IMG/VR virus record: IMGVR_UViG_3300031616_000005
Coordinates: 1-60,905 of that record
DNA: 60,905 nt
From: a virus
Strand: one strand, 5' to 3'
This document shows, piece by piece, positions 1-60,905 of this stretch. Position 1 is the first letter of the stretch. Every line of letters begins with the position of its first letter. The notes below the pieces were generated by a model. The model made no database searches and was not told the origin of the DNA. It saw only the letters and a program-made list of their open reading frames with translations. The translations under genes and the position numbers were made by a program.

Positions 1-97
1 GCTCGCCCGTCTTCTCGTTCGTGGTGGGCACGAGGAGCGGTGGCACGTCGTGCTTGCGGCCGATCCGGTCGAAGGTGACCTTGAACGTTGTTGCCAC
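1..97 (-). CDS. 5' part of an 85-residue hypothetical gene cut by the window edge
   Basis: The complement of 95-97 is a GTG start preceded by a GAGAGG ribosome-binding site. The 32 codons present are identical to the first 32 codons of the gene at 60596-60853, so this is the same gene seen a second time through the terminal overlap. It lies just downstream of the ERF gene on the minus strand, separated by the hairpin at 125-149. Function unknown. Confidence 0.75.
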   Translation of the reverse strand, partial: MATTFKVTFDRIGRKHDVPPLLVPTTNEKTGE

Positions 98-124
98 GTG
101 CTGTCCTCTCGGGTGCGGAGTGGC

Positions 125-149
125 GGCCCGGGGCGGCGTGCCCCGGGCC
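125..149 (-). terminator. Perfect GC hairpin after the ERF gene
   Basis: GGCCCGGGGC, a 5-base loop GGCGT, then GCCCCGGGCC: a perfect 10-bp stem. It sits 11 bases past the stop of the minus-strand ERF gene and before the next minus-strand gene. There is no U-run, so it may be a weak or partial terminator. The second copy at the window end is garbled, consistent with this hairpin stopping sequence reads. Confidence 0.6.
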
Positions 150-159
150 GTGGTACTGC

Positions 160-1554
160 CTACAGGTTGGCGTTGGAGATTGAGATCTCGTTCTCGTTCG
201 CGCAGTCGCGGATCAGCTGGAGCAGGTTCGCCCGGTCGGTGTTGCCGATCGTGTGGTCCCGCGCGTTCGACCGCTTCACCGCGTCGGCCAGGCGGATCAG
301 CCCGTTCAGGCCGAACTCGTGCGCGGCCGGCGCCTCGGCGACGTTGTCCCACTGGCCTTCGAGCATCGAACGGATCTCGGCCTCGGTGAGGTTCTGCCGG
401 TCCGCGAACGCCACGAACTGGTCCCAGGCGTAACCGACCGGCGGCAGGAACTCGCGCGGACTAGGGACGTTCAGCTCCTTCGTCAGCCTGTCGTACCGCT
501 CGCTGGCGACCGCGAGCACCTCGGCCAGCTGCTCGCCGGTAATCGAGCCCTCCTCGGCGTCGACCCGGATGTGGACCCGGGCGTTATCGAGAACCTCCAG
601 CGTGTCCGCCGAGGTGACCAGCTCCATGCAGTGGTTGAACGCCTTATCCCGGTTGAGCTTCGCCTGCTTGCCGCGCTCGACCACCAGGTCACCGAGCATG
701 GCCCGCGTGCCGGCGGCGTCCACGTGCCACAACCCGAGCATGTCGGCCGCCTTGAGCTTGCCGTACAGCTCGCGCAGCGTTTCGGGGGAGTGCTCCTCGC
801 CGACCAACTGGGCGATTCGAGTGGCGGTTGCCTCGCCCCACGTCATGCCGCCCGGAACCCACGGCGCCTCGATCGAGCTGGACTCGACGATCGCCCGCCA
901 AAAGTCGATGACCTGTTCGGCCTCGCCGCCCAGCATCAGCTTTCCGCCCAGGTCCGCAGTCCAGCCGGACAACGTCGGCGTGCCTCCCCGGGTGTGGTAG
1001 TGGCCGTTGTCGTCGGTGCTGGGCTCCTGCGTCGGCAGCATCAGCGTTTGGAGGAGCGCGATGCGCAGCGCCACGGAGAGCGCCTTGGCGGTGCCCTTGT
1101 CGGAGAAGTCCAGGGACTCGCCCCACACGACCGCCGAGACCGAGGATCCGTCCTCGGCGTAGAAGTCGTACCGAACCTCCACGACGACCTCCCGGGTCTT
1201 CTTCTCCCCGGTGGTGTAGGTGTCCCGATTTTTGTACTGGAGCACCGTGGGGACGGCCAGGACGCCCACCTTGCGCATCGCCGGGCCGACCTCGTTCATC
1301 ACGCCGTCGATGCCCCGGAACGGGTAGTTCTGCTGCGTGTTCATGCCGGTCTTGGCCACCGAGGTGACCTCCCGCATAACCTCGATCAGCTTCAGGTGGA
1401 TCAGCTGCCGGGGGGCCGGTCGCGGCGGCAGTGGCCGGGGGCCGTCCGCGCGCTGGTCACGCTGGAGTTCCGAGATCGATAGGTTGGCGTCAGCCAGCTC
1501 CGCCTCCAACTCCACGATCCGGTCTTCTGGCCACTTCTCTTCGCCGTGCCCCAT
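160..1554 (-). CDS. erf: ERF-family single-strand DNA annealing protein
   Basis: 464 residues. Residues ~50-210 match the ERF superfamily: YPFRGIDGV near residue 77, then a beta-rich stretch and KALSVALRIALLQTL before a disordered linker. ERF proteins form rings that anneal single strands for phage recombination and genome circularisation in the host cytoplasm. A short predicted coiled coil covers residues 12-34. The C-terminal half (to residue 464) is longer than a minimal ERF domain and unassigned. ATG at 1552-1554 was chosen over further upstream starts because GGGAGG lies 7 bases before it and a promoter-operator (1570-1594) lies just upstream. Replication-type neighbours follow upstream on the same strand. 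Confidence 0.85.
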   Translation of the reverse strand: MGHGEEKWPEDRIVELEAELADANLSISELQRDQRADGPRPLPPRPAPRQLIHLKLIEVMREVTSVAKTGMNTQQNYPFRGIDGVMNEVGPAMRKVGVLAVPTVLQYKNRDTYTTGEKKTREVVVEVRYDFYAEDGSSVSAVVWGESLDFSDKGTAKALSVALRIALLQTLMLPTQEPSTDDNGHYHTRGGTPTLSGWTADLGGKLMLGGEAEQVIDFWRAIVESSSIEAPWVPGGMTWGEATATRIAQLVGEEHSPETLRELYGKLKAADMLGLWHVDAAGTRAMLGDLVVERGKQAKLNRDKAFNHCMELVTSADTLEVLDNARVHIRVDAEEGSITGEQLAEVLAVASERYDRLTKELNVPSPREFLPPVGYAWDQFVAFADRQNLTEAEIRSMLEGQWDNVAEAPAAHEFGLNGLIRLADAVKRSNARDHTIGNTDRANLLQLIRDCANENEISISNANL

Positions 1555-1569
1555 GTGGACCCTCCCAGA

Positions 1570-1594
1570 GTCTGTATGGCTGTTGCATACAGGG
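1570..1594 (-). promoter_or_regulatory. Promoter-operator copy 1 (ERF gene)
   Basis: Inverted repeat CTGTATG, 7 bases, CATACAG, extended to a CATACAGGG arm. It is one of eleven copies of the element seen best at 6555-6579. On the minus strand it lies 16 bases before the ERF start. The -35 for this copy is weak. Confidence 0.6.
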
Positions 1595-1658
1595 TACCAC
1601 AGGGGAACGGCCCAGCGCACCACACGCCGGGCCGTTCCTGGGAGGGGTTCGAAGAAAG

Positions 1659-2063
1659 TCAGGCGGCGACGCGCTCGCCGCGCAACGTGGCGCGGACCCG
1701 TTCGCCGTGGGCGCTGGCCTTCGCCAGGTTGGCCCGCAGGAGCGCCGTAGTGGCCTCGGACCGCGCGGCCACGCCGCGAGCCGGCGCCGGTGCGGCCGGC
1801 AGCTGACGCAGGAGCGCGCGCTCCCGCTGCTCTCGCAGCGCGGCGGACCGGGTACGGATGTCGGCCGGGATGCAGCGCCGCACGGCGCCATGCTTGTCCC
1901 GTGCGCCGAGAGCCCCGTAGTGGTCCAGGACGGCCTGGTGGGCGTCCCGGTAGTCCACGCCATCCAAGGCCAGGAACCAAGCGTCTACGGCGCCGTCAGG
2001 GAACGGCGACCGGTCGAAGCTCACGATCAGCTTCAGCAGCTCTTCCACCAGCTCATGCCTCAT
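1659..2063 (-). CDS. Helicase-loader/G39P-like replication protein
   Basis: 134 residues. The N-terminal half has a pattern common in actinophage replication modules and reminiscent of the G39P helicase loader/inhibitor fold: helical repeats with FPDGAVDAWFLALDGVDYRD, then DAHQAVLDHY and IPADIR near residue 65. The C-terminal half is an Ala/Arg-rich helix. The ATG overlaps the stop of the winged-helix gene upstream by 4 bases (ATGA), so the two are translationally coupled. A role in loading the host replicative helicase is inferred from this pairing; the similarity is weak. Confidence 0.5.
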   Translation of the reverse strand: MRHELVEELLKLIVSFDRSPFPDGAVDAWFLALDGVDYRDAHQAVLDHYGALGARDKHGAVRRCIPADIRTRSAALREQRERALLRQLPAAPAPARGVAARSEATTALLRANLAKASAHGERVRATLRGERVAA

Positions 2064-3016
2064 GACTCCACCTCCGGTCGTTGCTCGTTGATCACGTCTC
2101 CCTCAATGTACCCCGTGACCGTACTAGGCGCTACTAGCTTGAGGAAGTCTTCATCCGTGAGACCCTCGATCTCGGCCTTGGCCTGGTCAAACGTTCGCCC
2201 CTCGTCCATCAGCGCATCGAGGATCTTGGACCGTGCCTTGCTGATCCGGGCGCGCTCGATCTGCTGCTCGGCCGAGTTCTTGAACTGCGGTGCCCGAGGC
2301 GCGGAAGGCGGTGCGCTCACCGGGCGGTTCTGCACCTCGACCACGAAGGACTGGAGCATCGAGGGCCATCCGGCCTTGCCGCGTCGCGCCATCTCGACCA
2401 GCGCCCGCTTCACGGTTCCCTCGTCGATGCCGTCCTTCAGGCAGGACTTGATCTCCTTACCCAAACGGGCGATCACCGAGGAAGTGAGCTTCACCGGCTC
2501 CTCGTGACCCGAGAGCCAGTCGATGTAACCCTTGATGATCAAACCGGCATTCGGCGACGCTTCAGCGTCGAAGGAAGTTGTGGTCTTCTTTTGATCTTCT
2601 GAAGTAGTGGTCTTCTTAGGGGGCGATTCCTGGGCGGTAGAAACCTGGGCGGTTGACTGACCTGGGACTTCCCGGCATTCCTCCTGGTCAGCTCCACCGA
2701 CGGGTTTCTGGGCGGTAGAGGACCGGTCCGGCTCCCTCAGCTCGAAGTCGGTTCCGACGATGCGGGAGCCCTGGCGTCGGGGAAACCTGGCCAGGTAGCC
2801 GGCGTCCTCCAGCTCCCGGAGAGCGGTACGGACGGCCTCTCGACCCTCGGTGCCCTCGCCGATGATCTGTTCGACGGTCAGCTCGTGGCCGGCGGCGTGA
2901 CTGGCGACGTAGGCCAGGACGCCCTTCGCCCGGTAGCTCAACGCGGGGTCGCGGAGCCAGGCGTTATCGATGATCGTGAAGCGGTCGGCCGGCAGGGGGG
3001 GGCGACGGATGCTCAA
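2060..3016 (-). CDS. Winged-helix replication protein (replisome-organizer type)
   Basis: 318 residues. Residues 1-95 form a winged helix: FTIIDNAWLRD, YRAKGVLAYVASH, then LTVEQIIGE and REAVRTALRELEDAGYL, the usual helix-turn-helix and recognition helix of phage replisome organizers. A low-complexity Ser/Thr/Lys linker (~120-165) leads to a helical C-terminal domain. The start is taken as TTG at 3014-3016, with GAGAGG 6 bases upstream. A longer reading from 3049 has no ribosome-binding site and would begin inside the operator at 3014-3038. It probably binds the phage origin and hands over to the coupled loader gene. Confidence 0.6.
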   Translation of the reverse strand: MSIRRPPLPADRFTIIDNAWLRDPALSYRAKGVLAYVASHAAGHELTVEQIIGEGTEGREAVRTALRELEDAGYLARFPRRQGSRIVGTDFELREPDRSSTAQKPVGGADQEECREVPGQSTAQVSTAQESPPKKTTTSEDQKKTTTSFDAEASPNAGLIIKGYIDWLSGHEEPVKLTSSVIARLGKEIKSCLKDGIDEGTVKRALVEMARRGKAGWPSMLQSFVVEVQNRPVSAPPSAPRAPQFKNSAEQQIERARISKARSKILDALMDEGRTFDQAKAEIEGLTDEDFLKLVAPSTVTGYIEGDVINEQRPEVES

Positions 3017-3038
3017 TGTATGCCTCTCGTATAGAGGC
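3014..3038 (-). promoter_or_regulatory. Promoter-operator copy 2 (replication genes)
   Basis: A degenerate copy of the shared element: left arm ending TGTATG, 7 bases, right arm TATAGAGGC. It overlaps the ribosome-binding site and start of the gene at 2060-3016, so a bound protein would block initiation directly. Confidence 0.45.
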
Positions 3039-3098
3039 AAGCACCACAAGGGCTTGGCCGGGCCTGGGCCTGGCTGCTACCGTGGGCTTGCTTCGCGG

Positions 3099-3143
3099 CG
3101 AGTCGTTCAGAGGTCATCCCTGCCAGGGGATGGCCTCGACTCG
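3099..3143. terminator. Long nested hairpin between minus-strand genes
   Basis: Inner stem GAGGTCATCCC / GGGATGGCCTC (11 positions, one mismatch) with a 6-base loop, plus outer arms CGAGTC / GACTCG. It lies between the stop of the gene at 3157-3717 and the next promoter. It lacks a U-run and could equally be a processing site. Confidence 0.45.
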
Positions 3144-3156
3144 TTTCAGGGGAAGG

Positions 3157-3717
3157 CTACCGCGAGCGGTCGCGCTTCGGGCGGGCCGGCACGGTGTGCA
3201 CGACCTCGTGGCGCTGACCATTGGTGTGCTCGTACCGGTGTGACCACTGGTCAGGTGACCGTCGGGCGCCGTCGTTCAACTTCGCGGCCCGGATCATCTC
3301 GGCGAGCGCCGGGTGCGTCTCGGACAGCTGCGTCCAGGTGACCTTCGTCGCGGCCGGCGCGGCGGGCGTCTTCGGCGCGGCCCGTTGGACCCGCTGGGAC
3401 GCTCGTGCGGCGGCACCGAGGGGCCAGTTACCGGTGCGCTTGAAGTAGTCCAAGATCACGTGGGCCCGCCAGAGCGGCTTGTCCTCCCAGCGGCTGCCTT
3501 CGTCCTCGTCCGGCTCGGGGAACAAAATCTTGGCCTGTCCCTTGCGGGTGCGCTGCCGAGCCATGCCGGGGGAGCCCTTGGCCAGCCCGCCGAGGATCGC
3601 CACGTCCTTCAGGTCGATGAGCGGGCCGTCGGGGTGGTCGGTCGGATCGAGCGCCAGTCGTTCCATGATCGCGGCGTCGTACTCGGCCTTGCGCTGGGCG
3701 GCGGCTTCTTCGTCCAT
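3157..3717 (-). CDS. AlpA/Xis-like helix-turn-helix protein
   Basis: 186 residues. Residues ~35-100 read DLKDVAILGGLAKGSPGMAR, then LFPEPDED and LWRAHVILDYFKRTGNWP, the layout of small winged DNA-binding proteins of the AlpA/excisionase kind. The C-terminal half is basic with Pro/Ala linkers. The start ATG (3715-3717) has GGGAGGAG five bases upstream. That site is embedded in the operator at 3728-3752, which suggests autoregulation. No integrase was found, so a regulatory rather than excision role is more likely. Confidence 0.45.
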   Translation of the reverse strand: MDEEAAAQRKAEYDAAIMERLALDPTDHPDGPLIDLKDVAILGGLAKGSPGMARQRTRKGQAKILFPEPDEDEGSRWEDKPLWRAHVILDYFKRTGNWPLGAAARASQRVQRAAPKTPAAPAATKVTWTQLSETHPALAEMIRAAKLNDGARRSPDQWSHRYEHTNGQRHEVVHTVPARPKRDRSR

Positions 3718-3727
3718 GTCGACTCCT

Positions 3728-3752
3728 CCCTGTATAGTTCTAGTTGACATGT
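3728..3752 (-). promoter_or_regulatory. Promoter-operator copy 3 (divergent region)
   Basis: Left arm CCCTGTATA, 7 bases, degenerate right arm TTGACATGT. On the minus strand the perfect arm is fused to the ribosome-binding site of the 3157-3717 gene. The degenerate arm supplies the -35 of the divergent plus-strand promoter. Confidence 0.5.
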
Positions 3753-3770
3753 ACCCCACGAGTATATAAT
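3744..3770 (+). promoter_or_regulatory. Plus-strand promoter for the HNH/ParB genes
   Basis: TTGACA at 3744-3749 and TATAAT at 3765-3770, perfect sigma70-like boxes but with a short 15-base spacer. It is about 50 bases before the HNH start and divergent from the minus-strand early operon. Confidence 0.55.
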
Positions 3771-3818
3771 GATCAGGGGGCAAGAGATCAAGCCTACTGG
3801 GAGGGGGACGGCCGGAAA

Positions 3819-4208
3819 GTGGATCTGGACGCGACGAAAGTCCTGGTCAAGGCCCGTAGCCATGGCATGTGCGAGGGCTGCGGAAAGTTCGGGCTGATCT
3901 TGCAGGTGCATCACCGCCAGGCACGACAGATGGGCGGGGTGGCCGGCAAGGCGGCGGACATGGCAAACGACATGCGGAACCTACTCGCACTCTGCCAGTC
4001 CTGCCACGACGAGACCGAGCACGCCGAGACGTGGGACCTCACCGAGCGCATCGGCTGGCGCATCCCCAAGTGGGTGCCCGACCCGCACCCGGTGCCGGCC
4101 CTGATCCACACGGTCAACGGACACGCATGGTGGCAACTGACGCACGAAGCCGGCTATCGCTGGTTGGACTTACCGGTCGACCACAGGATTACCTGGGCCG
4201 AGCTGTGA
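3819..4208 (+). CDS. HNH endonuclease-like protein
   Basis: 129 residues from GTG 3819. It has a zinc-bound HNH/beta-beta-alpha-metal layout: CEGC near residues 18-21, HH at 31-32, N54 in MRNLLALC, and CQSCHDETEH at 59-67. Such proteins nick or cut DNA, in phages often beside packaging or as homing enzymes. Here the gene instead heads the early plus-strand operon next to a ParB-like gene. The region upstream in frame overlaps the promoter, which favours this start. The ribosome-binding site (GGAAA, with a GGGAGG farther up) is modest. Confidence 0.7.
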   Translation: MDLDATKVLVKARSHGMCEGCGKFGLILQVHHRQARQMGGVAGKAADMANDMRNLLALCQSCHDETEHAETWDLTERIGWRIPKWVPDPHPVPALIHTVNGHAWWQLTHEAGYRWLDLPVDHRITWAEL

Positions 4209-4963
4209 CGGTGGGCATGCACGAAATTCTCCTGGGAGAGTCGTACCGTCCCAACGACACGGTGGTGCAGGGCTCTATTTGGCCTGATGAGCACTTTCCC
4301 TCGGCCGTAGCCCGCAACGGTGAGGGCCGTCTGGTTCTCCTCGCCGGCCGCCGCCGAGTGCTGCGCGCCCTGGCCGGACGGGTGGACCGAACGAGGGTTT
4401 ACGTGATCGAAGACTGGCAGGGCTTTGTCGCCTGGCTGGCGCTCGATGCCGAGACGTCTGCCCCGGTCAGGCGAATGAAGCCGTCCGAGATCGCGCGTTT
4501 CCTGGACCGGGCCGCGCTCCTGCTCGGCTTCACCACGAAGCAGGTCGGCAAGGTGGACGTGGTTGCGGCTGGAGTCGAGGGTTTCTCCAGGGTGGACGAC
4601 GTGGCCACTCTGCGGAACCTGGCCCGACGAGCCCGGATGAGCGAAGACCCGCGCATCTGGGACGACCTGGAGCAGGTTGACCAGGGGCTGCTGAAGCCGT
4701 CCTCGGTGCAGAACCGCGTCTTGGACCGTACCAGGATCACCGAGACCGTGCAGCGCCGTACGGCCGCCGAACAGCGGGCCCGTTTCGCTAAGGCCGTGCC
4801 GGCGCTGATCGGCTATACCGAGGGCCTGAAAGACATGGGCCAGCTGGCCGACGACATCACCGCGAGTGAACGCAGCGACTGGGAGCAGGGGCTGCGCCGT
4901 GCAAGCCGGCAGCTTTACAAGATCATCAAAACGTTCCGCACAGAGGGAGAAGAAACCGCATGA
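4205..4963 (+). CDS. ParB-like protein
   Basis: 252 residues from GTG 4205, which overlaps the HNH stop (GTGA). ATG 4217 is an alternative start. The N-terminal ~70 residues resemble a ParB/Srx-type domain (LLAGRRRVLRALAGRV near residue 45). The middle holds a helix-turn-helix-like helical stretch (residues ~85-150) and the C-terminus a coiled coil ending RRASRQLYKIIKTF. Its stop overlaps the start of the DGQHR gene, so both are made together. DNA binding is likely; catalytic (CTPase or nuclease) activity is unproven. Confidence 0.5.
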   Translation: MTVGMHEILLGESYRPNDTVVQGSIWPDEHFPSAVARNGEGRLVLLAGRRRVLRALAGRVDRTRVYVIEDWQGFVAWLALDAETSAPVRRMKPSEIARFLDRAALLLGFTTKQVGKVDVVAAGVEGFSRVDDVATLRNLARRARMSEDPRIWDDLEQVDQGLLKPSSVQNRVLDRTRITETVQRRTAAEQRARFAKAVPALIGYTEGLKDMGQLADDITASERSDWEQGLRRASRQLYKIIKTFRTEGEETA

Positions 4964-5739
4964 GGACTATCGCCAGCATCACCGCCGCGCAGGTTCAGGT
5001 CGACCCGACCGTCCAGCGCACCCTGGACCCCAAGCGGGTCGCGGCCATCGTCGCCAAGCTGAACACGGACGCGCTCGGCCTTCCGCTGGTGTCCCAGCGT
5101 GAGGACGAGCCGCAGTACTTCGTCATCGACGGGCAGCACCGGTTCGCCGCGCTCATCGCGGCCGACCTCGCCGACTATCCGGTGGAGGTCGGCCTCTTCA
5201 CGGGGCTGACCATCGAGCAGGAAGCGGAGCTGTTCCGCATCCACAACGCCACCAAGGCGCTGTCGTCCGTCGACAAGTTCCGGATCAGCCTCGTGGAGGG
5301 CGACAAAGAGAGCCGGGCCATCGACGCCATCGTGATCAAGAATGGGTACACGACCAAGCCCGGCTCTGCCTCGTCGTGCACGGCGGTGGCGACCCTGCGG
5401 GCCATTTACCGTCGCGACACCGGCGCCGCGCTCGACCGGGCGCTCGTGGTCATCGCGGAAACATGGGGGGCGCGCCGCTACGCCACCCACGAGCACAACC
5501 TCCGCGCCCTGGCGAACCTCTTCACCCGCTACGGCGGTGCGATCGACGTGGGCCGTCTCGTGACGAAGATGCGCTCCGACGGCGACTCGGCCGACCCTGA
5601 GCTGTTCGTCGGGCACCTGCGCAGTCTCGGCCAGGCCAGCGGTACCAATCCTGCCGACGCGGGCGCCGGGAAGCTCGTCACGATCTACAACAAGTCCTAC
5701 CAGGAGAAGAACCCGAACCGGCTTCCTGCCTGGAGGTAG
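4960..5739 (+). CDS. DGQHR-type ParB-like protein
   Basis: 259 residues, start overlapping the previous stop (ATGA). DGQHRFAAL at residues 57-65 is the signature of DGQHR/ParB-like domains, a fold found in ParB nucleases, in DndB-like proteins linked to DNA sulfur modification, and in many phages. A preceding strand (YFVI) and following helices fit the fold. The rest is helical (residues 110-240). Pairing with another ParB-like gene and an HNH gene suggests a DNA-processing or genome-protection unit. The exact reaction is unknown. Confidence 0.6.
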   Translation: MRTIASITAAQVQVDPTVQRTLDPKRVAAIVAKLNTDALGLPLVSQREDEPQYFVIDGQHRFAALIAADLADYPVEVGLFTGLTIEQEAELFRIHNATKALSSVDKFRISLVEGDKESRAIDAIVIKNGYTTKPGSASSCTAVATLRAIYRRDTGAALDRALVVIAETWGARRYATHEHNLRALANLFTRYGGAIDVGRLVTKMRSDGDSADPELFVGHLRSLGQASGTNPADAGAGKLVTIYNKSYQEKNPNRLPAWR

Positions 5740-5756
5740 GCGAGCAGTTCAGAGGC

Positions 5757-5784
5757 GGGGCCCGTGCGTGATCGCACGGGTCCC
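5757..5784 (+). terminator. Hairpin terminator after the DGQHR gene
   Basis: GGGGCCCGTGCG, loop TGAT, CGCACGGGTCCC: a 12-bp stem with one G-T pair. It lies 17 bases after the stop and before the next ribosome-binding site. Confidence 0.65.
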
Positions 5785-5815
5785 GCTACCGTCAGAAGCT
5801 CACGAGGAGGTACCG

Positions 5816-6535
5816 ATGGACACCAGCACCTGGACCGCCGTGTGGATCGGCGGCGGCTTCACCGCCCTGACCCTGGCCGTCTTCGCCGGCTCGATCGTCC
5901 CGCCCACCACGCGGCGGCACCTGCTGGCCGCTGGGCGCACGGAACTGGCCAGCTGGCCGGAACAGTGGCGCGACCTTCGCGGCGACGCTGCGGCGCTCCT
6001 GCGGCGCGGCCGGCACGCCGGCACACCCCGGCCGACCATCCTGGTCCTGACCGACGAGCCCGCTCCCGTGTCGGCGCCGTCCGTGCCTGCCGATGACGAC
6101 GTGGTGTGGGCGTTCCCGCGCACGATGCTCGCGCTCCAGGTGGCTGAGGATGACCGGGCGGACGACGTCCAGGTGATCCGCGATGACAGCGTGACCGAGG
6201 CGCTGCCGGTCGTGCCTGAGCGCACCGAGGACGGTGCCACCGAGGACTGGTCGCCGATGGCTGAGGTGGAAGCCGTGGAGACGGTTGCCCCTGGCGTGAT
6301 GGCCGCACATACCGCACCGGACCTCGCGGAGCTGACCCTGCTGGCCGACTTCGACGCGATCGTGGAGCAGCTACGCGCGGTGCCGAAGGAGCTGGTCGAG
6401 TTCGGCGCCCAGGTCGACGCGAGCATGACCCGTGCCGGCATGGACCCGGAGCTGCACAAGCGCTGGCGGGCGACCGCCTTCGACGTGCCCACGGGTGAGT
6501 ATCGGCTAGCGCTGGAAGGGGCGTCGGCCAGCTGA
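5816..6535 (+). CDS. Membrane-anchored acidic hypothetical protein
   Basis: 239 residues. ATG 5816 follows GAGGAGG. One N-terminal membrane helix (residues ~6-25), a short Arg-rich cytoplasmic stretch, a long acidic Pro/Val/Asp-rich linker (~80-165) and a helical C-terminal domain. No family recognised. The layout fits an inner-membrane tether exposing a C-terminal domain in the cytoplasm. The gene stops one base before the -35 box of the next promoter. Confidence 0.6.
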   Translation: MDTSTWTAVWIGGGFTALTLAVFAGSIVPPTTRRHLLAAGRTELASWPEQWRDLRGDAAALLRRGRHAGTPRPTILVLTDEPAPVSAPSVPADDDVVWAFPRTMLALQVAEDDRADDVQVIRDDSVTEALPVVPERTEDGATEDWSPMAEVEAVETVAPGVMAAHTAPDLAELTLLADFDAIVEQLRAVPKELVEFGAQVDASMTRAGMDPELHKRWRATAFDVPTGEYRLALEGASAS

Positions 6536-6536
6536 C

Positions 6537-6579
6537 TTGCGGTCCCGGGCGGCTCCCTGTATGGTGGTCTCATACAGGG
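6537..6579 (+). promoter_or_regulatory. Promoter-operator copy 4, the clearest example
   Basis: -35 TTGCGG (6537-6542), 17-base spacer, -10 TATGGT (6560-6565). A perfect inverted repeat overlaps the -10: CCCTGTATG (6555-6563), 7 bases, CATACAGGG (6571-6579). Transcription would start at about the right arm. It drives the DUF932 gene. Confidence 0.75.
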
Positions 6580-6603
6580 AGAGCAACCACCAAGGGAGTG
6601 CGC

Positions 6604-7650
6604 ATGAGCGACAACATCGACATGACGGTCACCGGCGGCGCGTTCGCGGCCGTCCGCGTCGGCGGCTGGCACCACCTCGGCAAGGTCAGCGACGTTCAGC
6701 TGTCCACCCTGGAGCTGCTTCAGATGGGCGGCTGCGACTTCCCGATCCACCGGGGCGTCATCCGCATAGACGAGCTGGTGGAGACCGCCGAGGGCTTCCC
6801 ACCGGTGCGCTACCAGGCCCAGGACGAGAGGATGACCTCGATCTACCGGGTCCACCCGGAGACCGGTGAAGCCCAGATCCTCGGCACCGCCTCGGCCAAG
6901 TACCCGCTGTGGAGCCCCAAGGACACCTTCGTGGGCTTCGGCGACAACATCCTGGAGCACCTCGGGGCGCCCGTGAAGGCGTCCACGGCCGGCGCGCTCG
7001 ACGGCGGCCGGCAGGTGTTCATGGGCTTCGAGCTGCCGCAGGATATCCGCCTCGGCACCGACGAGACCGTTCAGCTCTGGCTCCTCGTCCACACGAGCTT
7101 CGACCAGTCGGCGATCACCCGGGCGGCCATCACGCCCATCCGGCCCGTCTGCGCGAACACCGTTGCGGCCGGCATCGCGGCAGCGCTGAGCACCTTCACC
7201 GTCAAGAAGACCGCGAACGCCGACATCCAGGAAGCTCAGGCCAAGGCAGCGCTGGAGCTGATCCCGGACTACGTGGAGGCGTACACCGAGCGGGCGACCG
7301 CGCTGCTGGAGACCGAGGTCACCAAGCGCCAGTTCCTGGAGATCATCACCGATTTGTGGGGCCCCGGCGAGGACGCCCGCAAGCAGTCCGTCGACCTCTG
7401 GAACGCCAAGGCAGACGTGCTGCTCGACCTCTTCCAGAACGCCGACACGCAGGCCAACATCCGCAACACCGCGTGGGGCGCGTACAACGCCGTCGTGGAG
7501 CGCCAGGACTGGCTCTCCGACGTCGCACCCGGCGTCAAACCGCAGGACGCGGACGCGGTCCGCTTCGCCCGGTCCGTCGGCATCACCGACGGGCGCAAGA
7601 TCGCCCAGCCCAAGGATGACATCCTGGAGCGCCTGCTCGCGCTGGTCTGA
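6604..7650 (+). CDS. DUF932 phage/plasmid-like protein
   Basis: 348 residues, ATG 6604 with GGGAG upstream. It matches the DUF932 (TIGR03299) family: WHHLGKV near the N-terminus, AKYPLWSPKDTFVGFGDNI (residues ~100-118), LWLLVHTSFDQSAITRAAIT and PVCANTVAAGI (~158-190), and a helical C-terminus. Family members occur in phages and conjugative plasmids; the biochemical role is not established, though a link to replication or anti-restriction is often suggested. It is the only gene between a promoter-operator and a strong terminator, so it is independently controlled. Confidence 0.85.
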   Translation: MSDNIDMTVTGGAFAAVRVGGWHHLGKVSDVQLSTLELLQMGGCDFPIHRGVIRIDELVETAEGFPPVRYQAQDERMTSIYRVHPETGEAQILGTASAKYPLWSPKDTFVGFGDNILEHLGAPVKASTAGALDGGRQVFMGFELPQDIRLGTDETVQLWLLVHTSFDQSAITRAAITPIRPVCANTVAAGIAAALSTFTVKKTANADIQEAQAKAALELIPDYVEAYTERATALLETEVTKRQFLEIITDLWGPGEDARKQSVDLWNAKADVLLDLFQNADTQANIRNTAWGAYNAVVERQDWLSDVAPGVKPQDADAVRFARSVGITDGRKIAQPKDDILERLLALV

Positions 7651-7658
7651 GCACCGAA

Positions 7659-7706
7659 GCGGGCCCGGACCGGGGCGGCGTGCAAACGTCCCTGGTCCGG
7701 GCCCGC
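7659..7706 (+). terminator. Terminator after the DUF932 gene
   Basis: GCGGGCCCGGACC at 7659-7671 and GGTCCGGGCCCGC at 7694-7706: a perfect 13-bp stem with a 22-base loop, beginning 8 bases after the stop. Confidence 0.7.
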
Positions 7707-7768
7707 ACCTCGACGTCTGCCAAGTCGCCGAGGGGTGTAGAGGTCCCGCTAGAACCGCCGTCAGGGTA

Positions 7769-7793
7769 GCCTGTAAGCCTGCCCCATACAAGG
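7769..7793 (+). promoter_or_regulatory. Promoter-operator copy 5
   Basis: Left arm GCCTGTAAG, 7 bases, right arm CATACAAGG. The right arm runs into the AAGGAGAG ribosome-binding site of the gene starting at 7804. Confidence 0.6.
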
Positions 7794-7803
7794 AGAGCCC
7801 GCT

Positions 7804-8589
7804 ATGACCGATCCCGTCGTGCCGATCCTGGAAGACATCCTGCCCGGCCTGCACACTCCCGCCGACGACAAGGCGGCAGCCCTCGCCGAGGTTCCCGCCG
7901 GGTACCCGCGCATCGTCCCCGCCGGTGAAGACCTCAGCACCATGAACCCCGACACCATGACCAGCGTCACCGACGTGCGGACCCCGGCCGGGCTGCTGCC
8001 CGTGGAGAAGATCCTCGCCGGTCAGCTGGGCGTCGACCCGGACCACCTGCGGTTGGTCAAGGCGCACATCTCCGACTTCGGCGCCGTCACCCTCTGGCAG
8101 CTGCTCGACCTCGACGGCGTGACCGTGGAGGCCCACTACATCGCCTCCTACGTGGCCGGCACCGACCGATTGCAGCTCGTGTACGCGAAGAAGCTGGAGG
8201 ACGGCCTACGGCGGTATGAGACCGTCGGGCTGGCCCACGGCGTGCCGCCGCCGGACGAGTTGGCGCTCTTCGCGCCCGAGGCGGTCACCGGTCCGCCGCT
8301 GCCCCCGCTGGCAGAGAAGATCTGGGGCGCGCTCGTGGTGAAGTGGACGCGGGCGAAGCAGCCGGCGCGCGGTGGATCCACGATGTGCGCGGACTGCGTC
8401 ACCCGGGTCCAGGAGCTGGGTGTCGCGACCGCGCCGGTGCCGCGCCGCGCCATGTGGAAGCGCACCGGGCCCAACGGCGACCTCATGCTGTGCAGCCAGG
8501 ACGCCCAGAACCACCGCGACGAGGACGCCAAGGTCCAGCGGGAGTACGGACAGCGCCATGCGCACGACCAGCATCAAGCCAGACACTGA
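7804..8589 (+). CDS. Hypothetical protein with C-terminal zinc-like Cys motifs
   Basis: 261 residues, ATG with AAGGAG upstream. The N-terminal ~190 residues form a mixed alpha/beta domain without a recognised family. Near residue 198 CADCVTRVQ begins a possible zinc ribbon with a later Cys in LMLCSQDA (~residue 230), and the tail is His-rich. It is first in a two-gene operon with the membrane protein at 8608. Confidence 0.6.
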   Translation: MTDPVVPILEDILPGLHTPADDKAAALAEVPAGYPRIVPAGEDLSTMNPDTMTSVTDVRTPAGLLPVEKILAGQLGVDPDHLRLVKAHISDFGAVTLWQLLDLDGVTVEAHYIASYVAGTDRLQLVYAKKLEDGLRRYETVGLAHGVPPPDELALFAPEAVTGPPLPPLAEKIWGALVVKWTRAKQPARGGSTMCADCVTRVQELGVATAPVPRRAMWKRTGPNGDLMLCSQDAQNHRDEDAKVQREYGQRHAHDQHQARH

Positions 8590-8607
8590 CCCAAAGGGAG
8601 AGAGACC

Positions 8608-8931
8608 ATGTCCAATCGAAACCAGTCCGCCGGGGGCGGCGTCAGCTTCGGCTTCCTGCTGTTCCTGCTGTTTCTCGGCCTCAAGCTCGGTCACGTGATC
8701 ACCTGGTCGTGGTGGTGGGTCACCGCACCGCTGTGGGCCCCGCTCGCGGCCGTCATCGTGTTCATCCTGGGCTGCGCCCTCGTCGCTGGCCTGTGCTCGA
8801 TCGGCATCAGCACCGTCGACCGCAAGGAGGCCAAGGAGCGCTCAGAGCGGGTCGCGGCCCGTCGTGTTCGCGATGGGTTGCCGGCCCGACCGGCACCGGC
8901 CCGGAGGGAACACAGCACCTGGCGAGACTGA
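8608..8931 (+). CDS. Two-helix membrane protein
   Basis: 107 residues. Two hydrophobic segments (residues ~12-30 and ~43-70) with a Trp-rich hairpin between them, then a strongly basic tail from residue ~75. GGGAGAG precedes the ATG. No family recognised. It ends just before the promoter of the tRNA-like locus. Confidence 0.65.
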   Translation: MSNRNQSAGGGVSFGFLLFLLFLGLKLGHVITWSWWWVTAPLWAPLAAVIVFILGCALVAGLCSIGISTVDRKEAKERSERVAARRVRDGLPARPAPARREHSTWRD

Positions 8932-8944
8932 GAAACGCCCAGGC

Positions 8945-8987
8945 TTGACGAAGCCGGGCACACCCTGTATGGTTGAGCTACACAACG
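8945..8987 (+). promoter_or_regulatory. Promoter-operator copy 6, drives the tRNA-like locus
   Basis: -35 TTGACG (8945-8950), 17-base spacer, -10 TATGGT (8968-8973): the best promoter boxes in the window. The operator left arm is perfect (CCCTGTATG, 8963-8971) but the right arm is poor (TACACAACG), so repression may be weaker here. Confidence 0.75.
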
Positions 8988-9104
8988 GGGACGCCTGATG
9001 TGAGGTCAGACGGAGGCAACGGGCCACCGCGAGGTGGACAACGCCGCCGATTTGGAGCCGGCCGGCTCTGAGCCCGGGTCACTACGGGAAGACCGAAAGG
9101 TGAC

Positions 9105-9166
9105 CGTGCGTAAACTCACGGCGAGGGCCTTCACGGGCTGGGTCGGTTCGATTCCGACGCGTGCGC
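9105..9166 (+). tRNA. tRNA-like element 1 (atypical)
   Basis: T-arm GTCGG-TTCGATT-CCGAC is perfect. A weak acceptor pairing CGTGCGT/GCGTGCG relies on G-T pairs. The middle is compressed to a mini-arm GGCC-TTCACG-GGCT. An alternative fold uses CCGTG...CACGG (about 9104-9121) as the anticodon arm and makes the GGCC hairpin a long variable arm. Confidence 0.25.
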
Positions 9167-9310
9167 GAATGGAACGGCGAGACGGCGGCCTTACCCACCA
9201 CTGCATTGCCACAGCCGTAAGGACTCGGGGTCGACACCGAGAACGACCACCAGCCTGATCAGCGGGTGGGTCAAAATCCCGGATTGGGTCCCGAGGTGGC
9301 ACCTCGGGGG

Positions 9311-9382
9311 TTCGAGGACTTGGTGACTGGGTTCGCCACTGCCCACGCGGGCAGGCAGGTCGGTTCGATTCCGGCACTCGAC
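9311..9382 (+). tRNA. tRNA-like element 2 (atypical anticodon loop)
   Basis: D-arm TGGTG-ACTGGGTT-CGCCA, anticodon arm CTGCC-CACGCG-GGCAG and T-arm GTCGG-TTCGATT-CCGGC all pair, and the acceptor pairs at five central positions. The anticodon loop has 6 bases and no T at position 33, so no anticodon can be assigned safely. Confidence 0.35.
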
Positions 9383-9549
9383 ACGCACGGTAACAATTCG
9401 GGTGACACCAGGCCCGGAGTGATCAGACGCAAGACCCTAGGGCACGCCATGCGCTCGCCAGCCCGCTTCGGCCGTCCGGCGAGTTGCCAGCAAACCCCTT
9501 CGGCAGGCGCCCTCGGTCACACCGGAAACCCAGCGCACCGTGGACCCAA

Positions 9550-9627
9550 GTGCGGAGCCCACCTCGACACGCGTGGGGGAGCGTCGGGTAACCAGGCCCA
9601 TCGGAGGTTCGACTCCTCCGGACGCAC
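9550..9627 (+). tRNA. tRNA-like element 3 (atypical)
   Basis: T-arm GGAGG-TTCGACT-CCTCC is perfect. The acceptor pairs only as GTGCG/CGCAC. The middle reads like a tRNA-Met arm lacking part of its loop (GTCGGG then TAACC). Confidence 0.25.
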
Positions 9628-9934
9628 GGCGCCAACTCACCAGGCGGGTGAGGTCAGAACCAATAGACCGCCGTGTACGGCACGGGTTCGCCCCCGCATC
9701 CAGGCCAGAGAGGGTCTGGGGAGTGCAAGCGCACGGCCCCTCGGCCGGTCAGGTCCGGACCGCCGGAACACCCGAGGGAGCGCGCCCCGTTTGGGCGGGG
9801 AGTGGCGGGTCAGTACCGCCGTTGCACACGCAGTACGGGAGGGAAAACCGATACAGGCCAGAGGTCGCCACCAGGGGATTCACTGAGGCGCTGTGCTGCT
9901 GGTAGACGCTCCGGGTGCTAGCCCCGGGGTCGCG

Positions 9935-10061
9935 GTGGACCGGTAGCCAAGCCGGCCAGAGGATGCGGGACCCTCCATCGCACGCAAGGGCCGCTGTTGG
10001 CGCAGCGCACCTGCATGGCGTAAGCCCAGGCGCGGCGGGTTCGATTTCCCGCACGGTCCAC
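9935..10061 (+). tRNA. tRNA-like element 4 (over-long, two possible 5' halves)
   Basis: GTGGACCG (9935-9942) pairs perfectly with CGGTCCAC (10054-10061). A second candidate 5' strand, GGGCCGC at 9988, also pairs with ACGGTCC except at one position. The T-arm GCGGG/CCCGC has an 8-base loop, one base too many. A GGC-GTAA-GCC hairpin sits in the anticodon region. The length of 127 bases is far above normal. Confidence 0.3.
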
Positions 10062-10188
10062 GCAAGCCCAGGGAAGAGCGGTGAAGTCCAAGCCGAGAGG
10101 TGGGAGTAGCCGTCTGGGTAGCTGGTAGCAGGCGAAGGAACGTAAGGCCAGGCGGTAGCGCTGCTGTCCTGGAAACGCGACCGGAGCC

Positions 10189-10260
10189 CATCGGGTGCAG
10201 CATGTGGCGAAGTGCGCAGGGCCCCAAGCCCTGAGGTCCGGTTCGAATCCGGCCCCGATA
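10189..10260 (+). tRNA. tRNA-like element 5 (5-base anticodon loop)
   Basis: The acceptor ATCGGG/CCCGAT pairs over 6 bp, and the T-arm CCGG-TTCGAAT-CCGG is good. The anticodon arm folds best as AGGGC-CCCAA-GCCCT, a 5-base loop where 7 is universal. It could be a tRNA-Trp (CCA) arm missing two bases. Confidence 0.35.
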
Positions 10261-10350
10261 CGGATCAACCCGCTGTGTGTCGACCTGTGCGGGGAGATCA
10301 AGCCAGGACCCTGCAAGTCCTGGACAAGCCAAGCGCTGATCACGCTTGGA

Positions 10351-10417
10351 ATGGGCGTAGCTCAATGGCAGAGCAGGGGCAGTAGCCCTTGATGCGGGTT
10401 CGAGTCCCGCCGTCCAG
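10351..10417 (+). tRNA. tRNA-like element 6 (67 bases, short anticodon arm)
   Basis: A textbook TA plus D-arm GCTC-AATGGCA-GAGC and a perfect T-arm GCGGG-TTCGAGT-CCCGC, with a 6-bp acceptor TGGGCG/CGTCCA. Only 19 bases separate the D and T stems (22-23 expected). They fold as AGGGGC-AGTA-GCCCTT, leaving no normal anticodon loop. Confidence 0.45.
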
Positions 10418-10498
10418 CGCGAAGGGAGAGGCACGGCAGTGGCGCGCCATGTGGGTACCTGAGAACCGGGCTACGACGTTGCCAAGGCGCGACCCGGA

Positions 10499-10568
10499 CG
10501 GCCTGAAGGTGGATAGGAGCCACCGCCGTGCACAACACGGAGACCCTCGTTCGAATCGGGGCTGGCCA
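10499..10568 (+). tRNA. tRNA-like element 7 (5-base anticodon loop)
   Basis: D-arm GGTGG-ATAGGAG-CCACC, anticodon stem CCGTG/CACGG and T-arm CCTCG-TTCGAAT-CGGGG all pair. The acceptor pairs at 5 of 7 positions. The anticodon loop is CACAA, five bases without T33; it would be a tRNA-Val (CAC) loop if two bases were restored. Confidence 0.35.
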
Positions 10569-10639
10569 CGCACCAAGCCGGTTGACCTGTCCCGGACTGC
10601 CGCAAGGCGACGTAGCGGAGGAAGGGGAACGTCGTACAT

Positions 10640-10747
10640 GGCCGCATAGCTCACTGGCAGAGCATCCCGTCTCGGAAGGGTGCACACCCCGGGCGCCTGG
10701 GGCACTGGGCGAGGGAAGGTATCGGGGTTCAAATCCCTGGGCGGCCT
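10640..10747 (+). tRNA. tRNA-like element 8 (insertion in the anticodon region)
   Basis: Acceptor GGCCGC/GCGGCC, perfect D-arm GCTC-ACTGGCA-GAGC and T-arm CGGGG-TTCAAAT-CCCTG. About 59 bases lie between D and T stems (22-23 expected), including CTCGGAA, which looks like a loop with anticodon CGG, and further GC-rich hairpins. It is either an intron-like insertion or an enlarged variable region. Confidence 0.45.
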
Positions 10748-10776
10748 CGCAAGATCACATCTCTGGGAGGAGAAGT

Positions 10777-10860
10777 ATGGACGCATGGGAAATCGGGGCC
10801 GTGATCGCGTTGATCATCCTGGCGCTGTCGGGCCTGCACACTCTGTTCAAGCGCAAGTGA
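10777..10860 (+). CDS. 27-residue single-helix membrane protein
   Basis: ATG 10777 follows GGGAGGAG. Residues 5-21 are hydrophobic and the end is basic (FKRK), so the C-terminus is probably cytoplasmic. Its TGA overlaps the GTG of the lipoprotein gene (GTGA), so the two are translationally coupled. Too short for family assignment. Confidence 0.6.
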   Translation: MDAWEIGAVIALIILALSGLHTLFKRK

Positions 10861-11135
10861 GCCGGCGGATCCTGCTCGTGCCGGCGGCGGCGCTCCTGGC
10901 GTTCGCCCTGAGCGCGTGCAGTGCGGCTCACACCAGCGCCCCGGACGTGGCGCCCTCGGACGCCCACCCGGGCACGCACGCCCAGGCCATTCAGATGCCC
11001 GACGGCTTCCGCAACGTCGCTTTCAGCTGCCACGGGACCGTGGGCGTCTACGTGACGTCCTACGGCCTCAACGACAGCCAGGGGCGCGTGTCGGGGATCG
11101 CCGTGCTGAAGGATGACCCGAACTGCGCCGGATAA
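10857..11135 (+). CDS. Putative lipoprotein
   Basis: 92 residues. A classical lipoprotein signal: RR, a hydrophobic core LLVPAAALLAFAL and lipobox LSAC with the modified Cys at about residue 20. The mature part is small with two further Cys (SCHG and the C-terminal CAG), possibly a disulfide. It would be anchored outside the membrane. Phage lipoproteins of this size often exclude superinfecting phages, but that role is inferred, not shown. It is coupled to the upstream 27-residue membrane protein. Confidence 0.7.
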   Translation: MSRRILLVPAAALLAFALSACSAAHTSAPDVAPSDAHPGTHAQAIQMPDGFRNVAFSCHGTVGVYVTSYGLNDSQGRVSGIAVLKDDPNCAG

Positions 11136-11142
11136 TCGAGCC

Positions 11143-11418
11143 ATGACCGAGTTCACCAGGGTCCGCCCCGCGTCCGTGCGACGCGGGGCGGTCTCCCGCT
11201 TCAACGACAACACCATGGAGTACGTCATCGCGGGCGCCCGCGTCCTGACCGCCGTGGCCGCCCTGGGCGTCCTCGCGGCCCTCATCGGGTGCATCTGGGT
11301 GGGCGGGTGGAGCTGGGCGCTCACGGGTGCTCTGGCGCTTCTCGTGGCGGCCGGCGCCGGTTGGTTCGGTTTCAAGGTCAACGGAAACAGGGAGTGGTTC
11401 GATGAGTCGACCGAGTAG
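11143..11418 (+). CDS. Two-helix membrane protein
   Basis: 91 residues. Two hydrophobic segments (~28-50 and ~54-75) joined by a GGW turn; basic N-terminus and acidic C-terminus. The last codons overlap the next start at 11402. No family recognised. Confidence 0.65.
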   Translation: MTEFTRVRPASVRRGAVSRFNDNTMEYVIAGARVLTAVAALGVLAALIGCIWVGGWSWALTGALALLVAAGAGWFGFKVNGNREWFDESTE

Positions 11419-11695
11419 GCAGCAGATGGCCGCCATCTCGTCGCTGATGGCGGCCCGCGCGCTAACCCGGTCAGCTGACCGGGAAACAAGGGGACAGCTG
11501 ACCAACGCCCTCAAGTCCTGGTTGCCCGAGGTCGACGCGCTCACCCTGCGCGAGCTGGCCGACGGGGTGGCGGCCGACTTCAAGACCGTGGCGAACGCGG
11601 TCGACGATCGGCTCCTGCGTCTCGTCGACAAGGGAGACGCCGTGTTACCGGAGACGGTGGACCGCCAAAGCCTGGTGCGAGGTGTGGACAGATGA
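11402..11695 (+). CDS. Small helical hypothetical protein
   Basis: 97 residues, all predicted helix, mixed charge. ATG 11402 lies inside the previous gene and the 3' end overlaps the next gene, so it belongs to a tightly packed operon. No motif recognised. Confidence 0.55.
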   Translation: MSRPSRQQMAAISSLMAARALTRSADRETRGQLTNALKSWLPEVDALTLRELADGVAADFKTVANAVDDRLLRLVDKGDAVLPETVDRQSLVRGVDR

Positions 11696-12149
11696 CGAGT
11701 GGCTGTCGCGCTCGTGCGAGAAGATCCCGTACCTCTGCCGCAAGGAAGCGCGCCGCGATGCGCACCGGCGCATCGTGCCGGCCGGCGGACGGATGCGCGC
11801 CTACCGGTGCGAGAGGTGCCCGTACTGGCACGTCGGCCACCTGCCCCACCTAGTCCGCACCGGTCAGCTGACCGCATCAGAGTTCTACCGATACGCCATG
11901 AGAGGAGAGATCCCGTTGCCAGGCCAACGACCCATCGACATGACCGGCGGACTGATGAAGCCCAAGGAAGTGGCCGAGTGCTTCCGCGTCGAAGTCCGCG
12001 CCGTCTACGCCTGGGCGCGGGCCTACCAGGCCGACAACCCCGATAGCACCGATGGTCAGCTGGCCGCCATCCTGACGCCCGGCGGGCAGTGGCGCTTCAG
12101 CACGAAAGCCGTCCGGGCAGCCCTGGAGGACGCTAGCCATGGCCAGTAA
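11682..12149 (+). CDS. Zinc-finger plus MerR/AlpA-type helix-turn-helix protein
   Basis: 155 residues from GTG 11682. An N-terminal C-x(n)-CERCPYWHVGH cluster (residues ~18-53) looks like a zinc ribbon. Residues ~90-150 form a small winged helix: MKPKEVAECFRVEVRAVYAW and TPGGQWRFSTKAVRAAL, the arrangement of AlpA/excisionase-type DNA binders. The fusion suggests a specific DNA-binding regulator. It overlaps both neighbours. Confidence 0.6.
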   Translation: MWTDDEWLSRSCEKIPYLCRKEARRDAHRRIVPAGGRMRAYRCERCPYWHVGHLPHLVRTGQLTASEFYRYAMRGEIPLPGQRPIDMTGGLMKPKEVAECFRVEVRAVYAWARAYQADNPDSTDGQLAAILTPGGQWRFSTKAVRAALEDASHGQ

Positions 12150-12765
12150 AGGAACCGCACGGCTGGAGCGGCTCAAGCGCCGCGAGGAAGGCCGGATCGT
12201 CCGCGAGGACCACGCCCTGCGGCTCTTCGCCGGGGGCCTCACCTACGAGGAGATCACGCTCGACCTCGCCGACAAGTTCGGCACGAGCCGACTCTCCGCC
12301 AGCAACACGATCGACATGGTGGCCCGCGCGTTCCGGCGGCACAACGTCCGGCCCGAAGACATCGAGCTGGCCCGCACCCGGATCGCCATCGTGCTGGAGG
12401 AGATGCTCCGGGTATGGACGCCGCTCGCCCTCGGCAACGGACTGGACGCCGACCTGAACCCGCGTGTGCCCAGCGACAAGGCGGCCAAGGTCGTTTTTGA
12501 CGCGCTCGACCGCTACGGACAGGTGACCGGGGCCATAAAACCACCGGAGAAAACCACCAATATCCAGGTAAATGTGACGGTACCGCTTGACGCAGAAAGT
12601 AAGCGGGCCGCTGCAATGGCGGACCTCCTGCGGGAAGCCCAGAAGCTCGTCATCATCGACGGCGAACTTTCCAACGCCGGCACCTCCCTCGACGCCAACC
12701 GACACGGCGGCATCACCAACGAACTGATGCCCCCACCCGTCCCGAGCAAGAAAGGCCAACCCTGA
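12139..12765 (+). CDS. Helix-turn-helix protein, possible small terminase subunit
   Basis: 208 residues. Residues ~18-70 are Arg-rich with a helix-turn-helix (LFAGGLTYEEITLDLADKFG then SRLSASNTIDMVARA). A helical middle follows, then KTTNIQVNVTV near residue 140. This resembles terminase small subunit-like proteins, and none is seen directly upstream of the large subunit at 22021. The 9-kb distance and lack of a clear match keep this tentative; a transcription factor is the alternative. Confidence 0.45.
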   Translation: MASKGTARLERLKRREEGRIVREDHALRLFAGGLTYEEITLDLADKFGTSRLSASNTIDMVARAFRRHNVRPEDIELARTRIAIVLEEMLRVWTPLALGNGLDADLNPRVPSDKAAKVVFDALDRYGQVTGAIKPPEKTTNIQVNVTVPLDAESKRAAAMADLLREAQKLVIIDGELSNAGTSLDANRHGGITNELMPPPVPSKKGQP

Positions 12766-13313
12766 TGGCCCAGCTCTTCAGCCAGCCTGCCGCGCACGCA
12801 GACGTCAAGGTCGTACTCAACATCGAGATCAGCGAGGAGCTGAAGGCTCTACTCACTGCGCAGGGTTGGACGCCGCCCGGCGAGCTGCCGATCCTCAACT
12901 CCGAGCACCGCCGCATCCTCGACGAACAGGCCGCCAAGCACGACGACGCCCTGAGCGCTCTGGAGCGCAAGCACGCCGAAGGGTGGAGACGGCAGCAGGA
13001 GCGGCACCGGACGTCGGTGGACACGCTCGTGGCCGACCAGCGCCGCGCCTTCGACCGGCTCAGGCACCAGCACCAGGAAGAGCTGGACCGGCAGGCCAAG
13101 GAGTTTCACGTCGCACTGCGCGAGGCGCGCAAGAAGTCCGGCGCCGACATCCGCGCGGAGGTCGCCGAAGAGATCGCCCGGGACCTGGAGAAGCCCCGCG
13201 AGTGGCGGATCAGCCCGGAAGAGCCGGCGCCGTGGGCGGCCGTCGCGCGTGCGCACGGCAACAGGACGATCTCCTTCCCGCCCGACGAGTTCAAGGTGTT
13301 CTGGACGCCGTGA
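12765..13313 (+). CDS. Coiled-coil hypothetical protein
   Basis: 182 residues; start overlaps the previous stop (TGATG). Residues ~45-135 are a long charged coiled coil (RRQQERHR, HQEELDRQAKEF), flanked by short globular ends. Scaffold-like or filamentous behaviour is plausible; no family recognised. Confidence 0.6.
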   Translation: MAQLFSQPAAHADVKVVLNIEISEELKALLTAQGWTPPGELPILNSEHRRILDEQAAKHDDALSALERKHAEGWRRQQERHRTSVDTLVADQRRAFDRLRHQHQEELDRQAKEFHVALREARKKSGADIRAEVAEEIARDLEKPREWRISPEEPAPWAAVARAHGNRTISFPPDEFKVFWTP

Positions 13314-13409
13314 CGCACTACCTGGCGGCGGGCCTGCTCGTCGCGGCGCCCGCCGCCATCTGCTTCATCGCCGGCTTCCTCGCCGGCCGACTCAAGGGAG
13401 AGCAAGACA

Positions 13410-14225
13410 GTGGGAGTGAACAGCTTCATCCAGATCGGCAACAGCGACGACCGGCTCACGCAACGCCAGTGGGCGAAGTTCGTCGGGGACATGCGCACCC
13501 TGTTGACCGTGGCATGGCGCGGCAGATTGCAGGTGCACGGCGAATGGTTCAGCGGCCCAGACCAGCCGTGGCAGAACGCGAATTGGTGCGTGGAGATCCT
13601 GCCGCCCGACTGGTGGGTCAGGATCCACGAGGCCCCGCTCACGCCCGAAGAGCAGGCGTACCCGGAGATCAGGGCGCGCAACAGGAAGGTGGCCGCCCAG
13701 TCCCGCGACCACGAGATGCAGACCCGGCGCGACCAGCTGAAGGGCGAGACCAGGGACCTCTGTCGCCGCTACAGCCAGGATTCGTACGCCTGGACCAGCG
13801 GCACGGTGGAACTGGTCGAGACCGGCTGGCTGGAGGAGATGGAGCAACGCAAGCTGGAGGCGATCAAGCTCTTCCAGGCAACCCCCCGGATCCGGAGGCT
13901 GAAGCTGACCGAGGACGAGGCGAAGGCGTTCCTGGCGCGCGAGAACGACCGGCAGGTCCTCCAGGCCCAGGCCGAGGGCTGGCTCCCGCCGACCGAGCGG
14001 GAGATCGAGGAGGGCACCCGCAGTCCCTACCTCAACGACGCGGACCGGCAGCGGATCCATGGGGAGGCCGAGGGCTCGACGCCGAGCACTCCGGCACCCG
14101 CATCGACTGGCGAGGGTGAGGAACCCGAGCATTGGGCGGGCCGGGGGCACGATCACGCCGAGGGCATCTCGTGCCCGATCCCGGCATGCATCCACAACGA
14201 CGCGTTTGGGAAGGTGATCGACTAA
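13410..14225 (+). CDS. Hypothetical protein with coiled-coil centre
   Basis: 271 residues from GTG 13410 with GGGAGAG upstream. N-terminal ~80 residues Trp-rich and globular; charged helices at ~85-210; a Pro/Glu-rich linker; and a C-terminal patch with His and two Cys (HDHAEGISCPIPACIH) that could bind zinc. The bases between 13314 and 13409 hold no gene I trust. Its TAA overlaps the next ATG. Confidence 0.6.
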   Translation: MGVNSFIQIGNSDDRLTQRQWAKFVGDMRTLLTVAWRGRLQVHGEWFSGPDQPWQNANWCVEILPPDWWVRIHEAPLTPEEQAYPEIRARNRKVAAQSRDHEMQTRRDQLKGETRDLCRRYSQDSYAWTSGTVELVETGWLEEMEQRKLEAIKLFQATPRIRRLKLTEDEAKAFLARENDRQVLQAQAEGWLPPTEREIEEGTRSPYLNDADRQRIHGEAEGSTPSTPAPASTGEGEEPEHWAGRGHDHAEGISCPIPACIHNDAFGKVID

Positions 14226-14389
14226 TGCCCAAGCAGAGCACCAATCAGCTGATCGACACCATCACCGAGGTCATCGAGGCGTTCGACTGGAGCACGTACG
14301 GGGACGACGACCTTGCTTACGCCGTCCGGGGCACCGAAGCGCAGTGGGTCCAGGACATGGCCCGCCAGATTGCGCGGGCTGTCCGGTGA
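14225..14389 (+). CDS. 54-residue hypothetical protein
   Basis: ATG overlaps the previous TAA. Helical, acidic in the middle; no membrane segment. Coupled to the next gene by a GTGA overlap. Function unknown. Confidence 0.5.
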   Translation: MPKQSTNQLIDTITEVIEAFDWSTYGDDDLAYAVRGTEAQWVQDMARQIARAVR

Positions 14390-14571
14390 GGCTTGCTCGG
14401 CGGATCGCACTTGCTCTCGCCTCGACGGCGGGGATTGCCGGTGGTACGTACCTCATGGTCAAGCATCTGAACGACAAACCGCACGTCAACCCGCTTGGCT
14501 ACGTCGGCTTTCTGCTGGCGTTGGCGGCGTGCTTCGGTCTCGTCTGGGCGCTTGATCGGGGGCCTTGGTGA
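14386..14571 (+). CDS. Two-helix membrane protein
   Basis: 61 residues from GTG 14386. Hydrophobic segments at ~5-22 and ~37-56 with a short basic loop. Coupled on both sides by 4-base overlaps. Confidence 0.6.
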   Translation: MRLARRIALALASTAGIAGGTYLMVKHLNDKPHVNPLGYVGFLLALAACFGLVWALDRGPW

Positions 14572-14780
14572 CATACGGCCAGCTGTACAGCGCGTACTGT
14601 GATGGCCGCCCGGTCCGCCACCGGCGCGGCTCGACGATGTTCACCGTGACGAAGATCGTGCCCACCGGGGAGGAGCGCTACGAGCCGGAACACGGTGCGC
14701 TCGTGCAGCTGTCCAGGGCCGGCGTGGAGCCGTTCTGGGAGCGTGGCGCCGTGCTCGTTCCCGTCAGACCTGCCATGTAG
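14568..14780 (+). CDS. 70-residue beta-rich hypothetical protein
   Basis: GTG 14568 overlaps the previous stop. Predicted mostly strand (TMFTVTKIVPTG, LVQLSRAGVEPFWERGAVL), like a small SH3-type barrel. Last gene before a hairpin. Function unknown. Confidence 0.5.
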   Translation: MTYGQLYSAYCDGRPVRHRRGSTMFTVTKIVPTGEERYEPEHGALVQLSRAGVEPFWERGAVLVPVRPAM

Positions 14781-14796
14781 GCTCAGACGCACAGAA

Positions 14797-14827
14797 GGCC
14801 CCGCGCGGCCGTGACGCCGCCGGGGCC
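14797..14827 (+). terminator. GC hairpin before the antirepressor gene
   Basis: GGCCCCG (14797-14803) pairs with CGGGGCC (14821-14827), with an inner GCGGC/GCCGC stem. It lies 16 bases after a stop and 31 before the next start. Confidence 0.5.
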
Positions 14828-14858
14828 CATGGGCTCCACCTCCAGGAAAGGCTTCGCC

Positions 14859-15764
14859 ATGATGCAGTCTACCGAAATCCAGCGCTTCGCCCTCAGCCCG
14901 ACCGTCTTCGAGGAGGCGCGGCGTCTCGGCGACCCGCGTGCTGACCGGCTGCGGGGTGTCGGAATCCGGGTCGGCTTCCACTACGAGACCGGCGAACCGT
15001 GGTTCGTCGCTCGGGACGTGTGCGAGATCCTCGACATCCAGAACCCGTCAGACGCTGTGACGCGGCTCGACGACGATCAATATGAGCAGGTCGCGGCTGC
15101 CCTAGTTTCAACCGAGGCCAGGCCGCAGGACCGGATGCTGATCCTCAGCGAGTCCGGGCTCTACCAGCTGATCCTGGGCTCCCGCAAGCCGGTGACGCGC
15201 CCCTTCCGCCGCTGGGTGACGGACTGCGTCCTGCCCTCGATCCGCAAGACCGGCGCCTACGCTGTCGAGCCGTCCGGCCCACCGGTGCCCACGACCTTCG
15301 CCGAGGCGCTGGAGCTGGCCGCAAAGCAGGCGCGCGACCTCGAAGAGACGAATGCCCGCCTGGAGGCTGCCCAGCCGAAGGTGGAGGCGTTCGAGGAGCT
15401 GATGGCCACCGACGGCACGTTCTCCCTCGCGCAGGCGGCCCAGCTCGTCGGTATCGGCCGGCAGACGCTGATCGAGAAGCTCGCCGCGTGGCACGTCCTC
15501 ATGCTGCGGCCCGGCCACTCCGACCACCTGCGGCCTTACCAGGCCCAGCTCCACCTGGAGCGCTTCACCTGCGTGGCCCAGACCGTCGACATCACCCACG
15601 GTGACGGCACCACGGAGAAGCTCGTCAAGTCCACGACGCGGGTCACCGCCAAGGGCGTCGAGTGGATCCGGACCATGCTCCGGGCCGGCGGCCCGCACGC
15701 CGCCCTTGGCGGTAACGGCACGCGGAAGGTGTCCGTCGTTGGCGTCGTCGGCTCTCCCCGGTGA
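14859..15764 (+). CDS. BRO-N/ANT antirepressor
   Basis: 301 residues, ATG 14859 with GGAAAGG upstream. Residues ~35-135 match the BRO-N domain (WFVARDVCEILDIQNPSDAV, then SESGLYQLILGSRKP and FRRWVTDCVLPSIRKTG). A coiled coil (~155-185) leads to a KilA-C/ANT domain (FSLAQAAQLVGIGRQTLIEK, ~195-285). Such proteins bind DNA or repressors and counter phage repressors during lytic growth. No repressor or integrase was recognised, so its partner may be the unknown factor that binds the shared operators. Confidence 0.85.
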   Translation: MMQSTEIQRFALSPTVFEEARRLGDPRADRLRGVGIRVGFHYETGEPWFVARDVCEILDIQNPSDAVTRLDDDQYEQVAAALVSTEARPQDRMLILSESGLYQLILGSRKPVTRPFRRWVTDCVLPSIRKTGAYAVEPSGPPVPTTFAEALELAAKQARDLEETNARLEAAQPKVEAFEELMATDGTFSLAQAAQLVGIGRQTLIEKLAAWHVLMLRPGHSDHLRPYQAQLHLERFTCVAQTVDITHGDGTTEKLVKSTTRVTAKGVEWIRTMLRAGGPHAALGGNGTRKVSVVGVVGSPR

Positions 15765-16018
15765 CGCCCGAGGAGGAGAAGCGCTGGCACGACACGCACT
15801 GCTGGGCGTGCGGCCGGCGGGTGCCGACGCGGTACCGGGCGTGCTGCGCCGAGTGCGGCCACACCTGGCGCTGGAAGTGGCTGCTCAGCCTGCACGACGC
15901 GCGGCGCTACTGGCAGATGACGGAGGACGGCTGGCACTGGTGGCAGGTGTTCCAGAGGGTCCGTCCCCGGCGCCCGTCGAAGGTCTGGGTGTGCCCGTGC
16001 TGCTCGCATGACCTGTGA
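15761..16018 (+). CDS. Trp-rich zinc-ribbon-like protein
   Basis: 85 residues from GTG 15761, overlapping the antirepressor stop (GTGA). Three Cys pairs (CWAC near 14-17, CCAEC near 28-32, CPCC near 78-81) suggest one or two zinc sites; nine or more Trp. Likely a small nucleic-acid- or protein-binding module acting with the antirepressor. Confidence 0.6.
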   Translation: MTPEEEKRWHDTHCWACGRRVPTRYRACCAECGHTWRWKWLLSLHDARRYWQMTEDGWHWWQVFQRVRPRRPSKVWVCPCCSHDL

Positions 16019-16048
16019 TAGGTAGCGCTAAGCCATCTGGCTGTGGTA

Positions 16049-16073
16049 CCCTGTATGGGTCAGAGATACACGG
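16049..16073 (+). promoter_or_regulatory. Promoter-operator copy 7
   Basis: CCCTGTATG, 7 bases, GATACACGG. The -10 would be TATGGG; no clear -35. It stands 22 bases before the TTG start at 16095. Confidence 0.6.
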
Positions 16074-16094
16074 AGCTTCTGGGAGGAGCCTCCA

Positions 16095-16421
16095 TTGGGT
16101 AAGGCATTTCCGCTGGTCATCGCGCTGGTTGTGGGTGGGGCGCTTGTCTACCTCTACTCAACCGGTCAGCTGGCCGGATTCACGAGCGGTGCCAACACCG
16201 GCAACGCCGGGGCGCTCGCCGGCCAAGGCGTCCAGAAGGCCAAGGACGAGAGCGCGGCCATCTACGCCCAGCCCTGGTTCTGGGCGGCGGCCGTAGCCGT
16301 CACCGGCGCCACGCTGCTGCGCTGGTTGTGGAACAAGATGGGCGGACCCGTCCGGGGCGCGTTCATCGTCGGATGCACCATTGCGGCGACCGTCTTCGTC
16401 ACCACGGTGGTGAAGCACTGA
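16095..16421 (+). CDS. Membrane protein with three hydrophobic segments
   Basis: 108 residues from TTG 16095 (GGGAGGAG upstream). Hydrophobic segments at ~5-24, ~60-78 and ~84-105, with a Gly/Ala-rich periplasmic-type loop between the first two. Its TGA overlaps the next ATG (TGATG). Confidence 0.6.
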   Translation: MGKAFPLVIALVVGGALVYLYSTGQLAGFTSGANTGNAGALAGQGVQKAKDESAAIYAQPWFWAAAVAVTGATLLRWLWNKMGGPVRGAFIVGCTIAATVFVTTVVKH

Positions 16422-16828
16422 TGAAGGTTCAGAGCAGGCTACTCATGGTCGTCATGCTGGGGCTTGGGCTTGCCATGGCGGTAACGCTCGGACCCAAACT
16501 ACTCAGCTCCGAACCGCCCATGCGCAAGGTCACGTTCTATGGCCAGGTGGGTGACGGCAAGGAGTGGGCCGGCGGCTTCACGATGACCGTCACCGTCAAC
16601 TTCAGGTCAACCCAGTACCAGGTCAAGGCTCTCGGACGGGACAAGACGGCGATCAACACCTTCTCGATCACCAAGACCCTCAAGGTCGGCACGGTCGTGG
16701 GCGTACTCGTCACGGCCGAATGGACAGGTAAGCCGTGCAAGGCCCAGCTACGCGGGTTCGGCGTCGATTCGCGGCCAGCCCTGGCCGTCAGCCCGCAGCA
16801 GCCGTACGCGAGCGCCGTCATCAAATGA
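16421..16828 (+). CDS. Membrane-anchored beta-rich protein
   Basis: 135 residues. An N-terminal membrane anchor or signal (~7-24), then strands (KVTFYGQVGDG, MTVTVNFRSTQYQVKALG, VGVLVTAEWTG) typical of a small extracytoplasmic beta sandwich. Coupled to the upstream membrane protein, with which it may form a complex. Confidence 0.6.
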   Translation: MKVQSRLLMVVMLGLGLAMAVTLGPKLLSSEPPMRKVTFYGQVGDGKEWAGGFTMTVTVNFRSTQYQVKALGRDKTAINTFSITKTLKVGTVVGVLVTAEWTGKPCKAQLRGFGVDSRPALAVSPQQPYASAVIK

Positions 16829-16834
16829 TCACGT

Positions 16835-16864
16835 GGCCCGGCCCCACTTCCCCGGGGCCGGGCC
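16835..16864 (+). terminator. Strong GC hairpin
   Basis: GGCCCGGCCCC (16835-16845) and GGGGCCGGGCC (16854-16864): perfect 11-bp stem, 8-base loop, just after the stop at 16828. Confidence 0.65.
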
Positions 16865-16886
16865 ACCTTCCACCGAGGAGCACACC

Positions 16887-17147
16887 ATGAGGCACTGCAC
16901 CAACCACCTCGCCTACGACGATGACTGCTCGTCGTGCCGGCGCGCGGAACGGTCGAACCTGGGTTTCGGCCGTAGCTACGGGTACGGCGACACCGACAGC
17001 AACGCCGGTCAGCTGGGCGTCGACCTGGGCAGCGGGGACCTGACCGTGGGCATCGGCAACGGGATGGCCATCGACACCCGCACCGGAGACCTGGAGATCG
17101 AGATCGCGCCCGGCCTGGACATCGACGTCACCGACCTCTTCGACTGA
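16887..17147 (+). CDS. Small Cys-containing Gly/Asp-rich protein
   Basis: 86 residues. An N-terminal CTNHLAYDDDCSSC cluster may bind zinc. Residues ~45-85 repeat a pattern of Gly-Asp-Leu/Ile strands (VDLGSGDLTVGIGNGMAID, then DTRTGDLEIEI) resembling a short beta-helix. Common in actinophages without known role. Confidence 0.55.
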   Translation: MRHCTNHLAYDDDCSSCRRAERSNLGFGRSYGYGDTDSNAGQLGVDLGSGDLTVGIGNGMAIDTRTGDLEIEIAPGLDIDVTDLFD

Positions 17148-17164
17148 AAGCCCAGGGAGGGCGC

Positions 17165-17524
17165 ATGCTCAAGATCCGTTCGTACGTCGCCGTCGGGGTG
17201 GTGTTCTGCCTCGTCGGCTTCGTCCTCGTTGCCGGCCGGCTGACCTCGGACGATCCCGATGACCGGATTCTCACCTTCGCGACCGCGTGGGGAGACGGCA
17301 CCTCGGCACCCGGAAGTGCGTACATGATCTGGCACATCGGTGGCCATACCGACCACCAAATGCAAGGCGGCGGCCACTGGGAGAAGCTCGTCACCGCCCG
17401 GCGCGGGGACCACGTCGTCCTGACCGGCACCGCAGCCAACGCCGACCCGCTCAGTTGCTCGGTCAGCGGTCCTGGGCTAAAGGTCAGGGGGTCCAACCGG
17501 TGCGAGATCCTCTCGCTACCGTAG
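17165..17524 (+). CDS. Membrane-anchored hypothetical protein
   Basis: 119 residues. An N-terminal anchor (~6-24), then an extracytoplasmic beta-rich domain with Cys near residues 99 and 114 that could form a disulfide. GGGAGGG precedes the ATG. Confidence 0.55.
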   Translation: MLKIRSYVAVGVVFCLVGFVLVAGRLTSDDPDDRILTFATAWGDGTSAPGSAYMIWHIGGHTDHQMQGGGHWEKLVTARRGDHVVLTGTAANADPLSCSVSGPGLKVRGSNRCEILSLP

Positions 17525-17536
17525 ACGCGACCCGGC

Positions 17537-17564
17537 GGCCCGCACCTGACCCGAGGTGCGGGCC
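17537..17564 (+). terminator. GC hairpin
   Basis: GGCCCGCACCT (17537-17547), loop GACCCG, AGGTGCGGGCC (17554-17564): a perfect 11-bp stem, 13 bases after a stop. Confidence 0.65.
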
Positions 17565-17588
17565 CTCGGCCGTACAGCAGGAGGAGCC

Positions 17589-17915
17589 ATGGTCCGGACC
17601 GCGTCCGACAACCGCACCGACGACGAGGACAAGCCGCGTCGCATGACCTGGGACGGCACCCCCGAGACCGCTCACAAGCTGCGCGTCTGGTCCGCCGACG
17701 AATCGCTCAATACGCGCTTCGCGTGGATCTCCCAGCTCCACACCCCCGATGAGGCCCGGACGCTCGTGCAGCGACCCTTCCCCGACTCGGCCGAATGGAT
17801 GCCCACGCCCGTGGGTTCCGTCATCGAGCGCCTCGGCCGAGAGGACGACGCGCCCCTGCGGGTCATCCTGCCCCCGAAGCCGCTCGATCCCATCGCAGTA
17901 CTGGAGGAACAATGA
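17589..17915 (+). CDS. 108-residue hypothetical protein
   Basis: ATG 17589 with AGGAGGAG upstream. Charged N-terminus, mixed alpha/beta body; no motif. Its TGA overlaps the next ATG (ATGA). Confidence 0.55.
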   Translation: MVRTASDNRTDDEDKPRRMTWDGTPETAHKLRVWSADESLNTRFAWISQLHTPDEARTLVQRPFPDSAEWMPTPVGSVIERLGREDDAPLRVILPPKPLDPIAVLEEQ

Positions 17916-18490
17916 CCCACCCCGGAACACCCCGTGACGTCGACCTGGACAGCTGGCTCGACGGCATCGGCTTCCACCCGGCCGACACCATGGCCAAGCA
18001 GGTCGGTCACCAGGTGGCCCGTGAGTTCGTCGCCAACATGGGCGCCGTGCTGCACGAGTTGCTGCCGGCCGGGCGCGACAAGGCCATGGTCTTTATTGTG
18101 CTGGAGGACGTGCTTTTGCGCGCCAACCGGGCGCTCGCGCTCGGCGGTGGTCCAGCTGACCAGAGCGACGAGGCGATCGCCGAGCTGGCAGCCCAGGTCG
18201 CGGCCAGCCCCATCGGCCTGCCCCGCGACCGCCGATACGAAGCCGAGCAGCGCGGCGAGGTGACGGAGGCGGTCGTAGTGGTCGAGGGCCAGCCGGCGCC
18301 GCAGTGGCGGGTCGTGTCTGTCGTCGAGGGCGTCACCGTCTACGACCGGCCCGGCGGCGTGCTGCTCCAGACGGGCACCTCGGAGCCCGTCGAGCTGAGC
18401 GAGACGAACTCGGTCACCGATCTCATGGCCCACCTCCTGGAGGCGTGCAAGCGGGCTTGGCCGGGAGGTGGAAAAGATGGCGAGGACTGA
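17912..18490 (+). CDS. 192-residue hypothetical protein
   Basis: Helical N-terminal ~115 residues (HQVAREFVANMGAVLHELL, VFIVLEDVLLRANRALAL) and a beta-rich middle (QWRVVSVVEGVTVYDRPGG). Coupled to both neighbours. No family recognised. Confidence 0.55.
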   Translation: MTHPGTPRDVDLDSWLDGIGFHPADTMAKQVGHQVAREFVANMGAVLHELLPAGRDKAMVFIVLEDVLLRANRALALGGGPADQSDEAIAELAAQVAASPIGLPRDRRYEAEQRGEVTEAVVVVEGQPAPQWRVVSVVEGVTVYDRPGGVLLQTGTSEPVELSETNSVTDLMAHLLEACKRAWPGGGKDGED

Positions 18491-18668
18491 GGACCAGGAG
18501 CGCGCCTATGCACGGCAGCTCCTGGCGCGACGCACAGAGCGGGATCTCGACGAGATCACGGAGGACGAGTTGACCGCCGAGGTCATCCGCATCCTGGAGT
18601 ACGGCGCTTTGCTGGACTCCCCGATCACCCACGACGAGGCGGCACGGCTCGCGTGGCCAAGCTCCTGA
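18477..18668 (+). CDS. 63-residue charged helical protein
   Basis: ATG 18477, chosen because GGGAGGTGG lies 6 bases upstream; overlaps the previous gene's end. Acidic/basic helices (RQLLARRTERDLDEITEDEL). Last plus-strand gene before a convergent terminator. Confidence 0.5.
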   Translation: MARTEDQERAYARQLLARRTERDLDEITEDELTAEVIRILEYGALLDSPITHDEAARLAWPSS

Positions 18669-18676
18669 GAACGCAC

Positions 18677-18721
18677 GAACGGCCCTCCAGGATCTCCCTG
18701 AAGGGCCGTTCTGCTTGAGCT
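18677..18721. terminator. Bidirectional terminator, repeat copy A
   Basis: GAACGGCCCT (18677-18686) pairs with AGGGCCGTTC (18712-18721), with an inner CAGG/CCTG stem. It lies between convergent genes. Its arms match the terminator at 58962-58994, so the two are sequence repeats. Confidence 0.7.
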
Positions 18722-18730
18722 GGTCCCTCG

Positions 18731-18967
18731 CTACCCCCGACGGTACCGCCACTCCAGGAGGGCGCTCTGGTAGCGACGTCCGCCTTCCTCGTACGACCAG
18801 ACCCCCCGGGCCTTGACCCGCTCGATCGCGGCGGCCGTCTCCGGGTCCATGCCGCTCCAGCCGGCGGCACCGATGATCGCCATGTCGGCAAGGTGCATCG
18901 GGTCTTCGGTCACCTCCGCTATCGGCCCGGACGCCCACATATACATCCAGTCGCCGACGACGCTCAC
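18731..18967 (-). CDS. 78-residue hypothetical protein
   Basis: GTG start overlaps the stop of the upstream minus-strand gene (GTGA). N-terminal part hydrophobic/aromatic (VVGDWMYMWASG), then WSGMDPETAAAIERVKARG. The GWSGMD wording recurs in the protein at 60420-60599, hinting at a shared small domain. Function unknown. Confidence 0.55.
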   Translation of the reverse strand: MSVVGDWMYMWASGPIAEVTEDPMHLADMAIIGAAGWSGMDPETAAAIERVKARGVWSYEEGGRRYQSALLEWRYRRG

Positions 18968-19626
18968 AGGTCGCTCCCCGTCCGGTAGATACCGCGCGGC
19001 AGGCCGTCCGGCTGTCGGACCTCGCTCTCAGTTCGCAGGTCGCCTGTCCGAGGGTGCAGCGTGCGCAGCGGCGTCGTCACGGCCTTCTGGTAAAACCTGG
19101 CCCACGGACTGGGCAGGGAGCCGCCCTTGGTCAGCCATTCGTCGAGAGCCTCGACCAGCGTGGTCGTCTCACTGGCGATTCGGTAGTACTCGCCAGGCTC
19201 GTCGGGGTCGTCGTCGCCATTCTGGATGGCCGTCATGTCGGCGACGAGCTGGCGAAGCCGGGTGAGCGTTTCGTTCGGGTCCACAGGTCCGTTGGTGCGC
19301 AGGATGGCCCGCGCCTCCTGCTCGGTACCGCCCAGTTCGACGGCCCGGACCAGGTTCTCCGACACGCCGGCCTCCAGTAGGGCGTTACGCAGCCGGAAGG
19401 CGCGTTGCTCCATGGCCAGCAGGTCGCGGCGGGAGCGGAGCGGCCACGACTCGGGGGCGAACCCCTCTTCCGTCAACCAGCCGTCCATCGCGTCGAAGCC
19501 CTCGACCATCTCCGACGCGATGCGGTAGTACTCGCCCGGCTCGTCGGGGTCCTCGCCGCCGTCCTGCCAGGCGTGCATGTCGGCTGCCAGCTCGCGCATT
19601 TTGGCCACGGTCACGTTGATGTCCAC
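18964..19626 (-). CDS. Protein with an internal tandem duplication
   Basis: 220 residues from GTG 19626, with GGGAG upstream. Two copies of one helical unit: residues ~1-55 and ~115-170 share DPDEPGEYYRIASE, LAADM/LVADM before it and DGWLTEEG/DEWLTKGG after it. The region between is helical. The first start proposed by frame length (19689) lies inside the operator and has no ribosome-binding site. No family recognised; duplication suggests an intramolecular dimer. Confidence 0.6.
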   Translation of the reverse strand: MDINVTVAKMRELAADMHAWQDGGEDPDEPGEYYRIASEMVEGFDAMDGWLTEEGFAPESWPLRSRRDLLAMEQRAFRLRNALLEAGVSENLVRAVELGGTEQEARAILRTNGPVDPNETLTRLRQLVADMTAIQNGDDDPDEPGEYYRIASETTTLVEALDEWLTKGGSLPSPWARFYQKAVTTPLRTLHPRTGDLRTESEVRQPDGLPRGIYRTGSDL

Positions 19627-19670
19627 AGGCTTCTCCCAGGTAGGTTGCGGTCGATGTCCTGCCCATGCTA

Positions 19671-19695
19671 CCCTGTATGGTATGAACATACAAGG
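19671..19695. promoter_or_regulatory. Promoter-operator copy 8 (divergent)
   Basis: CCCTGTATG, 7 bases, CATACAAGG: nearly perfect. It sits between the minus-strand gene at 18964 and the tiny membrane-gene array starting at 19713, so it could control both. Confidence 0.65.
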
Positions 19696-19712
19696 TGATC
19701 ACAGGAGGTCCC

Positions 19713-19844
19713 GTGGGTAAGCCTCCTCCCCGCAGCCAATGGGATGCCAGGTCAGGCAGCTGGGACCGGCGGTTCGTGCTGCTCGTCCTGGCCGTAGTGG
19801 CGGTCCTCTGCGGTGCGGCGGCCTACCTCAAGGGGCTGTCATGA
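19713..19844 (+). CDS. Membrane microprotein 1 (43 residues)
   Basis: GTG 19713 with AGGAGG five bases upstream. Hydrophilic N-terminus (PPPRSQWDARSGSW), membrane helix ~22-39. ATGA overlap with the next gene. First member of an eleven-gene array of tiny membrane proteins. Confidence 0.6.
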   Translation: MGKPPPRSQWDARSGSWDRRFVLLVLAVVAVLCGAAAYLKGLS

Positions 19845-19933
19845 CCTGGTGGCAGGGCCTCATCCTGGTTGCCGTCGTCGGGACTGTCTACCTCCTCGCC
19901 ACCCGCAACTGGCCCAAGCCGCCAACCAAGTGA
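19841..19933 (+). CDS. Membrane microprotein 2 (30 residues)
   Basis: ATG overlaps the previous stop. Membrane helix ~5-20, basic tail. GTGA overlap with the next gene. Confidence 0.55.
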   Translation: MTWWQGLILVAVVGTVYLLATRNWPKPPTK

Positions 19934-20025
19934 GCAAGGGCCCCTACCAGCACAGCCGTGATCTGCGCCTGATCGTCGGGGCCTGGGTCACGGTCGTGCT
20001 GATCATTCTCATCTGCGTCATCTGA
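19930..20025 (+). CDS. Membrane microprotein 3 (31 residues)
   Basis: GTG overlaps the previous stop. Basic N-terminus, C-terminal helix (LIVGAWVTVVLIILICVI). Confidence 0.55.
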   Translation: MSKGPYQHSRDLRLIVGAWVTVVLIILICVI

Positions 20026-20036
20026 AAGGGAGAGAG

Positions 20037-20186
20037 ATGTCCTGGAAAGCGCACGCCGCTACCTGGGCCGGAGTTCTCGTCGGGCTCCTCGTTGTGGTCT
20101 TGATCATCCGTGCCGGCGGCGGACACATTCCCGGCGGGCGGCCCAACCACAACCTGCACAGCGCCACACCGAGTGTGACCCGGTGA
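20037..20186 (+). CDS. Membrane microprotein 4 (49 residues)
   Basis: ATG 20037 after AAAGGGAGAG, a fresh ribosome-binding site. Helix ~8-25, then a Gly/His/Pro-rich tail ending SVTR. GTGA overlap with the next gene. Confidence 0.55.
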   Translation: MSWKAHAATWAGVLVGLLVVVLIIRAGGGHIPGGRPNHNLHSATPSVTR

Positions 20187-20332
20187 CCGGACCGCGTTCC
20201 AGCGGCACCGGCGCGGTCGTCGCGTTCTTCGTGATGGCGGTCGTCGTGCTCGTGGTCATGCTCGTGTCGTACAACAGCGGCATCGCGGCCGGCAAGAAGG
20301 CGGTCCAGCCCTGCCCGGTCGTGACCCGGTGA
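20183..20332 (+). CDS. Membrane microprotein 5 (49 residues)
   Basis: GTG overlaps the previous stop. Helix ~11-30 (AVVAFFVMAVVVLVVMLV), tail ending VVTR, like its neighbour. GTGA overlap with the next gene. Confidence 0.55.
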   Translation: MTGPRSSGTGAVVAFFVMAVVVLVVMLVSYNSGIAAGKKAVQPCPVVTR

Positions 20333-20436
20333 ATGTCGGGCGTCACCGGCGGCGTGGCGGCGGCGGGGTCCTCATCGTCGGCCTCATCGTCGCCGGCCTG
20401 GCAGCCCTCGCGCTGTACGTGGCGGTGGTCAGGTGA
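20329..20436 (+). CDS. Membrane microprotein 6 (35 residues)
   Basis: GTG overlaps the previous stop. Arg/Gly-rich start, helix ~14-33, ends AVVR. GTGA overlap with the next gene. Confidence 0.55.
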   Translation: MNVGRHRRRGGGGVLIVGLIVAGLAALALYVAVVR

Positions 20437-20585
20437 CCTGGCTGGCGTGGGGGGCGTGCATGGTCGCCTCGTTCGTCCTGATGAAGCTGGCGGAACACTT
20501 CACCAAGATTCACTTCGTGGTCTGGTGGGCGCTGTTCTGGGCGGTGCTCATAGGGATCATGTTGGCCACGGGAACACACCCGTGA
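20433..20585 (+). CDS. Membrane microprotein 7 (50 residues)
   Basis: GTG overlaps the previous stop. Two hydrophobic stretches (~3-18 and ~27-46) around KLAEHFTK. GTGA overlap with the next gene. Confidence 0.55.
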   Translation: MTWLAWGACMVASFVLMKLAEHFTKIHFVVWWALFWAVLIGIMLATGTHP

Positions 20586-20791
20586 ACGCGGCCACCCGTG
20601 CCACCTATGCGGCGCTCAGCTGGAGCGCGGTGACATTCGTCGGGTCCATCCTGCTGAGCTGGCTCGTTGGTCCACGTGGCGACAAGCCGGCACAGTACTG
20701 GTCGTTCGTGTTCAAGCTCGCCCTGACCGGGGGCGTTGTTGTCGGTCTGCTGGCGCTCGTACTGGGTGCCGGCTTCGTCTGGGAGGTGTGA
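20582..20791 (+). CDS. Membrane microprotein 8 (69 residues)
   Basis: GTG overlaps the previous stop. Two membrane helices (~12-29 and ~44-66). Largest of the array. Confidence 0.55.
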   Translation: MNAATRATYAALSWSAVTFVGSILLSWLVGPRGDKPAQYWSFVFKLALTGGVVVGLLALVLGAGFVWEV

Positions 20792-20792
20792 G

Positions 20793-20900
20793 ATGTCCGG
20801 TTGGGGAGACTCCAACGGCGGCGGCCCGCCGCGCTGGCTCGTCGTGGCGACCCTCGTCGCGATCGTGGTCGCGGCCTTCGCCTACGCCGTGGTTCGGTGA
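20793..20900 (+). CDS. Membrane microprotein 9 (35 residues)
   Basis: ATG two bases after the previous stop, with GGGAGG upstream. Gly/Ser-rich start, helix ~15-33, ends AVVR like member 6. GTGA overlap with the next gene. Confidence 0.55.
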   Translation: MSGWGDSNGGGPPRWLVVATLVAIVVAAFAYAVVR

Positions 20901-21007
20901 GCCGGCGTGGGGTCGTGGTCGAGGCGGTGCTCATCGCCCTCCTGGCGGTTCTCGTCTTCCGCCTCGGCCCGGTCCTGTATCACTTCTTCGAGCCGCTGGT
21001 CCGGTGA
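20897..21007 (+). CDS. Membrane microprotein 10 (36 residues)
   Basis: GTG overlaps the previous stop. Helix ~6-25, then an aromatic stretch YHFFEPLVR. GTGA overlap with the next gene. Confidence 0.55.
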   Translation: MSRRGVVVEAVLIALLAVLVFRLGPVLYHFFEPLVR

Positions 21008-21087
21008 GACTGATCCGCTGGACGCTCTGGACGTGCGTGGCCCTTACAACTTTGGCCATCGCGGTAGGGGCGTCAGGAGGACGCTGA
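21004..21087 (+). CDS. Membrane microprotein 11 (27 residues)
   Basis: GTG overlaps the previous stop. One helix (~5-22). Last member, 25 bases before a strong terminator. Confidence 0.5.
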   Translation: MRLIRWTLWTCVALTTLAIAVGASGGR

Positions 21088-21111
21088 CAGATGTAGTTGA
21101 CTAAGCAGATA

Positions 21112-21144
21112 GAAAGGGGAGCCCCCACTCGGGGCTCCCCTTTC
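21112..21144. terminator. Strong bidirectional terminator
   Basis: GAAAGGGGAGCCCC (21112-21125), loop CACTC, GGGGCTCCCCTTTC (21131-21144): a perfect 14-bp stem with A- and T-rich feet, ending both the membrane microprotein array and the convergent minus-strand gene. Confidence 0.8.
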
Positions 21145-21613
21145 AGCGTGCGACGTTCTTTACGGCCGGATGCTCCCACGGATCGCCGTGGACCCGCCGC
21201 AGCTCGTTGACCAGGTCGACAAGCTGCTGAGATCGGTGGTACCACTCACGGTTGCCGCCGTGGTGCGTCACCCGGGTCTTGGCGAACTGTCGGTGCCGCT
21301 CGTGCTCCAGATCCTTATATCCGGGTTCGATGGCCAGCAATTCCGCCTCCGGCCGCTGTGTCCGGATGGCGGCAAATCGGGTGATCATGCGAGTGGTGCA
21401 GCCGATCTTCATCTGGCGTGCCTCGAAGTCAGCGACGAAGTAGACCACCGCCGTGGGAACCGCAAACGCCTGCCCTCCAAGGGCCTGGGTGATCAACTGT
21501 CGGTGTCGTTCGCACACCGGGATGAGTCCAATCACCTCTACCGGCTTTTGGATGCATGGTCGGGCCTTCTGACCTGCGTAAACGCCGCCACAAACGGCTC
21601 CAACTGGGATCAT
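21143..21613 (-). CDS. MUG113/T5orf172-type GIY-YIG-like nuclease protein
   Basis: 156 residues from ATG 21613. Residues ~60-140 match the T5orf172/MUG113 branch of GIY-YIG nucleases: VVYFVADFEARQMKIGCTTR, RFAAIRTQRPEAELLAIEPG, then LEHERHRQF and NREWYH. The N-terminal ~45 residues contain Cys (VCGG, RPC, PVCERH) and may bind zinc. Such phage proteins nick DNA or act in homing or anti-defence; which one is unknown. A 29-base palindrome (21614-21642) directly before the start suggests autoregulation. Start choice is uncertain; no good ribosome-binding site. Confidence 0.7.
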   Translation of the reverse strand: MIPVGAVCGGVYAGQKARPCIQKPVEVIGLIPVCERHRQLITQALGGQAFAVPTAVVYFVADFEARQMKIGCTTRMITRFAAIRTQRPEAELLAIEPGYKDLEHERHRQFAKTRVTHHGGNREWYHRSQQLVDLVNELRRVHGDPWEHPAVKNVAR

Positions 21614-21642
21614 GTAGTACACGGTACTGTACCCGGTACTAC
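21614..21642 (-). promoter_or_regulatory. 29-base palindromic operator before the MUG113 gene
   Basis: GTAGTACACGGTAC, one central T, GTACCCGGTACTAC: 12 of 14 positions pair. Unrelated to the CCCTGTATG family. It abuts the start codon of the minus-strand gene. Confidence 0.55.
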
Positions 21643-21682
21643 TTGCGCGACTTCTCCCATGTATGTCACCGTGCAACACGTG

Positions 21683-21838
21683 ATGAGAAAGATTGCCGTG
21701 CTGGCCCTGGCGGTGCTCGTCGTCGCCTTCGGGCTCGCGACGATCACCCTCGGCCTCCAGCGCCACCCCGGCCACGTCCCGCAGCACATCCACAGCGCCG
21801 TCTATCATGCGACGGCGCAACCCGCGAGGAGCGTCTGA
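21683..21838 (+). CDS. 51-residue membrane protein
   Basis: ATG 21683 (GTG 21680 possible). N-terminal helix ~4-23 (signal-like), then a His-rich tail. Its TGA overlaps the next ATG (TGATG). Confidence 0.5.
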   Translation: MRKIAVLALAVLVVAFGLATITLGLQRHPGHVPQHIHSAVYHATAQPARSV

Positions 21839-22011
21839 TGGTCCGCAAGATCGCCGAGTGGCTTGGCCTCGTCGCCCTGTCCCTCGCCGCCGTCGTTACG
21901 GTCGTTGCCGGCACCACGGTGAACACCATGGGCGCGGTGCTCGCGTCCGTCGGGCTCACGTCCGTTCTCGTCGGACTCGCCCTCGTCTTCGTAGGTACGC
22001 GCGCCCGGTAG
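21838..22011 (+). CDS. 57-residue two-helix membrane protein
   Basis: Helices at ~8-25 and ~31-52. Coupled to the previous membrane gene and 9 bases before the terminase gene. Function unknown. Confidence 0.5.
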   Translation: MVRKIAEWLGLVALSLAAVVTVVAGTTVNTMGAVLASVGLTSVLVGLALVFVGTRAR

Positions 22012-22020
22012 CCTTCGCTC

Positions 22021-23523
22021 GTGGGACTCTCCGTCAAGACGCTCCTGGCCACGATGCCCGAGCAGCAGCAGGCCGCCTGGCTCGCCGAGCAGGAGGACTG
22101 GCTCCTTGACGAGATCATCCGTGGGGAGTGGTGGTACACCGGGCGCCCCGAGCAGCAGACCCCGGAGGGTTCCTGGTTCGTCTGGCTCCTGCTGTCCGGC
22201 CGTGGCTTCGGCAAGACCCGCACGGCCGCCGAGTGGCTCGCCGAGCAGGTGCTTACGACGCCGTTCGACGTGCAGGGCTTCCGCACAGAGTGGTTGATTG
22301 TCGCCGAGACGCTGCCGGACGCGATGCGGTTGTGCGTCAACGGCCCGGCCGGCATCGGCCGCGTCCTGGAGCGCAGGCTCGGACCGGAGAAGCGGACCCC
22401 AAAGGACGCCGGCCGGTGGCGGCGCGGCACCAACAGCGGCAAGTCCTTCATCCAGATCTACGACGAAAACGGCATGGAATGCCAGGTCATCTATATCGAG
22501 GGGGCCCAGGATGAGGACGTTGGGCGTGGCTACAACCTCGCAGGTGCCTGGCTGGACGAGTTCGCGAAGTGGCCCAAGCCCGACGGCTCGTGGGCCGAGG
22601 GTCTCATGCCCTCGCTGCGCGCTGACCTCCCGGACGGGAAGTTCCCCCGCGTCATCGTGGCGACCACCCCCAAGCTGGTCGTCCAGCTGGTCGAGTGGCA
22701 AGAGCGCACCGACGGTAGTGTCCATGTCACCACGGGTTCGACCTACGACAACGCTACCAACCTGGCGGCCCCGACCCTGGCAGAGCTGCACCGCCGATAC
22801 CACGGGACTCGACTCGGCCGTCAAGAGCTTCTCGGCGAGCTTATTCGAGAGATTGAGGGCTCTCTCTGGAAGCTCGATTGGATCGAGCGATGGCGTGTCC
22901 CTGCGTCCGATATTCCCGGACTGGGACTCCGAGTCATCGGCATGGACCCTGCTGGGTCAGGTGTCCGGGACGAGACGGGGTTGGTCTGTGCGGCGCGCGG
23001 AGAGAACGGGCACGACTACGTCCTAGGTGACTGGTCGAAGCAGACCGCCGGAGCCGGCGCGGCCCGGCTCGCCTGGGAGATGTTCGACAGCTACTCGGCG
23101 GACTTCATCGTCGTCGAGACGAACATGGGCAAGAAGTGGCTGACCGACGTGCTCAAGCAGGAGTACAAGGCCATGCAGAAGGAGGGGCTGTTCCCGCCCG
23201 GCGGCATGGCGCCGATCAAGGACGTGACCGCCAAGGTCGGCAAGCAGCTCCGCGCGCAGCCCGTCGCCGCCCGCTACGAGCAGGGCAACCGCGTCCACCA
23301 CGTGAAGAACCAGGGCCTTGGTGACCTCGAAACGCAGATGATCAGCTGGGTGCCGAACGAGACGCCCGACTCCCCGGACCGGGTCGACGCCGCCGTCTAT
23401 GCCCTGCTCGCGCTCTTCGACCGGGAGCGCTCCGAGGTGTCCGCCGCGCGTCCGCCGCTCACCCCGATCCCCGGCCAGGCCACCATGGGTCCGCTCGCCG
23501 CCCGCATCGGCGGCCAGCGGTAG
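22021..23523 (+). CDS. terL: Terminase large subunit
   Basis: 500 residues from GTG 22021. ATPase: Walker A SGRGFGKT (59-66) and Walker B WLDEF (near 178-182). Nuclease: VIGMDPAGS (near 303-311), VVETNMGKKW (near 364) and DRVDAAVYAL (near 457) supply the acidic metal ligands. Length is normal for the family. The enzyme cuts concatemers and pumps DNA through the portal. No small subunit gene lies directly upstream; the gene at 12139 is a weak candidate. Motif spacing places it with actinophage terminases. Confidence 0.95.
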   Translation: MGLSVKTLLATMPEQQQAAWLAEQEDWLLDEIIRGEWWYTGRPEQQTPEGSWFVWLLLSGRGFGKTRTAAEWLAEQVLTTPFDVQGFRTEWLIVAETLPDAMRLCVNGPAGIGRVLERRLGPEKRTPKDAGRWRRGTNSGKSFIQIYDENGMECQVIYIEGAQDEDVGRGYNLAGAWLDEFAKWPKPDGSWAEGLMPSLRADLPDGKFPRVIVATTPKLVVQLVEWQERTDGSVHVTTGSTYDNATNLAAPTLAELHRRYHGTRLGRQELLGELIREIEGSLWKLDWIERWRVPASDIPGLGLRVIGMDPAGSGVRDETGLVCAARGENGHDYVLGDWSKQTAGAGAARLAWEMFDSYSADFIVVETNMGKKWLTDVLKQEYKAMQKEGLFPPGGMAPIKDVTAKVGKQLRAQPVAARYEQGNRVHHVKNQGLGDLETQMISWVPNETPDSPDRVDAAVYALLALFDRERSEVSAARPPLTPIPGQATMGPLAARIGGQR

Positions 23524-23532
23524 TCTGGACGC

Positions 23533-23772
23533 ATGGGAGAGGGATACATCGAGGTCAGGCGTTACCGGCTGTGCACGCCCGCCGGTTCGATCAAGTGCGA
23601 CAGCGCCGACGCGCACCGGGTTGCCCACGGGAGCGGCCGATACGCCTGGGTGGAGACGAGCATCGTTCGCCTCCTGACGGTCGACCTGTCCGTGACGCTT
23701 CCCAGCGGGACGGCGGTTGTGCTACCGGCCGGTACGGAGATCCTGGGCCCGTGGAAAGAGGTCAAGTCATGA
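23533..23772 (+). CDS. 79-residue hypothetical protein
   Basis: ATG 23533, nine bases after the terminase stop. Beta-rich (RRYRLCTPAGSIKCD, VDLSVTLPSGTAVVLPAG). Coupled by ATGA to the next gene. Unknown function. Confidence 0.5.
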   Translation: MGEGYIEVRRYRLCTPAGSIKCDSADAHRVAHGSGRYAWVETSIVRLLTVDLSVTLPSGTAVVLPAGTEILGPWKEVKS

Positions 23773-24080
23773 CCGAGCCGGCGGACTGCCACGTCTGCAA
23801 CCCGCACGGCGCGTCGATCATTCGGGTGGCGACCAGCTGCCCCGAGCACGGGATGCCGGTCGGCGTCGGCGGCATCTGCCGCTGCGTGGCGTGCTGCTGT
23901 CCACCCGGCCAGGGCCACAACCATCCGGACTTTGAGTGGTGGTGCCACTACCGGGATGGTATCCGCGACGGCCAGACGGACCTTCAGGCGCGGTTCTCGG
24001 CGGACGTGGCCGACGGGCGCCGGTGCTCCCCGTTCGGCGTAACCCACAGCATTCCGCACGTCGGCTGCATCATGCGCTGA
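23769..24080 (+). CDS. Cys/His-rich probable zinc protein
   Basis: 103 residues with ten Cys and several His in pairs (CHVC near 7-10, CRCVACCC near 37-44, later WWCHY, RRC and CIM), as in multi-zinc modules. Likely nucleic-acid or protein binding; no family recognised. Confidence 0.5.
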   Translation: MTEPADCHVCNPHGASIIRVATSCPEHGMPVGVGGICRCVACCCPPGQGHNHPDFEWWCHYRDGIRDGQTDLQARFSADVADGRRCSPFGVTHSIPHVGCIMR

Positions 24081-24145
24081 CCGGGTAGGCTGGCAGCAGG
24101 AGAACGGGACGTTTTGATTCGTCTCGGCCACCCGCCCCCTAGGCC

Positions 24146-24165
24146 GTCTCGGCGAAGAACGAGAC
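24146..24165 (+). terminator. Short hairpin before the tRNA gene
   Basis: GTCTCG, 8-base loop, CGAGAC. Lies 15 bases before the tRNA 5' end; could be a terminator or a processing signal. Confidence 0.35.
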
Positions 24166-24179
24166 ACAGGGGGGCTCCC

Positions 24180-24251
24180 GGCGGGATGGAGCAGTGGAAG
24201 CTTGCCAGCCTCATAAGCTGGAGGTCGCCTGTTCGACTCAGGCTCCCGCCT
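24180..24251 (+). tRNA. tRNA with anticodon CAT (Met or lysidine-type Ile)
   Basis: A complete, canonical cloverleaf of 72 bases: acceptor GGCGGGA/TCCCGCC, D-arm GAGC/GCTT, anticodon stem CCAGC/GCTGG with loop CTCATAA, variable AGGTC, T-arm GCCTG-TTCGACT-CAGGC. It is not an initiator: position 1 pairs with 72 and the stem lacks GGG/CCC. The CCA end is not encoded. It stands alone between terminase and portal genes and contrasts with the abnormal elements at 9000-10776. Confidence 0.92.
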
Positions 24252-24268
24252 CGTGACGCACGAAGACC

Positions 24269-24307
24269 GCGCGGGTCTCGACTAAGCCGTGAGAAACGAC
24301 CCCGCGC
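24269..24307 (+). terminator. Hairpin after the tRNA gene
   Basis: GCGCGGG (24269-24275) pairs with CCCGCGC (24301-24307). It lies 17 bases past the tRNA and probably defines its 3' boundary. Confidence 0.45.
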
Positions 24308-24343
24308 TGACCCGACACCTGTAGCGGCGCGACCTACTACCCG

Positions 24344-24377
24344 AGCGGCCATCATCCACTTCAGGATGATGGCCGCT
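24344..24377 (+). terminator. Perfect 14-bp hairpin before the DUF1360 gene
   Basis: AGCGGCCATCATCC (24344-24357), loop ACTTCA, GGATGATGGCCGCT (24364-24377). It either ends the upstream transcript or limits translation of the next gene, which has no clear ribosome-binding site. Confidence 0.65.
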
Positions 24378-24389
24378 ACGCTGTGCACC

Positions 24390-24758
24390 ATGACCTCGGC
24401 CGCCGTGCTCCTCGTGTTCGCGTTGGCGGTCGCTCGCGTGACCCGGTTGATCAATGAGGACGTGCTCCTCGACGGGCCCCGTGACCGTCTGGTCGCCTGG
24501 GCGTGGGCCCGCCGCTATGGTGGTCAGCTGACCGAAGAGGTGAATCCGCGTCCGTTCTGGATGCTCGTACGGAGTAACGGCGGCGTGGAGCCCAAGCTCG
24601 CCTACTTGATCACCTGTCCGTGGTGCGCGAGCATCTACGTGGGGGCGGTCGCGGCCCCGCTCTGGTACTGGCTGGGCGGCTCGCCGTGGGTCCTCGTGCC
24701 GGCGGCGGCTCTCGCCTTTTCGTACATCGCCGGCTTTCTCGCGCAGCACGGGGAGTAG
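24390..24758 (+). CDS. DUF1360-family membrane protein
   Basis: 122 residues from ATG 24390. Membrane helices at ~5-20, ~70-90 and ~95-115. The family signature is visible: ARVTRLINEDVLLDGPRDRL and YLITCPWCASIYVGAV. DUF1360 proteins are common beside head genes of actinophages and in Gram-positive bacteria, where the related YjfA is a spore or membrane protein; role unknown. Three bases separate it from the portal start. Confidence 0.75.
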   Translation: MTSAAVLLVFALAVARVTRLINEDVLLDGPRDRLVAWAWARRYGGQLTEEVNPRPFWMLVRSNGGVEPKLAYLITCPWCASIYVGAVAAPLWYWLGGSPWVLVPAAALAFSYIAGFLAQHGE

Positions 24759-24761
24759 CAC

Positions 24762-26681
24762 ATGGCACTGCGCAAGCCCGCCCCGAAGCCGCTGCCCGAG
24801 GTCATCACCTGGGACACCTCGAAGGCGATGGACGAGGTTCCGGCGCTCCGCTCGCTGGTCGCGGCGGCGGCGGCCATCAAACTCGACAGCCAGAACATGG
24901 CCTACGGCCGGCGCAAGATCGGACACCTGGACTGGCAGTTCGAAGCGTGGCGCCAGTACGACATCAACGGTGAGCTTCGCTTCGCCGCCAACCGGCACGC
25001 CGGGGCGATCTCGCGCGTGCGGCTGTTCGTCGCCGAGCTGGACGACCAGGGCGACCCGGGCGACGTCGCCACGGACAAGAGCGTCGCGGCCCTCGCCTCG
25101 ACCATCCTGGGCGGCCCGGCGGCCCGCGCCGAGTGGCTGCGCATCCTCGGTGCCCAGTTCTTCGTGGGCGGTGAGTCGTGGATCGTCGCCGAGTCCACGC
25201 CGGCCAGCAAGGATGACCTCTGGTACGTCGTGGGCGCCCGGCAGATCAAGCGGTCCAGCCGGGGCGACGTCTACACGGTGCGGCGCCCCGAGCAGTACGG
25301 CGGCGGCTGGCACAAGATCACGGACAAAGACCTGCTCATGCGGGCTTGGACGCCGCACCCGGATGACTTCGACCTGGCCGACTCGCCGGTGCGCGCCGCG
25401 CTGCCGATCCTTCGCGAGATCGAGCGCCTCTCGATGCTCACCATCAGCCAGATCGATTCCAGGCTGATCAGCGCGGGCGTCCTGCTCCTGCCGCAGGGTA
25501 TCGACTTCCCGACCAAGGACGGGAAGAACGGCGGCACGCAGGCCCTCATGGAGATGATCCTTGAGGTTGCCGCTGCCCAGCTGACCGGCGCCGGGACGGC
25601 GGCCGGGCTCGTGCCGATCCTCGCCGAGATCCCGGCCGGCACCGGCAACGAAGTCCAGCACCTCCAGTTCGCGACCGAGCTACAGAACACCCTCACAGAG
25701 AAGCTCGACCACGCGATCAAGCGCCTGGCGACCGCGCTGGACATCAGCCCGGAGGAGATGCTCGGCCAGGGCAAGAGCAACCACTGGAGCGCCAACCAGA
25801 TCGGTGAGGACGGGGTCAAGCTCTTCATCGAGCCCGTGGTAACCCGGATCTGCGACGCGGTCACCCGGGGATATCTGACCCCGGCCCTGACCGCGATGAA
25901 GGTCGACGCGACCAAGTACACGTTCTGGTACGACGCGTCGCCGCTCACGACCCGGCCGAACCGCTTTGATGACGCCCTCAAGCTGTATGAGCAGGGCGTC
26001 ATCAGCGCCCAGGAGCTGCGCGATACCGGCAACTTCTCCGAGGACGCGGCCCCCGACGAGAAAGAGTCCCAGCGCCAGCTGGCCATCGAGGTCGTGAAGC
26101 TCAACCCGGCGCTCCTCCAGACGAAAGCCTGGGCCGACCTGCTCGGCCTGCCGCTCGACGAGGCCGCGCAGCAGGCGCAGAAGGCCCAGCAGGACGCGCA
26201 ACAGCAGCAGCTCGAAGTAGCCCAGCAGCAGCAGGACCAGCAGGCCCAGGCCGGCAGCAGCGACAACGGCGGCACCGCGCCGGACAGCGCGAGCGGCGGC
26301 CCGTCACCGGCGCAGCAGGGCCTCACCGCGTCCGCCGTGCTCGTGCCCGGCGCCGAGCAGGTCGTGTTGCGCGCCTTCGAGCTGGCCGGCGGCCGGCTCC
26401 TAGACCGGCATTCGCGCGGTAAGTACGCCGACGTGCCCAAGCATGAGATCCACACCCGGGTACGGCCAGCCGACCGGGCGCACGCCCACCGGCTCGTGGA
26501 GGGCGCTTTCGCCCACGTCCCGAGTCTCGCCGCCGCGTACGGCGTGCCGGCGGCCGACCTCCAGCTGATGCTGTCGGAGTACTGCGTCGAGCTGCTCGTG
26601 CGCGGGTACGCCCATGAGACCGAGTTCCTCAGTGAGTTCCTGGCCCGCGCACGTCGAGCCCCGGAGTTGGTGGATGGCTGA
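24762..26681 (+). CDS. Portal protein
   Basis: 639 residues. Position between terminase and MuF-type gene, size and content fit an actinophage portal: ELRFAANRHAGAISRVRLFV, WIVAESTP, PHPDDFDLADSPVRAALPIL, and DISPEEMLGQGKSNHWSANQ near residue 330. The dodecameric ring is the DNA entry pore. Residues ~465-500 are a long Gln-rich linker, then Ser/Gly/Pro, and a separate helical C-terminal domain (~525-639). Its end overlaps the next gene by 8 bases. Confidence 0.88.
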   Translation: MALRKPAPKPLPEVITWDTSKAMDEVPALRSLVAAAAAIKLDSQNMAYGRRKIGHLDWQFEAWRQYDINGELRFAANRHAGAISRVRLFVAELDDQGDPGDVATDKSVAALASTILGGPAARAEWLRILGAQFFVGGESWIVAESTPASKDDLWYVVGARQIKRSSRGDVYTVRRPEQYGGGWHKITDKDLLMRAWTPHPDDFDLADSPVRAALPILREIERLSMLTISQIDSRLISAGVLLLPQGIDFPTKDGKNGGTQALMEMILEVAAAQLTGAGTAAGLVPILAEIPAGTGNEVQHLQFATELQNTLTEKLDHAIKRLATALDISPEEMLGQGKSNHWSANQIGEDGVKLFIEPVVTRICDAVTRGYLTPALTAMKVDATKYTFWYDASPLTTRPNRFDDALKLYEQGVISAQELRDTGNFSEDAAPDEKESQRQLAIEVVKLNPALLQTKAWADLLGLPLDEAAQQAQKAQQDAQQQQLEVAQQQQDQQAQAGSSDNGGTAPDSASGGPSPAQQGLTASAVLVPGAEQVVLRAFELAGGRLLDRHSRGKYADVPKHEIHTRVRPADRAHAHRLVEGAFAHVPSLAAAYGVPAADLQLMLSEYCVELLVRGYAHETEFLSEFLARARRAPELVDG

Positions 26682-27516
26682 CGACCCGACTCCCTGGCTG
26701 CCGCAGAAGTTCCAGGCGTTCAGCGCCATCGTCGCGGCCGAGGCGCAGCTCTTCCACAAGATCATGGACCTGCTCGGAAGGTGGGCCACAAGGCTCCGGT
26801 CAGCCGTCTTCGGCTCGACCTGGGCGGCCAAGCCCATCGTGCCCGGCGCCGCGCCGTCCCTGATCGACCCCATCGGTGTGCGCTCCACGATGAGCTGGTT
26901 CGACGCCCAGCTGTCTGACGACGTGCTGGTGGAGGTCCGGGAAATCTTCGACTGGGCCTCGGGCGACATCGCCGACCCGGAGCCGAACGGCCTCTACCGC
27001 GCGCAGCAGGCGGTCAACGCGGCCCGCAACCGGCTCGTCGGCATCCCGGACAGCGTGTTCCGTGACGTGCAGGCCCAGACGCTCAAGGCGACCACCGAAG
27101 GCTGGTCGATCGACGAGCTGGCCGAACAGGTGGACGCCATCCTCGCCGAGGCCGGCGCCGACCGGTGGCGCAACCGGGCCCGGACCATCGCGCGTACCGA
27201 GGCGGTCGCCGCGTACAACGGCGGCACCTACTCCGGCTTCCTGTCCTACGCCGGACAGGTGACCGGGGACTGGGAGAAGGTCTGGCTGGAGACCCACGAC
27301 CACCGCACCCGCACCACGCACCGTGAACACTCCGGTTTCGGCGGCCAGCGCGTACCGCTCACGGGCATGTTCAACGCCAACGGCGTCGACATGCTGTACC
27401 CCGGATGGCCGCTCGGCCCGGCAGCCGAGGTCATCAACTGCCGGTGCTCTCTCCTGCTCGCCCACAAAGGTGAGATCATCGACTTCAGCAACCGGCACTA
27501 CAAGGGGGGCGCGTGA
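26674..27516 (+). CDS. MuF-like head morphogenesis protein
   Basis: 280 residues. Residues ~95-265 show the Mu gpF/SPP1 gp7 fold: RARTIARTEAVAAYNGG, TWLETHDHRTR-like WLETHDHRTRTTH, SGQRVPL-like GGQRVPLTG, and the C-terminal PGWPLGPAAEVINCRC with the conserved Cys pair. Family members are minor capsid proteins ejected or retained near the portal. Overlaps the next gene by 4 bases, so the 1575-residue protein is co-translated, as in MuF-toxin arrangements. Confidence 0.85.
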   Translation: MADDPTPWLPQKFQAFSAIVAAEAQLFHKIMDLLGRWATRLRSAVFGSTWAAKPIVPGAAPSLIDPIGVRSTMSWFDAQLSDDVLVEVREIFDWASGDIADPEPNGLYRAQQAVNAARNRLVGIPDSVFRDVQAQTLKATTEGWSIDELAEQVDAILAEAGADRWRNRARTIARTEAVAAYNGGTYSGFLSYAGQVTGDWEKVWLETHDHRTRTTHREHSGFGGQRVPLTGMFNANGVDMLYPGWPLGPAAEVINCRCSLLLAHKGEIIDFSNRHYKGGA

Positions 27517-30500
27517 ACGCGACCATCGGCCTACTCGCCTACGGCCTGCGTCCGTCCCCGCTCGCCGAGGAGGCGCCCACGTGGCTGCTCGCGGCCGGCG
27601 CGTACGGCTCGATGTCCTGGGACCTCCAGATGCAGGCGGCGCACGCCGGCTGCCACATCTCGGCGTTCTGCCGTAACCCGCTGCACCCCGGCCCCTGCAA
27701 GGGCTGGAAGCACCACCTGGGCCTGGTCTCCCCCGGGGCCCTGCACGCCCTGGAAAAGGTGCGTCACGACAAGCTGGAGGAGCGGCGTAAGGCCAAGGTC
27801 GATGCGCTGACCAAGGCCGGACATCCCGTGCCGAAGAAACTGCTCACGCCGATCGTCTACGACCCGGCGAAGAACAAGCACATCGGCCCCAACTCCGGCC
27901 CGGCCGTCACCCCGGGCTCGCCGAACCTCACGCCGGCAGCGGCGAAGAAGGCGGTCGCGGCCGTCCCGACGGCAAACGACCTCCGCAACAAGGTCAACAC
28001 TCGCCGCGCCGCGCTGCCCACGCCCAACGCCCCCGCCGCCGCCGCACCCGGCACGCCGGCAGTCCCAAATGCACCGGCGGCCCCCGGCGCGCTCCCGCAG
28101 CACACTCCCGAGCAGCTGGCGGCGGCCTACTCGATCGGCCTACTCATGCACGTCGGCGTGCCACAGCAGCAGGCCGAGGCGGAACGCGGCGCGCTCGAAC
28201 GTCAGTTTGCCCAGGCCATCGCCAACCCCGACCCCAAAGACCTTCAGGGGATGGCTAACCAGTTCACAAGCAAGCTGATCGCCAAGGCCGAGAAGGACTC
28301 TGGCAAGAAGCTCTACTCCGGGCATTCCACCGTCAGTCAGGCAATGAACGAGGAGTTGGTGCGCAAGTTCAAGGGCGACCACGCCGCGCCTACCCCGGTC
28401 ACCGACGCGATCCTGAAGGGTGACACCGACACCGCGCACACTGAGGCGTTGAACGTCAAGAAGGGTGCGCTTCAGGCGAAGAAGAGCATCAGCGCGGCGA
28501 AGGGCGCGGCGACCCGGGCGGCCAACAAGCAGGCGGCGGCCGTGCCGGCGGCGCCACTTCCATCGGGTACCCCCGCGCACGTTCAGAACGCCGTGGCCAT
28601 CGCGCACCGGTCCGGCCCCCGGGCGGGTGTGGCCAAGGTCCAGTTGGACGCGTACAACAACCTCACCAAGGCCGAGTTCGACGCGCTGCCGGACGCCACC
28701 AAGAAGCGCATCGCCGACGATCTAAAGGCCGCGCACGGCAAATTCCTGGACCCGAGCAAGAAGCGCTCCGTCGAGCACACCATGGGTCGGCTCGGCGTGG
28801 GTCCACATCCGGCGCCCAGCGCCACCCCGGGCGGCGTCACGCCCAGTACTCCCGCTCCCGCTCGGTCGCCGATCGGCGTCCCACACGGTCCCGGCGCCCC
28901 CGCCGCGCCGTCCGCCCCCGCGCCGAAGGTCACGCCGCCCTCCTCCGGCGGCTTCACGCCGGCCGACATCGGCACCATGAAGCACCTCGGCAAGAAGCAC
29001 AGCGACCGGCTCGCCGACTTCGAGAGCCTCACCCACGGCCAGCTGACCGGGCTGTCGGACCAGCAGCGCGCGGCGCTGCACGGCGACCTCATGAACATCT
29101 CGGCGCGCTCGCCATCAGCGGATCACCGCAAGCGGGCGCAGCAGATGGTCGACCGGCTCAACGCCGCGCAGCCGACGACGCCGGCCAGCCAGGGGGCGGC
29201 GGTCAAGGCCGCCAATGCCCAGGGCTTCGCGGACAAGCTCGACGCGATCCGCGCCGAGACCGACCCGCGCAAGATCGCGTCCGCTTTGACGGCGGCCCGG
29301 TACGCGGCCACCGAGCCGGACCACAAGAAGGCTCTGGACGAGCTGGCGGGCGAGGTGGCGGGCAACGGCAGCCACCCGGCATGGCTGCGCGCCCACGCCT
29401 ACATGATCAACGACGACAACCGGACCGCCCTGCCCAAGAGCGCCGATCTGTCGATGGCGATCCACACCGCGAGCAAGGCGCCGTCCAGCAACGGCCGCAT
29501 CTTCGCGACCACCCACGACCTGGAGAACCTGCTCGCGCCCGACAGGAAGGAGCTGGATCGCCTGCCGCCGGTGCTGCGCGACGCCATCCAGGCCCGCCGT
29601 ACCGAGGCGCTCAAGGACACCTTCGACCCGGTCCACGGTGCCACCCTGCAAGCCCGGGAGAGCGCCCTCGTCACGGTGTTCGGCGACCCGCAGGGCAAGC
29701 ACGACATGACCCGGTACGAGGCCCTCACGCCCGAGGGTCGCAAGGTCGTGGACGAGGGCCTCACGCAGCACGTCGTCAACAAGTGGAACGGCTCGACCGG
29801 GAACGACGCCTCCCGCGCGTCCGCCTGGCAGTCGGTCGACGACAACCTCAAGGGCCGGTCGTACAGCGGCGTTCAGCAGGACGCGATCAAGGCCGCCCAG
29901 GCTACGCACCTACCCGCCGACCAGCGACTCTCCGACTTCAAGAAGCTCACAGCGAGCGACTATCAGGCGCTGCCCGACGCCCACAAGTCGGCCATCTCGA
30001 TGCCGATCCTCACGTGGGCGGGCAGCAGCCCGGACCCGACGGTGAAGCGCGACTCCATGCACACGCTCGCGAAGCTTTCCGGTCTCTACCCGGATTACGC
30101 CCTCGACCGCCACCAGAACGCGGTGTTGGCGGCCACCGTCGACCGGCCGTTTCTCAGCCCCAAGGACCGCCTGGACCGGTACTACCGGCTGACCGCAGCG
30201 GATTACGGCTTCCTCAAGAAGGACGACCAGGGCGTCATCGCGCGGGACATGCAGAGCCTCGCCGATGACCGCTCGGGCGGCCTCAGCCTGGAAGAACGCC
30301 ACGACATGCAGTACCACCACGACACCATCACGCCGGGTGGGGTCGGGCGCTACACCCCTGAGCAGCGTAAGGCGATCACGTTCTCCGACCCGGGCGTCTC
30401 GAAGGACGTCGGCGACCGGCTCAGCGCGTACGGCCAGCTGAACAAGGGCACCTTCGACGCGCTGCCGGTCGCGTACCAGGACGCGATCATGCATGACATG

Positions 30501-32240
30501 TCGATCATCTCGGTGTCGCACCCGTCGGCGCACGACGCGATCATGGTCAAGTTCAACCCGTCGTATGTCCCGTCGAACAACATCAAGCCGACCAACGTCT
30601 CCGGCAACGTCGACCCGGCGCTCAAGGACGCCGTGGAGACGCTGTACGGCGTACACCCACAGTCGGGGACCGCCGCGCACCAGCTGAAGGTCTACGGCGC
30701 GCTCAAGAAGCAGCACTTCGACCAGCTCAACTCCGACGAGCAGTCCACGCTACTGGGCGACCTGTCGTACATCGCGACCACGTCCAAGTCTCAGTCGAGC
30801 AAGGACCGCGCCGAGCGGTTGATCAACAACTTCACACCGCCGGGCACCCCGTACGGTCAGCCCAACGTGCAGGCCGCCATCCCGCCGTCCAACGCGGTCG
30901 CCGGACAGGTCCGCGACCCCAACCCGGCCGGCAAGACCGGTCTCCTCGTCCAGTCCAAGGACAAGGGCCTGTCCGGGGATGGCTGGACCACCACCCCGAG
31001 TGGAAAGCGTGTGTGGGGCAAGTACGGCGCCTCCGGCGTGCTCCTGCGCCACGTCGGCCCGGACGGCAAAGAGCGCTTCCTGATGGTCCAGCGTGGCCCG
31101 GCCATCAGCGACCCCGGCAAGTGGCAGTTCCCCGGTGGCGCGATCGACTCCAAGGAGACCGCGTACACCGGCGGTACCCGCGAAGTCATCGAAGAACTGG
31201 GCTTCAAGGATGGTGCCCTCGACAACGCGGCCGTCCACGGCCACCACGAGGCGGGCCTCCCGGGCTCCACCTGGAAGTACACGAGCATTGCGGCCACCGT
31301 CCCGCACCAGCTCGTGCCCGACCTCAGCGACCCCCACGCCCGCGCCGAGACCTCCGACGCGAAGTGGATGACGCGCGAAGAGATCGCGAAGCTCGACACC
31401 AACGGCAAGCTCCTGGCCCCGCTCGCGGGCGGCAAGCTGGAGCAGAACGTCCTGAGCCTGTTCCCGCCACACGCCCAGACCGTGGGCCGTCCGGCGCCGC
31501 GCACGAGCCGCCCAGGCCGGCTCAGCGGGACGCCGAGCATCGCCAACGTGGTCCCGAGCAAGCCGCACAAGCAGACCCGCGCCAAGAACCTGATCAAGGA
31601 CACGCAGGCCGAGAAGGATCTCAGCGGCCAGATCAAGACGCTACGCAAGCAGTACGCCGGCAAGACGGCGGACGACCGGCTCGCCGCCATCGGCTCCCTC
31701 CAGGGCTTCGACGAGACGCCCACCGTGCTGCCGAAGCACGAGGTGGACCGGCTCCTCGCGAGCGGCGACTACGTGGAGGCGTGGCGCGGCGTGTACGGCG
31801 GCGGCGGCAAGTCGGCGGCCCAGATCAACGAGGAGATGCGCAGCGGCCCCGCGTACTACGGGACCGGCATCTTCGGCAACGGGTACTACCTGGCAACCAG
31901 CAAGAGCGTTGCCCAGCAGTACGCGGACGGCTCGAAAAACTCGGTGGTCCGCATCCTCATCCCCAAGGACGCGGTCACCGTCGACCACGGCGCGGCGCTC
32001 GACGGCGCCAAGAAGTCCTATTCGTCGGTGCCGTACCGGTATCAGGCGCGGCACACCACCGGCCAGGGCTCCCTCCACGACGAGGGCCGTTGGGCGGCGG
32101 CGGCCGGCAAGGACGGCATCGTCATCGATCAGTACTCCCGCAGCCCCGGCGGCGGCGCGTCGCACGTCGCGAGCCGTGGCAAGCCCGCCTACAACTGGCT
32201 CAACCGCTCCGTGCTCATCCTCCAGGAGGCCGACAAGTGA
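27513..32240 (+). CDS. Giant virion protein: helical repeats, Nudix and ADP-ribosyltransferase-like domains
   Basis: 1575 residues. N-terminal ~110 residues hold a Cys/His patch (CHISAFCRNPLHPGPCKGWKH). Residues ~370-1110 contain about seven divergent repeats of 60-100 residues with a shared core (DRL..Y..LT...FDALP...), e.g. near 500, 800, 890 and 970. Residues ~1165-1330 are a Nudix domain with an exact box, GGAIDSKE then REVIEELGF. Residues ~1410-1575 look like an ADP-ribosyltransferase: YVEAWRGVYG (NAD-binding Arg), YYGTGIFGNGYYLATSK, and YNWLNRSVLIL at the end. It is coupled to the MuF gene. Delivery into the host with the DNA is inferred from related polyvalent phage proteins. Confidence 0.75.
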   Translation: MNATIGLLAYGLRPSPLAEEAPTWLLAAGAYGSMSWDLQMQAAHAGCHISAFCRNPLHPGPCKGWKHHLGLVSPGALHALEKVRHDKLEERRKAKVDALTKAGHPVPKKLLTPIVYDPAKNKHIGPNSGPAVTPGSPNLTPAAAKKAVAAVPTANDLRNKVNTRRAALPTPNAPAAAAPGTPAVPNAPAAPGALPQHTPEQLAAAYSIGLLMHVGVPQQQAEAERGALERQFAQAIANPDPKDLQGMANQFTSKLIAKAEKDSGKKLYSGHSTVSQAMNEELVRKFKGDHAAPTPVTDAILKGDTDTAHTEALNVKKGALQAKKSISAAKGAATRAANKQAAAVPAAPLPSGTPAHVQNAVAIAHRSGPRAGVAKVQLDAYNNLTKAEFDALPDATKKRIADDLKAAHGKFLDPSKKRSVEHTMGRLGVGPHPAPSATPGGVTPSTPAPARSPIGVPHGPGAPAAPSAPAPKVTPPSSGGFTPADIGTMKHLGKKHSDRLADFESLTHGQLTGLSDQQRAALHGDLMNISARSPSADHRKRAQQMVDRLNAAQPTTPASQGAAVKAANAQGFADKLDAIRAETDPRKIASALTAARYAATEPDHKKALDELAGEVAGNGSHPAWLRAHAYMINDDNRTALPKSADLSMAIHTASKAPSSNGRIFATTHDLENLLAPDRKELDRLPPVLRDAIQARRTEALKDTFDPVHGATLQARESALVTVFGDPQGKHDMTRYEALTPEGRKVVDEGLTQHVVNKWNGSTGNDASRASAWQSVDDNLKGRSYSGVQQDAIKAAQATHLPADQRLSDFKKLTASDYQALPDAHKSAISMPILTWAGSSPDPTVKRDSMHTLAKLSGLYPDYALDRHQNAVLAATVDRPFLSPKDRLDRYYRLTAADYGFLKKDDQGVIARDMQSLADDRSGGLSLEERHDMQYHHDTITPGGVGRYTPEQRKAITFSDPGVSKDVGDRLSAYGQLNKGTFDALPVAYQDAIMHDMSIISVSHPSAHDAIMVKFNPSYVPSNNIKPTNVSGNVDPALKDAVETLYGVHPQSGTAAHQLKVYGALKKQHFDQLNSDEQSTLLGDLSYIATTSKSQSSKDRAERLINNFTPPGTPYGQPNVQAAIPPSNAVAGQVRDPNPAGKTGLLVQSKDKGLSGDGWTTTPSGKRVWGKYGASGVLLRHVGPDGKERFLMVQRGPAISDPGKWQFPGGAIDSKETAYTGGTREVIEELGFKDGALDNAAVHGHHEAGLPGSTWKYTSIAATVPHQLVPDLSDPHARAETSDAKWMTREEIAKLDTNGKLLAPLAGGKLEQNVLSLFPPHAQTVGRPAPRTSRPGRLSGTPSIANVVPSKPHKQTRAKNLIKDTQAEKDLSGQIKTLRKQYAGKTADDRLAAIGSLQGFDETPTVLPKHEVDRLLASGDYVEAWRGVYGGGGKSAAQINEEMRSGPAYYGTGIFGNGYYLATSKSVAQQYADGSKNSVVRILIPKDAVTVDHGAALDGAKKSYSSVPYRYQARHTTGQGSLHDEGRWAAAAGKDGIVIDQYSRSPGGGASHVASRGKPAYNWLNRSVLILQEADK

Positions 32241-32473
32241 CCAGCGCCGACATGCAGCTGACGCAGCGGCTCACCGCCGCGCTGGGCGGCCACGACGTCG
32301 ACCCCAACGTCAAGGACCGCATCCAGCGTGCTTACCTGGAGGTGGACGGCACCGGGCTCGGGTTCGACGGCCTTCCGCAGGACATCCAGGACGCGGTCAA
32401 GGAGATCGAGGCCAGCCCCGCCCAATCGTGGGAGGATCCATCCGAAGTGCCCGACGACATTTACGAGAGCTGA
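32237..32473 (+). CDS. 78-residue hypothetical protein
   Basis: GTG overlaps the stop of the giant protein (GTGA). Helical and acidic, ending VPDDIYES. Could be a partner or inhibitor of the upstream enzyme, since toxin-immunity pairs are often so placed; no sequence proof. Confidence 0.5.
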   Translation: MTSADMQLTQRLTAALGGHDVDPNVKDRIQRAYLEVDGTGLGFDGLPQDIQDAVKEIEASPAQSWEDPSEVPDDIYES

Positions 32474-32485
32474 GAGGTGGCCGAC

Positions 32486-34270
32486 ATGCCCGACGACGCT
32501 GAAGACTGCGGATGCGACGGCTCCGAGGAGTTCGCCTCGGCGGCCCTCGCCGACCTCGACGAGAACGAGCCGGACCTCCACCCGGACCCGCGCGGCAACA
32601 GCGTGCGGCAGTGGGCCGGGCTGATCGCGCCCTACGGCGTGCCTACCGGTGACGGCCGGCGGTTCGCGGCCGGCGCGCTCACCTCGCGGGACCTGCCGGC
32701 GCCGGTGAAGTGGCAGCGCACTGACAGCGCGGGCCACTCGACCAGCGTGGTCGTCGGGCGCATCGACGCCCTGCACTACGGGACCGACGGCGTGGAAGGC
32801 CGGGGCATCTTCTTCACCCCCGACCCGGCCGTGCTCCCCCGGCTGGCCGAGGACGCGGCCGAGGCGTACCAGCTGACCAAGGACAAGGTCATTGGTCCGT
32901 CCGTCGACCTCGACGACATGGAGTTCCACCCGCTCGGCGACCCGGAGGACTTCGCGGCCGAGAACGGCAAGCGGCCGGACATCGAGGTCACCAAGGGACG
33001 CATTTCGGCCATCACGCTCGTGCCGATCCCGGCGTTCGCCGAGGCGCGGCCGTTCGCCCTGACCGATGTCGACGCCGACCAGTACGCGACCGAAACGGCC
33101 CTGACGGCGGCCGGCGTCCGCAACGGCATGGAGATGTACGCCGTGGCGCCCGACGATCACGGCTGGGACGTCTCGACGTGGCTGCTCGACGGGGACACCT
33201 CCGGCGCGCTCTACTCCGACGGGGACACCGCGCTGTTCCCGGTCGCGCAGCTCATCGATGGCCAGCTGGCCATTGTGCCCAGCGCGGTTGCCGACGCGAT
33301 TTCGGTCCTTGCGTTCAACTCCGAGGCCGTCGAGCTGGACGACTCGACCAAGGACGTCCTGCGGGCCCGCCTCGGCGACCTGGCGGCGGCGTGCGACCTG
33401 CCCGCCCCGCCATGGGAAAGTCAGGAAGTGCTGGTGGCATCGGCGGCGGCGCGCACGAAGCTGCCGGCGGCGGCCTTCACCGACCCGCAGTTGACCGGGC
33501 CGACCCCGCCGCAGTTCCAGGACATGGGCGGCCAGACGCGCACCTTCGGCCACATCGCGACCTGGAAGACCTGCCACATTGGCTTCCAGGACCGTTGTGT
33601 CACCGCGCCGAAGTCCCGCTCCGGTTACAGCTACTTCCACGTGGGCAGCGTCGAGACCGATAAGGGCCGGCTGCCGGCGGGCAAGCTCACCCTGGGCGGC
33701 GGCCACGCGGACACCCGTGCTGGCTTCCAGGCGGCCGTGGCCCATTACGACGACACGGGCGCGGCGGTCGCCGACGTCGTGATCGGCGAGGACAAGCACG
33801 GCATCTGGTACTCCGGCATCGTGCGGCCCGGCCTGTCCCAGGCCCAGCTGGACGAGTTCGCGGCGTCCCCGCTGTCCGGTGACTGGCGGCGGGTCGGCGG
33901 TCAGCTGGAACTGGTGGCGGCGCTCGCGGTCAACACGCCCGGCTTCCCCATCCCGCAGGTGCGCGAGGACAACGCGGGCGCCTTTGCCCTCGTCGCGGCC
34001 GGCATGGTCGCCGACCCGGACCACGACGCCAAGATGCTCAAGATGATGAAGGCCAAGAAGAAGAAGGGCATGATCGTCACCGACCCGGACAAGGACGGCG
34101 ACGACGACGGCGGTTACAGCCTGGAGGACGTGGCGGACGCGGTCTTCGCCCGGTTCCGGGCCGAGGAGCGCAGCCAGCAGGAAACGGCGGCCCTGGCGGC
34201 TACGCTGGAAGGCGATCTCAGCGAACTGGACCGGATGGAAGCGGCCCAGTTCGCGAGCGTCTTCGAGTAG
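32486..34270 (+). CDS. Capsid maturation protease-like protein
   Basis: 594 residues from ATG 32486 (GAGAGG 8 bases upstream; GTG 32477 less likely). Residues ~40-195 fit a phage prohead protease of actinophages: PAPVKWQRTDS, VVGRIDALHYG, KVIGPSVDL, and RISAITLVPIPAFAEARPF. A second domain (~340-490) begins TRTFGHIATWKTCHIGF and is typical of the long actinophage version. A Lys-rich patch (~525-540) precedes an acidic end. It would cleave scaffold and capsid delta domains. Confidence 0.8.
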   Translation: MPDDAEDCGCDGSEEFASAALADLDENEPDLHPDPRGNSVRQWAGLIAPYGVPTGDGRRFAAGALTSRDLPAPVKWQRTDSAGHSTSVVVGRIDALHYGTDGVEGRGIFFTPDPAVLPRLAEDAAEAYQLTKDKVIGPSVDLDDMEFHPLGDPEDFAAENGKRPDIEVTKGRISAITLVPIPAFAEARPFALTDVDADQYATETALTAAGVRNGMEMYAVAPDDHGWDVSTWLLDGDTSGALYSDGDTALFPVAQLIDGQLAIVPSAVADAISVLAFNSEAVELDDSTKDVLRARLGDLAAACDLPAPPWESQEVLVASAAARTKLPAAAFTDPQLTGPTPPQFQDMGGQTRTFGHIATWKTCHIGFQDRCVTAPKSRSGYSYFHVGSVETDKGRLPAGKLTLGGGHADTRAGFQAAVAHYDDTGAAVADVVIGEDKHGIWYSGIVRPGLSQAQLDEFAASPLSGDWRRVGGQLELVAALAVNTPGFPIPQVREDNAGAFALVAAGMVADPDHDAKMLKMMKAKKKKGMIVTDPDKDGDDDGGYSLEDVADAVFARFRAEERSQQETAALAATLEGDLSELDRMEAAQFASVFE

Positions 34271-34279
34271 GGAGAGACG

Positions 34280-34465
34280 ATGGCGTGCTCATGCCAGGGC
34301 GGCAACACCGGCCAGTTTGAGGTGGTGCTCGCCGAGGGCACCGTGCCGGCGCAGGTTGCCGGCCAGTCCAACAGCTTCGCGACCGCACATGCCGCGCAGA
34401 CGGCGCTGAACGCGTCTGGTGCGGGTGGATACGTCCGTGCTATGCGCCAGGCCGCGCGGGTCTGA
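34280..34465 (+). CDS. Small conserved head-region protein
   Basis: 61 residues. Starts MACSCQGGNTGQFEVVL, like short proteins found after the capsid protease in many actinophages. GGGAGAG upstream. Role unknown. Last plus-strand gene before the minus-strand island. Confidence 0.65.
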   Translation: MACSCQGGNTGQFEVVLAEGTVPAQVAGQSNSFATAHAAQTALNASGAGGYVRAMRQAARV

Positions 34466-34474
34466 CGTACGACG

Positions 34475-34505
34475 AAGGCCCGGCCCCCTCGCGGGTCCGG
34501 GCCTT
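34475..34505. terminator. Terminator between convergent genes
   Basis: AAGGCCCGG (34475-34483) and CCGGGCCTT (34497-34505), a 9-bp stem between the plus-strand head gene and the minus-strand island. Confidence 0.65.
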
Positions 34506-34519
34506 CCGTGTGTCGCGGG

Positions 34520-34783
34520 TCAGGACTGGCGGCAGCGGCTCGTGTGGTGGCGGAAGTGGCCGCCGCAGCACGGCTGACGGAACCGGTCCATCTCCGGGTC
34601 GTCCTTCATCAGCGTGATCGTGGTCGGCTCCAAGCCAGCGACCGGCGCGTCCCAGCGGGGGTCGCCGTCAAACTCGTGGTCCCACACCGTGTCATCCGCG
34701 TAAAAGTCCTCGCGGCTCGCATAGCGGAAAGTGGGCTCGAAAACGTCGGCCGGGTCAAACGCTGACTTCGTGAATTCCTGCAT
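34520..34783 (-). CDS. 87-residue protein with C-terminal Cys/His cluster
   Basis: ATG 34783 with GAGGGAG upstream. Acidic, aromatic N-terminal part (PTFRYASREDFYADD) and a terminal CCGGHFRHHTSRC that may bind zinc. Directly under promoter-operator copy 9. Last gene of the island in transcription order. Confidence 0.6.
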   Translation of the reverse strand: MQEFTKSAFDPADVFEPTFRYASREDFYADDTVWDHEFDGDPRWDAPVAGLEPTTITLMKDDPEMDRFRQPCCGGHFRHHTSRCRQS

Positions 34784-34799
34784 GTCCGCTCCCTCATCG

Positions 34800-34846
34800 C
34801 TGTGTATGGGAGAAGCATACATGGACTTGACATAGGCGTCAAGTCC
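34800..34846 (-). promoter_or_regulatory. Promoter-operator copy 9 with second palindrome
   Basis: Minus strand: -35 TTGACG, 17-base spacer, -10 TATGCT. Operator CTGTGTATG, 7 bases, CATACATGG (34800-34824). A second palindrome, GGACTTGAC-N6-GTCAAGTCC (34823-34846), perfectly covers the -35. Confidence 0.7.
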
Positions 34847-34944
34847 TACCGGGGCCACCTGGGCAGCCACAGGAACAGCATTACCACGGCGGCGGAAAGC
34901 CCCACGGTCAGGCCGATCACGGTACCCACGATGAGCCAGGTCAT
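34846..34944 (-). CDS. 32-residue membrane protein
   Basis: ATG 34944 overlaps the stop of the upstream minus-strand gene (ATGA). One helix (~4-27), ends RWPR. It ends at the palindrome of promoter copy 9. Confidence 0.5.
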   Translation of the reverse strand: MTWLIVGTVIGLTVGLSAAVVMLFLWLPRWPR

Positions 34945-35546
34945 GAAGGGATGCCCTTCTTGCCATGTTCGGTCGGCCATTCGCCGGTGGCTATCTTGTG
35001 ATAGTCCGCGCACAAGCCACCAGGGCTTTTGTGGACGTACTTGCGCAACTCGGCAATGCACCGCTTCATGCTGTCGTGGGTGCCCCAGCCGATCTTCGCG
35101 GCGCCTTTGCCGTGCGTCCAGTACTCCGCGAGATGCGCGGCTCCGGGCTTGGCGAGCCCCACGCCGTGCAGATCGGCGCCCCACGTCCCGATCGTCTCCA
35201 AGCCGTCGTCACGGGCCATCCGGTCGGCGATCGTGTCCCAGAAGGCATACGCGGCCCGTCGTGCGTCCCCGTCGAGCAGGTCCAGGGCGTACTGGCCGAA
35301 GTCGTCCGGGTCGTACGGCTCCAGCTCATAGATCGACCACGTGGCCGGCAGGGCGTCCGTGGCGTTCAGCTCGCGGGCGCGCTTGCGGATGTGGTTGCGG
35401 ATCTTCTCGTTCGACGCGTTACCCAGGCCGATCGTCTCGACCGCGTTGTGGAGGTCGGTCCGGTTGGCGATCGGGTACGACCCGTCGGGCAGGGCCTCGC
35501 CCTTCGCGGCCAGGTCGCGGCGCTGCGCGGCGGTGTACTTGGTCAC
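34941..35546 (-). CDS. Protein with a phage head-type N-terminal domain
   Basis: 201 residues from GTG 35546. Residues 1-70 (YTAAQRRDLAAKGEALPDGS, YPIANRTDLHNAVETIGLGN) match the DUF6582-like module usually found at the C-terminus of phage head proteins. The rest is alpha/beta with WGADLHGVG and KRCIAELRKY. Its placement in an island inside the head operon supports a virion or assembly link, but on the opposite strand. Function unknown. Confidence 0.5.
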   Translation of the reverse strand: MTKYTAAQRRDLAAKGEALPDGSYPIANRTDLHNAVETIGLGNASNEKIRNHIRKRARELNATDALPATWSIYELEPYDPDDFGQYALDLLDGDARRAAYAFWDTIADRMARDDGLETIGTWGADLHGVGLAKPGAAHLAEYWTHGKGAAKIGWGTHDSMKRCIAELRKYVHKSPGGLCADYHKIATGEWPTEHGKKGIPS

Positions 35547-35567
35547 CTGGCCAGCGTAGACGCCAGA

Positions 35568-35594
35568 CGGCCCCGCCGGATGCCAGCGGGGCCG
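35568..35594 (-). terminator. GC hairpin between island genes
   Basis: CGGCCCCGC, 9-base loop, GCGGGGCCG. Lies just after the NADAR gene stop on the minus strand. Confidence 0.55.
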
Positions 35595-35607
35595 TCGCTT
35601 GCCGTGC

Positions 35608-36189
35608 TCACCGGTCCGGCGTGGCCGGACGGTAGCGGATGAAGTCGAGCGTCTCGGCGTAGTCGAACTTCCCGGCGCCGGCCAGCTCCGCGACCAACTC
35701 GGCGCGGCGGGCCATCAGCAACAACCCGAGCCAGTTCCGGCCCGGCGAGCTGGCCCAGGCCGCCCCCGGGTGCTCCTCGTCCTTCGGCAGTGCCACGCCC
35801 CACACCTTGTCACCCCAGTGGGTTCCCTCGATGAGGAGCGCGTCCTCCGTCGCGAGCAGTCGGAGACCCTCCTCGCGGGCCAGGGTGAACTTCAAGCCCA
35901 GCGTGACCCGCATGACGTCGTACTTCACCCGCTCCCAGTCCGGGCGGATCCGCAGCAGGTGCCGGCCGTTCGCCTTGGCCTCGCCCGGGGTGGCGCTCGC
36001 CAGGATCTTCCGGAAGTCGACACCGGTGCGCGCCTTCATCGCCTGGAAGAAGTGCTCCCCCGTGAGCGCGACGACGCCGGCCAGGTGGAAGTGGATCGGC
36101 TCGCCCACGTAGAAGTTGCTCAGGACGCGCCACTCGTTGTCCGGCGCCTCGAAGTCGTCGAACCAGCTGATCACGTTCGGGACGCCCAT
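35608..36189 (-). CDS. NADAR/YbiA-type (DUF1768) protein
   Basis: 193 residues. Family signature: WRVLSNFYVGEPIHF (the LSNF motif) near residue 20, GEHFFQAMKA near 45, ILASATPGEAKANGR near 63, WERVKYDVMRVTLGLKF near 85, GTHWGDKVWGVAL near 122, NWLGLLLM near 152. Known members act on ADP-ribose-like N-glycosides: YbiA relatives in riboflavin-intermediate repair, others removing ADP-ribose from guanine in DNA. In a phage it could undo a host DNA-ADP-ribosylation defence or handle products of the ADP-ribosyltransferase-like protein at 27513. That link is inference. Confidence 0.85.
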   Translation of the reverse strand: MGVPNVISWFDDFEAPDNEWRVLSNFYVGEPIHFHLAGVVALTGEHFFQAMKARTGVDFRKILASATPGEAKANGRHLLRIRPDWERVKYDVMRVTLGLKFTLAREEGLRLLATEDALLIEGTHWGDKVWGVALPKDEEHPGAAWASSPGRNWLGLLLMARRAELVAELAGAGKFDYAETLDFIRYRPATPDR

Positions 36190-36190
36190 C

Positions 36191-36673
36191 TCAGCCCCCC
36201 AGTGGGTTCCTGGAGCGCATGGCGTGCGCCAGGCTGGCCGTGGTGATGCGTCGGTGGGTGGCGGTCTCCTCGGTCTCCACGGGCTCGCTCAGCTCGCCCT
36301 TGCGGACCATCAGAGAGATGTTGGACCGCGTGCAGCCCAGCGCGGCGGCGGCGCACTGCCACGGAACGCTGGCCGGCTCGCCGCAGCCCCAGAAGGCCAG
36401 CGCGCGGCCCAGCGGAGACTTCCACAGCGTCGGGTCCTCCAGGTCGCTCGGGTTGAGCAGGCCGTTCATCACGATGTGGGCGGCCGTCGTCGGGCCCATG
36501 TGGTACTCGTAGTGTCCGGCCAGCGTCTGGGCCAGGGCCTTCGCATCCCAGCCGTGCCACAACTCCAGCGCGGCCGTGATCTTCAGGCGCTCGATCAGGG
36601 CGCTGATCACGCCCTGGATCTGCCGCTCGATCGCGGGGTCCTCGATCAGGTGGACCTCTACTCGGGTGCTCAC
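36191..36673 (-). CDS. Helix-turn-helix protein
   Basis: 160 residues from GTG 36673 (GGAGAGAG upstream). Residues ~100-135 read PWQCAAAALGCTRSNISLMV, a helix-turn-helix. The N-terminal ~95 residues are helical (KITAALELWHGWDAKALAQT). Likely regulates the island; coupled by GTGA overlap to the upstream gene. Confidence 0.55.
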   Translation of the reverse strand: MSTRVEVHLIEDPAIERQIQGVISALIERLKITAALELWHGWDAKALAQTLAGHYEYHMGPTTAAHIVMNGLLNPSDLEDPTLWKSPLGRALAFWGCGEPASVPWQCAAAALGCTRSNISLMVRKGELSEPVETEETATHRRITTASLAHAMRSRNPLGG

Positions 36674-37002
36674 TGACTCTCTCCATCCAAGATCGTTGTT
36701 ACCGTGACCATGGTGGGCGCGATGCGCTCGCCGGTCAGCTGGGCCAGCTCGTCTGCCGGCAGGTGCGTCAGGCCGCACGGGTGTCCGGCGCCCCACGGCA
36801 CACAACAGACCGTGACGTCCAACTCCGCGTAGTGGATCGTCCAGTCCTGCGCGAAGTGCAGGTACGGGGACCATCCACCCATGTCGGAGCGCATGAAGTG
36901 CCAGGCGCCCTCAGCGCGGTGGAGCTTCCCGACGCGCTGAATGCTGGTCAGGTGCGACCCCGTGAGGATGAGGTCGCCCACCTGCGGTTTACGCCAGGTC
37001 AC
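36670..37002 (-). CDS. 110-residue beta-rich hypothetical protein
   Basis: GTG 37002. Opens WRKPQVGDLILTGSHLTSIQ, barrel-like, with two adjacent Cys (VTVCCVPWG) and CGLTHL. Coupled to both neighbours by 4-base overlaps. Unknown function. Confidence 0.5.
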   Translation of the reverse strand: MTWRKPQVGDLILTGSHLTSIQRVGKLHRAEGAWHFMRSDMGGWSPYLHFAQDWTIHYAELDVTVCCVPWGAGHPCGLTHLPADELAQLTGERIAPTMVTVTTILDGESQ

Positions 37003-37457
37003 GACCCCACTCGCTTCCTGCTCCAACTGACCGTGGCGACGTGCGATCCGTCGGCGGTCAGTTCCGTGGCCCAGTACTCGAAAGCATCGTCTACGGGGCC
37101 CTTGCTCGTGGACATGCCCAGCTCTTCCAGGTCGCCCGCGCCGGTGCGCTGCCACACACCTACCTCGGTGGTCTCAAATTCCTGGAACACCTCGGCCAGC
37201 TCGGTCGCGGTCAGCACCTCCGGCGGGTTCGGCCCGGCGATGACGACGAACGCAGTGCCGTCCTTGCGGATCCCCTTGTCCCGGCGGACCAGGCGGCCCA
37301 CGACGTCGGTCAGGGCGTCGATGCGGGCCAGCAGCACGATCACACGGACCGCGCGGTCCTGCTGGAGGTTGGTCATCGCCGCACGCCGGCTGCGCTCCAG
37401 TTCGGCGCTGTCGTCGGCGATCATGCGGTCCAGGGTCTGGCGGAATCGAAGAATCAT
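36999..37457 (-). CDS. 152-residue hypothetical protein
   Basis: Helical N-terminal half (RFRQTLDRMIADDSAELERS) and beta-rich C-terminal half. ATG 37457 with AGGGCAC-type weak ribosome-binding site. Coupled to the next gene. Unknown function. Confidence 0.5.
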   Translation of the reverse strand: MILRFRQTLDRMIADDSAELERSRRAAMTNLQQDRAVRVIVLLARIDALTDVVGRLVRRDKGIRKDGTAFVVIAGPNPPEVLTATELAEVFQEFETTEVGVWQRTGAGDLEELGMSTSKGPVDDAFEYWATELTADGSHVATVSWSRKRVGS

Positions 37458-37490
37458 GGCGTGCCCTTCTGTCGGTCTGGCCTTCCATTC

Positions 37491-37516
37491 CAGCCGCCGG
37501 ACCGGTCCGGCGGCTG
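37491..37516. terminator. Perfect 26-base palindrome
   Basis: CAGCCGCCGGACC followed directly by GGTCCGGCGGCTG. It lies 9 bases past the stop of the minus-strand gene at 37526, so a terminator is likely. Zero loop also allows dimeric protein binding. Confidence 0.55.
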
Positions 37517-37525
37517 TGACGGCGG

Positions 37526-38014
37526 TCAGACCGACGCCTCCAGCCGGCGGCGCTCCCGGACCTCGGCGAGCATGGCGTGCAGCTCGGCGGCGGTCAGCTC
37601 GACGAACGCGGCGTCACGGTCCCGGTAGGCCGGGCCGACCGTGAGGAACCCGAGGTCTTTCGCTTCCTGGGCGACCGCTCTCACGGCCTCCTCGCGCTCC
37701 TGGCGCTTGGTGCTCTCGGCCCTGGCGCGCTCGTTCTTGAGCCGCTGCATCTCGGCCCGCTTGGGCGCGACCTCGGCGTAAACGCCCTTCAGCTGGGCCC
37801 CGGTGACGTAGCGGTCGTACGTGCCCGCCTTGATGTGGATGTGCTTCCCGGTGGGGTGCCTGTGGGCGGAACCCCTCCAGTTGTCGCCGATGTAGTGCTC
37901 CAGGTCGACCACGGTGGCCCGGCATTCGGCAACGTCCTCCGTGAGGGCGCTCCACTGCCAGGAGTTCTCCACGTAGTAGACCTCCATACCGGCGGTCAGA
38001 TCGGTGCGCTTCAC
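37526..38014 (-). CDS. 162-residue protein with coiled coil
   Basis: GTG 38014 with GGGAGAGA upstream. Beta-rich start (DLTAGMEVYYVENSWQW), coiled coil at ~83-118 (RAEMQRLKNERARAEST). No family recognised. Follows the membrane gene at 38025 in the same operon. Confidence 0.55.
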   Translation of the reverse strand: MKRTDLTAGMEVYYVENSWQWSALTEDVAECRATVVDLEHYIGDNWRGSAHRHPTGKHIHIKAGTYDRYVTGAQLKGVYAEVAPKRAEMQRLKNERARAESTKRQEREEAVRAVAQEAKDLGFLTVGPAYRDRDAAFVELTAAELHAMLAEVRERRRLEASV

Positions 38015-38024
38015 TGTCTCTCCC

Positions 38025-38231
38025 TCAGTTCCGGTCGCCCGGGAACGACCCCGGGAGCCGACGGTCAGCTGACTTACGCTCGGTGGTCTTGCGGGTGTGG
38101 CGCTCGTAGGTAATGAACGCGACGATCCACGCCGCGCTGATGCCGATGGTGGCCAGCAACAGGGACGTCATGACATGCCCCGCCACCAGCGCGTAGATCG
38201 CGCCGGGGAGCATCCGGAAGAAGTCGAGCAT
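38025..38231 (-). CDS. 68-residue membrane protein
   Basis: ATG 38231 with GGGAGG upstream. Helix ~15-45 (ALVAGHVMTSLLLATIG and onwards), basic cytoplasmic-type tail. First gene of the island operon, under promoter copy 10. Confidence 0.6.
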   Translation of the reverse strand: MLDFFRMLPGAIYALVAGHVMTSLLLATIGISAAWIVAFITYERHTRKTTERKSADRRLPGSFPGDRN

Positions 38232-38254
38232 GAGGGCCTCCCTGGTCCGTGGTG

Positions 38255-38300
38255 CCTTGTATGGGACAACAATACAGGGCACTTGACACGGCCGTCAAGT
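38255..38300 (-). promoter_or_regulatory. Promoter-operator copy 10 with second palindrome
   Basis: Minus strand: -35 TTGACG, 18-base spacer, -10 TATTGT. Operator CCTTGTATG, 7 bases, AATACAGGG (38255-38279). ACTTGAC-N6-GTCAAGT (38281-38300) is a perfect palindrome over the -35. Drives the minus-strand island. Confidence 0.7.
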
Positions 38301-38520
38301 CGGGAGGGGAGACGAAACCGGGGCCCTCGATCAGCGGTCCTGGGAGGTGAGCGCTGAGAGTTGGCCCCGGCTTCTAGGGAGAGCGACCGCCGAAGCTGCC
38401 ACCAGTGCTATCGTAGCCCCAGCAAGACCACTGACAGGTGCTGGCCGTGGGCCGACCGGGTGTGCTTGACGCGGTAGAGCCCCACACGCTCCCCGTCACA
38501 GACGACTCGGAGACACCTAC
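38301..38520 (+). promoter_or_regulatory. Leader region of the capsid operon
   Basis: 220 bases without a gene. CCGGGGCC (38318-38325) can pair with GGCCCCGG (38363-38370) around a 37-base loop. TTGACG near 38467 has no good -10 at 16-18 bases. GGAGA precedes the GTG start of the capsid gene. Probably holds the late promoter and leader, but I cannot place the boxes securely. Confidence 0.4.
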
Positions 38521-40197
38521 GTGTTCACCCTGAAGGTCCCAGCGGACTTCTCCACGGTCACGGACGAAGACCTGACCGAGCTGGAAGCCCAGGCCCGCGA
38601 GGCGGCCAAGCCGCTCCTGCCGCGCGCCAAGCCCGAATCCACCGAGCCGCTCGACGACGAGGGCCGCTCCACGCTGCGCAAGCTCGCCGACGTGGTCACC
38701 AAGGTCAAGACCGAGCGCACCCGGCGCGTTGCGGCCCACGCCGCAGCGACCGCCGACGCCAAGGCCGACACCGACGCGGCCGAGGTCTTCGCCAGCGACC
38801 CGACCGTCACCGGCACCAAGGGCACGGACGACACCGTCACCGCGTCGACCACGCCGCGCGTCGGCGACGTCGCCAAGAACGCGCCCAAGACCGTCCCCGG
38901 CAACGTGCGGACCGACGAGGCCGACAAGCCGACTGCGCGCCTCGTGGCGCCGGCCAACCTGTCGAGCTTCAACATCGGCCACCAGTACACCGGGCTGGAC
39001 GAGGTCGCGAAGGCGGCCAACCAGGCGTTCGGCCTGATGCCGCGCGACGGCGCACCCGGCCAGTTCATCCGGACGCCGGTGATGCTCCTGGAGCGCAACT
39101 CGCAGTTCCAGGTCAACGAGAACGACGGCCCGGAGAAGCAGCTCGCGGTGCTCGATCAGGCCGGTTCGGAGTCGCGGCTCGACGGCGGCTCGCTGGTCGC
39201 GGCGGCCGGCTGGTGCGCGCCCTCGCAGATCGATTACGCGCTCTTCGAGCTAGAGACCTCGGACGGCCTGCTCGACCTGCCGGAGATCCAGATCAACCGG
39301 GGCGGCCTCCAGTTCACCCCCGGCCCGGACTTCTCCTCGATCTTCGCGGGCGCCGGCTACTGGCACCAGACGGAGGCCCAGGTCATCGCGGCCACCTCGA
39401 AGCCCACGATGGTCATCCCCTGCCCGTCCTTCACGGAGAAGCGGCTCGAAGTCGAGGGTGTCGCCATCACGGGCGCGTTCCTCCAGGACCGGGGTTACCC
39501 GGAGATGGTGCAGCGGTTCGTCCGGGGCGCGCTGATCGCGCACACCCGCAAGCTGAACATCTTCAAGATCAACCAGATCGTGGCCGGCTCGACGCTGTTC
39601 GACTACACCAACGTGGCGAACCTGCCGATCACCGACCCGATGTACAAGGACCTGACGGTCCTGTCGAAGCTGCTCAACGTCATCGGCACCCAGGTCGTCG
39701 ACTACCGGTACAAGTACCGGATGGCGGCCAATGCCACCCTGGAGTGCATCCTGCCGTTCTGGCTGCTGGAGGCCATTCGGGCGGACGTGCAGCGGCGGAT
39801 GGGCCTGGACCTGGACGTCGCCTTCTCGGTGACGGACGCCATGGTCAATGCGTGGTTCGCGGTGCGCGGTGTCCGGGTGCAGTGGATCTACGACTGGCAG
39901 GACACGTACAACTCGACCAACACGTCGATCGTCGGCCAGAGCGCCGGCATCTACGTGCTGCCCCAGGTCGTCGAGGCGATCATCTACGCGGCCGGCACGT
40001 GGGTCGCGGGCGTCTCCCCGGTCGTGCGGCTCGACACCGTGTACGACTCGACGAACCTGGCGCTCAACCAGTACGCCGCCCTGTTCTCCGAGGAAGGCAT
40101 CCTGGTGGCGAAGCGTGGCTTCGAGTCGCGGCGCCTCAAGGTCAACATCTACTCGTCCGGCGCGACCGGCGCGACCCGGGACATGACCAACGGCTAA
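38521..40197 (+). CDS. Major capsid protein
   Basis: 558 residues from GTG 38521 (GGAGA 8 bases upstream). The N-terminal ~140 residues are charged, Ala/Thr/Asp-rich and low complexity, like a built-in scaffold (delta domain) removed by the protease at 32486. From ~150 the HK97-type body: FNIGHQYTGLDEVAKAANQA, DGLLDLPEIQINRGGLQF, FVRGALIAHTRKLNIFKINQ, and a C-terminal RLDTVYDSTNLALNQYAALF. Closely resembles long actinophage capsid proteins. Confidence 0.85.
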   Translation: MFTLKVPADFSTVTDEDLTELEAQAREAAKPLLPRAKPESTEPLDDEGRSTLRKLADVVTKVKTERTRRVAAHAAATADAKADTDAAEVFASDPTVTGTKGTDDTVTASTTPRVGDVAKNAPKTVPGNVRTDEADKPTARLVAPANLSSFNIGHQYTGLDEVAKAANQAFGLMPRDGAPGQFIRTPVMLLERNSQFQVNENDGPEKQLAVLDQAGSESRLDGGSLVAAAGWCAPSQIDYALFELETSDGLLDLPEIQINRGGLQFTPGPDFSSIFAGAGYWHQTEAQVIAATSKPTMVIPCPSFTEKRLEVEGVAITGAFLQDRGYPEMVQRFVRGALIAHTRKLNIFKINQIVAGSTLFDYTNVANLPITDPMYKDLTVLSKLLNVIGTQVVDYRYKYRMAANATLECILPFWLLEAIRADVQRRMGLDLDVAFSVTDAMVNAWFAVRGVRVQWIYDWQDTYNSTNTSIVGQSAGIYVLPQVVEAIIYAAGTWVAGVSPVVRLDTVYDSTNLALNQYAALFSEEGILVAKRGFESRRLKVNIYSSGATGATRDMTNG

Positions 40198-40205
40198 GAC
40201 GGACC

Positions 40206-40231
40206 GGCCGGGCGCCTGATCGCGCCCGGCC
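40206..40231 (+). terminator. Hairpin after the capsid gene
   Basis: GGCCGGGCGC, loop CTGATC, GCGCCCGGCC: a perfect 10-bp stem 8 bases after the stop. Likely reduces read-through so capsid protein is made in excess. Confidence 0.65.
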
Positions 40232-40263
40232 CTCCGCTTGCCCGGTCACCGAAAGGAGAGGTC

Positions 40264-40671
40264 ATGTCCACCGAGTTCGAACGCACGGACGCGCTCTACA
40301 CGATCGTCGAGGCGGTCGCCGTCGCGGCGGCCGACACGTCGACCGTCATCGTTGCCAACATGCCGCGTGACGGCCGTGTGGTGTCGCTCCAGCTGGTCCC
40401 GCGCGCCGCGATCACCGCGAACGCGACCAACTTCGCCACCGTCACGCTCCAGAACAAGGGCCCGCTCGGCTCCGGTTCGACGGCGATGGCCTCGCGCACC
40501 TGGTCCGCGACCAACTCGGTCGCCGGCACCAAGGAGGCGGGCACCCTCAACGGCACGCCGGCCAACCTGGAGTTCAAGCAGGGCGATCAGCTGATCTACG
40601 TCCACTCCTCGGCCGCCGCCGGCCTGGCGCTCCCCGCGACCGCCGTGGTCGTCGGCTGGCTCCCCCGGTAA
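40264..40671 (+). CDS. Probable head decoration/fibre protein
   Basis: 135 residues, ATG with AAAGGAGAG upstream. All-beta, Thr/Ala-rich jelly-roll-like sequence (VIVANMPRDGRVVSLQLVPR, ATVTLQNKGPLG). Position directly after the capsid gene and a partial terminator fits an abundant surface protein. No exact family. Confidence 0.55.
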   Translation: MSTEFERTDALYTIVEAVAVAAADTSTVIVANMPRDGRVVSLQLVPRAAITANATNFATVTLQNKGPLGSGSTAMASRTWSATNSVAGTKEAGTLNGTPANLEFKQGDQLIYVHSSAAAGLALPATAVVVGWLPR

Positions 40672-40680
40672 GGAGCTGAC

Positions 40681-41535
40681 GTGGCAATCCCGGCGTTCAT
40701 CCTCGATCCGCCTGCCCCGCCAAACCGGCGTAGCGGGTTGATGGAGGCTGCCACGGGTCCGCTGGCGTTGCCGACCCACGCCCAGACCTCCGGCGCTGTT
40801 TGGTGGTCCACGGCGTGCGGCACGGCCCACCTGTATCCGCCGGCCTGCCTCAACCCGCCCTACCAGGCGTACACCTTCGACGCGGAGGACGGCTTGGTCC
40901 AGGCGTTCCCGTTCGTGGTCTACGCCTCGGAGAAGTGCACCCCGATCGGAAACCCGATCGCGCGCGCCCAGCAGGTCGTGCGCGATCGGTTCGCGCTCGG
41001 GGAGGGTTTCGCCATCGAGAAGGCATTGTGGGGCGGCGGCGAGGGCGTCACCGGCATCTTTGAGCAGCTTGTGGCGCTCGGCGTCGCGGCCAACCCGCAG
41101 GTGACCGTCCTGGGCACATCCACCGACATCCCGGCGGCGGTCAGCCTGCTTGAGCAGCAGGCGGCCGATTCCGGATACCACGGGCCAATCATCATCCACG
41201 CCCGTCCTCGGCTGGCACCGTACTTCGCCAACCACAGCCAGTTCCGGACCCACCTATCCGGCGACGGGACGCTGCTCTACACGTGGAACGGCTCCATGGT
41301 CGTCTTCGGCCCCGGCTACTCCGGCAACAGCACGGCCGGCGTCGTACCGGATGCCACCAAAGAGGCCATGTACATCACGGGCCGAGTGCTGCTGTGGAAG
41401 GAGGAGGGCGATCTCTTCATCTCCCCTGAGCAGGTGCTGGACCGGACCCTGAACCAGCGCCAGATCTTCGGCGCGCGGGCGTACGCCCTCGGCATCGAGT
41501 GCCTCGCGGCGGCCACCGTCGTCACGCGGGCCTGA
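40681..41535 (+). CDS. Head-associated structural protein
   Basis: 284 residues from GTG 40681. Contains FPFVVYASEKCTPIGNPIAR, ALWGGGEGVTGIFEQLVALG and AGVVPDATKEAMYITGRVLLW; similar proteins lie after the capsid gene in several actinophages. Mixed alpha/beta, which might be a second HK97-like minor capsid protein. Function unproven. Confidence 0.5.
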   Translation: MAIPAFILDPPAPPNRRSGLMEAATGPLALPTHAQTSGAVWWSTACGTAHLYPPACLNPPYQAYTFDAEDGLVQAFPFVVYASEKCTPIGNPIARAQQVVRDRFALGEGFAIEKALWGGGEGVTGIFEQLVALGVAANPQVTVLGTSTDIPAAVSLLEQQAADSGYHGPIIIHARPRLAPYFANHSQFRTHLSGDGTLLYTWNGSMVVFGPGYSGNSTAGVVPDATKEAMYITGRVLLWKEEGDLFISPEQVLDRTLNQRQIFGARAYALGIECLAAATVVTRA

Positions 41536-41547
41536 GAAGGAGCGATC

Positions 41548-42009
41548 ATGACGGAGTACGTCCTCGGACCTGACGAGGATCAGCAGGAGGTCGCTCAGCG
41601 TCTCCTGGCCGCAGCCAAGGACCCGGCGTCGGTCAGCTGGTCGCCGCGTCCGAACAGTCACCCGCACGGCGGTGTCTTCGTGCTCGTGGACGACGAGGCG
41701 GAAGCGATCATCGCGGCCGTCGCGGCGGCCCGCAAGGCGCAGGAAGACCGGATCACGGCAGCCCTGGCGGCGGCCGAGGAGCGGGACGTCAAGGCCGACG
41801 AGACCGGGCTCACCCCGGCCCAGCTCGGCTTCCCCGCCGACACCACGCCGGCCGAGGACGAGGACGCCGAGGATGCGGCCGATGAGGCTGTGGTCGACGA
41901 CCCGAGCACGCCGGAGGACGAGCATGCCGACGCTCAGGACCGGGTGGCCAAGCGCCGCGCGGCCCGCAAGGCGGCGGCTGCACCGGCGGACGAGCAGAAG
42001 AGCGAGTAG
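41548..42009 (+). CDS. Acidic Ala/Glu-rich hypothetical protein
   Basis: 153 residues. Globular ~55 residues, a helix, then low-complexity Glu/Asp/Ala and a basic end (VAKRRAARKAAAA). Located in the head-tail block; role unknown. Confidence 0.5.
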   Translation: MTEYVLGPDEDQQEVAQRLLAAAKDPASVSWSPRPNSHPHGGVFVLVDDEAEAIIAAVAAARKAQEDRITAALAAAEERDVKADETGLTPAQLGFPADTTPAEDEDAEDAADEAVVDDPSTPEDEHADAQDRVAKRRAARKAAAAPADEQKSE

Positions 42010-42012
42010 CCA

Positions 42013-42696
42013 ATGCCCAGTGTCTGCCTCAAGCCCATCCGGCTCGACATCATTCGAGTGACGAAGCTGGATGCTTGCGGTGCCCCGATCCACGGCTCCA
42101 AGACCTTCGTGGTCACCGACGGCATGGTGTCCGTCGAGGCCAAGATGGAAATCGAGGCGGGCACCGAGTACAAGCTCAAGGGCGCCAACGACAAGTTCAT
42201 CGTCAACGACGTCGGCCGCCCGCTGCTGAAGTGGGTCAACCTGACCATCAACCTCGGCAAGGTCGACCCGGAGCTTCACGCGCTCATGTCGGGCTCGCCC
42301 GTCGTGCTGGACGACTCGGCCACCCCACAGAGTGTCGGCTTCCGCATCCGCGAGCAGGTCTTCCAGGACTTCGCCCTGGAAGGCTGGACCGACCTCCAGG
42401 GCCAGGCGTGCGTGGGCGGCAACGTCGCCTTCGGCTACGTGCTGTTCCCGTGGGTGACCAACGCCGTCATCGGTGACTTCACGCTGGAGAACGCGCTCGC
42501 GACGTTCCCCATCCAGCAGGCCCGGACCAAGTCCGGCTCGGCGTGGGGCGTGGGCCCGTACAACGTCAACAAGGGCCAGGTGTCCGGTCTGCCGCTCCCG
42601 CTGCTGACCAGCATCAACACGCTCGACCACATGGACTTCCACCTGACCACGCAGGCCCCGCCGACCGCAGTCTGCGGCGCGCAGGACCTGGCGTAA
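42013..42696 (+). CDS. Major tail (tube) protein
   Basis: 227 residues. Beta-sandwich content and phrases typical of actinophage tube proteins: LKPIRLDIIRVTKLDACGAP, GMVSVEAKMEIEAGTEYKLK, VGRPLLKWVNLTINLGKVDP. Polymerises into the tail tube measured by the tape measure protein. Confidence 0.75.
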   Translation: MPSVCLKPIRLDIIRVTKLDACGAPIHGSKTFVVTDGMVSVEAKMEIEAGTEYKLKGANDKFIVNDVGRPLLKWVNLTINLGKVDPELHALMSGSPVVLDDSATPQSVGFRIREQVFQDFALEGWTDLQGQACVGGNVAFGYVLFPWVTNAVIGDFTLENALATFPIQQARTKSGSAWGVGPYNVNKGQVSGLPLPLLTSINTLDHMDFHLTTQAPPTAVCGAQDLA

Positions 42697-42708
42697 GGAG
42701 CCGGAGCG

Positions 42709-43224
42709 ATGACTCTCGACAACACCGGGATCAGCTTCTCGGTCGCGGCCACCCTGAACAACCCGCTCGACCTGAACGTGATCGCCACGGCCCCGCTGTC
42801 GGTGGCCCAGTCCTACGGCTTCTCCACGGGCGTGGGCGCGAGCCAGGCGGACAAGATCTTCGCCGACACCCGCACCATCACCGCCTCGTCGAACGATGAC
42901 CTCGACCTGGCCGGCGTGCTGGTCGACGCCCTCGGCTCGGTGATCACCTTCGCGCGGTTGAAGGCGCTCATCGTGCGGGCGGCGGTGACCAACGTCAACA
43001 ACCTGGTCATTGGCGGCGCCGCGTCCAACCCGGTGACGACCATCCTGGGCGGCACCACGCCCACGCTGACCATTCGGCCGGGCGGCCTGCTCGTGCTGAC
43101 CGTCGGCGCGGACGCGATCGGCTACGTGATCACGGCGGCGACCGCCGACATCCTGCGCTTCACCAATGGCGGCGCGGGCTCCTCGGTGAACTACGACGTG
43201 ATTCTGATCGGGGCCAGCGCGTAA
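42709..43224 (+). CDS. Beta-rich virion-associated protein
   Basis: 171 residues. Repeated strands (ISFSVAATLNNPLDLNVIA, PTLTIRPGGLLVLTVGADAI) resemble tail-tube accessory or Ig-like decoration proteins. Placed right after the tube gene and before a terminator. Confidence 0.5.
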   Translation: MTLDNTGISFSVAATLNNPLDLNVIATAPLSVAQSYGFSTGVGASQADKIFADTRTITASSNDDLDLAGVLVDALGSVITFARLKALIVRAAVTNVNNLVIGGAASNPVTTILGGTTPTLTIRPGGLLVLTVGADAIGYVITAATADILRFTNGGAGSSVNYDVILIGASA

Positions 43225-43249
43225 CCTGGCGTCGTCGACCGAACGGCTA

Positions 43250-43285
43250 CCGGCCGGGCAGCTCGCAGGGGAGCGGCCCGGCCGG
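43250..43285 (+). terminator. GC hairpin between tail and connector genes
   Basis: CCGGCCGGGC (43250-43259) and GCCCGGCCGG (43276-43285), perfect 10-bp stem with an inner AGCTC/GAGC stem. Confidence 0.6.
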
Positions 43286-43298
43286 TCTCGGAAAGGGG

Positions 43299-44102
43299 AT
43301 GATCATGGACCAGCCAGGCACGGGCTGGGCGCCGAACACCGCGCTCTGCTCGAAGTGGTCCGGGTACTCCGCGACCGCCCAGGCGTATGCCCTGCTCGTC
43401 TCGAAGCGGGTCATATGGGCGGCCACCGGCCGGCAGTACGGTCTTGAGCAGGTGCTCGTGCGGCCCTCACGCCCCGTGCAGTCACCGCTGTATCGCACGT
43501 ACCCGGTCGGTTTCGCCGGCTACGGCTTCTGGACCCTCTTCGGTGTCAATGGCGGCGCGGCCTTCCAGATCATCGGGAACTGTGGCTGTGGTCCCTCGGC
43601 AATCACCGGGGTCAGCTCGTGCGGGTGCTCCGGCGGGGACATCTCGATCCCCGACAACGTGGCCTCGATCGTCTCCATCGCCATCGACGGCGTGACGATC
43701 GACCCGGCCACATACACCCTGCTGGGAGGATATGTGACCCGGACGGATGGAACGGTCTGGCCGTCCATCCAGAACTTCTCTCTCCCGCTCGGCCAGCCCG
43801 GTACCTGGTCGATTACCTACATGCAGGGCATCGCGGTCCCGGACGACCTCAACGACGCGGCCGGGCTCTATGCCTGCCAGATCGGCGCGGCCGTCACCGG
43901 CGGCTCCTGCCAGCTACCGAACCGCGTGCAGTCGATCACCAGGCAGGGTCTCGACATCCAGTACATCGACCCTGGTAACTACCTGCACGAGAATCGCACC
44001 GGATACGACCTGGTGGACTCGATCATCGCCACCTACAACCCCGACGGGCTGCGCCAGCGGGCCCGCATCATCTCGCTCGACACGCCGCAGTTCCGCCGGT
44101 AG
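43299..44102 (+). CDS. Head-to-tail adaptor
   Basis: 267 residues (ATG 43299; ATG 43305 also possible). TAQAYALLVSKRVIWAATGR near the N-terminus and VPDDLNDAAGLYACQIG near residue 190 are hallmarks of the gp15/HK97 gp6-type connector of actinophages. A Cys cluster (CGCGP, CGCSGGD) sits near residues 88-113. Bridges portal and tail. Confidence 0.75.
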   Translation: MIMDQPGTGWAPNTALCSKWSGYSATAQAYALLVSKRVIWAATGRQYGLEQVLVRPSRPVQSPLYRTYPVGFAGYGFWTLFGVNGGAAFQIIGNCGCGPSAITGVSSCGCSGGDISIPDNVASIVSIAIDGVTIDPATYTLLGGYVTRTDGTVWPSIQNFSLPLGQPGTWSITYMQGIAVPDDLNDAAGLYACQIGAAVTGGSCQLPNRVQSITRQGLDIQYIDPGNYLHENRTGYDLVDSIIATYNPDGLRQRARIISLDTPQFRR

Positions 44103-44111
44103 GAGTCCCCC

Positions 44112-44714
44112 ATGTTCTGGTTTGCAGGCGGCGTCGCGCCGTCCACCGTCAACACGATGACCGTCACCGCGCACACCGTGACCTACGTGCCCGACCGGAT
44201 CGCCAACGCGTTCGTGTCCGACCTGTCCAACGAGGTAGCGGCGGGCCTGGGCTACTCGACCGGCGGCGTCAGTGTCGGCGTGCTGACCAAGACCAAGACG
44301 ACCGCGAACAGCTGGACCGTACAGCGGGCAGCGTCGACCGCCTACGCCCTCGGCGACGTCGTGCGACCGGCGGCGGCCAACGGCTTCATCTACCGGGCCA
44401 CGAGCGCCGGCACCACGGCGGCGGGTCTGCCCACCTATCCGACGGTGATGGGCCAGACCGTTGCAGACGGCGGCGTCACCTGGGAGTGCTACGGCGTCGG
44501 CATCGAGGTGTGGACCTGGGCGACCGCGCCGTCCTGGGCGTCGGCGACGTTCGTCTTCCGTAGCCTGGTGCTGTCGGACCGCACCACCGGCGTGGCGGCC
44601 ACGGAGCCGTTGATCGGCGTCAGTACCTACGCGTCCGACCAGACGGCCTCGGGCACCACGTTCACGATCAACCAGCACCCCTCGCTGGGCGTCCTCCACG
44701 TCGCCATCCAGTAG
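44112..44714 (+). CDS. Virion protein of the connector block
   Basis: 200 residues, all-beta. Contains a carbohydrate-binding-like phrase (YALGDVVRPAAANGFIYRAT, AAGLPTYPTVMGQTVADGG, VTWECYG), as in phage head fibres. Likely surface-exposed. No exact family. Confidence 0.5.
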   Translation: MFWFAGGVAPSTVNTMTVTAHTVTYVPDRIANAFVSDLSNEVAAGLGYSTGGVSVGVLTKTKTTANSWTVQRAASTAYALGDVVRPAAANGFIYRATSAGTTAAGLPTYPTVMGQTVADGGVTWECYGVGIEVWTWATAPSWASATFVFRSLVLSDRTTGVAATEPLIGVSTYASDQTASGTTFTINQHPSLGVLHVAIQ

Positions 44715-44755
44715 CGTCCGTCCATCCTGCTGGAGCAAAGAGACTGGAGTAAGCC

Positions 44756-46939
44756 GTGTCGACGATCGTTGCGTTCACCGGCTTCGAGTTCGGCACCGAG
44801 ACGGGGATAAGCGTCGGGCCGTTCGACGGCGCAACGGGCGTGCAGGGCACCGATTACAAGGTGGTTGCCGGCACGCCTGTTGTCGGGTCGTTCGTCGGTC
44901 AGGTGACCACGCTCAACAACAAGGGCTATTTCTGGAACACGACCACGCTGGGCGCCGGCAAGACCGACCTGGTGGTGTCGCTGCGCTTCATGTTCTCGAC
45001 GCTTCCCGGGACCGCGAACGACTTCCACGCCATCGATGTAGCAGCCAGCACTGACCGGTCCGGTTTCTACTACGACCCGGCCGACCAGAAAATCCATGCG
45101 TGGATCACCTCGGCAACCCAGGCAGCCAGTTCGACGATCGTGGCGAACACCTGGTACACGCTCCAGTTCCACTTCAGCTGCGTGGCCAGCATCAACACCC
45201 TGGACTGGACCTTCAACGGGGTGGCCCAGACCCAGGTGACGAACAACCTCGGCGCGAGCACCATTGCCCGGTACGAGCTGGGCAACCGGGGCGGTTCGAC
45301 GGGTGTGGTCAACTTCGACGACGCGGCCGTCAGCGTCACGGCGGCCGACCACCCGCTGCCGATGTACCAGGTCCGCCTGGTTGGCGTCGACACCGGCGGC
45401 ACCACCACCGAGATCGGGACCGCCAACTCCACCGTCCGCTTCACTGCCAATGGCACGCTCGACGGGACCCACAGCTCGGCCGCGATCCTTACCGCGTTGT
45501 CCGAGCTTCCTCCGCTGCTCGGCGCCACCTCCTCGGGTGTCGCACAGCAGACGGCGGGCGCTGGCAACGCGGTGGAGATCCCGATGTCCACCTACACGCT
45601 CACCGGCGGCGAAACGATCGCCTACACGCGCATCTACCTGGCCGGCTGGGCGGCGTCGGCGCTCGCGGCCAACCTGGGCCTGCGCGCGTGGAACGGCACC
45701 GCTGAGACGATCCTGCACGGCGACACGGCGGCGACCGGCTTCGACAACACCACCAACGGCGCTTGGTACGCGTTTCTGTACACCGGCGTGACCGACCAGA
45801 CGACGCTGAATGCCCTCACGGTCCGGATGGGCTACTCCACGGACGTCTCCCCGGTGATCGGCGCTCACGCGATCTACGCGGAGTTGCTGATCCTGCCCGG
45901 CGCCGGGAGCGCCAGCATCAACGATCTGGCCGGCGGCGGTGCGGGATCCGGTGGCACCACAGAGGGCATCACAACCGTCCTGAATGACACATCGGGCGGC
46001 GGGGCTGGCGCGGGTAGTACGGGGCCCGAAACGACGACCGTAGCCCTCCTGGACCTCGCGGGCGGCGGTGCGGGCGCTGGCTCCCGGGGGCCCGAGGGCA
46101 TCACCACCGTTCTCAACGACGTGGCCGGCGGTGGCGCCGGTGCCGGCGGCGTGGTCGAGTCCACCACGGTACAGCTGGCCGACCTCGCGGGCGGCGGTGC
46201 GGGCGCTGGTGCAACTGCCAACACGATTGGCACTTTGCTGGCAGATACGGCCGGCGGCGGTGCGGCGTCCGGCGGGGGCCTGGAGACCTTCACGGCCGGC
46301 GGGTCGCCGGTGACGTTGGCCGACGTGCCCGGCGGTGGGGCGGCCTCGGGTGGCACGATCGAGGTCCCTGCAATTGGAACGGTGGTCCACGACACCATGG
46401 TCATGCCCGTACTGATCAAGGCGCTCGCCTGCCTGCAAGCCCAGGCGCCCAGCTGGCCGAACGCTCCCGCGCTGTTCCGGCTCCAGTCCGGTAATGCGTT
46501 CGTGGCCTCGGCGGACTCCGCGTTCGACGAGTGCTGTGCCGGCGTGGCGTGGGTTCGGATGGGCACCGCCTACCCGACCGACGACTTTCCGATCCAGAAG
46601 ACTACGGTCGGTGACGGCACCGAAACGGACTGGGCGGTTCAGCTGGAATTCGGCGTCCAGCGGTGCATCCCGACCCAGGGCGACGACGGCATGATGGGCT
46701 CGGTGGTGACGACCGCGCAGCACTTCGCGGCCGTGCAGCAGGAGCAGGACGACGCTCACATGATCCGCACGACGGCATGCTGTCTGCGGGACGGCTACCT
46801 GTATCCGAATGGCCAGAAAATGGGCAACTCCGGGATGATCATCGGTGTCCAGACTCCGCTGGAGAACCAGGGCCCGTGCGGCGGAATCATGATCATCGTG
46901 ACCGTCCGGGTACCGGCCTGCGATTGTCTTACTCTGTGA
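44756..46939 (+). CDS. Fusion: LamG-like domain, Gly-repeat linker, head-tail connector domain
   Basis: 727 residues from GTG 44756. Residues 1-200 look like a LamG/concanavalin-type beta sandwich (NTWYTLQFHF and NTLDWTFNGVAQ are typical). Residues ~390-535 carry about seven copies of a unit like LNDxAGGGAGAG separated by Thr/Val strands. Residues ~545-727 match a separate actinophage connector (PNAPALFRLQSGN, FDECCAGVAWVRMG, MMGSVVTTAQHF and Cys-rich end). Connectors are normally stand-alone, so this appears to be a connector bearing a sugar-binding fibre. A join of two genes by sequencing error is unlikely because the repeats stay in frame. Confidence 0.65.
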   Translation: MSTIVAFTGFEFGTETGISVGPFDGATGVQGTDYKVVAGTPVVGSFVGQVTTLNNKGYFWNTTTLGAGKTDLVVSLRFMFSTLPGTANDFHAIDVAASTDRSGFYYDPADQKIHAWITSATQAASSTIVANTWYTLQFHFSCVASINTLDWTFNGVAQTQVTNNLGASTIARYELGNRGGSTGVVNFDDAAVSVTAADHPLPMYQVRLVGVDTGGTTTEIGTANSTVRFTANGTLDGTHSSAAILTALSELPPLLGATSSGVAQQTAGAGNAVEIPMSTYTLTGGETIAYTRIYLAGWAASALAANLGLRAWNGTAETILHGDTAATGFDNTTNGAWYAFLYTGVTDQTTLNALTVRMGYSTDVSPVIGAHAIYAELLILPGAGSASINDLAGGGAGSGGTTEGITTVLNDTSGGGAGAGSTGPETTTVALLDLAGGGAGAGSRGPEGITTVLNDVAGGGAGAGGVVESTTVQLADLAGGGAGAGATANTIGTLLADTAGGGAASGGGLETFTAGGSPVTLADVPGGGAASGGTIEVPAIGTVVHDTMVMPVLIKALACLQAQAPSWPNAPALFRLQSGNAFVASADSAFDECCAGVAWVRMGTAYPTDDFPIQKTTVGDGTETDWAVQLEFGVQRCIPTQGDDGMMGSVVTTAQHFAAVQQEQDDAHMIRTTACCLRDGYLYPNGQKMGNSGMIIGVQTPLENQGPCGGIMIIVTVRVPACDCLTL

Positions 46940-46941
46940 CC

Positions 46942-47355
46942 ATGGGAAGCTACCGCGCGACCGCGCACGTTGGGCCGTTCAATCAGGGTGACGTCGTCCA
47001 GCTGGACCCGCTGGTCGCGCGTGACGCTGGCCTGATCGCCACCGGCTGGTTTGAGCAGGTCGGCTTCGAGACGGCCGCCGAGGTCATCGCGGTCGACAAC
47101 TCCACGCCGCCGTGGAACCTTGGGCGCGGTGCGCGGCCGGCGTTTGTGGCGGTCGACGAGGTCAGCGAACCCTTGGTGATCGAGACGAGTGGAGGGGTGC
47201 TCGGTGGCGACGAAAATCCGGGTGGAGCTGGACCGGACCTACGTGCTGAGCGTCGGCGTGAGTCTCGCCGCGCCCTACGTCGCGGAAACGACCCGGCAGG
47301 CGCTGAACCGGGCCCGGGTGTTGGCGCCGAGGGACACGGGGAATCTGGCGAATAG
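46942..47355 (+). CDS. Hypothetical connector-block protein with overlapping 3' end
   Basis: 137 residues. The first ~85 look real (GSYRATAHVGPFNQGDVVQL, an SH3-like start). From ~90 the sequence becomes Arg/Gly-rich and overlaps the next gene for 152 bases, so the natural end may be earlier or the overlap tolerated. Confidence 0.45.
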   Translation: MGSYRATAHVGPFNQGDVVQLDPLVARDAGLIATGWFEQVGFETAAEVIAVDNSTPPWNLGRGARPAFVAVDEVSEPLVIETSGGVLGGDENPGGAGPDLRAERRRESRRALRRGNDPAGAEPGPGVGAEGHGESGE

Positions 47356-47728
47356 CCTGGTCATGACGATGCGGGCCCGACGGACGTACGTGGCCGGCAC
47401 CGTGGAGACGCGGGTCAAATACGCCACGTTCGTACACAACGGCACACGGGCGCACAAAATCTTCCCCAAGGGTAAGGGCGCGCTGGCCTTCGACTGGAAG
47501 AAGGTCGGGATGCGGGTCGTGGTCCCGAAGGGCGGCCGGCACCGGGCGACCGGCTTCGCGGGCGTCGTGAAGTCGAAGAAGGGTGCCTACTTCCTGATCG
47601 GCAAGGGCTACGTCAACCATCCGGGCACGAAGGCGCGGCCATTCCTGATGGACGCCCTGCGCCAGGTGGCGACGCGGCGCGACTTCATCGTGCAGCCACT
47701 CGGCCTTGGCGCGCCGGATTCGCTGTAG
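47204..47728 (+). CDS. HK97 gp10-like neck/tail-terminator protein
   Basis: 174 residues from GTG 47204 (GGAGGGG 7 bases upstream; GTG 47189 possible). ARVLAPRDTGNLANSLVM and VHNGTRAHKIFPKGKGAL, then HPGTKARPFLMDAL, are the signature of HK97 gp10/minor tail connectors. Caps the tail tube at the neck. Confidence 0.8.
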   Translation: MATKIRVELDRTYVLSVGVSLAAPYVAETTRQALNRARVLAPRDTGNLANSLVMTMRARRTYVAGTVETRVKYATFVHNGTRAHKIFPKGKGALAFDWKKVGMRVVVPKGGRHRATGFAGVVKSKKGAYFLIGKGYVNHPGTKARPFLMDALRQVATRRDFIVQPLGLGAPDSL

Positions 47729-47737
47729 CATCGCGGC

Positions 47738-48184
47738 ATGACCGAAACCCCTGTATCCGGTCAGGTGACCGACGACGACGAGACCACCTCCTTCCTGGTG
47801 GCCGACCGTTTTCCTCTGTACCTGCGCAAGCCCACCGATGGTCAGCTGGCCGTCCTGATGATGATGGCCGGCGTCGAGGTCGGCGACGGCTTCCGCTCGA
47901 TCATCGGAAACCTCGGCGCGGTCGAGGAGGTCATGGACTCCCTGTGCGTCCCGCCCGCCGACACCGGCGACGACGAGGCCGTGGACGTCCGGGCCCTGAA
48001 GCGCGCGATGGCACGCGGTGAGATCGACCTTGAGGACTTCTTCGGGCCGGCGGTCGCCATCGCCGAGAAGTGGGGCGACGAGCAGGAGATCGCCAGCAAC
48101 CGCGAGGCCCGGCGCACAGCGGCCAAGACGCCCGCCAAGAAGGCCGCCAAGGCGGTCGCGCGGCCGACCCGCACCCGGCGCTGA
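47738..48184 (+). CDS. Tail assembly chaperone, first frame
   Basis: 148 residues, acidic then basic. Position just before the tape measure and the pairing with the next frame fit the gpG-type chaperone that coats the tape measure. Basic Ala/Lys tail (KTPAKKAAKAVARPT). Confidence 0.65.
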   Translation: MTETPVSGQVTDDDETTSFLVADRFPLYLRKPTDGQLAVLMMMAGVEVGDGFRSIIGNLGAVEEVMDSLCVPPADTGDDEAVDVRALKRAMARGEIDLEDFFGPAVAIAEKWGDEQEIASNREARRTAAKTPAKKAAKAVARPTRTRR

Positions 48185-48186
48185 CC

Positions 48187-48732
48187 GTGGACTCCTCGGC
48201 GACCCTGCGGCCCTGTGAGATCGATGTCGAGCTGGGCGGTGAAACCTTCACCATCCCGGCCCTGCCGGCGGTCGACTGGCTGATGGCGGTCATCGGGGAG
48301 CCCGGCGCGCTCCTGCCCGGACTGCTGGCCGTCGAGGACCAGCGCGCGGTGTACAAGATGATCGTGCAGGGCCGCCTCAACCCGGCCGAGGTGAACGCCG
48401 CGTGGCGCGACGTGCTCGCGGCGGCCACCGGGCGCACCTGGTGGTCGGCGTCCCGGCTGTGCATGTCGGCGGCCGACCCGGAGGCGTGGCCGACCGTCCA
48501 CGGGAGGCTCCTCACCTCGGGGGTCGATCTGGACGTGGTGTCGATCGGCGCGCTGTGCAACGCGATCTACTTCATGATCTTGCAGAGCGCGAAGGACGAC
48601 GAGGAGCGCACCTCGGCCAAGTTTGAGCTGGAGCTGCCACCTCCCGGCGCTGAACAGGAGGCGTGGGACGACCGCGAGCGGATCGCCCAGGACTTCCTGG
48701 CCAACCTCGGTCAGCTGACACAACTCGGCTGA
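48187..48732 (+). CDS. Tail assembly chaperone, second frame
   Basis: 181 residues if started at GTG 48187, which has no ribosome-binding site. The frame is -1 relative to the preceding gene and stays open back to 48070, so it may be made as a -1 frameshift fusion as in lambda gpG-T. No canonical slippery heptamer was found. Helical content (LTSGVDLDVVSIGALCNAIY) fits the family. Confidence 0.6.
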   Translation: MDSSATLRPCEIDVELGGETFTIPALPAVDWLMAVIGEPGALLPGLLAVEDQRAVYKMIVQGRLNPAEVNAAWRDVLAAATGRTWWSASRLCMSAADPEAWPTVHGRLLTSGVDLDVVSIGALCNAIYFMILQSAKDDEERTSAKFELELPPPGAEQEAWDDRERIAQDFLANLGQLTQLG

Positions 48733-48756
48733 TCACCAGGCACGTAGGATCTCACC

Positions 48757-51381
48757 ATGGCCCAGCTCGGCAAGGCATACATCGAGGTCCGCGCGGACCT
48801 CAGCAAGTTCCCCGCCGAGCTGCGCGCCGAACTGACCAAGGCGCTCAAGGAGGGCACCGCCGGGGTCACCTTCGAGGAGCTGGACAAGAAGGCGGGCGAG
48901 GCCGGCAAGAAGGCCGCGAACACCATCGGCAACGAGATGGAGAAGACCTCCAAGATCCGGCTCAAGAAGAGCGGCGAGAAGGCGGGCGAGGATGTCGGGC
49001 TGGGCTTCTTCGGCGTCCTGAAGAAGCTCTTCAGCTCCAACAGCTCGGGTTCCGGGTTCCTGTCGAGCGCCGGTGAGCTGTTCAAGGGCTTCACGAAGTC
49101 CGCCCAGGACGGCATCAGTCAGCTGTCCGACGGCGCTTCCAAGATCAGCGAGATCGGCGGCAAGATCGGCTCCGCGTTCTCCGCGATCGGTCAGGGAATC
49201 CAGATCGGGATGTACGTCCTGGCGGTCCCGTCGGTGATCGCGCTCATCGCGGTCCTCGTCGAGCTGTCCGGCGCGCTGTTCGCCCTGCCGGCGGCCATCG
49301 GCCTGATCGTCGCCACGATCGCCCCGCTCGTGATCGCCTTCCAGGGCATCAGCGCGGCGGTGGGCGCCGGCTTCACCGGCGACGTCAACAAGTTCAACGC
49401 TGCCCTCAAGTCCCTGGCCCCGTCGGCGCGGTCCGTGGTGCGCGAGATAGTCGGGCTCAAGCCCGCCTTCGAGGCGATCAAGCAGTCCACCCAGCAGGCA
49501 TTCTTCGCCCCGCTCATCGGGTCTTTCAAGGCGCTTCAGGGGACGCTCCTGCCCGCGCTGAACCGGGGGTTGGCGACGGCCGCCGCCGCGCTGGGCCGGT
49601 TCGTGGCCGGCTTCCTCCAGCTGCTTTCCGACCCGCAGATCATCAATGACATCTCGAAGACCTTCGCCACCCTGGCCCGGATCGTCGACACGATGGCGCC
49701 GGTTGCCGCGAAGCTGTTCGGGGCGATCTTCGGCCTGATCAAAACCGGCCTGCCGTTCGTCGAGCAGTTCTCCGCGTACCTGGCAAAGGCGGGCGACGCG
49801 CTCGTGACCATGCTGGAGCACGCGCAGGGTACCGGGAAGATCGCCGGCTTCATTCAGGGCGCTGTCGAGCCGTTCAAGCTGCTATTGCGCCTGATCGGGA
49901 TCGTCGGGGACCTCTTCTTCACGATCTTCGGTAACGCCGGGGTGCAGCAGGCCAGCAACGGCTTCCTGAAGTCGCTCGGCGACGCGGTGGGCCTGCTGGA
50001 CAAGTTCTTCAAGTCCGCCGAGGGCAAGAAGGTGCTCAAAGACCTGGCGGACGCGATCGAGCACACAGGACAGATCGCGATCGGCCTGGCCGCCGCCATC
50101 ATCGCCATCCTGGAGGCGCTGCACTACCTGAACGCCGGCATCGGGATCGCGATCAAGGCCGTGGTCGCGTTCTTCGGCTTCATCGGCGGTATCGCGGTGA
50201 CGGCCGCGAAGGCGATCGGGGCCTTCTTCGTCGCAGCCGGCCACGCGGTCGCCGACTTCTTCACCAAGGACATCCCGGCGGCCTACCACGCGGTGGTGAG
50301 CTTCTTCGCCACGATCGGGTCGGCCATCGCTGACTTTTTCACCAAGACCATCCCGAACGCGTTCAACTCGGTGGTGAAGTTCTTCGAGGGCCTGCCGAAG
50401 CGGGCCGGAGACGGCCTGTCGTCGTTGCGCCAACGGATCAAGGAAGCGATCGAGAACGCGCTCAAGGAGATGTTCGACGCGACGTTCCGGGGCATCGGTC
50501 GGGTGATCGGCCTCTTCCTGGCCTCGCCGACGTTGATCAAGCGCGGGCTGGACGCGCTCGGGACGATCATCCATGACGCGTTCTTCGGCGCGCTGCACGG
50601 CGCCGAGGACGCGGTCTCGACGAGCATCAGCGCCATCGGCAACTTCTTCACGGTGACGCTGCCCAACGCGATCACGACGGGCCTGAGCGTGGCCGGCTCC
50701 GCGATCGTGTCCGGTTTCAACGCGGTGGTCGACTTCTTCGCCGGCCTCGGGCCCAAGATCGGATCGTTCTTCGTGAATGTGTACCACTCGATCGTGGACT
50801 GGATTTCGAAGGCGGTCTCCGACGCCAGGGACTTCGTGGTCAACGGCTTCAACGACATCGTCAGCTTCTTCGAGTCCCTGCCCGGCAAGATCGCATCGCT
50901 GGGCCCGAAGCTCCTGCACGCGGCCGAGGATCTCGGGAAGCAGATCGGTAACGGCCTGAAGAACATCGGCAATTTCGCCAGCGACATCGGCAAGTCGATC
51001 TTGAATGACCTGAAGTCCGGCCTGAACCACATCATCAGCTCGATCAACGCCGGCATCAACGACGTGGGCCACTCCGTCGGTATCAAGCTGCCCAACCTGC
51101 CGCACCTGGCCCGAGGAGGCGTCATCGACTCGCCGACCATCGCCCTGCTCGGCGAGGGTAGCCGGCGCGAGGTCGTCGTGCCGTTGACCGACCCGAGCCG
51201 GGCCCGCCAGCTCGCGCAGCAGTCCGGCCTGACGAAGATCCTGGCGTCCGGCGGCGGCGGCCAGCCCATCGTCAACATCACGGCCATCCTCGGCACCGGC
51301 CAGATCCTGGACATCCTCGACCAGCGGGTCTCCACCGCGCTGGACACGCAGGGTACCGAGCTTGCATACGGAGCGCGCTAA
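48757..51381 (+). CDS. Tape measure protein
   Basis: 874 residues. Alternating hydrophobic and helical blocks: a long hydrophobic stretch near 145-200, repeats of F-F-aromatic plus VVDFF/VVSFF units at ~480-720 (e.g. AVADFFTKDIPAAYHAVVSFF), and a C-terminal FATESGxxx-type end LLGEGSRREVVVPL. By the usual ~0.15 nm per residue it predicts a tail near 130 nm, i.e. a siphovirus. Injected with DNA. Confidence 0.9.
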   Translation: MAQLGKAYIEVRADLSKFPAELRAELTKALKEGTAGVTFEELDKKAGEAGKKAANTIGNEMEKTSKIRLKKSGEKAGEDVGLGFFGVLKKLFSSNSSGSGFLSSAGELFKGFTKSAQDGISQLSDGASKISEIGGKIGSAFSAIGQGIQIGMYVLAVPSVIALIAVLVELSGALFALPAAIGLIVATIAPLVIAFQGISAAVGAGFTGDVNKFNAALKSLAPSARSVVREIVGLKPAFEAIKQSTQQAFFAPLIGSFKALQGTLLPALNRGLATAAAALGRFVAGFLQLLSDPQIINDISKTFATLARIVDTMAPVAAKLFGAIFGLIKTGLPFVEQFSAYLAKAGDALVTMLEHAQGTGKIAGFIQGAVEPFKLLLRLIGIVGDLFFTIFGNAGVQQASNGFLKSLGDAVGLLDKFFKSAEGKKVLKDLADAIEHTGQIAIGLAAAIIAILEALHYLNAGIGIAIKAVVAFFGFIGGIAVTAAKAIGAFFVAAGHAVADFFTKDIPAAYHAVVSFFATIGSAIADFFTKTIPNAFNSVVKFFEGLPKRAGDGLSSLRQRIKEAIENALKEMFDATFRGIGRVIGLFLASPTLIKRGLDALGTIIHDAFFGALHGAEDAVSTSISAIGNFFTVTLPNAITTGLSVAGSAIVSGFNAVVDFFAGLGPKIGSFFVNVYHSIVDWISKAVSDARDFVVNGFNDIVSFFESLPGKIASLGPKLLHAAEDLGKQIGNGLKNIGNFASDIGKSILNDLKSGLNHIISSINAGINDVGHSVGIKLPNLPHLARGGVIDSPTIALLGEGSRREVVVPLTDPSRARQLAQQSGLTKILASGGGGQPIVNITAILGTGQILDILDQRVSTALDTQGTELAYGAR

Positions 51382-52683
51382 ATGACCTCGATCACCACGA
51401 CCCTTCAGCAGGACAAGGGTCGCATCCGGATCGATCTTGACTGGGCAACCCTGTTCAACTCGACCCCCCGCGTCAATCAGTGCCTGGTCTACCGCGTCGT
51501 TCCGTCGCTGTACCCGGCGCCGGTGCTGATCCGCGAGGGCAACCCGTGCGTCCTGTCGAACCTGAAGGCCACCATCTACGACTGGGAAGCCCCGCTGGAC
51601 GTTCCCGTCTACTACCAGGCTGTGGTGGCGCTCAACCCGGATGGCGACTTCGAGCGGACCGTGGAGGGTTGGACTGCCCTCAGTGTCGGCGGCACCCCCG
51701 CCCAGTCGACGGACTTCTTCTACGCCGGGAATGCTTCTCTCCAGTGGACCCCGGACGGCGTCACGGCCAGCAATAAGGCGATTTCGGACCCGGTTTTCGT
51801 GGTCGCCGGCACCAGCTACACCGCCAATGCCCAGGTGCTCGCGTCGAAGACATGGGGCGGCGGGGTCGGCCTGATCATTCGGTGGTTCACTGGCCCGGGG
51901 GTGCTCATATCCGAATCCGGCACCGCCTCGGACCTTTGGCCGGCGGTCGGCACCTGGGAGCCGTACACACTGACCGCGACCGCCCCGGCGACGGCCGTCT
52001 TCGGGCGCATGGGCCTGCTCGTCACCGGTACCCCCCCGGCTGACACCGTGTTCTACATCGACGAGGCATACGTGACCACGGCAGGCTCCACCGCCGACAC
52101 CAGCGCGGCGCCGGTCGTCATGTCCTCGGAGTCTGGCGGATGGTGGAAGGACCCGTTGCACCCGGCTACGATGCTGCGCCTCCAGGACAGCCTGGCGTGG
52201 GCCTGCAACGGCATGTCCGGGGTGGCCCTGGTTGGCGTGTCTCGACCGACCCGGCCGGCGGACGCGGCCGAGCTGGCGGTCCCGAGCCAGGCGCTCGGCG
52301 TCGGCAGCTTCGCGCCACGCAAGTCCTCGCGCCGCACAGCCCAGGTCGCCTCCGGTTCGTTCGCCGACGCGGACGCGGTCGCGGCCCTGCACGCCTCGGG
52401 CGCACCGACGCTGCTCCAGCTGCCGGCGCGCTACGGCGTCCCCGATCAGCAGTACTGGCTGTGCGGCGACGTGCAGACGTCGGCCCTCGGCGGCGACATG
52501 ACCCGTTCGATCCAGGTGCACCAGGTGGACATGGCGCACACTCAGCCGCCGCCCGGACCGGCTGAGGGCGTCCTCGGCTGCCGGTACATGGATCTGCGGG
52601 TCGGCGGCCAGAAGCTGACCTACGGGGCAGCGGTCACCGCCGGGTACACCTGGCTGGACGCGCTGAAGGGCAACATCCAGTGA
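51382..52683 (+). CDS. Minor tail protein (distal-tail type)
   Basis: 433 residues, start next to the tape measure stop. Beta-rich, with an inserted carbohydrate-binding-like domain (~95-240) and a C-terminal half resembling actinophage minor tail proteins (LRLQDSLAWACNGMSGVALV, FADADAVAALHASGAPTLLQ). Likely forms the tail-tip ring. Confidence 0.65.
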   Translation: MTSITTTLQQDKGRIRIDLDWATLFNSTPRVNQCLVYRVVPSLYPAPVLIREGNPCVLSNLKATIYDWEAPLDVPVYYQAVVALNPDGDFERTVEGWTALSVGGTPAQSTDFFYAGNASLQWTPDGVTASNKAISDPVFVVAGTSYTANAQVLASKTWGGGVGLIIRWFTGPGVLISESGTASDLWPAVGTWEPYTLTATAPATAVFGRMGLLVTGTPPADTVFYIDEAYVTTAGSTADTSAAPVVMSSESGGWWKDPLHPATMLRLQDSLAWACNGMSGVALVGVSRPTRPADAAELAVPSQALGVGSFAPRKSSRRTAQVASGSFADADAVAALHASGAPTLLQLPARYGVPDQQYWLCGDVQTSALGGDMTRSIQVHQVDMAHTQPPPGPAEGVLGCRYMDLRVGGQKLTYGAAVTAGYTWLDALKGNIQ

Positions 52684-53828
52684 TCGGCGCCCGGAACCCG
52701 CTCTACCGGAGCGCGCTCGCCAGCTCGCACGAGCCGTACTCGCGCGTGGAGGTGTGGCAGTCCGGCATCCAGGTGGAGGAGCTGACGTACGTCAACCCTG
52801 GTCAGCTGGCCCAGACCGGACAGCCGGTGTTCCTCGGTGGCAGCGTCCGGGCGACGCTCAACTCCCGGGTGGCCCGGACGCTGACCCTCACGGTGCCCGA
52901 CTGGTTGTACCCGTGGAACGTGACGGACCTGCTCAACCCGTACGGCCAGATCATCAAGGCGTACCGGGGCGTGCGGTACGGCTCCGGCGTGGTCGACGAG
53001 TTCCCCGTCTTCGTGGGGCCCATCCAGGACGTGAAGCCGCAGGCCGGCGGGACGGCCACGCTCAACGCCGCTGATCTCGCCTCGGACGTCGCCGGCTACG
53101 ACTTCACCGTCCCGCAGATCGCGCCCGAGGGCGACGCCATCACCTCGGAGGTGAGGCGGCTCATCGCGGGCGCCATCCCGAACGCCGCCTTCGGCGCCTT
53201 TGATGCGATCGTGACCCGGGTGCCGGCCCTGTCCTACGACGTCGACCGGGGAAACGCGCTCGACGGCCTGGCGAAGGTCGCGGGCGCCTACTGGTATCCG
53301 CTGGCCAACGGGGACTTCGTCCTGCGGTTCATCCCGTGGACGGTACCGATCGTGAGCGGCGGCGTACCGCTGACCAACGTCGGCGGGTCGCTGCTCACGG
53401 CGTTCCCCGTGCGGTCCCGGGCCGGCGTGTTCAGCCGGATCACGGTGTCGAACGAGCCGACGGACGGATCAGCGCCGTTCTTCGCGACCGCCGACGACAA
53501 CGACCCGACCAGCCCGACATACGTAGGCGGCCCGTACGGCGTCAAGGCGACCCAGGCGCGCATCACCCAGGCCGTCACCCAGAGCGCGTGTCTCCAGACC
53601 GCTCAGACGCTCCTGAAGCGCGGGAAGGCGCTCACCGAGTCCTGGTCCATCACGTGCGTCGCGGACGGCTCCATCGAACTTGGAGACGTGCTCCCGATAC
53701 TGTTCCGGGACCGGTCCGGGTTCAACCACGTCACGACCCAGATGGTCGGCGGGTTCACGCTGCCGCTCGACCTGCACACGCCCATGTCGATCGACGGCCG
53801 TGCGCCGAGCGGAGGTCTCGCCTCATGA
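52680..53828 (+). CDS. Minor tail protein (DUF5047 type)
   Basis: 382 residues, GTG overlapping the previous stop. Begins PLYRSALASSHEPYSRVEVW and contains RTLTLTVPDWLYPWNVTDLL, FVGPIQDV and a late SWSITCVADGSIELGD, as in DUF5047 baseplate-hub-like proteins of actinophages. Coupled to neighbours. Confidence 0.75.
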   Translation: MIGARNPLYRSALASSHEPYSRVEVWQSGIQVEELTYVNPGQLAQTGQPVFLGGSVRATLNSRVARTLTLTVPDWLYPWNVTDLLNPYGQIIKAYRGVRYGSGVVDEFPVFVGPIQDVKPQAGGTATLNAADLASDVAGYDFTVPQIAPEGDAITSEVRRLIAGAIPNAAFGAFDAIVTRVPALSYDVDRGNALDGLAKVAGAYWYPLANGDFVLRFIPWTVPIVSGGVPLTNVGGSLLTAFPVRSRAGVFSRITVSNEPTDGSAPFFATADDNDPTSPTYVGGPYGVKATQARITQAVTQSACLQTAQTLLKRGKALTESWSITCVADGSIELGDVLPILFRDRSGFNHVTTQMVGGFTLPLDLHTPMSIDGRAPSGGLAS

Positions 53829-54529
53829 CGTCACCCCGGGGCCCGTCCGGGCTCACCCAGCAGACGGCGGCGAAGACGGACAACCCGTCAGACCTGCGAA
53901 CCGGTGTCGTCTCGGCGGTCACCTCGCGCGGCATCGAAGTCCAGGTGGCCGGCGGTGTCATCGCGGCGGCACACCTGGACAGCTACGGCCCGGCGGTCGG
54001 CGACAGCGTGGCCCTGATGAAGGCGCAGGACAGCTGGCTTGCGCTGGGTCGGGTCGTCGGATCCGGCACGCCGACGGACTACACCTCCGGCGGATCGGCG
54101 GCCGGGCCGACCGTGCTGGACGCGTTCTACACCGGGGGCAGCTCGACCTTGGCCAGCTCGACGGGCGCCACGGTGACCGTGCCCAAGTTCTCGCTGACGT
54201 TCTACCACCCCAAGAACCACGTGGTTGCGCTCATGTGGCACTTCGGCTGGCAGAGTACCGTCACGACGGACTGGATTCTGATCAACATGGTGGAGACCGT
54301 GTCCGGCCTGACGGTCGGTTTCCTCGACGAGCCGATCGTGTCTACGTTCAACCGGGGCACCGACGGCCTCGGCCTGCTCGGTACGCAGTTCGGCGGCGCG
54401 AAGCGGAACGTCGTGATGACCATGTCCCGGCTGGCCGGCACCGGCACGACCAGCGTCACGGAGGGCACGCCGCCCGGCTATATGATCGCTCTGGACGTGG
54501 GCGACGGATCCGTCTTCCGGAAGGTGTAG
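53825..54529 (+). CDS. Minor tail/baseplate protein
   Basis: 234 residues, ATGA overlap. The N-terminal ~80 residues are an OB-like barrel (LRTGVVSAVTSRGIEVQVAG, VGDSVALMKAQDSWLALGRV), typical of tail-tip proteins; the C-terminal part is a beta domain likely exposed. Confidence 0.6.
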   Translation: MTSPRGPSGLTQQTAAKTDNPSDLRTGVVSAVTSRGIEVQVAGGVIAAAHLDSYGPAVGDSVALMKAQDSWLALGRVVGSGTPTDYTSGGSAAGPTVLDAFYTGGSSTLASSTGATVTVPKFSLTFYHPKNHVVALMWHFGWQSTVTTDWILINMVETVSGLTVGFLDEPIVSTFNRGTDGLGLLGTQFGGAKRNVVMTMSRLAGTGTTSVTEGTPPGYMIALDVGDGSVFRKV

Positions 54530-54541
54530 GGGAGGAAGACC

Positions 54542-55153
54542 TTGGGGATCACCGGCACGCAGAACCTCCACTTCACCGACGGCACCGATGCGGTGGAGGA
54601 CCATTCCACGAACCTGGAGGTGCTGGCCCGGCAGCTCGATTCCCGGATGCGCTCGCACGACCTGGATTTGACTAGGTTCAGCACCGACCTTCCGATGTGC
54701 GTCATGGACATCACGCTGCCCACCACGACCAACTGGAACACCCAGAACGTTCTGGACGCCATGATCCGGTTCGACACGGTCCAGCTGGACACCGACGGGA
54801 TGGCCAATCTTGACGTCCTGCCGCACGCCATGACGATCAATACGCCTGGTTGGTACCAGTTCGGCTTCTACGTCTACCAGGCAGTCTCCACCTTCAACGC
54901 CGGCAGCGAGATATTGATCGAGGCCAATAACACCGTCTCGGCCTACAGCAAGGTGAGCCTGTCCGGTATTCCCTGGTCCATCTGCACCGACCAGGGCAAC
55001 GGCGTGCCTGGCGGTGGGTCGCTGCTCGGGAATGGTGCCGTGGGTGACACGTGGGGATTCGTCAAGGTCGCGCCGTGGGTGTCGACCGGTGGCCAGAACG
55101 TCGTGACCACCAACTTCGCGCGGCTCTGGGCGTACAAGGTGCGTGATCTGTGA
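54542..55153 (+). CDS. Tail fibre/receptor-binding paralogue A
   Basis: 203 residues from TTG 54542 (GGGGAGGAAG upstream). N-terminal helix with LEVLARQLDSRM, then a C1q/TNF-like beta sandwich recognised by GWYQFGFYVYQAVSTFN. First of three tandem related genes, overlapping the next by 4 bases. Confidence 0.55.
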   Translation: MGITGTQNLHFTDGTDAVEDHSTNLEVLARQLDSRMRSHDLDLTRFSTDLPMCVMDITLPTTTNWNTQNVLDAMIRFDTVQLDTDGMANLDVLPHAMTINTPGWYQFGFYVYQAVSTFNAGSEILIEANNTVSAYSKVSLSGIPWSICTDQGNGVPGGGSLLGNGAVGDTWGFVKVAPWVSTGGQNVVTTNFARLWAYKVRDL

Positions 55154-55761
55154 CCGGGACCGGGCTCACCCGATACCACAACCTGCCCTACCCGCCATCG
55201 CAGCGGGTACGTGGGAACGGCGCGAGCGACATCGAGGCGCTCGCGGTCAAGACGGACACCGAACTCGACACCCTCGGCGCGAACTGGAATGTCGTCTACA
55301 AGCCGGACAGCGCGATCTACACGCTGAGCAGCCTCGTCACCGGCGTGCTGCCCAACAGCCTGTTCACGGGCTTCAACTTCAACACCACGGCCTCGTGGGG
55401 TGCCCACCCGCCGGGAACGACCGGGCCCAGCATTAGCGGCGGCCTGGAGCCCTACGGCTGGTATTCGGTGACGGCGTCCTTGGCCTGCATCCCGTCCGGC
55501 GCAGTAACCGCGAGCAGCCGGCGCGCGCTGGTCGTCAACGTCTATGGCGATACGGGCAGCGGGACGCCGATCGAGTCGTACATGCGCGAGGACTACGAGG
55601 CCGGCGGCGTGGAAACAATCCTGGAGGTCGACTTCGTGACCTTTCTCGGTCCGCGCTTCTCGGTCGCGATGACCTTCATCCACGCCAACACCGGATCGAA
55701 CATGAACATCCTGACCCAGTCGACCTTCATCGCCTTCAACCGTCTCATCGGGACCACCTGA
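55150..55761 (+). CDS. Tail fibre/receptor-binding paralogue B
   Basis: 203 residues from GTG 55150. DIEALAVKTDTELDTLGANW, then a beta sandwich with GWYSVTASLACIPSG in the same place as GWYQFGF of paralogue A. Likely trimeric receptor binding; specificity unknown. Confidence 0.55.
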   Translation: MTGTGLTRYHNLPYPPSQRVRGNGASDIEALAVKTDTELDTLGANWNVVYKPDSAIYTLSSLVTGVLPNSLFTGFNFNTTASWGAHPPGTTGPSISGGLEPYGWYSVTASLACIPSGAVTASSRRALVVNVYGDTGSGTPIESYMREDYEAGGVETILEVDFVTFLGPRFSVAMTFIHANTGSNMNILTQSTFIAFNRLIGTT

Positions 55762-56312
55762 TGGGCGGCACGACGAACTCGCAGGCGCTGCGCTTCCCCT
55801 ACGTGGAGGAGGGCATCAACGCCTTGAACATCGGCAACTTCGCGGCCGACTGCGCAACGAAGCTCGACGTCCAGGACGTCAACCGGCTCAACGTGCTGCA
55901 CCGGCCGATTGTCGGCGTCAAGCGCTCGGCCGCCCAGAACATCGCGGTCAGCACGGATACCACGATGATCTGGGACACGATCGACTTCGACCCGAACAGC
56001 CTGGTCAATCTCGGCACGTTTCCCACCCGCATCACGGTACCGACGGCGTTCACCGGGCTGTGGCGGGTCACCTTGTCCGGCCTGCCCTTCAGCCAGGTGT
56101 GGACCAAGACGCAAATCTCGGTCATGGTGTCGAGCGTGATCCGCTCATGGCGGTCGTACTTTTCGACCGAGAGCCAGGCGTTCTGCTTCTCGACCATGGT
56201 CAACGTCCCGAACGCCAACGACTTCATCGAGATGCGGGTCCGGCATACCGGCGGCGGCACTGACCCGTTTGGCTCGATCCGCTGCCAGGCGAACCTGGTG
56301 GCCAAGACATGA
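55761..56312 (+). CDS. Tail fibre/receptor-binding paralogue C
   Basis: 183 residues, TGATG overlap. FPYVEEGINALNIGNFAADC start and a sandwich with GLWRVTLSGLPFS matching the aromatic-rich strand of A and B. Completes a three-gene tandem set. Confidence 0.55.
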   Translation: MGGTTNSQALRFPYVEEGINALNIGNFAADCATKLDVQDVNRLNVLHRPIVGVKRSAAQNIAVSTDTTMIWDTIDFDPNSLVNLGTFPTRITVPTAFTGLWRVTLSGLPFSQVWTKTQISVMVSSVIRSWRSYFSTESQAFCFSTMVNVPNANDFIEMRVRHTGGGTDPFGSIRCQANLVAKT

Positions 56313-56548
56313 TCGCGATCGTCGCGGACCGCTACGAGGACGCGGCCGACTACATGCAGGTGGCGTCGGCCGTGCCCGGCCAGGACACGGCGTGGATCAT
56401 CGTGCTACGGCCCGAGGACATCCGTCCGGGGCTGGTGCTCACCGGCGCGGTCTTCCTCGCCGACGGTGAGGCCGGCAAGACGGTACACCGCGCGCTCGCG
56501 GCGGGCGGCCTGGGCGAGCCGGAGAACCCGCAGGCCGTCGAGAACTGA
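56309..56548 (+). CDS. 79-residue tail-region hypothetical protein
   Basis: ATGA overlap with paralogue C. Mixed alpha/beta. Its last 144 bases are antisense to the minus-strand membrane gene at 56405. Confidence 0.5.
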   Translation: MIAIVADRYEDAADYMQVASAVPGQDTAWIIVLRPEDIRPGLVLTGAVFLADGEAGKTVHRALAAGGLGEPENPQAVEN

Positions 56549-56806
56549 GCAGGCGAAGAGCGTGACGACCGTTATCCGAACCTCGTCCCGGCCCGGGTAG
56601 GTGAGCCATACGTTGTTGGCCACCCCCATGCCCATGAATAGCACGAGCGAGGTGCGGAACGCCATCAGGTGGCGGCCCTCGCGGGTCAGGCGCCAATCGC
56701 CCCGGGTCGACACGGCGTAGAGGATCACCCAGGCGAAGAGGCCGAAGAAGGCGACGGCGAAGGCGCCGGTGACCAGCCAGTCAGCCGTGTCGAGGTGGTG
56801 GGTCAC
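56405..56806 (-). CDS. Three-helix membrane protein, possible lysis role
   Basis: 133 residues from GTG 56806, overlapping the stop of the upstream gene. Helices at ~9-32, ~46-65 and ~75-92, charged C-terminus. Position beside lysis genes suggests a holin or antiholin-like role. The C-terminal third overlaps a plus-strand gene head-on. Confidence 0.5.
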   Translation of the reverse strand: MTHHLDTADWLVTGAFAVAFFGLFAWVILYAVSTRGDWRLTREGRHLMAFRTSLVLFMGMGVANNVWLTYPGRDEVRITVVTLFACSVLDGLRVLRLAQAARRERAVYRLAGLTVGEEDRAGEHQPRTDVLGP

Positions 56807-57051
56807 GATCCGCTCCCTAGCGCGCCGCGCACCAGCTCGGCGAGGTGGTTCCGACTGTTCGTGCGCTCCAGGGCGCGGCCGGTAGCCGCTACAGCTGGCC
56901 GGCGGGCCTGGGCCCGCAAGTATGCGTCGCGTGCGGCCAGGGCTGCCTCACGGGCCTTGCGGAGGTCGTCGCTCGCCTCGTCGCCGGTCACGGCCGGCGG
57001 CGTGATGGTGGTCCGCACGGGCTTGCGCCCCCTCTGCCATGGCCACTTCAT
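56803..57051 (-). CDS. 82-residue basic helical protein
   Basis: ATG 57051, overlapping both neighbours by 4 bases. KWPWQRGRKPVRTT start (membrane-surface-like) and an Ala/Arg-rich helix. Similar short proteins sit beside actinophage lysis genes; role unknown. Confidence 0.5.
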   Translation of the reverse strand: MKWPWQRGRKPVRTTITPPAVTGDEASDDLRKAREAALAARDAYLRAQARRPAVAATGRALERTNSRNHLAELVRGALGSGS

Positions 57052-57371
57052 CGGCGGGTTAGCTCCTGTCGGATGACCTCGATCGCCCGTACCACGGTGT
57101 CCATGCCGGGCAGTAGCTTGTCGAGCTGGTCTGACTGCTCCTCCACCGTCTTCTGGAGGCTTCTGGTGGCATCCTCCCACGACAGGCGCACCTTGACCTG
57201 ATCGTCCAGGCGCGCCTCCCAGGACTTCGTCAGCCGCTCCAGTTCCCTCGCGTGCTGCTCGCGGTCTTCGGTGACCCGCTTGCCCACGTATGAGACGAAG
57301 GTACGTCCGACGAGCACGAACAGCACGACCGCCGCCGCCCCCAACGAGAGTTGGCCCACCCACGGCTCCAA
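57048..57371 (-). CDS. Membrane-anchored coiled-coil protein
   Basis: 107 residues from TTG 57371. One N-terminal helix (~8-30) and a coiled coil (~35-95, EREQHARELERLTKSWE-like). First gene of the three-gene minus-strand lysis-side operon. Resembles spanin- or holin-accessory proteins in layout only. Confidence 0.5.
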   Translation of the reverse strand: MEPWVGQLSLGAAAVVLFVLVGRTFVSYVGKRVTEDREQHARELERLTKSWEARLDDQVKVRLSWEDATRSLQKTVEEQSDQLDKLLPGMDTVVRAIEVIRQELTRR

Positions 57372-57448
57372 TGTCGCCCCCGTTTCGCATTCGGTTACTG
57401 CCCGTCATCGTAAGGGGTGGATCTGACGTCCGGGAGTACGCTCCCACC

Positions 57449-58288
57449 ATGACCAGCCGACAGCACCAGGACTGGCTGAACCACGGCAAGCCGGACTCTG
57501 GCCTCGCCCTGCCGCTCCAGCTCCTGGCAAACACCCTCGCAGCAGCCGGCTACACGGTGTACGTGTACCCGAACGATGCGCATCTCGACGCCGAGCCGCC
57601 CGAGGATCACACGTACTACGCGGAGACCGGCTGGCCCGGCAACTCCCCGAAGTGGTGGCGTCACGCCATCGACATCATGCCGCCGCCCGGCGGGCGAGGT
57701 CTGCCCTCCCTGACGACGCTCGGCCAGACCATCTTCAACGAGCGCCAGGCCGGCGGCGTCACCTGGCTCAAGTACATGAACTGGCCCAGCGACGGGAGCC
57801 TGTCCCACGCCGTGCACGACCGGTGGCAGCCGAACCACGTCCGCTCCTCGTCGAGCGACACTGGGCACATTCACCTGAGCAGCATCACAGGCGTCGAGAC
57901 GCGCGACGATTCGTACAACCCGCTGACCGGCATCGTGGTCGTCGGGAGCCCCGGCGTGCCGGCACCGTCCGGGCTGCTCGTGGACGGCAAGCTTGGGCCC
58001 AACACGGTCTCGACCTGGCAGCGCATCATGCACACCGCCGTGGACGGCGTGATCACTCAGCCGCCTGGCCATTCCGATCTGACCAAGGCCGTGCAGCGGC
58101 ACCTGAACGCGGCCATCGGCGCGGCGCTCATCGTGGACGGTCAGGGCATCCAGCAAGGCGGCCCCGCCTCGCACACCACGCGGGCGCTCCAGCGCTACCT
58201 GGGCACCCCGCAGGACGGCGTGATCTCCTCGCCGGTCTCCGACGTGGTGAAGGCTGTCCAGAGCCGGCTCAACCTCGGGTGGTTCTGA
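57449..58288 (+). CDS. Endolysin
   Basis: 279 residues from ATG 57449. Catalytic half (~1-165): WWRHAIDIMP near residues 69-79 and DTGHIHLS near 137-144 give His/Asp/His ligands like M15 (VanY-type) peptidases. C-terminal half (~170-279) carries peptidoglycan-binding-type units (LLVDGKLGPNTVSTWQ, LTKAVQRHLNA, TTRALQRYLGTPQDGVIS). Directly followed by a holin gene. Cuts peptidoglycan peptides; enzyme class is inferred from motif pattern. Confidence 0.75.
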   Translation: MTSRQHQDWLNHGKPDSGLALPLQLLANTLAAAGYTVYVYPNDAHLDAEPPEDHTYYAETGWPGNSPKWWRHAIDIMPPPGGRGLPSLTTLGQTIFNERQAGGVTWLKYMNWPSDGSLSHAVHDRWQPNHVRSSSSDTGHIHLSSITGVETRDDSYNPLTGIVVVGSPGVPAPSGLLVDGKLGPNTVSTWQRIMHTAVDGVITQPPGHSDLTKAVQRHLNAAIGAALIVDGQGIQQGGPASHTTRALQRYLGTPQDGVISSPVSDVVKAVQSRLNLGWF

Positions 58289-58593
58289 TGGACGGCTCTT
58301 CCGTGCTCCAGCTGCTCGGCGCCGCACCCAGCTGGTCGCTTCTCGTCGGCGCGCTTCTGCCGCTCGCGGTCGCGGTCGTCAACCGCAAGGGCTGGCCGCG
58401 CTGGGCGAAGGCGCTTTGCTCGATCGTGTGCTGCGTCCTGGCGGCGGCCGGTACGGTGTGGCTCGCCGGCTCGTTCAACGTCCACGACTGGGCCGGCACC
58501 CTCGCGGTCGTCGCGGCGGCGGCCTACTCCTCGTTCCACTGGGTGTGGCAGCAGGCCGGCGTAACCCAGGCGGTGGAGGCGAAGACCGGGTGA
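58288..58593 (+). CDS. Holin
   Basis: 101 residues, TGATG overlap with the endolysin. Membrane helices at ~15-32, ~43-61 and ~68-86, short charged C-terminus. Size, topology and position fit an actinophage holin that releases the endolysin. Confidence 0.75.
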   Translation: MDGSSVLQLLGAAPSWSLLVGALLPLAVAVVNRKGWPRWAKALCSIVCCVLAAAGTVWLAGSFNVHDWAGTLAVVAAAAYSSFHWVWQQAGVTQAVEAKTG

Positions 58594-58949
58594 CCGACCG
58601 CGAGTACCTGATCGAGGTGCTGCGACATCTCGCGGACCTGCACCGCAAGGTAGACGGGCTGATCCGGGGGCATAATGCTCTGGTACGCCTGATCCGATTT
58701 GAGGGAGACCAGATGTCCGCAGTCTCGGACGCCATCCTCGCCGAGGACGCGAAGACCGTCGCGCTCGTCGAGTCCGTCAAGGACTTGATCAACAAGCTCA
58801 ACAACGGCAACAACACGCTCGACGCGGAGACCACAGCGGCGCTCGCGACGCTGGACGGCCACCTCGGTGACGTGTCGCAGGAAGTCGCGGACGCCGAGGC
58901 CCCCCCGGTCACCGCGAGCGGCCCGGACGCCGGCACCGTGGGCGTCTGA
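58590..58949 (+). CDS. Coiled-coil protein after the holin
   Basis: 119 residues from GTG 58590 (GTGA overlap). Heptad-like helices at ~5-30 and ~45-75, Pro/Asp-rich end. Could be a lysis regulator or tail accessory; unknown. Confidence 0.5.
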   Translation: MTDREYLIEVLRHLADLHRKVDGLIRGHNALVRLIRFEGDQMSAVSDAILAEDAKTVALVESVKDLINKLNNGNNTLDAETTAALATLDGHLGDVSQEVADAEAPPVTASGPDAGTVGV

Positions 58950-58961
58950 CCCCGAACGCGC

Positions 58962-58994
58962 GAACGGCCCTCAGGGAATCCCTGAGGGCCGTTC
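58962..58994. terminator. Bidirectional terminator, repeat copy B
   Basis: GAACGGCCCTCAGGG / CCCTGAGGGCCGTTC, 15-bp perfect stem with loop AAT, ending in a T-rich foot. Shares its arms with 18677-18721. Both lie between convergent genes. Confidence 0.8.
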
Positions 58995-59010
58995 TGTGTG
59001 TGCCGGGCCG

Positions 59011-59199
59011 CTACAGCGCGGCGCGAAGCTTCGCGATCAGGGCCTGGATGTCGGCCATCTCCTCGGCTACCCCCTGGCCGGTACCGGTGATGGTGCCACG
59101 CCGCAGGCCGTCGTGGTAGTCCATCGCCAGGGCGATCAGCGCGCTGATGTCGTCGCTGTCCAGCGCCTTCAGTGCGCTGAGGTCCACAGCCACTCCCAT
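59011..59199 (-). CDS. 62-residue helical hypothetical protein
   Basis: Start uncertain: ATG 59199, GTG 59193 (GAGG 6 bases upstream) and GTG 59187 (GGAG upstream) are all possible. Body LSALKALDSDDISALIALAM and EEMADIQALIAKLRAAL, acidic helical bundle. Last gene of the left minus-strand operon. Confidence 0.5.
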   Translation of the reverse strand: MGVAVDLSALKALDSDDISALIALAMDYHDGLRRGTITGTGQGVAEEMADIQALIAKLRAAL

Positions 59200-59255
59200 C
59201 CTCGGTGGACCATGTCGATCCACCATCCGGTCACGTCGGCGAGCCAATCGATCAT
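59169..59255 (-). CDS. 28-residue Trp-rich micro-ORF
   Basis: ATG 59255 overlaps the stop of the upstream gene by one base (TGATG). Six Trp in 28 residues (GWWID, GWEWLWT), amphipathic. Its end overlaps the next gene in another frame. Could be a membrane-active peptide or chance. Confidence 0.3.
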   Translation of the reverse strand: MIDWLADVTGWWIDMVHRGWEWLWTSAH

Positions 59256-59590
59256 CAGCGCTTCGCCCCCGACAGCGCCTCGGTGATCAGGGCGGCCACG
59301 TGGTCATTGGCCAGCGCGGTACTGGCCGGCTCCAGGTCGGCGGCAAGACGCTCCAGCTGGCCATCGAGCCAGCCGATCGACCGGAGCGAGCCGAAGCAGG
59401 CCCACCCGCGCATGTCGACGACGGCCGCGTAGATGTAGTCGAGCGGCTTCCGGTTGGCGATGTGCCGGCGGATCTCGTCGGTGCGCATCCGGATCATCTC
59501 CTGACTGGCGGGGGTGAACTTGCGCTCCGCAGCCGCGTCGATCGTGGTCAGGTGGGTGAGCAACGTCTGCGTGTCCTGGATCTTGGCCAT
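59255..59590 (-). CDS. 111-residue hypothetical protein
   Basis: ATG 59590 with GGGAG upstream. Helical (LLTHLTTIDAAAERKFTPAS, MRTDEIRRHIANRKPLDYIY). First gene under promoter copy 11. Unknown function. Confidence 0.55.
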   Translation of the reverse strand: MAKIQDTQTLLTHLTTIDAAAERKFTPASQEMIRMRTDEIRRHIANRKPLDYIYAAVVDMRGWACFGSLRSIGWLDGQLERLAADLEPASTALANDHVAALITEALSGAKR

Positions 59591-59611
59591 TGCGACTCCC
59601 TTGGTAGCACT

Positions 59612-59657
59612 CCCTGTATGAGACAACTATACACGGCGCTTGACAGCAGTGTCAAGC
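59612..59657 (-). promoter_or_regulatory. Promoter-operator copy 11 with second palindrome
   Basis: Minus strand: -35 TTGACA, 18-base spacer, -10 TATAGT. Operator CCCTGTATG, 7 bases, TATACACGG (59612-59636). GCTTGAC-N6-GTCAAGC (59638-59657) is a perfect palindrome over the -35. Confidence 0.72.
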
Positions 59658-59951
59658 GAGACCGCTGTAGGCCCCTCCGGTACGCCTGGCCTCGTTCTTC
59701 GTCCGTCGGGCCCGTGCGGCGGAAGCCAGCGCACCTCCGAAGTGCTCCAGGTCCCGCAGGAAGTCGTCCTGGGCGATGCCGTCGAGCGTCTCCCGGAACG
59801 TTGCGTCCTCGCGGCCGTTGAACAGCGTGGCCACGACCATGCCGCGCCGGAACTTCTCCACGACGTCGGCGAACGCCTTGACGTTCCGGATGATCTCTGC
59901 CGGATCCATCTGGATGATCTGCGCGATGTCGACGTCTTCCAGGTCAGCCAT
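59652..59951 (-). CDS. 99-residue hypothetical protein
   Basis: ATG 59951, overlapping the end of the upstream gene. Helical acidic N-terminus (DLEDVDIAQIIQMDPAEIIR), basic C-terminus. Ends inside the palindrome of promoter copy 11. Confidence 0.55.
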   Translation of the reverse strand: MADLEDVDIAQIIQMDPAEIIRNVKAFADVVEKFRRGMVVATLFNGREDATFRETLDGIAQDDFLRDLEHFGGALASAARARRTKNEARRTGGAYSGLA

Positions 59952-60423
59952 TGCCCGTCTCCAGTTCTGGCATGGTCTCGCCGGCCAGGGCGTAGGCCCT
60001 CGCGGACGCGGCCATGCGCTTCTTCGTCTCCGGCGCGATCGTGATCGAGGTGGAGTGGTAGACGCCGGCCTGCGTCCAGGCAAGAAACGCGGGGAGTTCG
60101 ATGCCCTCGCCCTTGGCGTGTGCGGCCAGTTCGGCGATGACCCGCTTGCGGAAGGTGGCGTTGCGGAAGTCCACCGTCGTGCGCTCGATCATCTCCCCCG
60201 GGTATGCCTCGCGGGCCCAGTCGATGAAGGCGGCATTGTCGGTGACGACGGCCCCGCCGCTCGTGGTGTTCACGGTGACCCTGGAGCCGTCTTCCAGCGT
60301 CCATGAGGGCGCCGTGTGGTTCTCCTCCAGCTCCGTGCGGGCCTCGGTCGTCAGCGCCTCCCTGAGAGCCGCAGCGGCAGCCTCGTGGGCGGCTATCTGC
60401 ACGATCACGTCCTTGCGGTTCAC
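59944..60423 (-). CDS. 159-residue hypothetical protein
   Basis: GTG 60423 overlaps the previous stop (GTGA). Helical N-terminus (HEAAAAALREALTTEARTEL), central strands (WTLEDGSRVTVNTTSGGAV), then DWAREAYPGEMIERTTVDF. Recurrent in actinophage early operons; role unknown. Confidence 0.55.
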   Translation of the reverse strand: MNRKDVIVQIAAHEAAAAALREALTTEARTELEENHTAPSWTLEDGSRVTVNTTSGGAVVTDNAAFIDWAREAYPGEMIERTTVDFRNATFRKRVIAELAAHAKGEGIELPAFLAWTQAGVYHSTSITIAPETKKRMAASARAYALAGETMPELETGNG

Positions 60424-60599
60424 GGCGTCGACCCCTCGACCGGGATGGCCAGGGCCCGCGCGATGCCCACGGCGCACTTCTCCACGGCATCCATGCCGCT
60501 CCAGCCATGCTCGCCGTGGTTCGCCCAGGTGATCAGCTCGCCGTCCAGCCAGACCTCCAGGGTCTCGTCATCGGGCCGACGGATCTCCAGCTTGATCAC
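60420..60599 (-). CDS. 59-residue hypothetical protein
   Basis: GTG 60599 overlaps the stop of the 85-residue gene and its own stop overlaps the next GTG, so the three are coupled. IKLEIRRPDDETLEVWLDGE start, then GWSGMDAVEKCAVGIARALA; GWSGMD also occurs in the protein at 18731. Confidence 0.55.
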   Translation of the reverse strand: MIKLEIRRPDDETLEVWLDGELITWANHGEHGWSGMDAVEKCAVGIARALAIPVEGSTP

Positions 60600-60853
60600 G
60601 GTGTTGCGACCTCATCGATCTTGAAGGTGCCGTAGCGCCCGCCGCCGATGTGGCCCAGGCCCTCATCGATCGAGCACGTGACGGTGTAGCCGCTGCTGAC
60701 CAGGTAGCCACCCGCGTACGTGTGGACCAGGTAAGCCACGTCGTCGTTCGTCGTGGGCTCGCCCGTCTTCTCGTTCGTGGTGGGCACGAGGAGCGGTGGC
60801 ACGTCGTGCTTGCGGCCGATCCGGTCGAAGGTGACCTTGAACGTTGTTGCCAC
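60596..60853 (-). CDS. 85-residue hypothetical protein across the genome join
   Basis: GTG 60853 with GAGAGG upstream. Beta-rich (TTFKVTFDRIG, YLVHTYAGGYLVSSGYTVTC). Complete here; its first 32 codons appear again at 1-97. In the circular genome it follows the ERF gene and a hairpin. Confidence 0.6.
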   Translation of the reverse strand: MATTFKVTFDRIGRKHDVPPLLVPTTNEKTGEPTTNDDVAYLVHTYAGGYLVSSGYTVTCSIDEGLGHIGGGRYGTFKIDEVATP

Positions 60854-60905
60854 GTGCTGTCCTCTCGGGTGCGGAGTGGCGGGCCCGGGCGGCGGGCCCC
60901 CGGCC
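60757..60905. repeat. Terminal overlap: second copy
   Basis: Same sequence as 1-149 except in the last ~25 bases, where the perfect hairpin of the first copy is scrambled. Defines a genome unit of about 60,756 bases. Confidence 0.9.

Follow-up and report, generated by a model that had tools for sequence, protein, structure and literature searches.

The stretch between the ORF that ends at position 8931 and a small ORF at 10777 lacks any well-scoring coding frame and holds an array of tRNA-like units interspersed with other structured RNAs (Table 1). The zinc-ribbon-like protein encoded upstream has no Pfam match. Of the related records described below, only G001 was found to share with the window a phrog_1374 gene upstream of the array, and tiny membrane-peptide ORFs (~30 codons) likewise follow the arrays of G001, G003 and G005 (loci L136, L137 and L138). 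Further upstream, ParB-like/DUF6551 (4960-5739) and DUF932 (6598-7650) proteins are encoded. As the original prediction, made from the letters of this DNA alone, had claimed, a promoter precedes the array; it is the sole promoter-like site in 8600-11200.

Table 1. Features of the array locus, with positions in the window
Feature	Position	Strand	Description
Zinc-ribbon-like protein gene	7804-8589	+	C-terminal CxxC ... GPNG ... C; serves as the array's syntenic marker
Small membrane protein	8608-8931	+	phrog_1374, weak holin-like
Promoter	8945-8973	+	TTGACG-N17-TATGGT; sigma-70-like, head of the array
Unit 1	9105-9168	+	T-arm 9142-9158; acceptor weak, D arm unclear
Unit 2	9311-9382	+	T-arm 9359-9375; acceptor imperfect; anticodon loop 4-6 nt
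R2, structured RNA domain	9380-9590	+	closing helix CGCAC (9384-9388):GTGCG (9551-9555)
Unit 3	9581-9627	+	towards a minihelix: acceptor 5 bp, single hairpin, T-arm 9603-9619 (fold)
Unit 4	9935-10061	+	127 nt; terminal stem 8 bp, long insert, 8-nt T-loop (fold)
Unit 5	10189-10260	+	acceptor, D and T arms; anticodon stem 6 bp, 5-nt loop CCCAA
R1, three-hairpin RNA	10258-10351	+	loops TGTGTGTCGACCTGT, CCTGCAA, CTGATCA
Unit 6	10351-10417	+	67 nt; anticodon stem 6 bp, 4-nt loop AGTA; Rfam tRNA 46.4 bits
Unit 7	10499-10568	+	5-nt loop CACAA; acceptor weak (fold)
Unit 8, terminal	10640-10746	+	107 nt; acceptor, D arm and T arm present; anticodon region holds an insert of ~44 nt
Membrane-peptide ORF	10777-10860	+	27 codons; immediately 3' of the array; read from sequence

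The window, by which we mean the whole stretch of DNA analysed, is a 60,905-base IMG/VR virus record that carries the terminase, portal, capsid and tape-measure genes of a tailed phage. For its major capsid protein, 848 GenBank phages, most of them from actinobacteria, gave distant matches only (<60% identity), and the distant relatives of this protein in bacterial genomes were found in Streptomyces and Streptosporangium. Elsewhere in the window, ORF 17795-18490 matches the Acb2/Tad1 hairpin domain slightly below the Pfam cut-off (26.1 vs 27 bits) and is a possible cyclic-nucleotide sponge against CBASS/Thoeris-type defence. A NADAR-domain protein (35608-36189, minus strand; E 2.6e-22), of an ADP-ribose/NAD-related family, is encoded in a minus-strand gene block flanked by head genes, and amid the head genes lies a 1,575-aa ORF (27513-32240) whose residues 1176-1299 match NUDIX.

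Strict T-arm motifs, defined as GTTCRANYC with at least 4/5 stem pairs, occur seven times in 9000-10776 (at 9142, 9359, 9603, 10237, 10394, 10545 and 10723) against 0.03 expected (Poisson P 4e-15), and an eighth T-arm at ~10035 has a T-loop of 8 nt. Over both strands of the rest of the window only two strict T-arms are present, one of which belongs to the tRNA at 24180. The original count of at least nine was slightly high, although the T-arm array itself stands. Folds, run either free or with acceptor and T-arm enforced, reproduced what had been drawn by hand: the five-base loops of units 5 and 7, the four-base loop of the 67-base unit 6, the irregular anticodon arm of unit 2 and the oversized units beginning at 9935 and 10640. 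A cloverleaf with acceptor, D and T arms was found for the units at 10351 and 10640 (33-46 bits) and in most constrained folds, and is weak or absent in the units at 9142, 9603 and 10499. The searches with ARAGORN and covariance models that had been proposed as a check agree with this picture. In the array region ARAGORN calls only 10190 ('Trp', with C at position 33) and 10351 (2-nt anticodon), neither having a 3-nt anticodon with U33; in the whole-window Rfam scan only 10351 passes the gathering score there, and in a scan restricted to this region, under laxer filters, 10640-10747 reaches 33.3 bits to the tRNA model. The normal tRNA that had been noticed at 24180 was called by ARAGORN as a canonical tRNA-Met.

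Related viruses were collected from IMG/VR by capsid-gene searches, which returned records with 45-71% capsid identity; the virus records compared may be incomplete. The zinc-ribbon-like gene was located in nine records (the window, G001, G003, G005, G007, G008, G010, G020 and G021), and these are all the records of at least 58 kb with at least 45% capsid identity. In each, a noncoding stretch of ~0.8-1.8 kb with tRNA-like units lies behind this gene. The genes were located with an alignment of the C-terminal part of the protein from six phages (A2), which is too diverse for searching collections and usable inside records. Capsid-gene and alignment searches replaced a search of viral contigs with ORF 7804-8589 alone, in which no relative was found. 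The array-bearing viruses form an uncultured lineage of tailed phages, whose hosts are probably soil actinobacteria. Beyond this lineage, the array DNA had no match in 50,697 phage records, protein searches with the two flanking genes gave no GenBank phage match at the sensitivity used, the G005 homologue of ORF 7804-8589 was without a match in GenBank phages, and DNA-pattern scans revealed no additional array among the loci inspected. One locus, L318, was considered as a further array on account of a common 16-nt pattern and 10 T-arms in 1.5 kb; it turned out to belong to an ordinary phage, which has 35 tRNAs, and became a control. No such array was described in the open-licence literature searched on phage tRNA-like RNAs and unusual anticodon loops.

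The promoter is a shared property of these loci. TTGNNN-N17/18-TANNNT was observed at the equivalent place, taken as the 150 bases where the last upstream ORF ends, in 9/9 arrays, against a background of 0.4% per random 150-nt interval of these phages.

Across the arrays, the anticodon loops depart from those of decoding tRNAs. The arrangement described by RF00005, a 7-nt anticodon loop with U33 and a 3-nt anticodon, was scored as ARAGORN calls of a 3-nt anticodon with U33 and was found in 1/9 calls in the arrays, as compared to 100/117 control phage tRNAs (Fisher P 7e-6; 74/80 in unrelated tRNA-rich phages and 26/37 in distant capsid relatives). These counts were used in place of plain RNAfold loop statistics, which were dropped because RNAfold adds pairs inside normal 7-nt loops. 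The single canonical call is the tRNA-Lys of G005. This normal tRNA-Lys(CTT) (L138 2767-2841) lies immediately 3' of an odd terminal unit, indicating that a canonical tRNA can sit within such an array. In two distant capsid relatives, L143 (G014:36500-47000) and L142 (G013:7000-10500), normal tRNAs are mixed with units for which ARAGORN gives 2-nt 'anticodons', and these mixtures suggest a gradient towards non-decoding arrays. Short loops are not confined to the window: the G001 orthologue of unit 5 (L136 1350) has a 6-bp anticodon stem, altered by two compensatory changes, with the loop CCAAA, that of unit 6 has a 5-bp anticodon stem with a 6-nt loop, another G001 unit combines 5 bp and the 6-nt loop GTTCAG with all stems perfect, and in G010 the unit at 442 has an anticodon stem of 8 bp and a loop of 5 nt.

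Such shapes invite an explanation in terms of counter-defence, whereby the units would be tRNA mimics, serving either as elbow/acceptor decoys of factors that attack the tail, acceptor or elbow, or as molecules immune to anticodon nucleases. Phage tRNAs are known to escape tRNA-targeting defence (PMC10264068; PMC11555353), and the window also encodes the near-cut-off Acb2/Tad1-hairpin protein and the NADAR protein. The mimics suggested by the original prediction are compatible with our results in that selection acts on the acceptor, D and T arms of units whose anticodon arm does not decode. However, known evasion tRNAs still decode, and the units of the array, unable to do so, cannot replace cleaved tRNAs. 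Nuclease-resistant replacement tRNAs of the van den Berg type are decoding-competent, whereas the anticodon loops here are 4-6 nt long, replaced or absent; since replacement tRNAs against anticodon nucleases (PMC10264068) must decode, that model misfits the array as it stands. A simple decoy would also leave the variable inserts and the conserved non-tRNA RNAs between the units unexplained, and we consider counter-defence unlikely.

These inter-unit RNAs, R1 and R2, were missed by the original prediction. Between the window and G001 the loops of R1 are identical and its stems covary; the aligned block containing it has a z of -8.94, with 12 compensatory pairs and 0 broken, and its covariance model matches only its own two sequences, those of the window and G001. 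In R2 a closing helix that spans ~165 nt flanks GGTAAC ... GACCCAA, and a hairpin with the loop TCGAC comes after it. The G001 orthologue of R2 (L136 1083-1293) aligns with it in a block with a z of -2.06, 10 compensatory pairs and 0 broken, and the R2 covariance model matches G010 (E 1.9e-5). The layout of R2, a helix by GGYAAC and GACMCMA, is repeated with other sequences in G010 (CGAGC:GCTCG) and G008 (CATGCC:GGCATG). Neither RNA matched an Rfam family, and both are candidates for new noncoding-RNA families. Self-complementary hexamers are present in hairpin loops of 10258-10351 and 9250-9271 (TGATCA twice, GTCGAC once) and might form kissing loops. An inverted repeat of 19 nt (9093-9111/9383-9401; 84% complementary, spanning 271 nt) could possibly pair as a long-range helix competing with the closing helix of R2.

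It could be argued that the whole array is a single large ornate RNA with tRNA-like domains, perhaps self-associating via the palindromic loops (TGATCA, GTCGAC). There is precedent in GOLLD and ROOL, phage RNAs that occur near tRNA islands and form RNA cages (PMC12286853), and both the two perfectly conserved palindromic loops of R1 on covarying stems and the long closing helix of R2 would fit such an RNA. Contrary to this, the units fold locally, the array varies in length between 0.8 and 1.8 kb with units gained and lost, and no Rfam family other than tRNA was matched. Searched at E values up to 10 in the array region of the window, and at the gathering score in seven related array loci, the GOLLD and ROOL models found nothing. 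We regard a single large RNA as quite improbable. No Rfam match to tmRNA (tRNA-like domain and tag frame) was obtained in the window or the related loci; the one tmRNA* that ARAGORN called, in G003, overlaps other units and lacks Rfam support.

The comparative alignment proposed along with the original prediction revealed conservation with compensatory change in related phages. Alignable blocks were available for the window with G001 and for G003 with G005, and cover units and spacers alike. RNAalifold gave z values of -2.1, -2.8, -8.9, -5.3, -2.0, -3.0 and -4.1 for the seven array blocks, with 4-12 compensatory pairs per block and 0 broken pairs in 7/7 blocks of the two phage pairs, as compared to a mean z of -0.41 (z <= -2 in 2/20) for capsid-gene segments of the same phage pairs. 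This covariation evidence comprises two close phage pairs and sparse distant ones, and in the G003/G005 blocks 27, 28 and 13 of 200 shuffles matched or exceeded the observed compensatory count. The terminal unit extends the comparison, as array-final units of 59-122 nt in five further phages correspond to window 10640-10746. In the window, G001, G003, G005, G007 and G010 this last unit combines an acceptor with a D arm and a T arm, the D-to-T interval being 58, 61, 73, 72, 38 and 10 nt respectively, and in G008 the final T-arm sits, by eye, on an apparent bare minihelix. In seven terminal units, the seventh being from G021, 82/84 acceptor/T cells are paired, and 8/12 acceptor/T pairs occur as at least two Watson-Crick types.

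These observations bear upon the proposal that the array is a decaying cluster left over from ordinary phage tRNAs. Some units are clearly worn, the distant capsid relatives mix normal and odd tRNAs (26/37 canonical), and G005 retains its normal tRNA-Lys. Neutral decay, however, predicts mispairing everywhere, whereas the acceptor and elbow remain paired, as do several anticodon stems that are perfect despite their short loops, which makes decay unlikely. The conserved inter-unit RNAs and the absence of broken pairs also speak against it, and the decay offered by the original prediction is contradicted by compensatory change across independent phage records and by the promoter in 9/9 arrays. 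We give decay very little probability. It seems scarcely credible that RNA splicing, editing or permutation turns the units into functional tRNAs: the long inserts do occupy the tRNA-intron position, and the window and G001 share a conserved one of ~44 nt, but splicing cannot mend loops of 4-6 nt, orthologous units have no common 7-nt U33 loop, and no RNA ligase or splicing enzyme was found among the tested window proteins, a subset of its genes. The introns suggested earlier are similarly unsupported, the long inserts of orthologous units giving no common residual anticodon loop. A tRNA fragment of an attP integration site was rejected, as it would account for one T-arm and not eight.

On balance, we think that the array is probably a dedicated noncoding-RNA operon, whose non-decoding tRNA-like modules are processed by host tRNA-maturation enzymes and either give rise to stable RNAs or constitute them. 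The conserved shape over changing sequence in nine viruses looks like a new, working RNA system and not like broken tRNAs. Transcription would start from the array's own promoter (8945-8973) and run through two kinds of component, namely tRNA-derived modules that retain the acceptor, D-arm and T-arm ('elbow') but no longer a decoding anticodon arm, and the other conserved structured RNAs between them. RNase P, the 3' processing enzymes, the CCA-adding enzyme and EF-Tu recognise the acceptor/T half of a tRNA. The trinucleotide N-CG follows the acceptor in 24/27 units (P 8e-13) and CCA is encoded in none; the tRNA-Met at 24180 has a 3' flank of the same kind (T-CG), which is consistent with a shared 3' maturation. 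From the known substrate rules, the acceptor/T half and this uniform flank, we infer that RNase P at the 5' end, together with 3' trimming and CCA addition, would cut the transcript at the modules. The modules would then punctuate processing and form stable end structures, with the release of several small stable RNAs. Once decoding had been given up, the anticodon arm would be free to shrink or to be replaced.

The reasons for which phages carry tRNAs are a long-standing question, and nearly all the proposed answers presume decoding. A lineage that selects elbow and acceptor without decoding would imply that phages maintain some tRNA-like genes for another purpose, and the array units offer natural variants for testing non-decoding roles. 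We tentatively put forward that this phage RNA system, lineage-wide, may represent a new class, in which promoter-driven non-decoding modules and new RNAs serve a purpose outside translation (e.g. immunity decoy, RNA assembly).

Among known systems, mascRNA and viral tRNA-like structures preserve the acceptor/T half for tRNA-processing enzymes, the anticodon arm being dispensable. They differ from the array in their eukaryotic or RNA-virus setting and in being single copies; the Rfam mascRNA match at 10691-10746 is weak and far under threshold, and no homology is claimed. In the tRNA operon of phage T4, the non-tRNA stable RNAs C and D are co-transcribed with functional tRNAs. The array, likened to it by description only, also has non-tRNA RNAs alongside tRNA units, but the T4 tRNAs are functional. 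GOLLD and ROOL (PMC12286853) resemble the array as large structured phage RNAs beside or containing tRNAs; each has one fixed fold, whereas the array is built of modular short units and matches them neither in sequence nor in structure. The tRNA clusters of phages and mycobacteria, including tRNA array units (PMC10264068, PMC5966550), are likewise tandem tRNA-shaped genes on one strand in actinobacterial phages. Those clusters decode, having 7-nt loops with U33 (74/80 in the tRNA-rich control phages), which the array almost never has, and, unlike them, the array carries conserved non-tRNA RNAs between its units.
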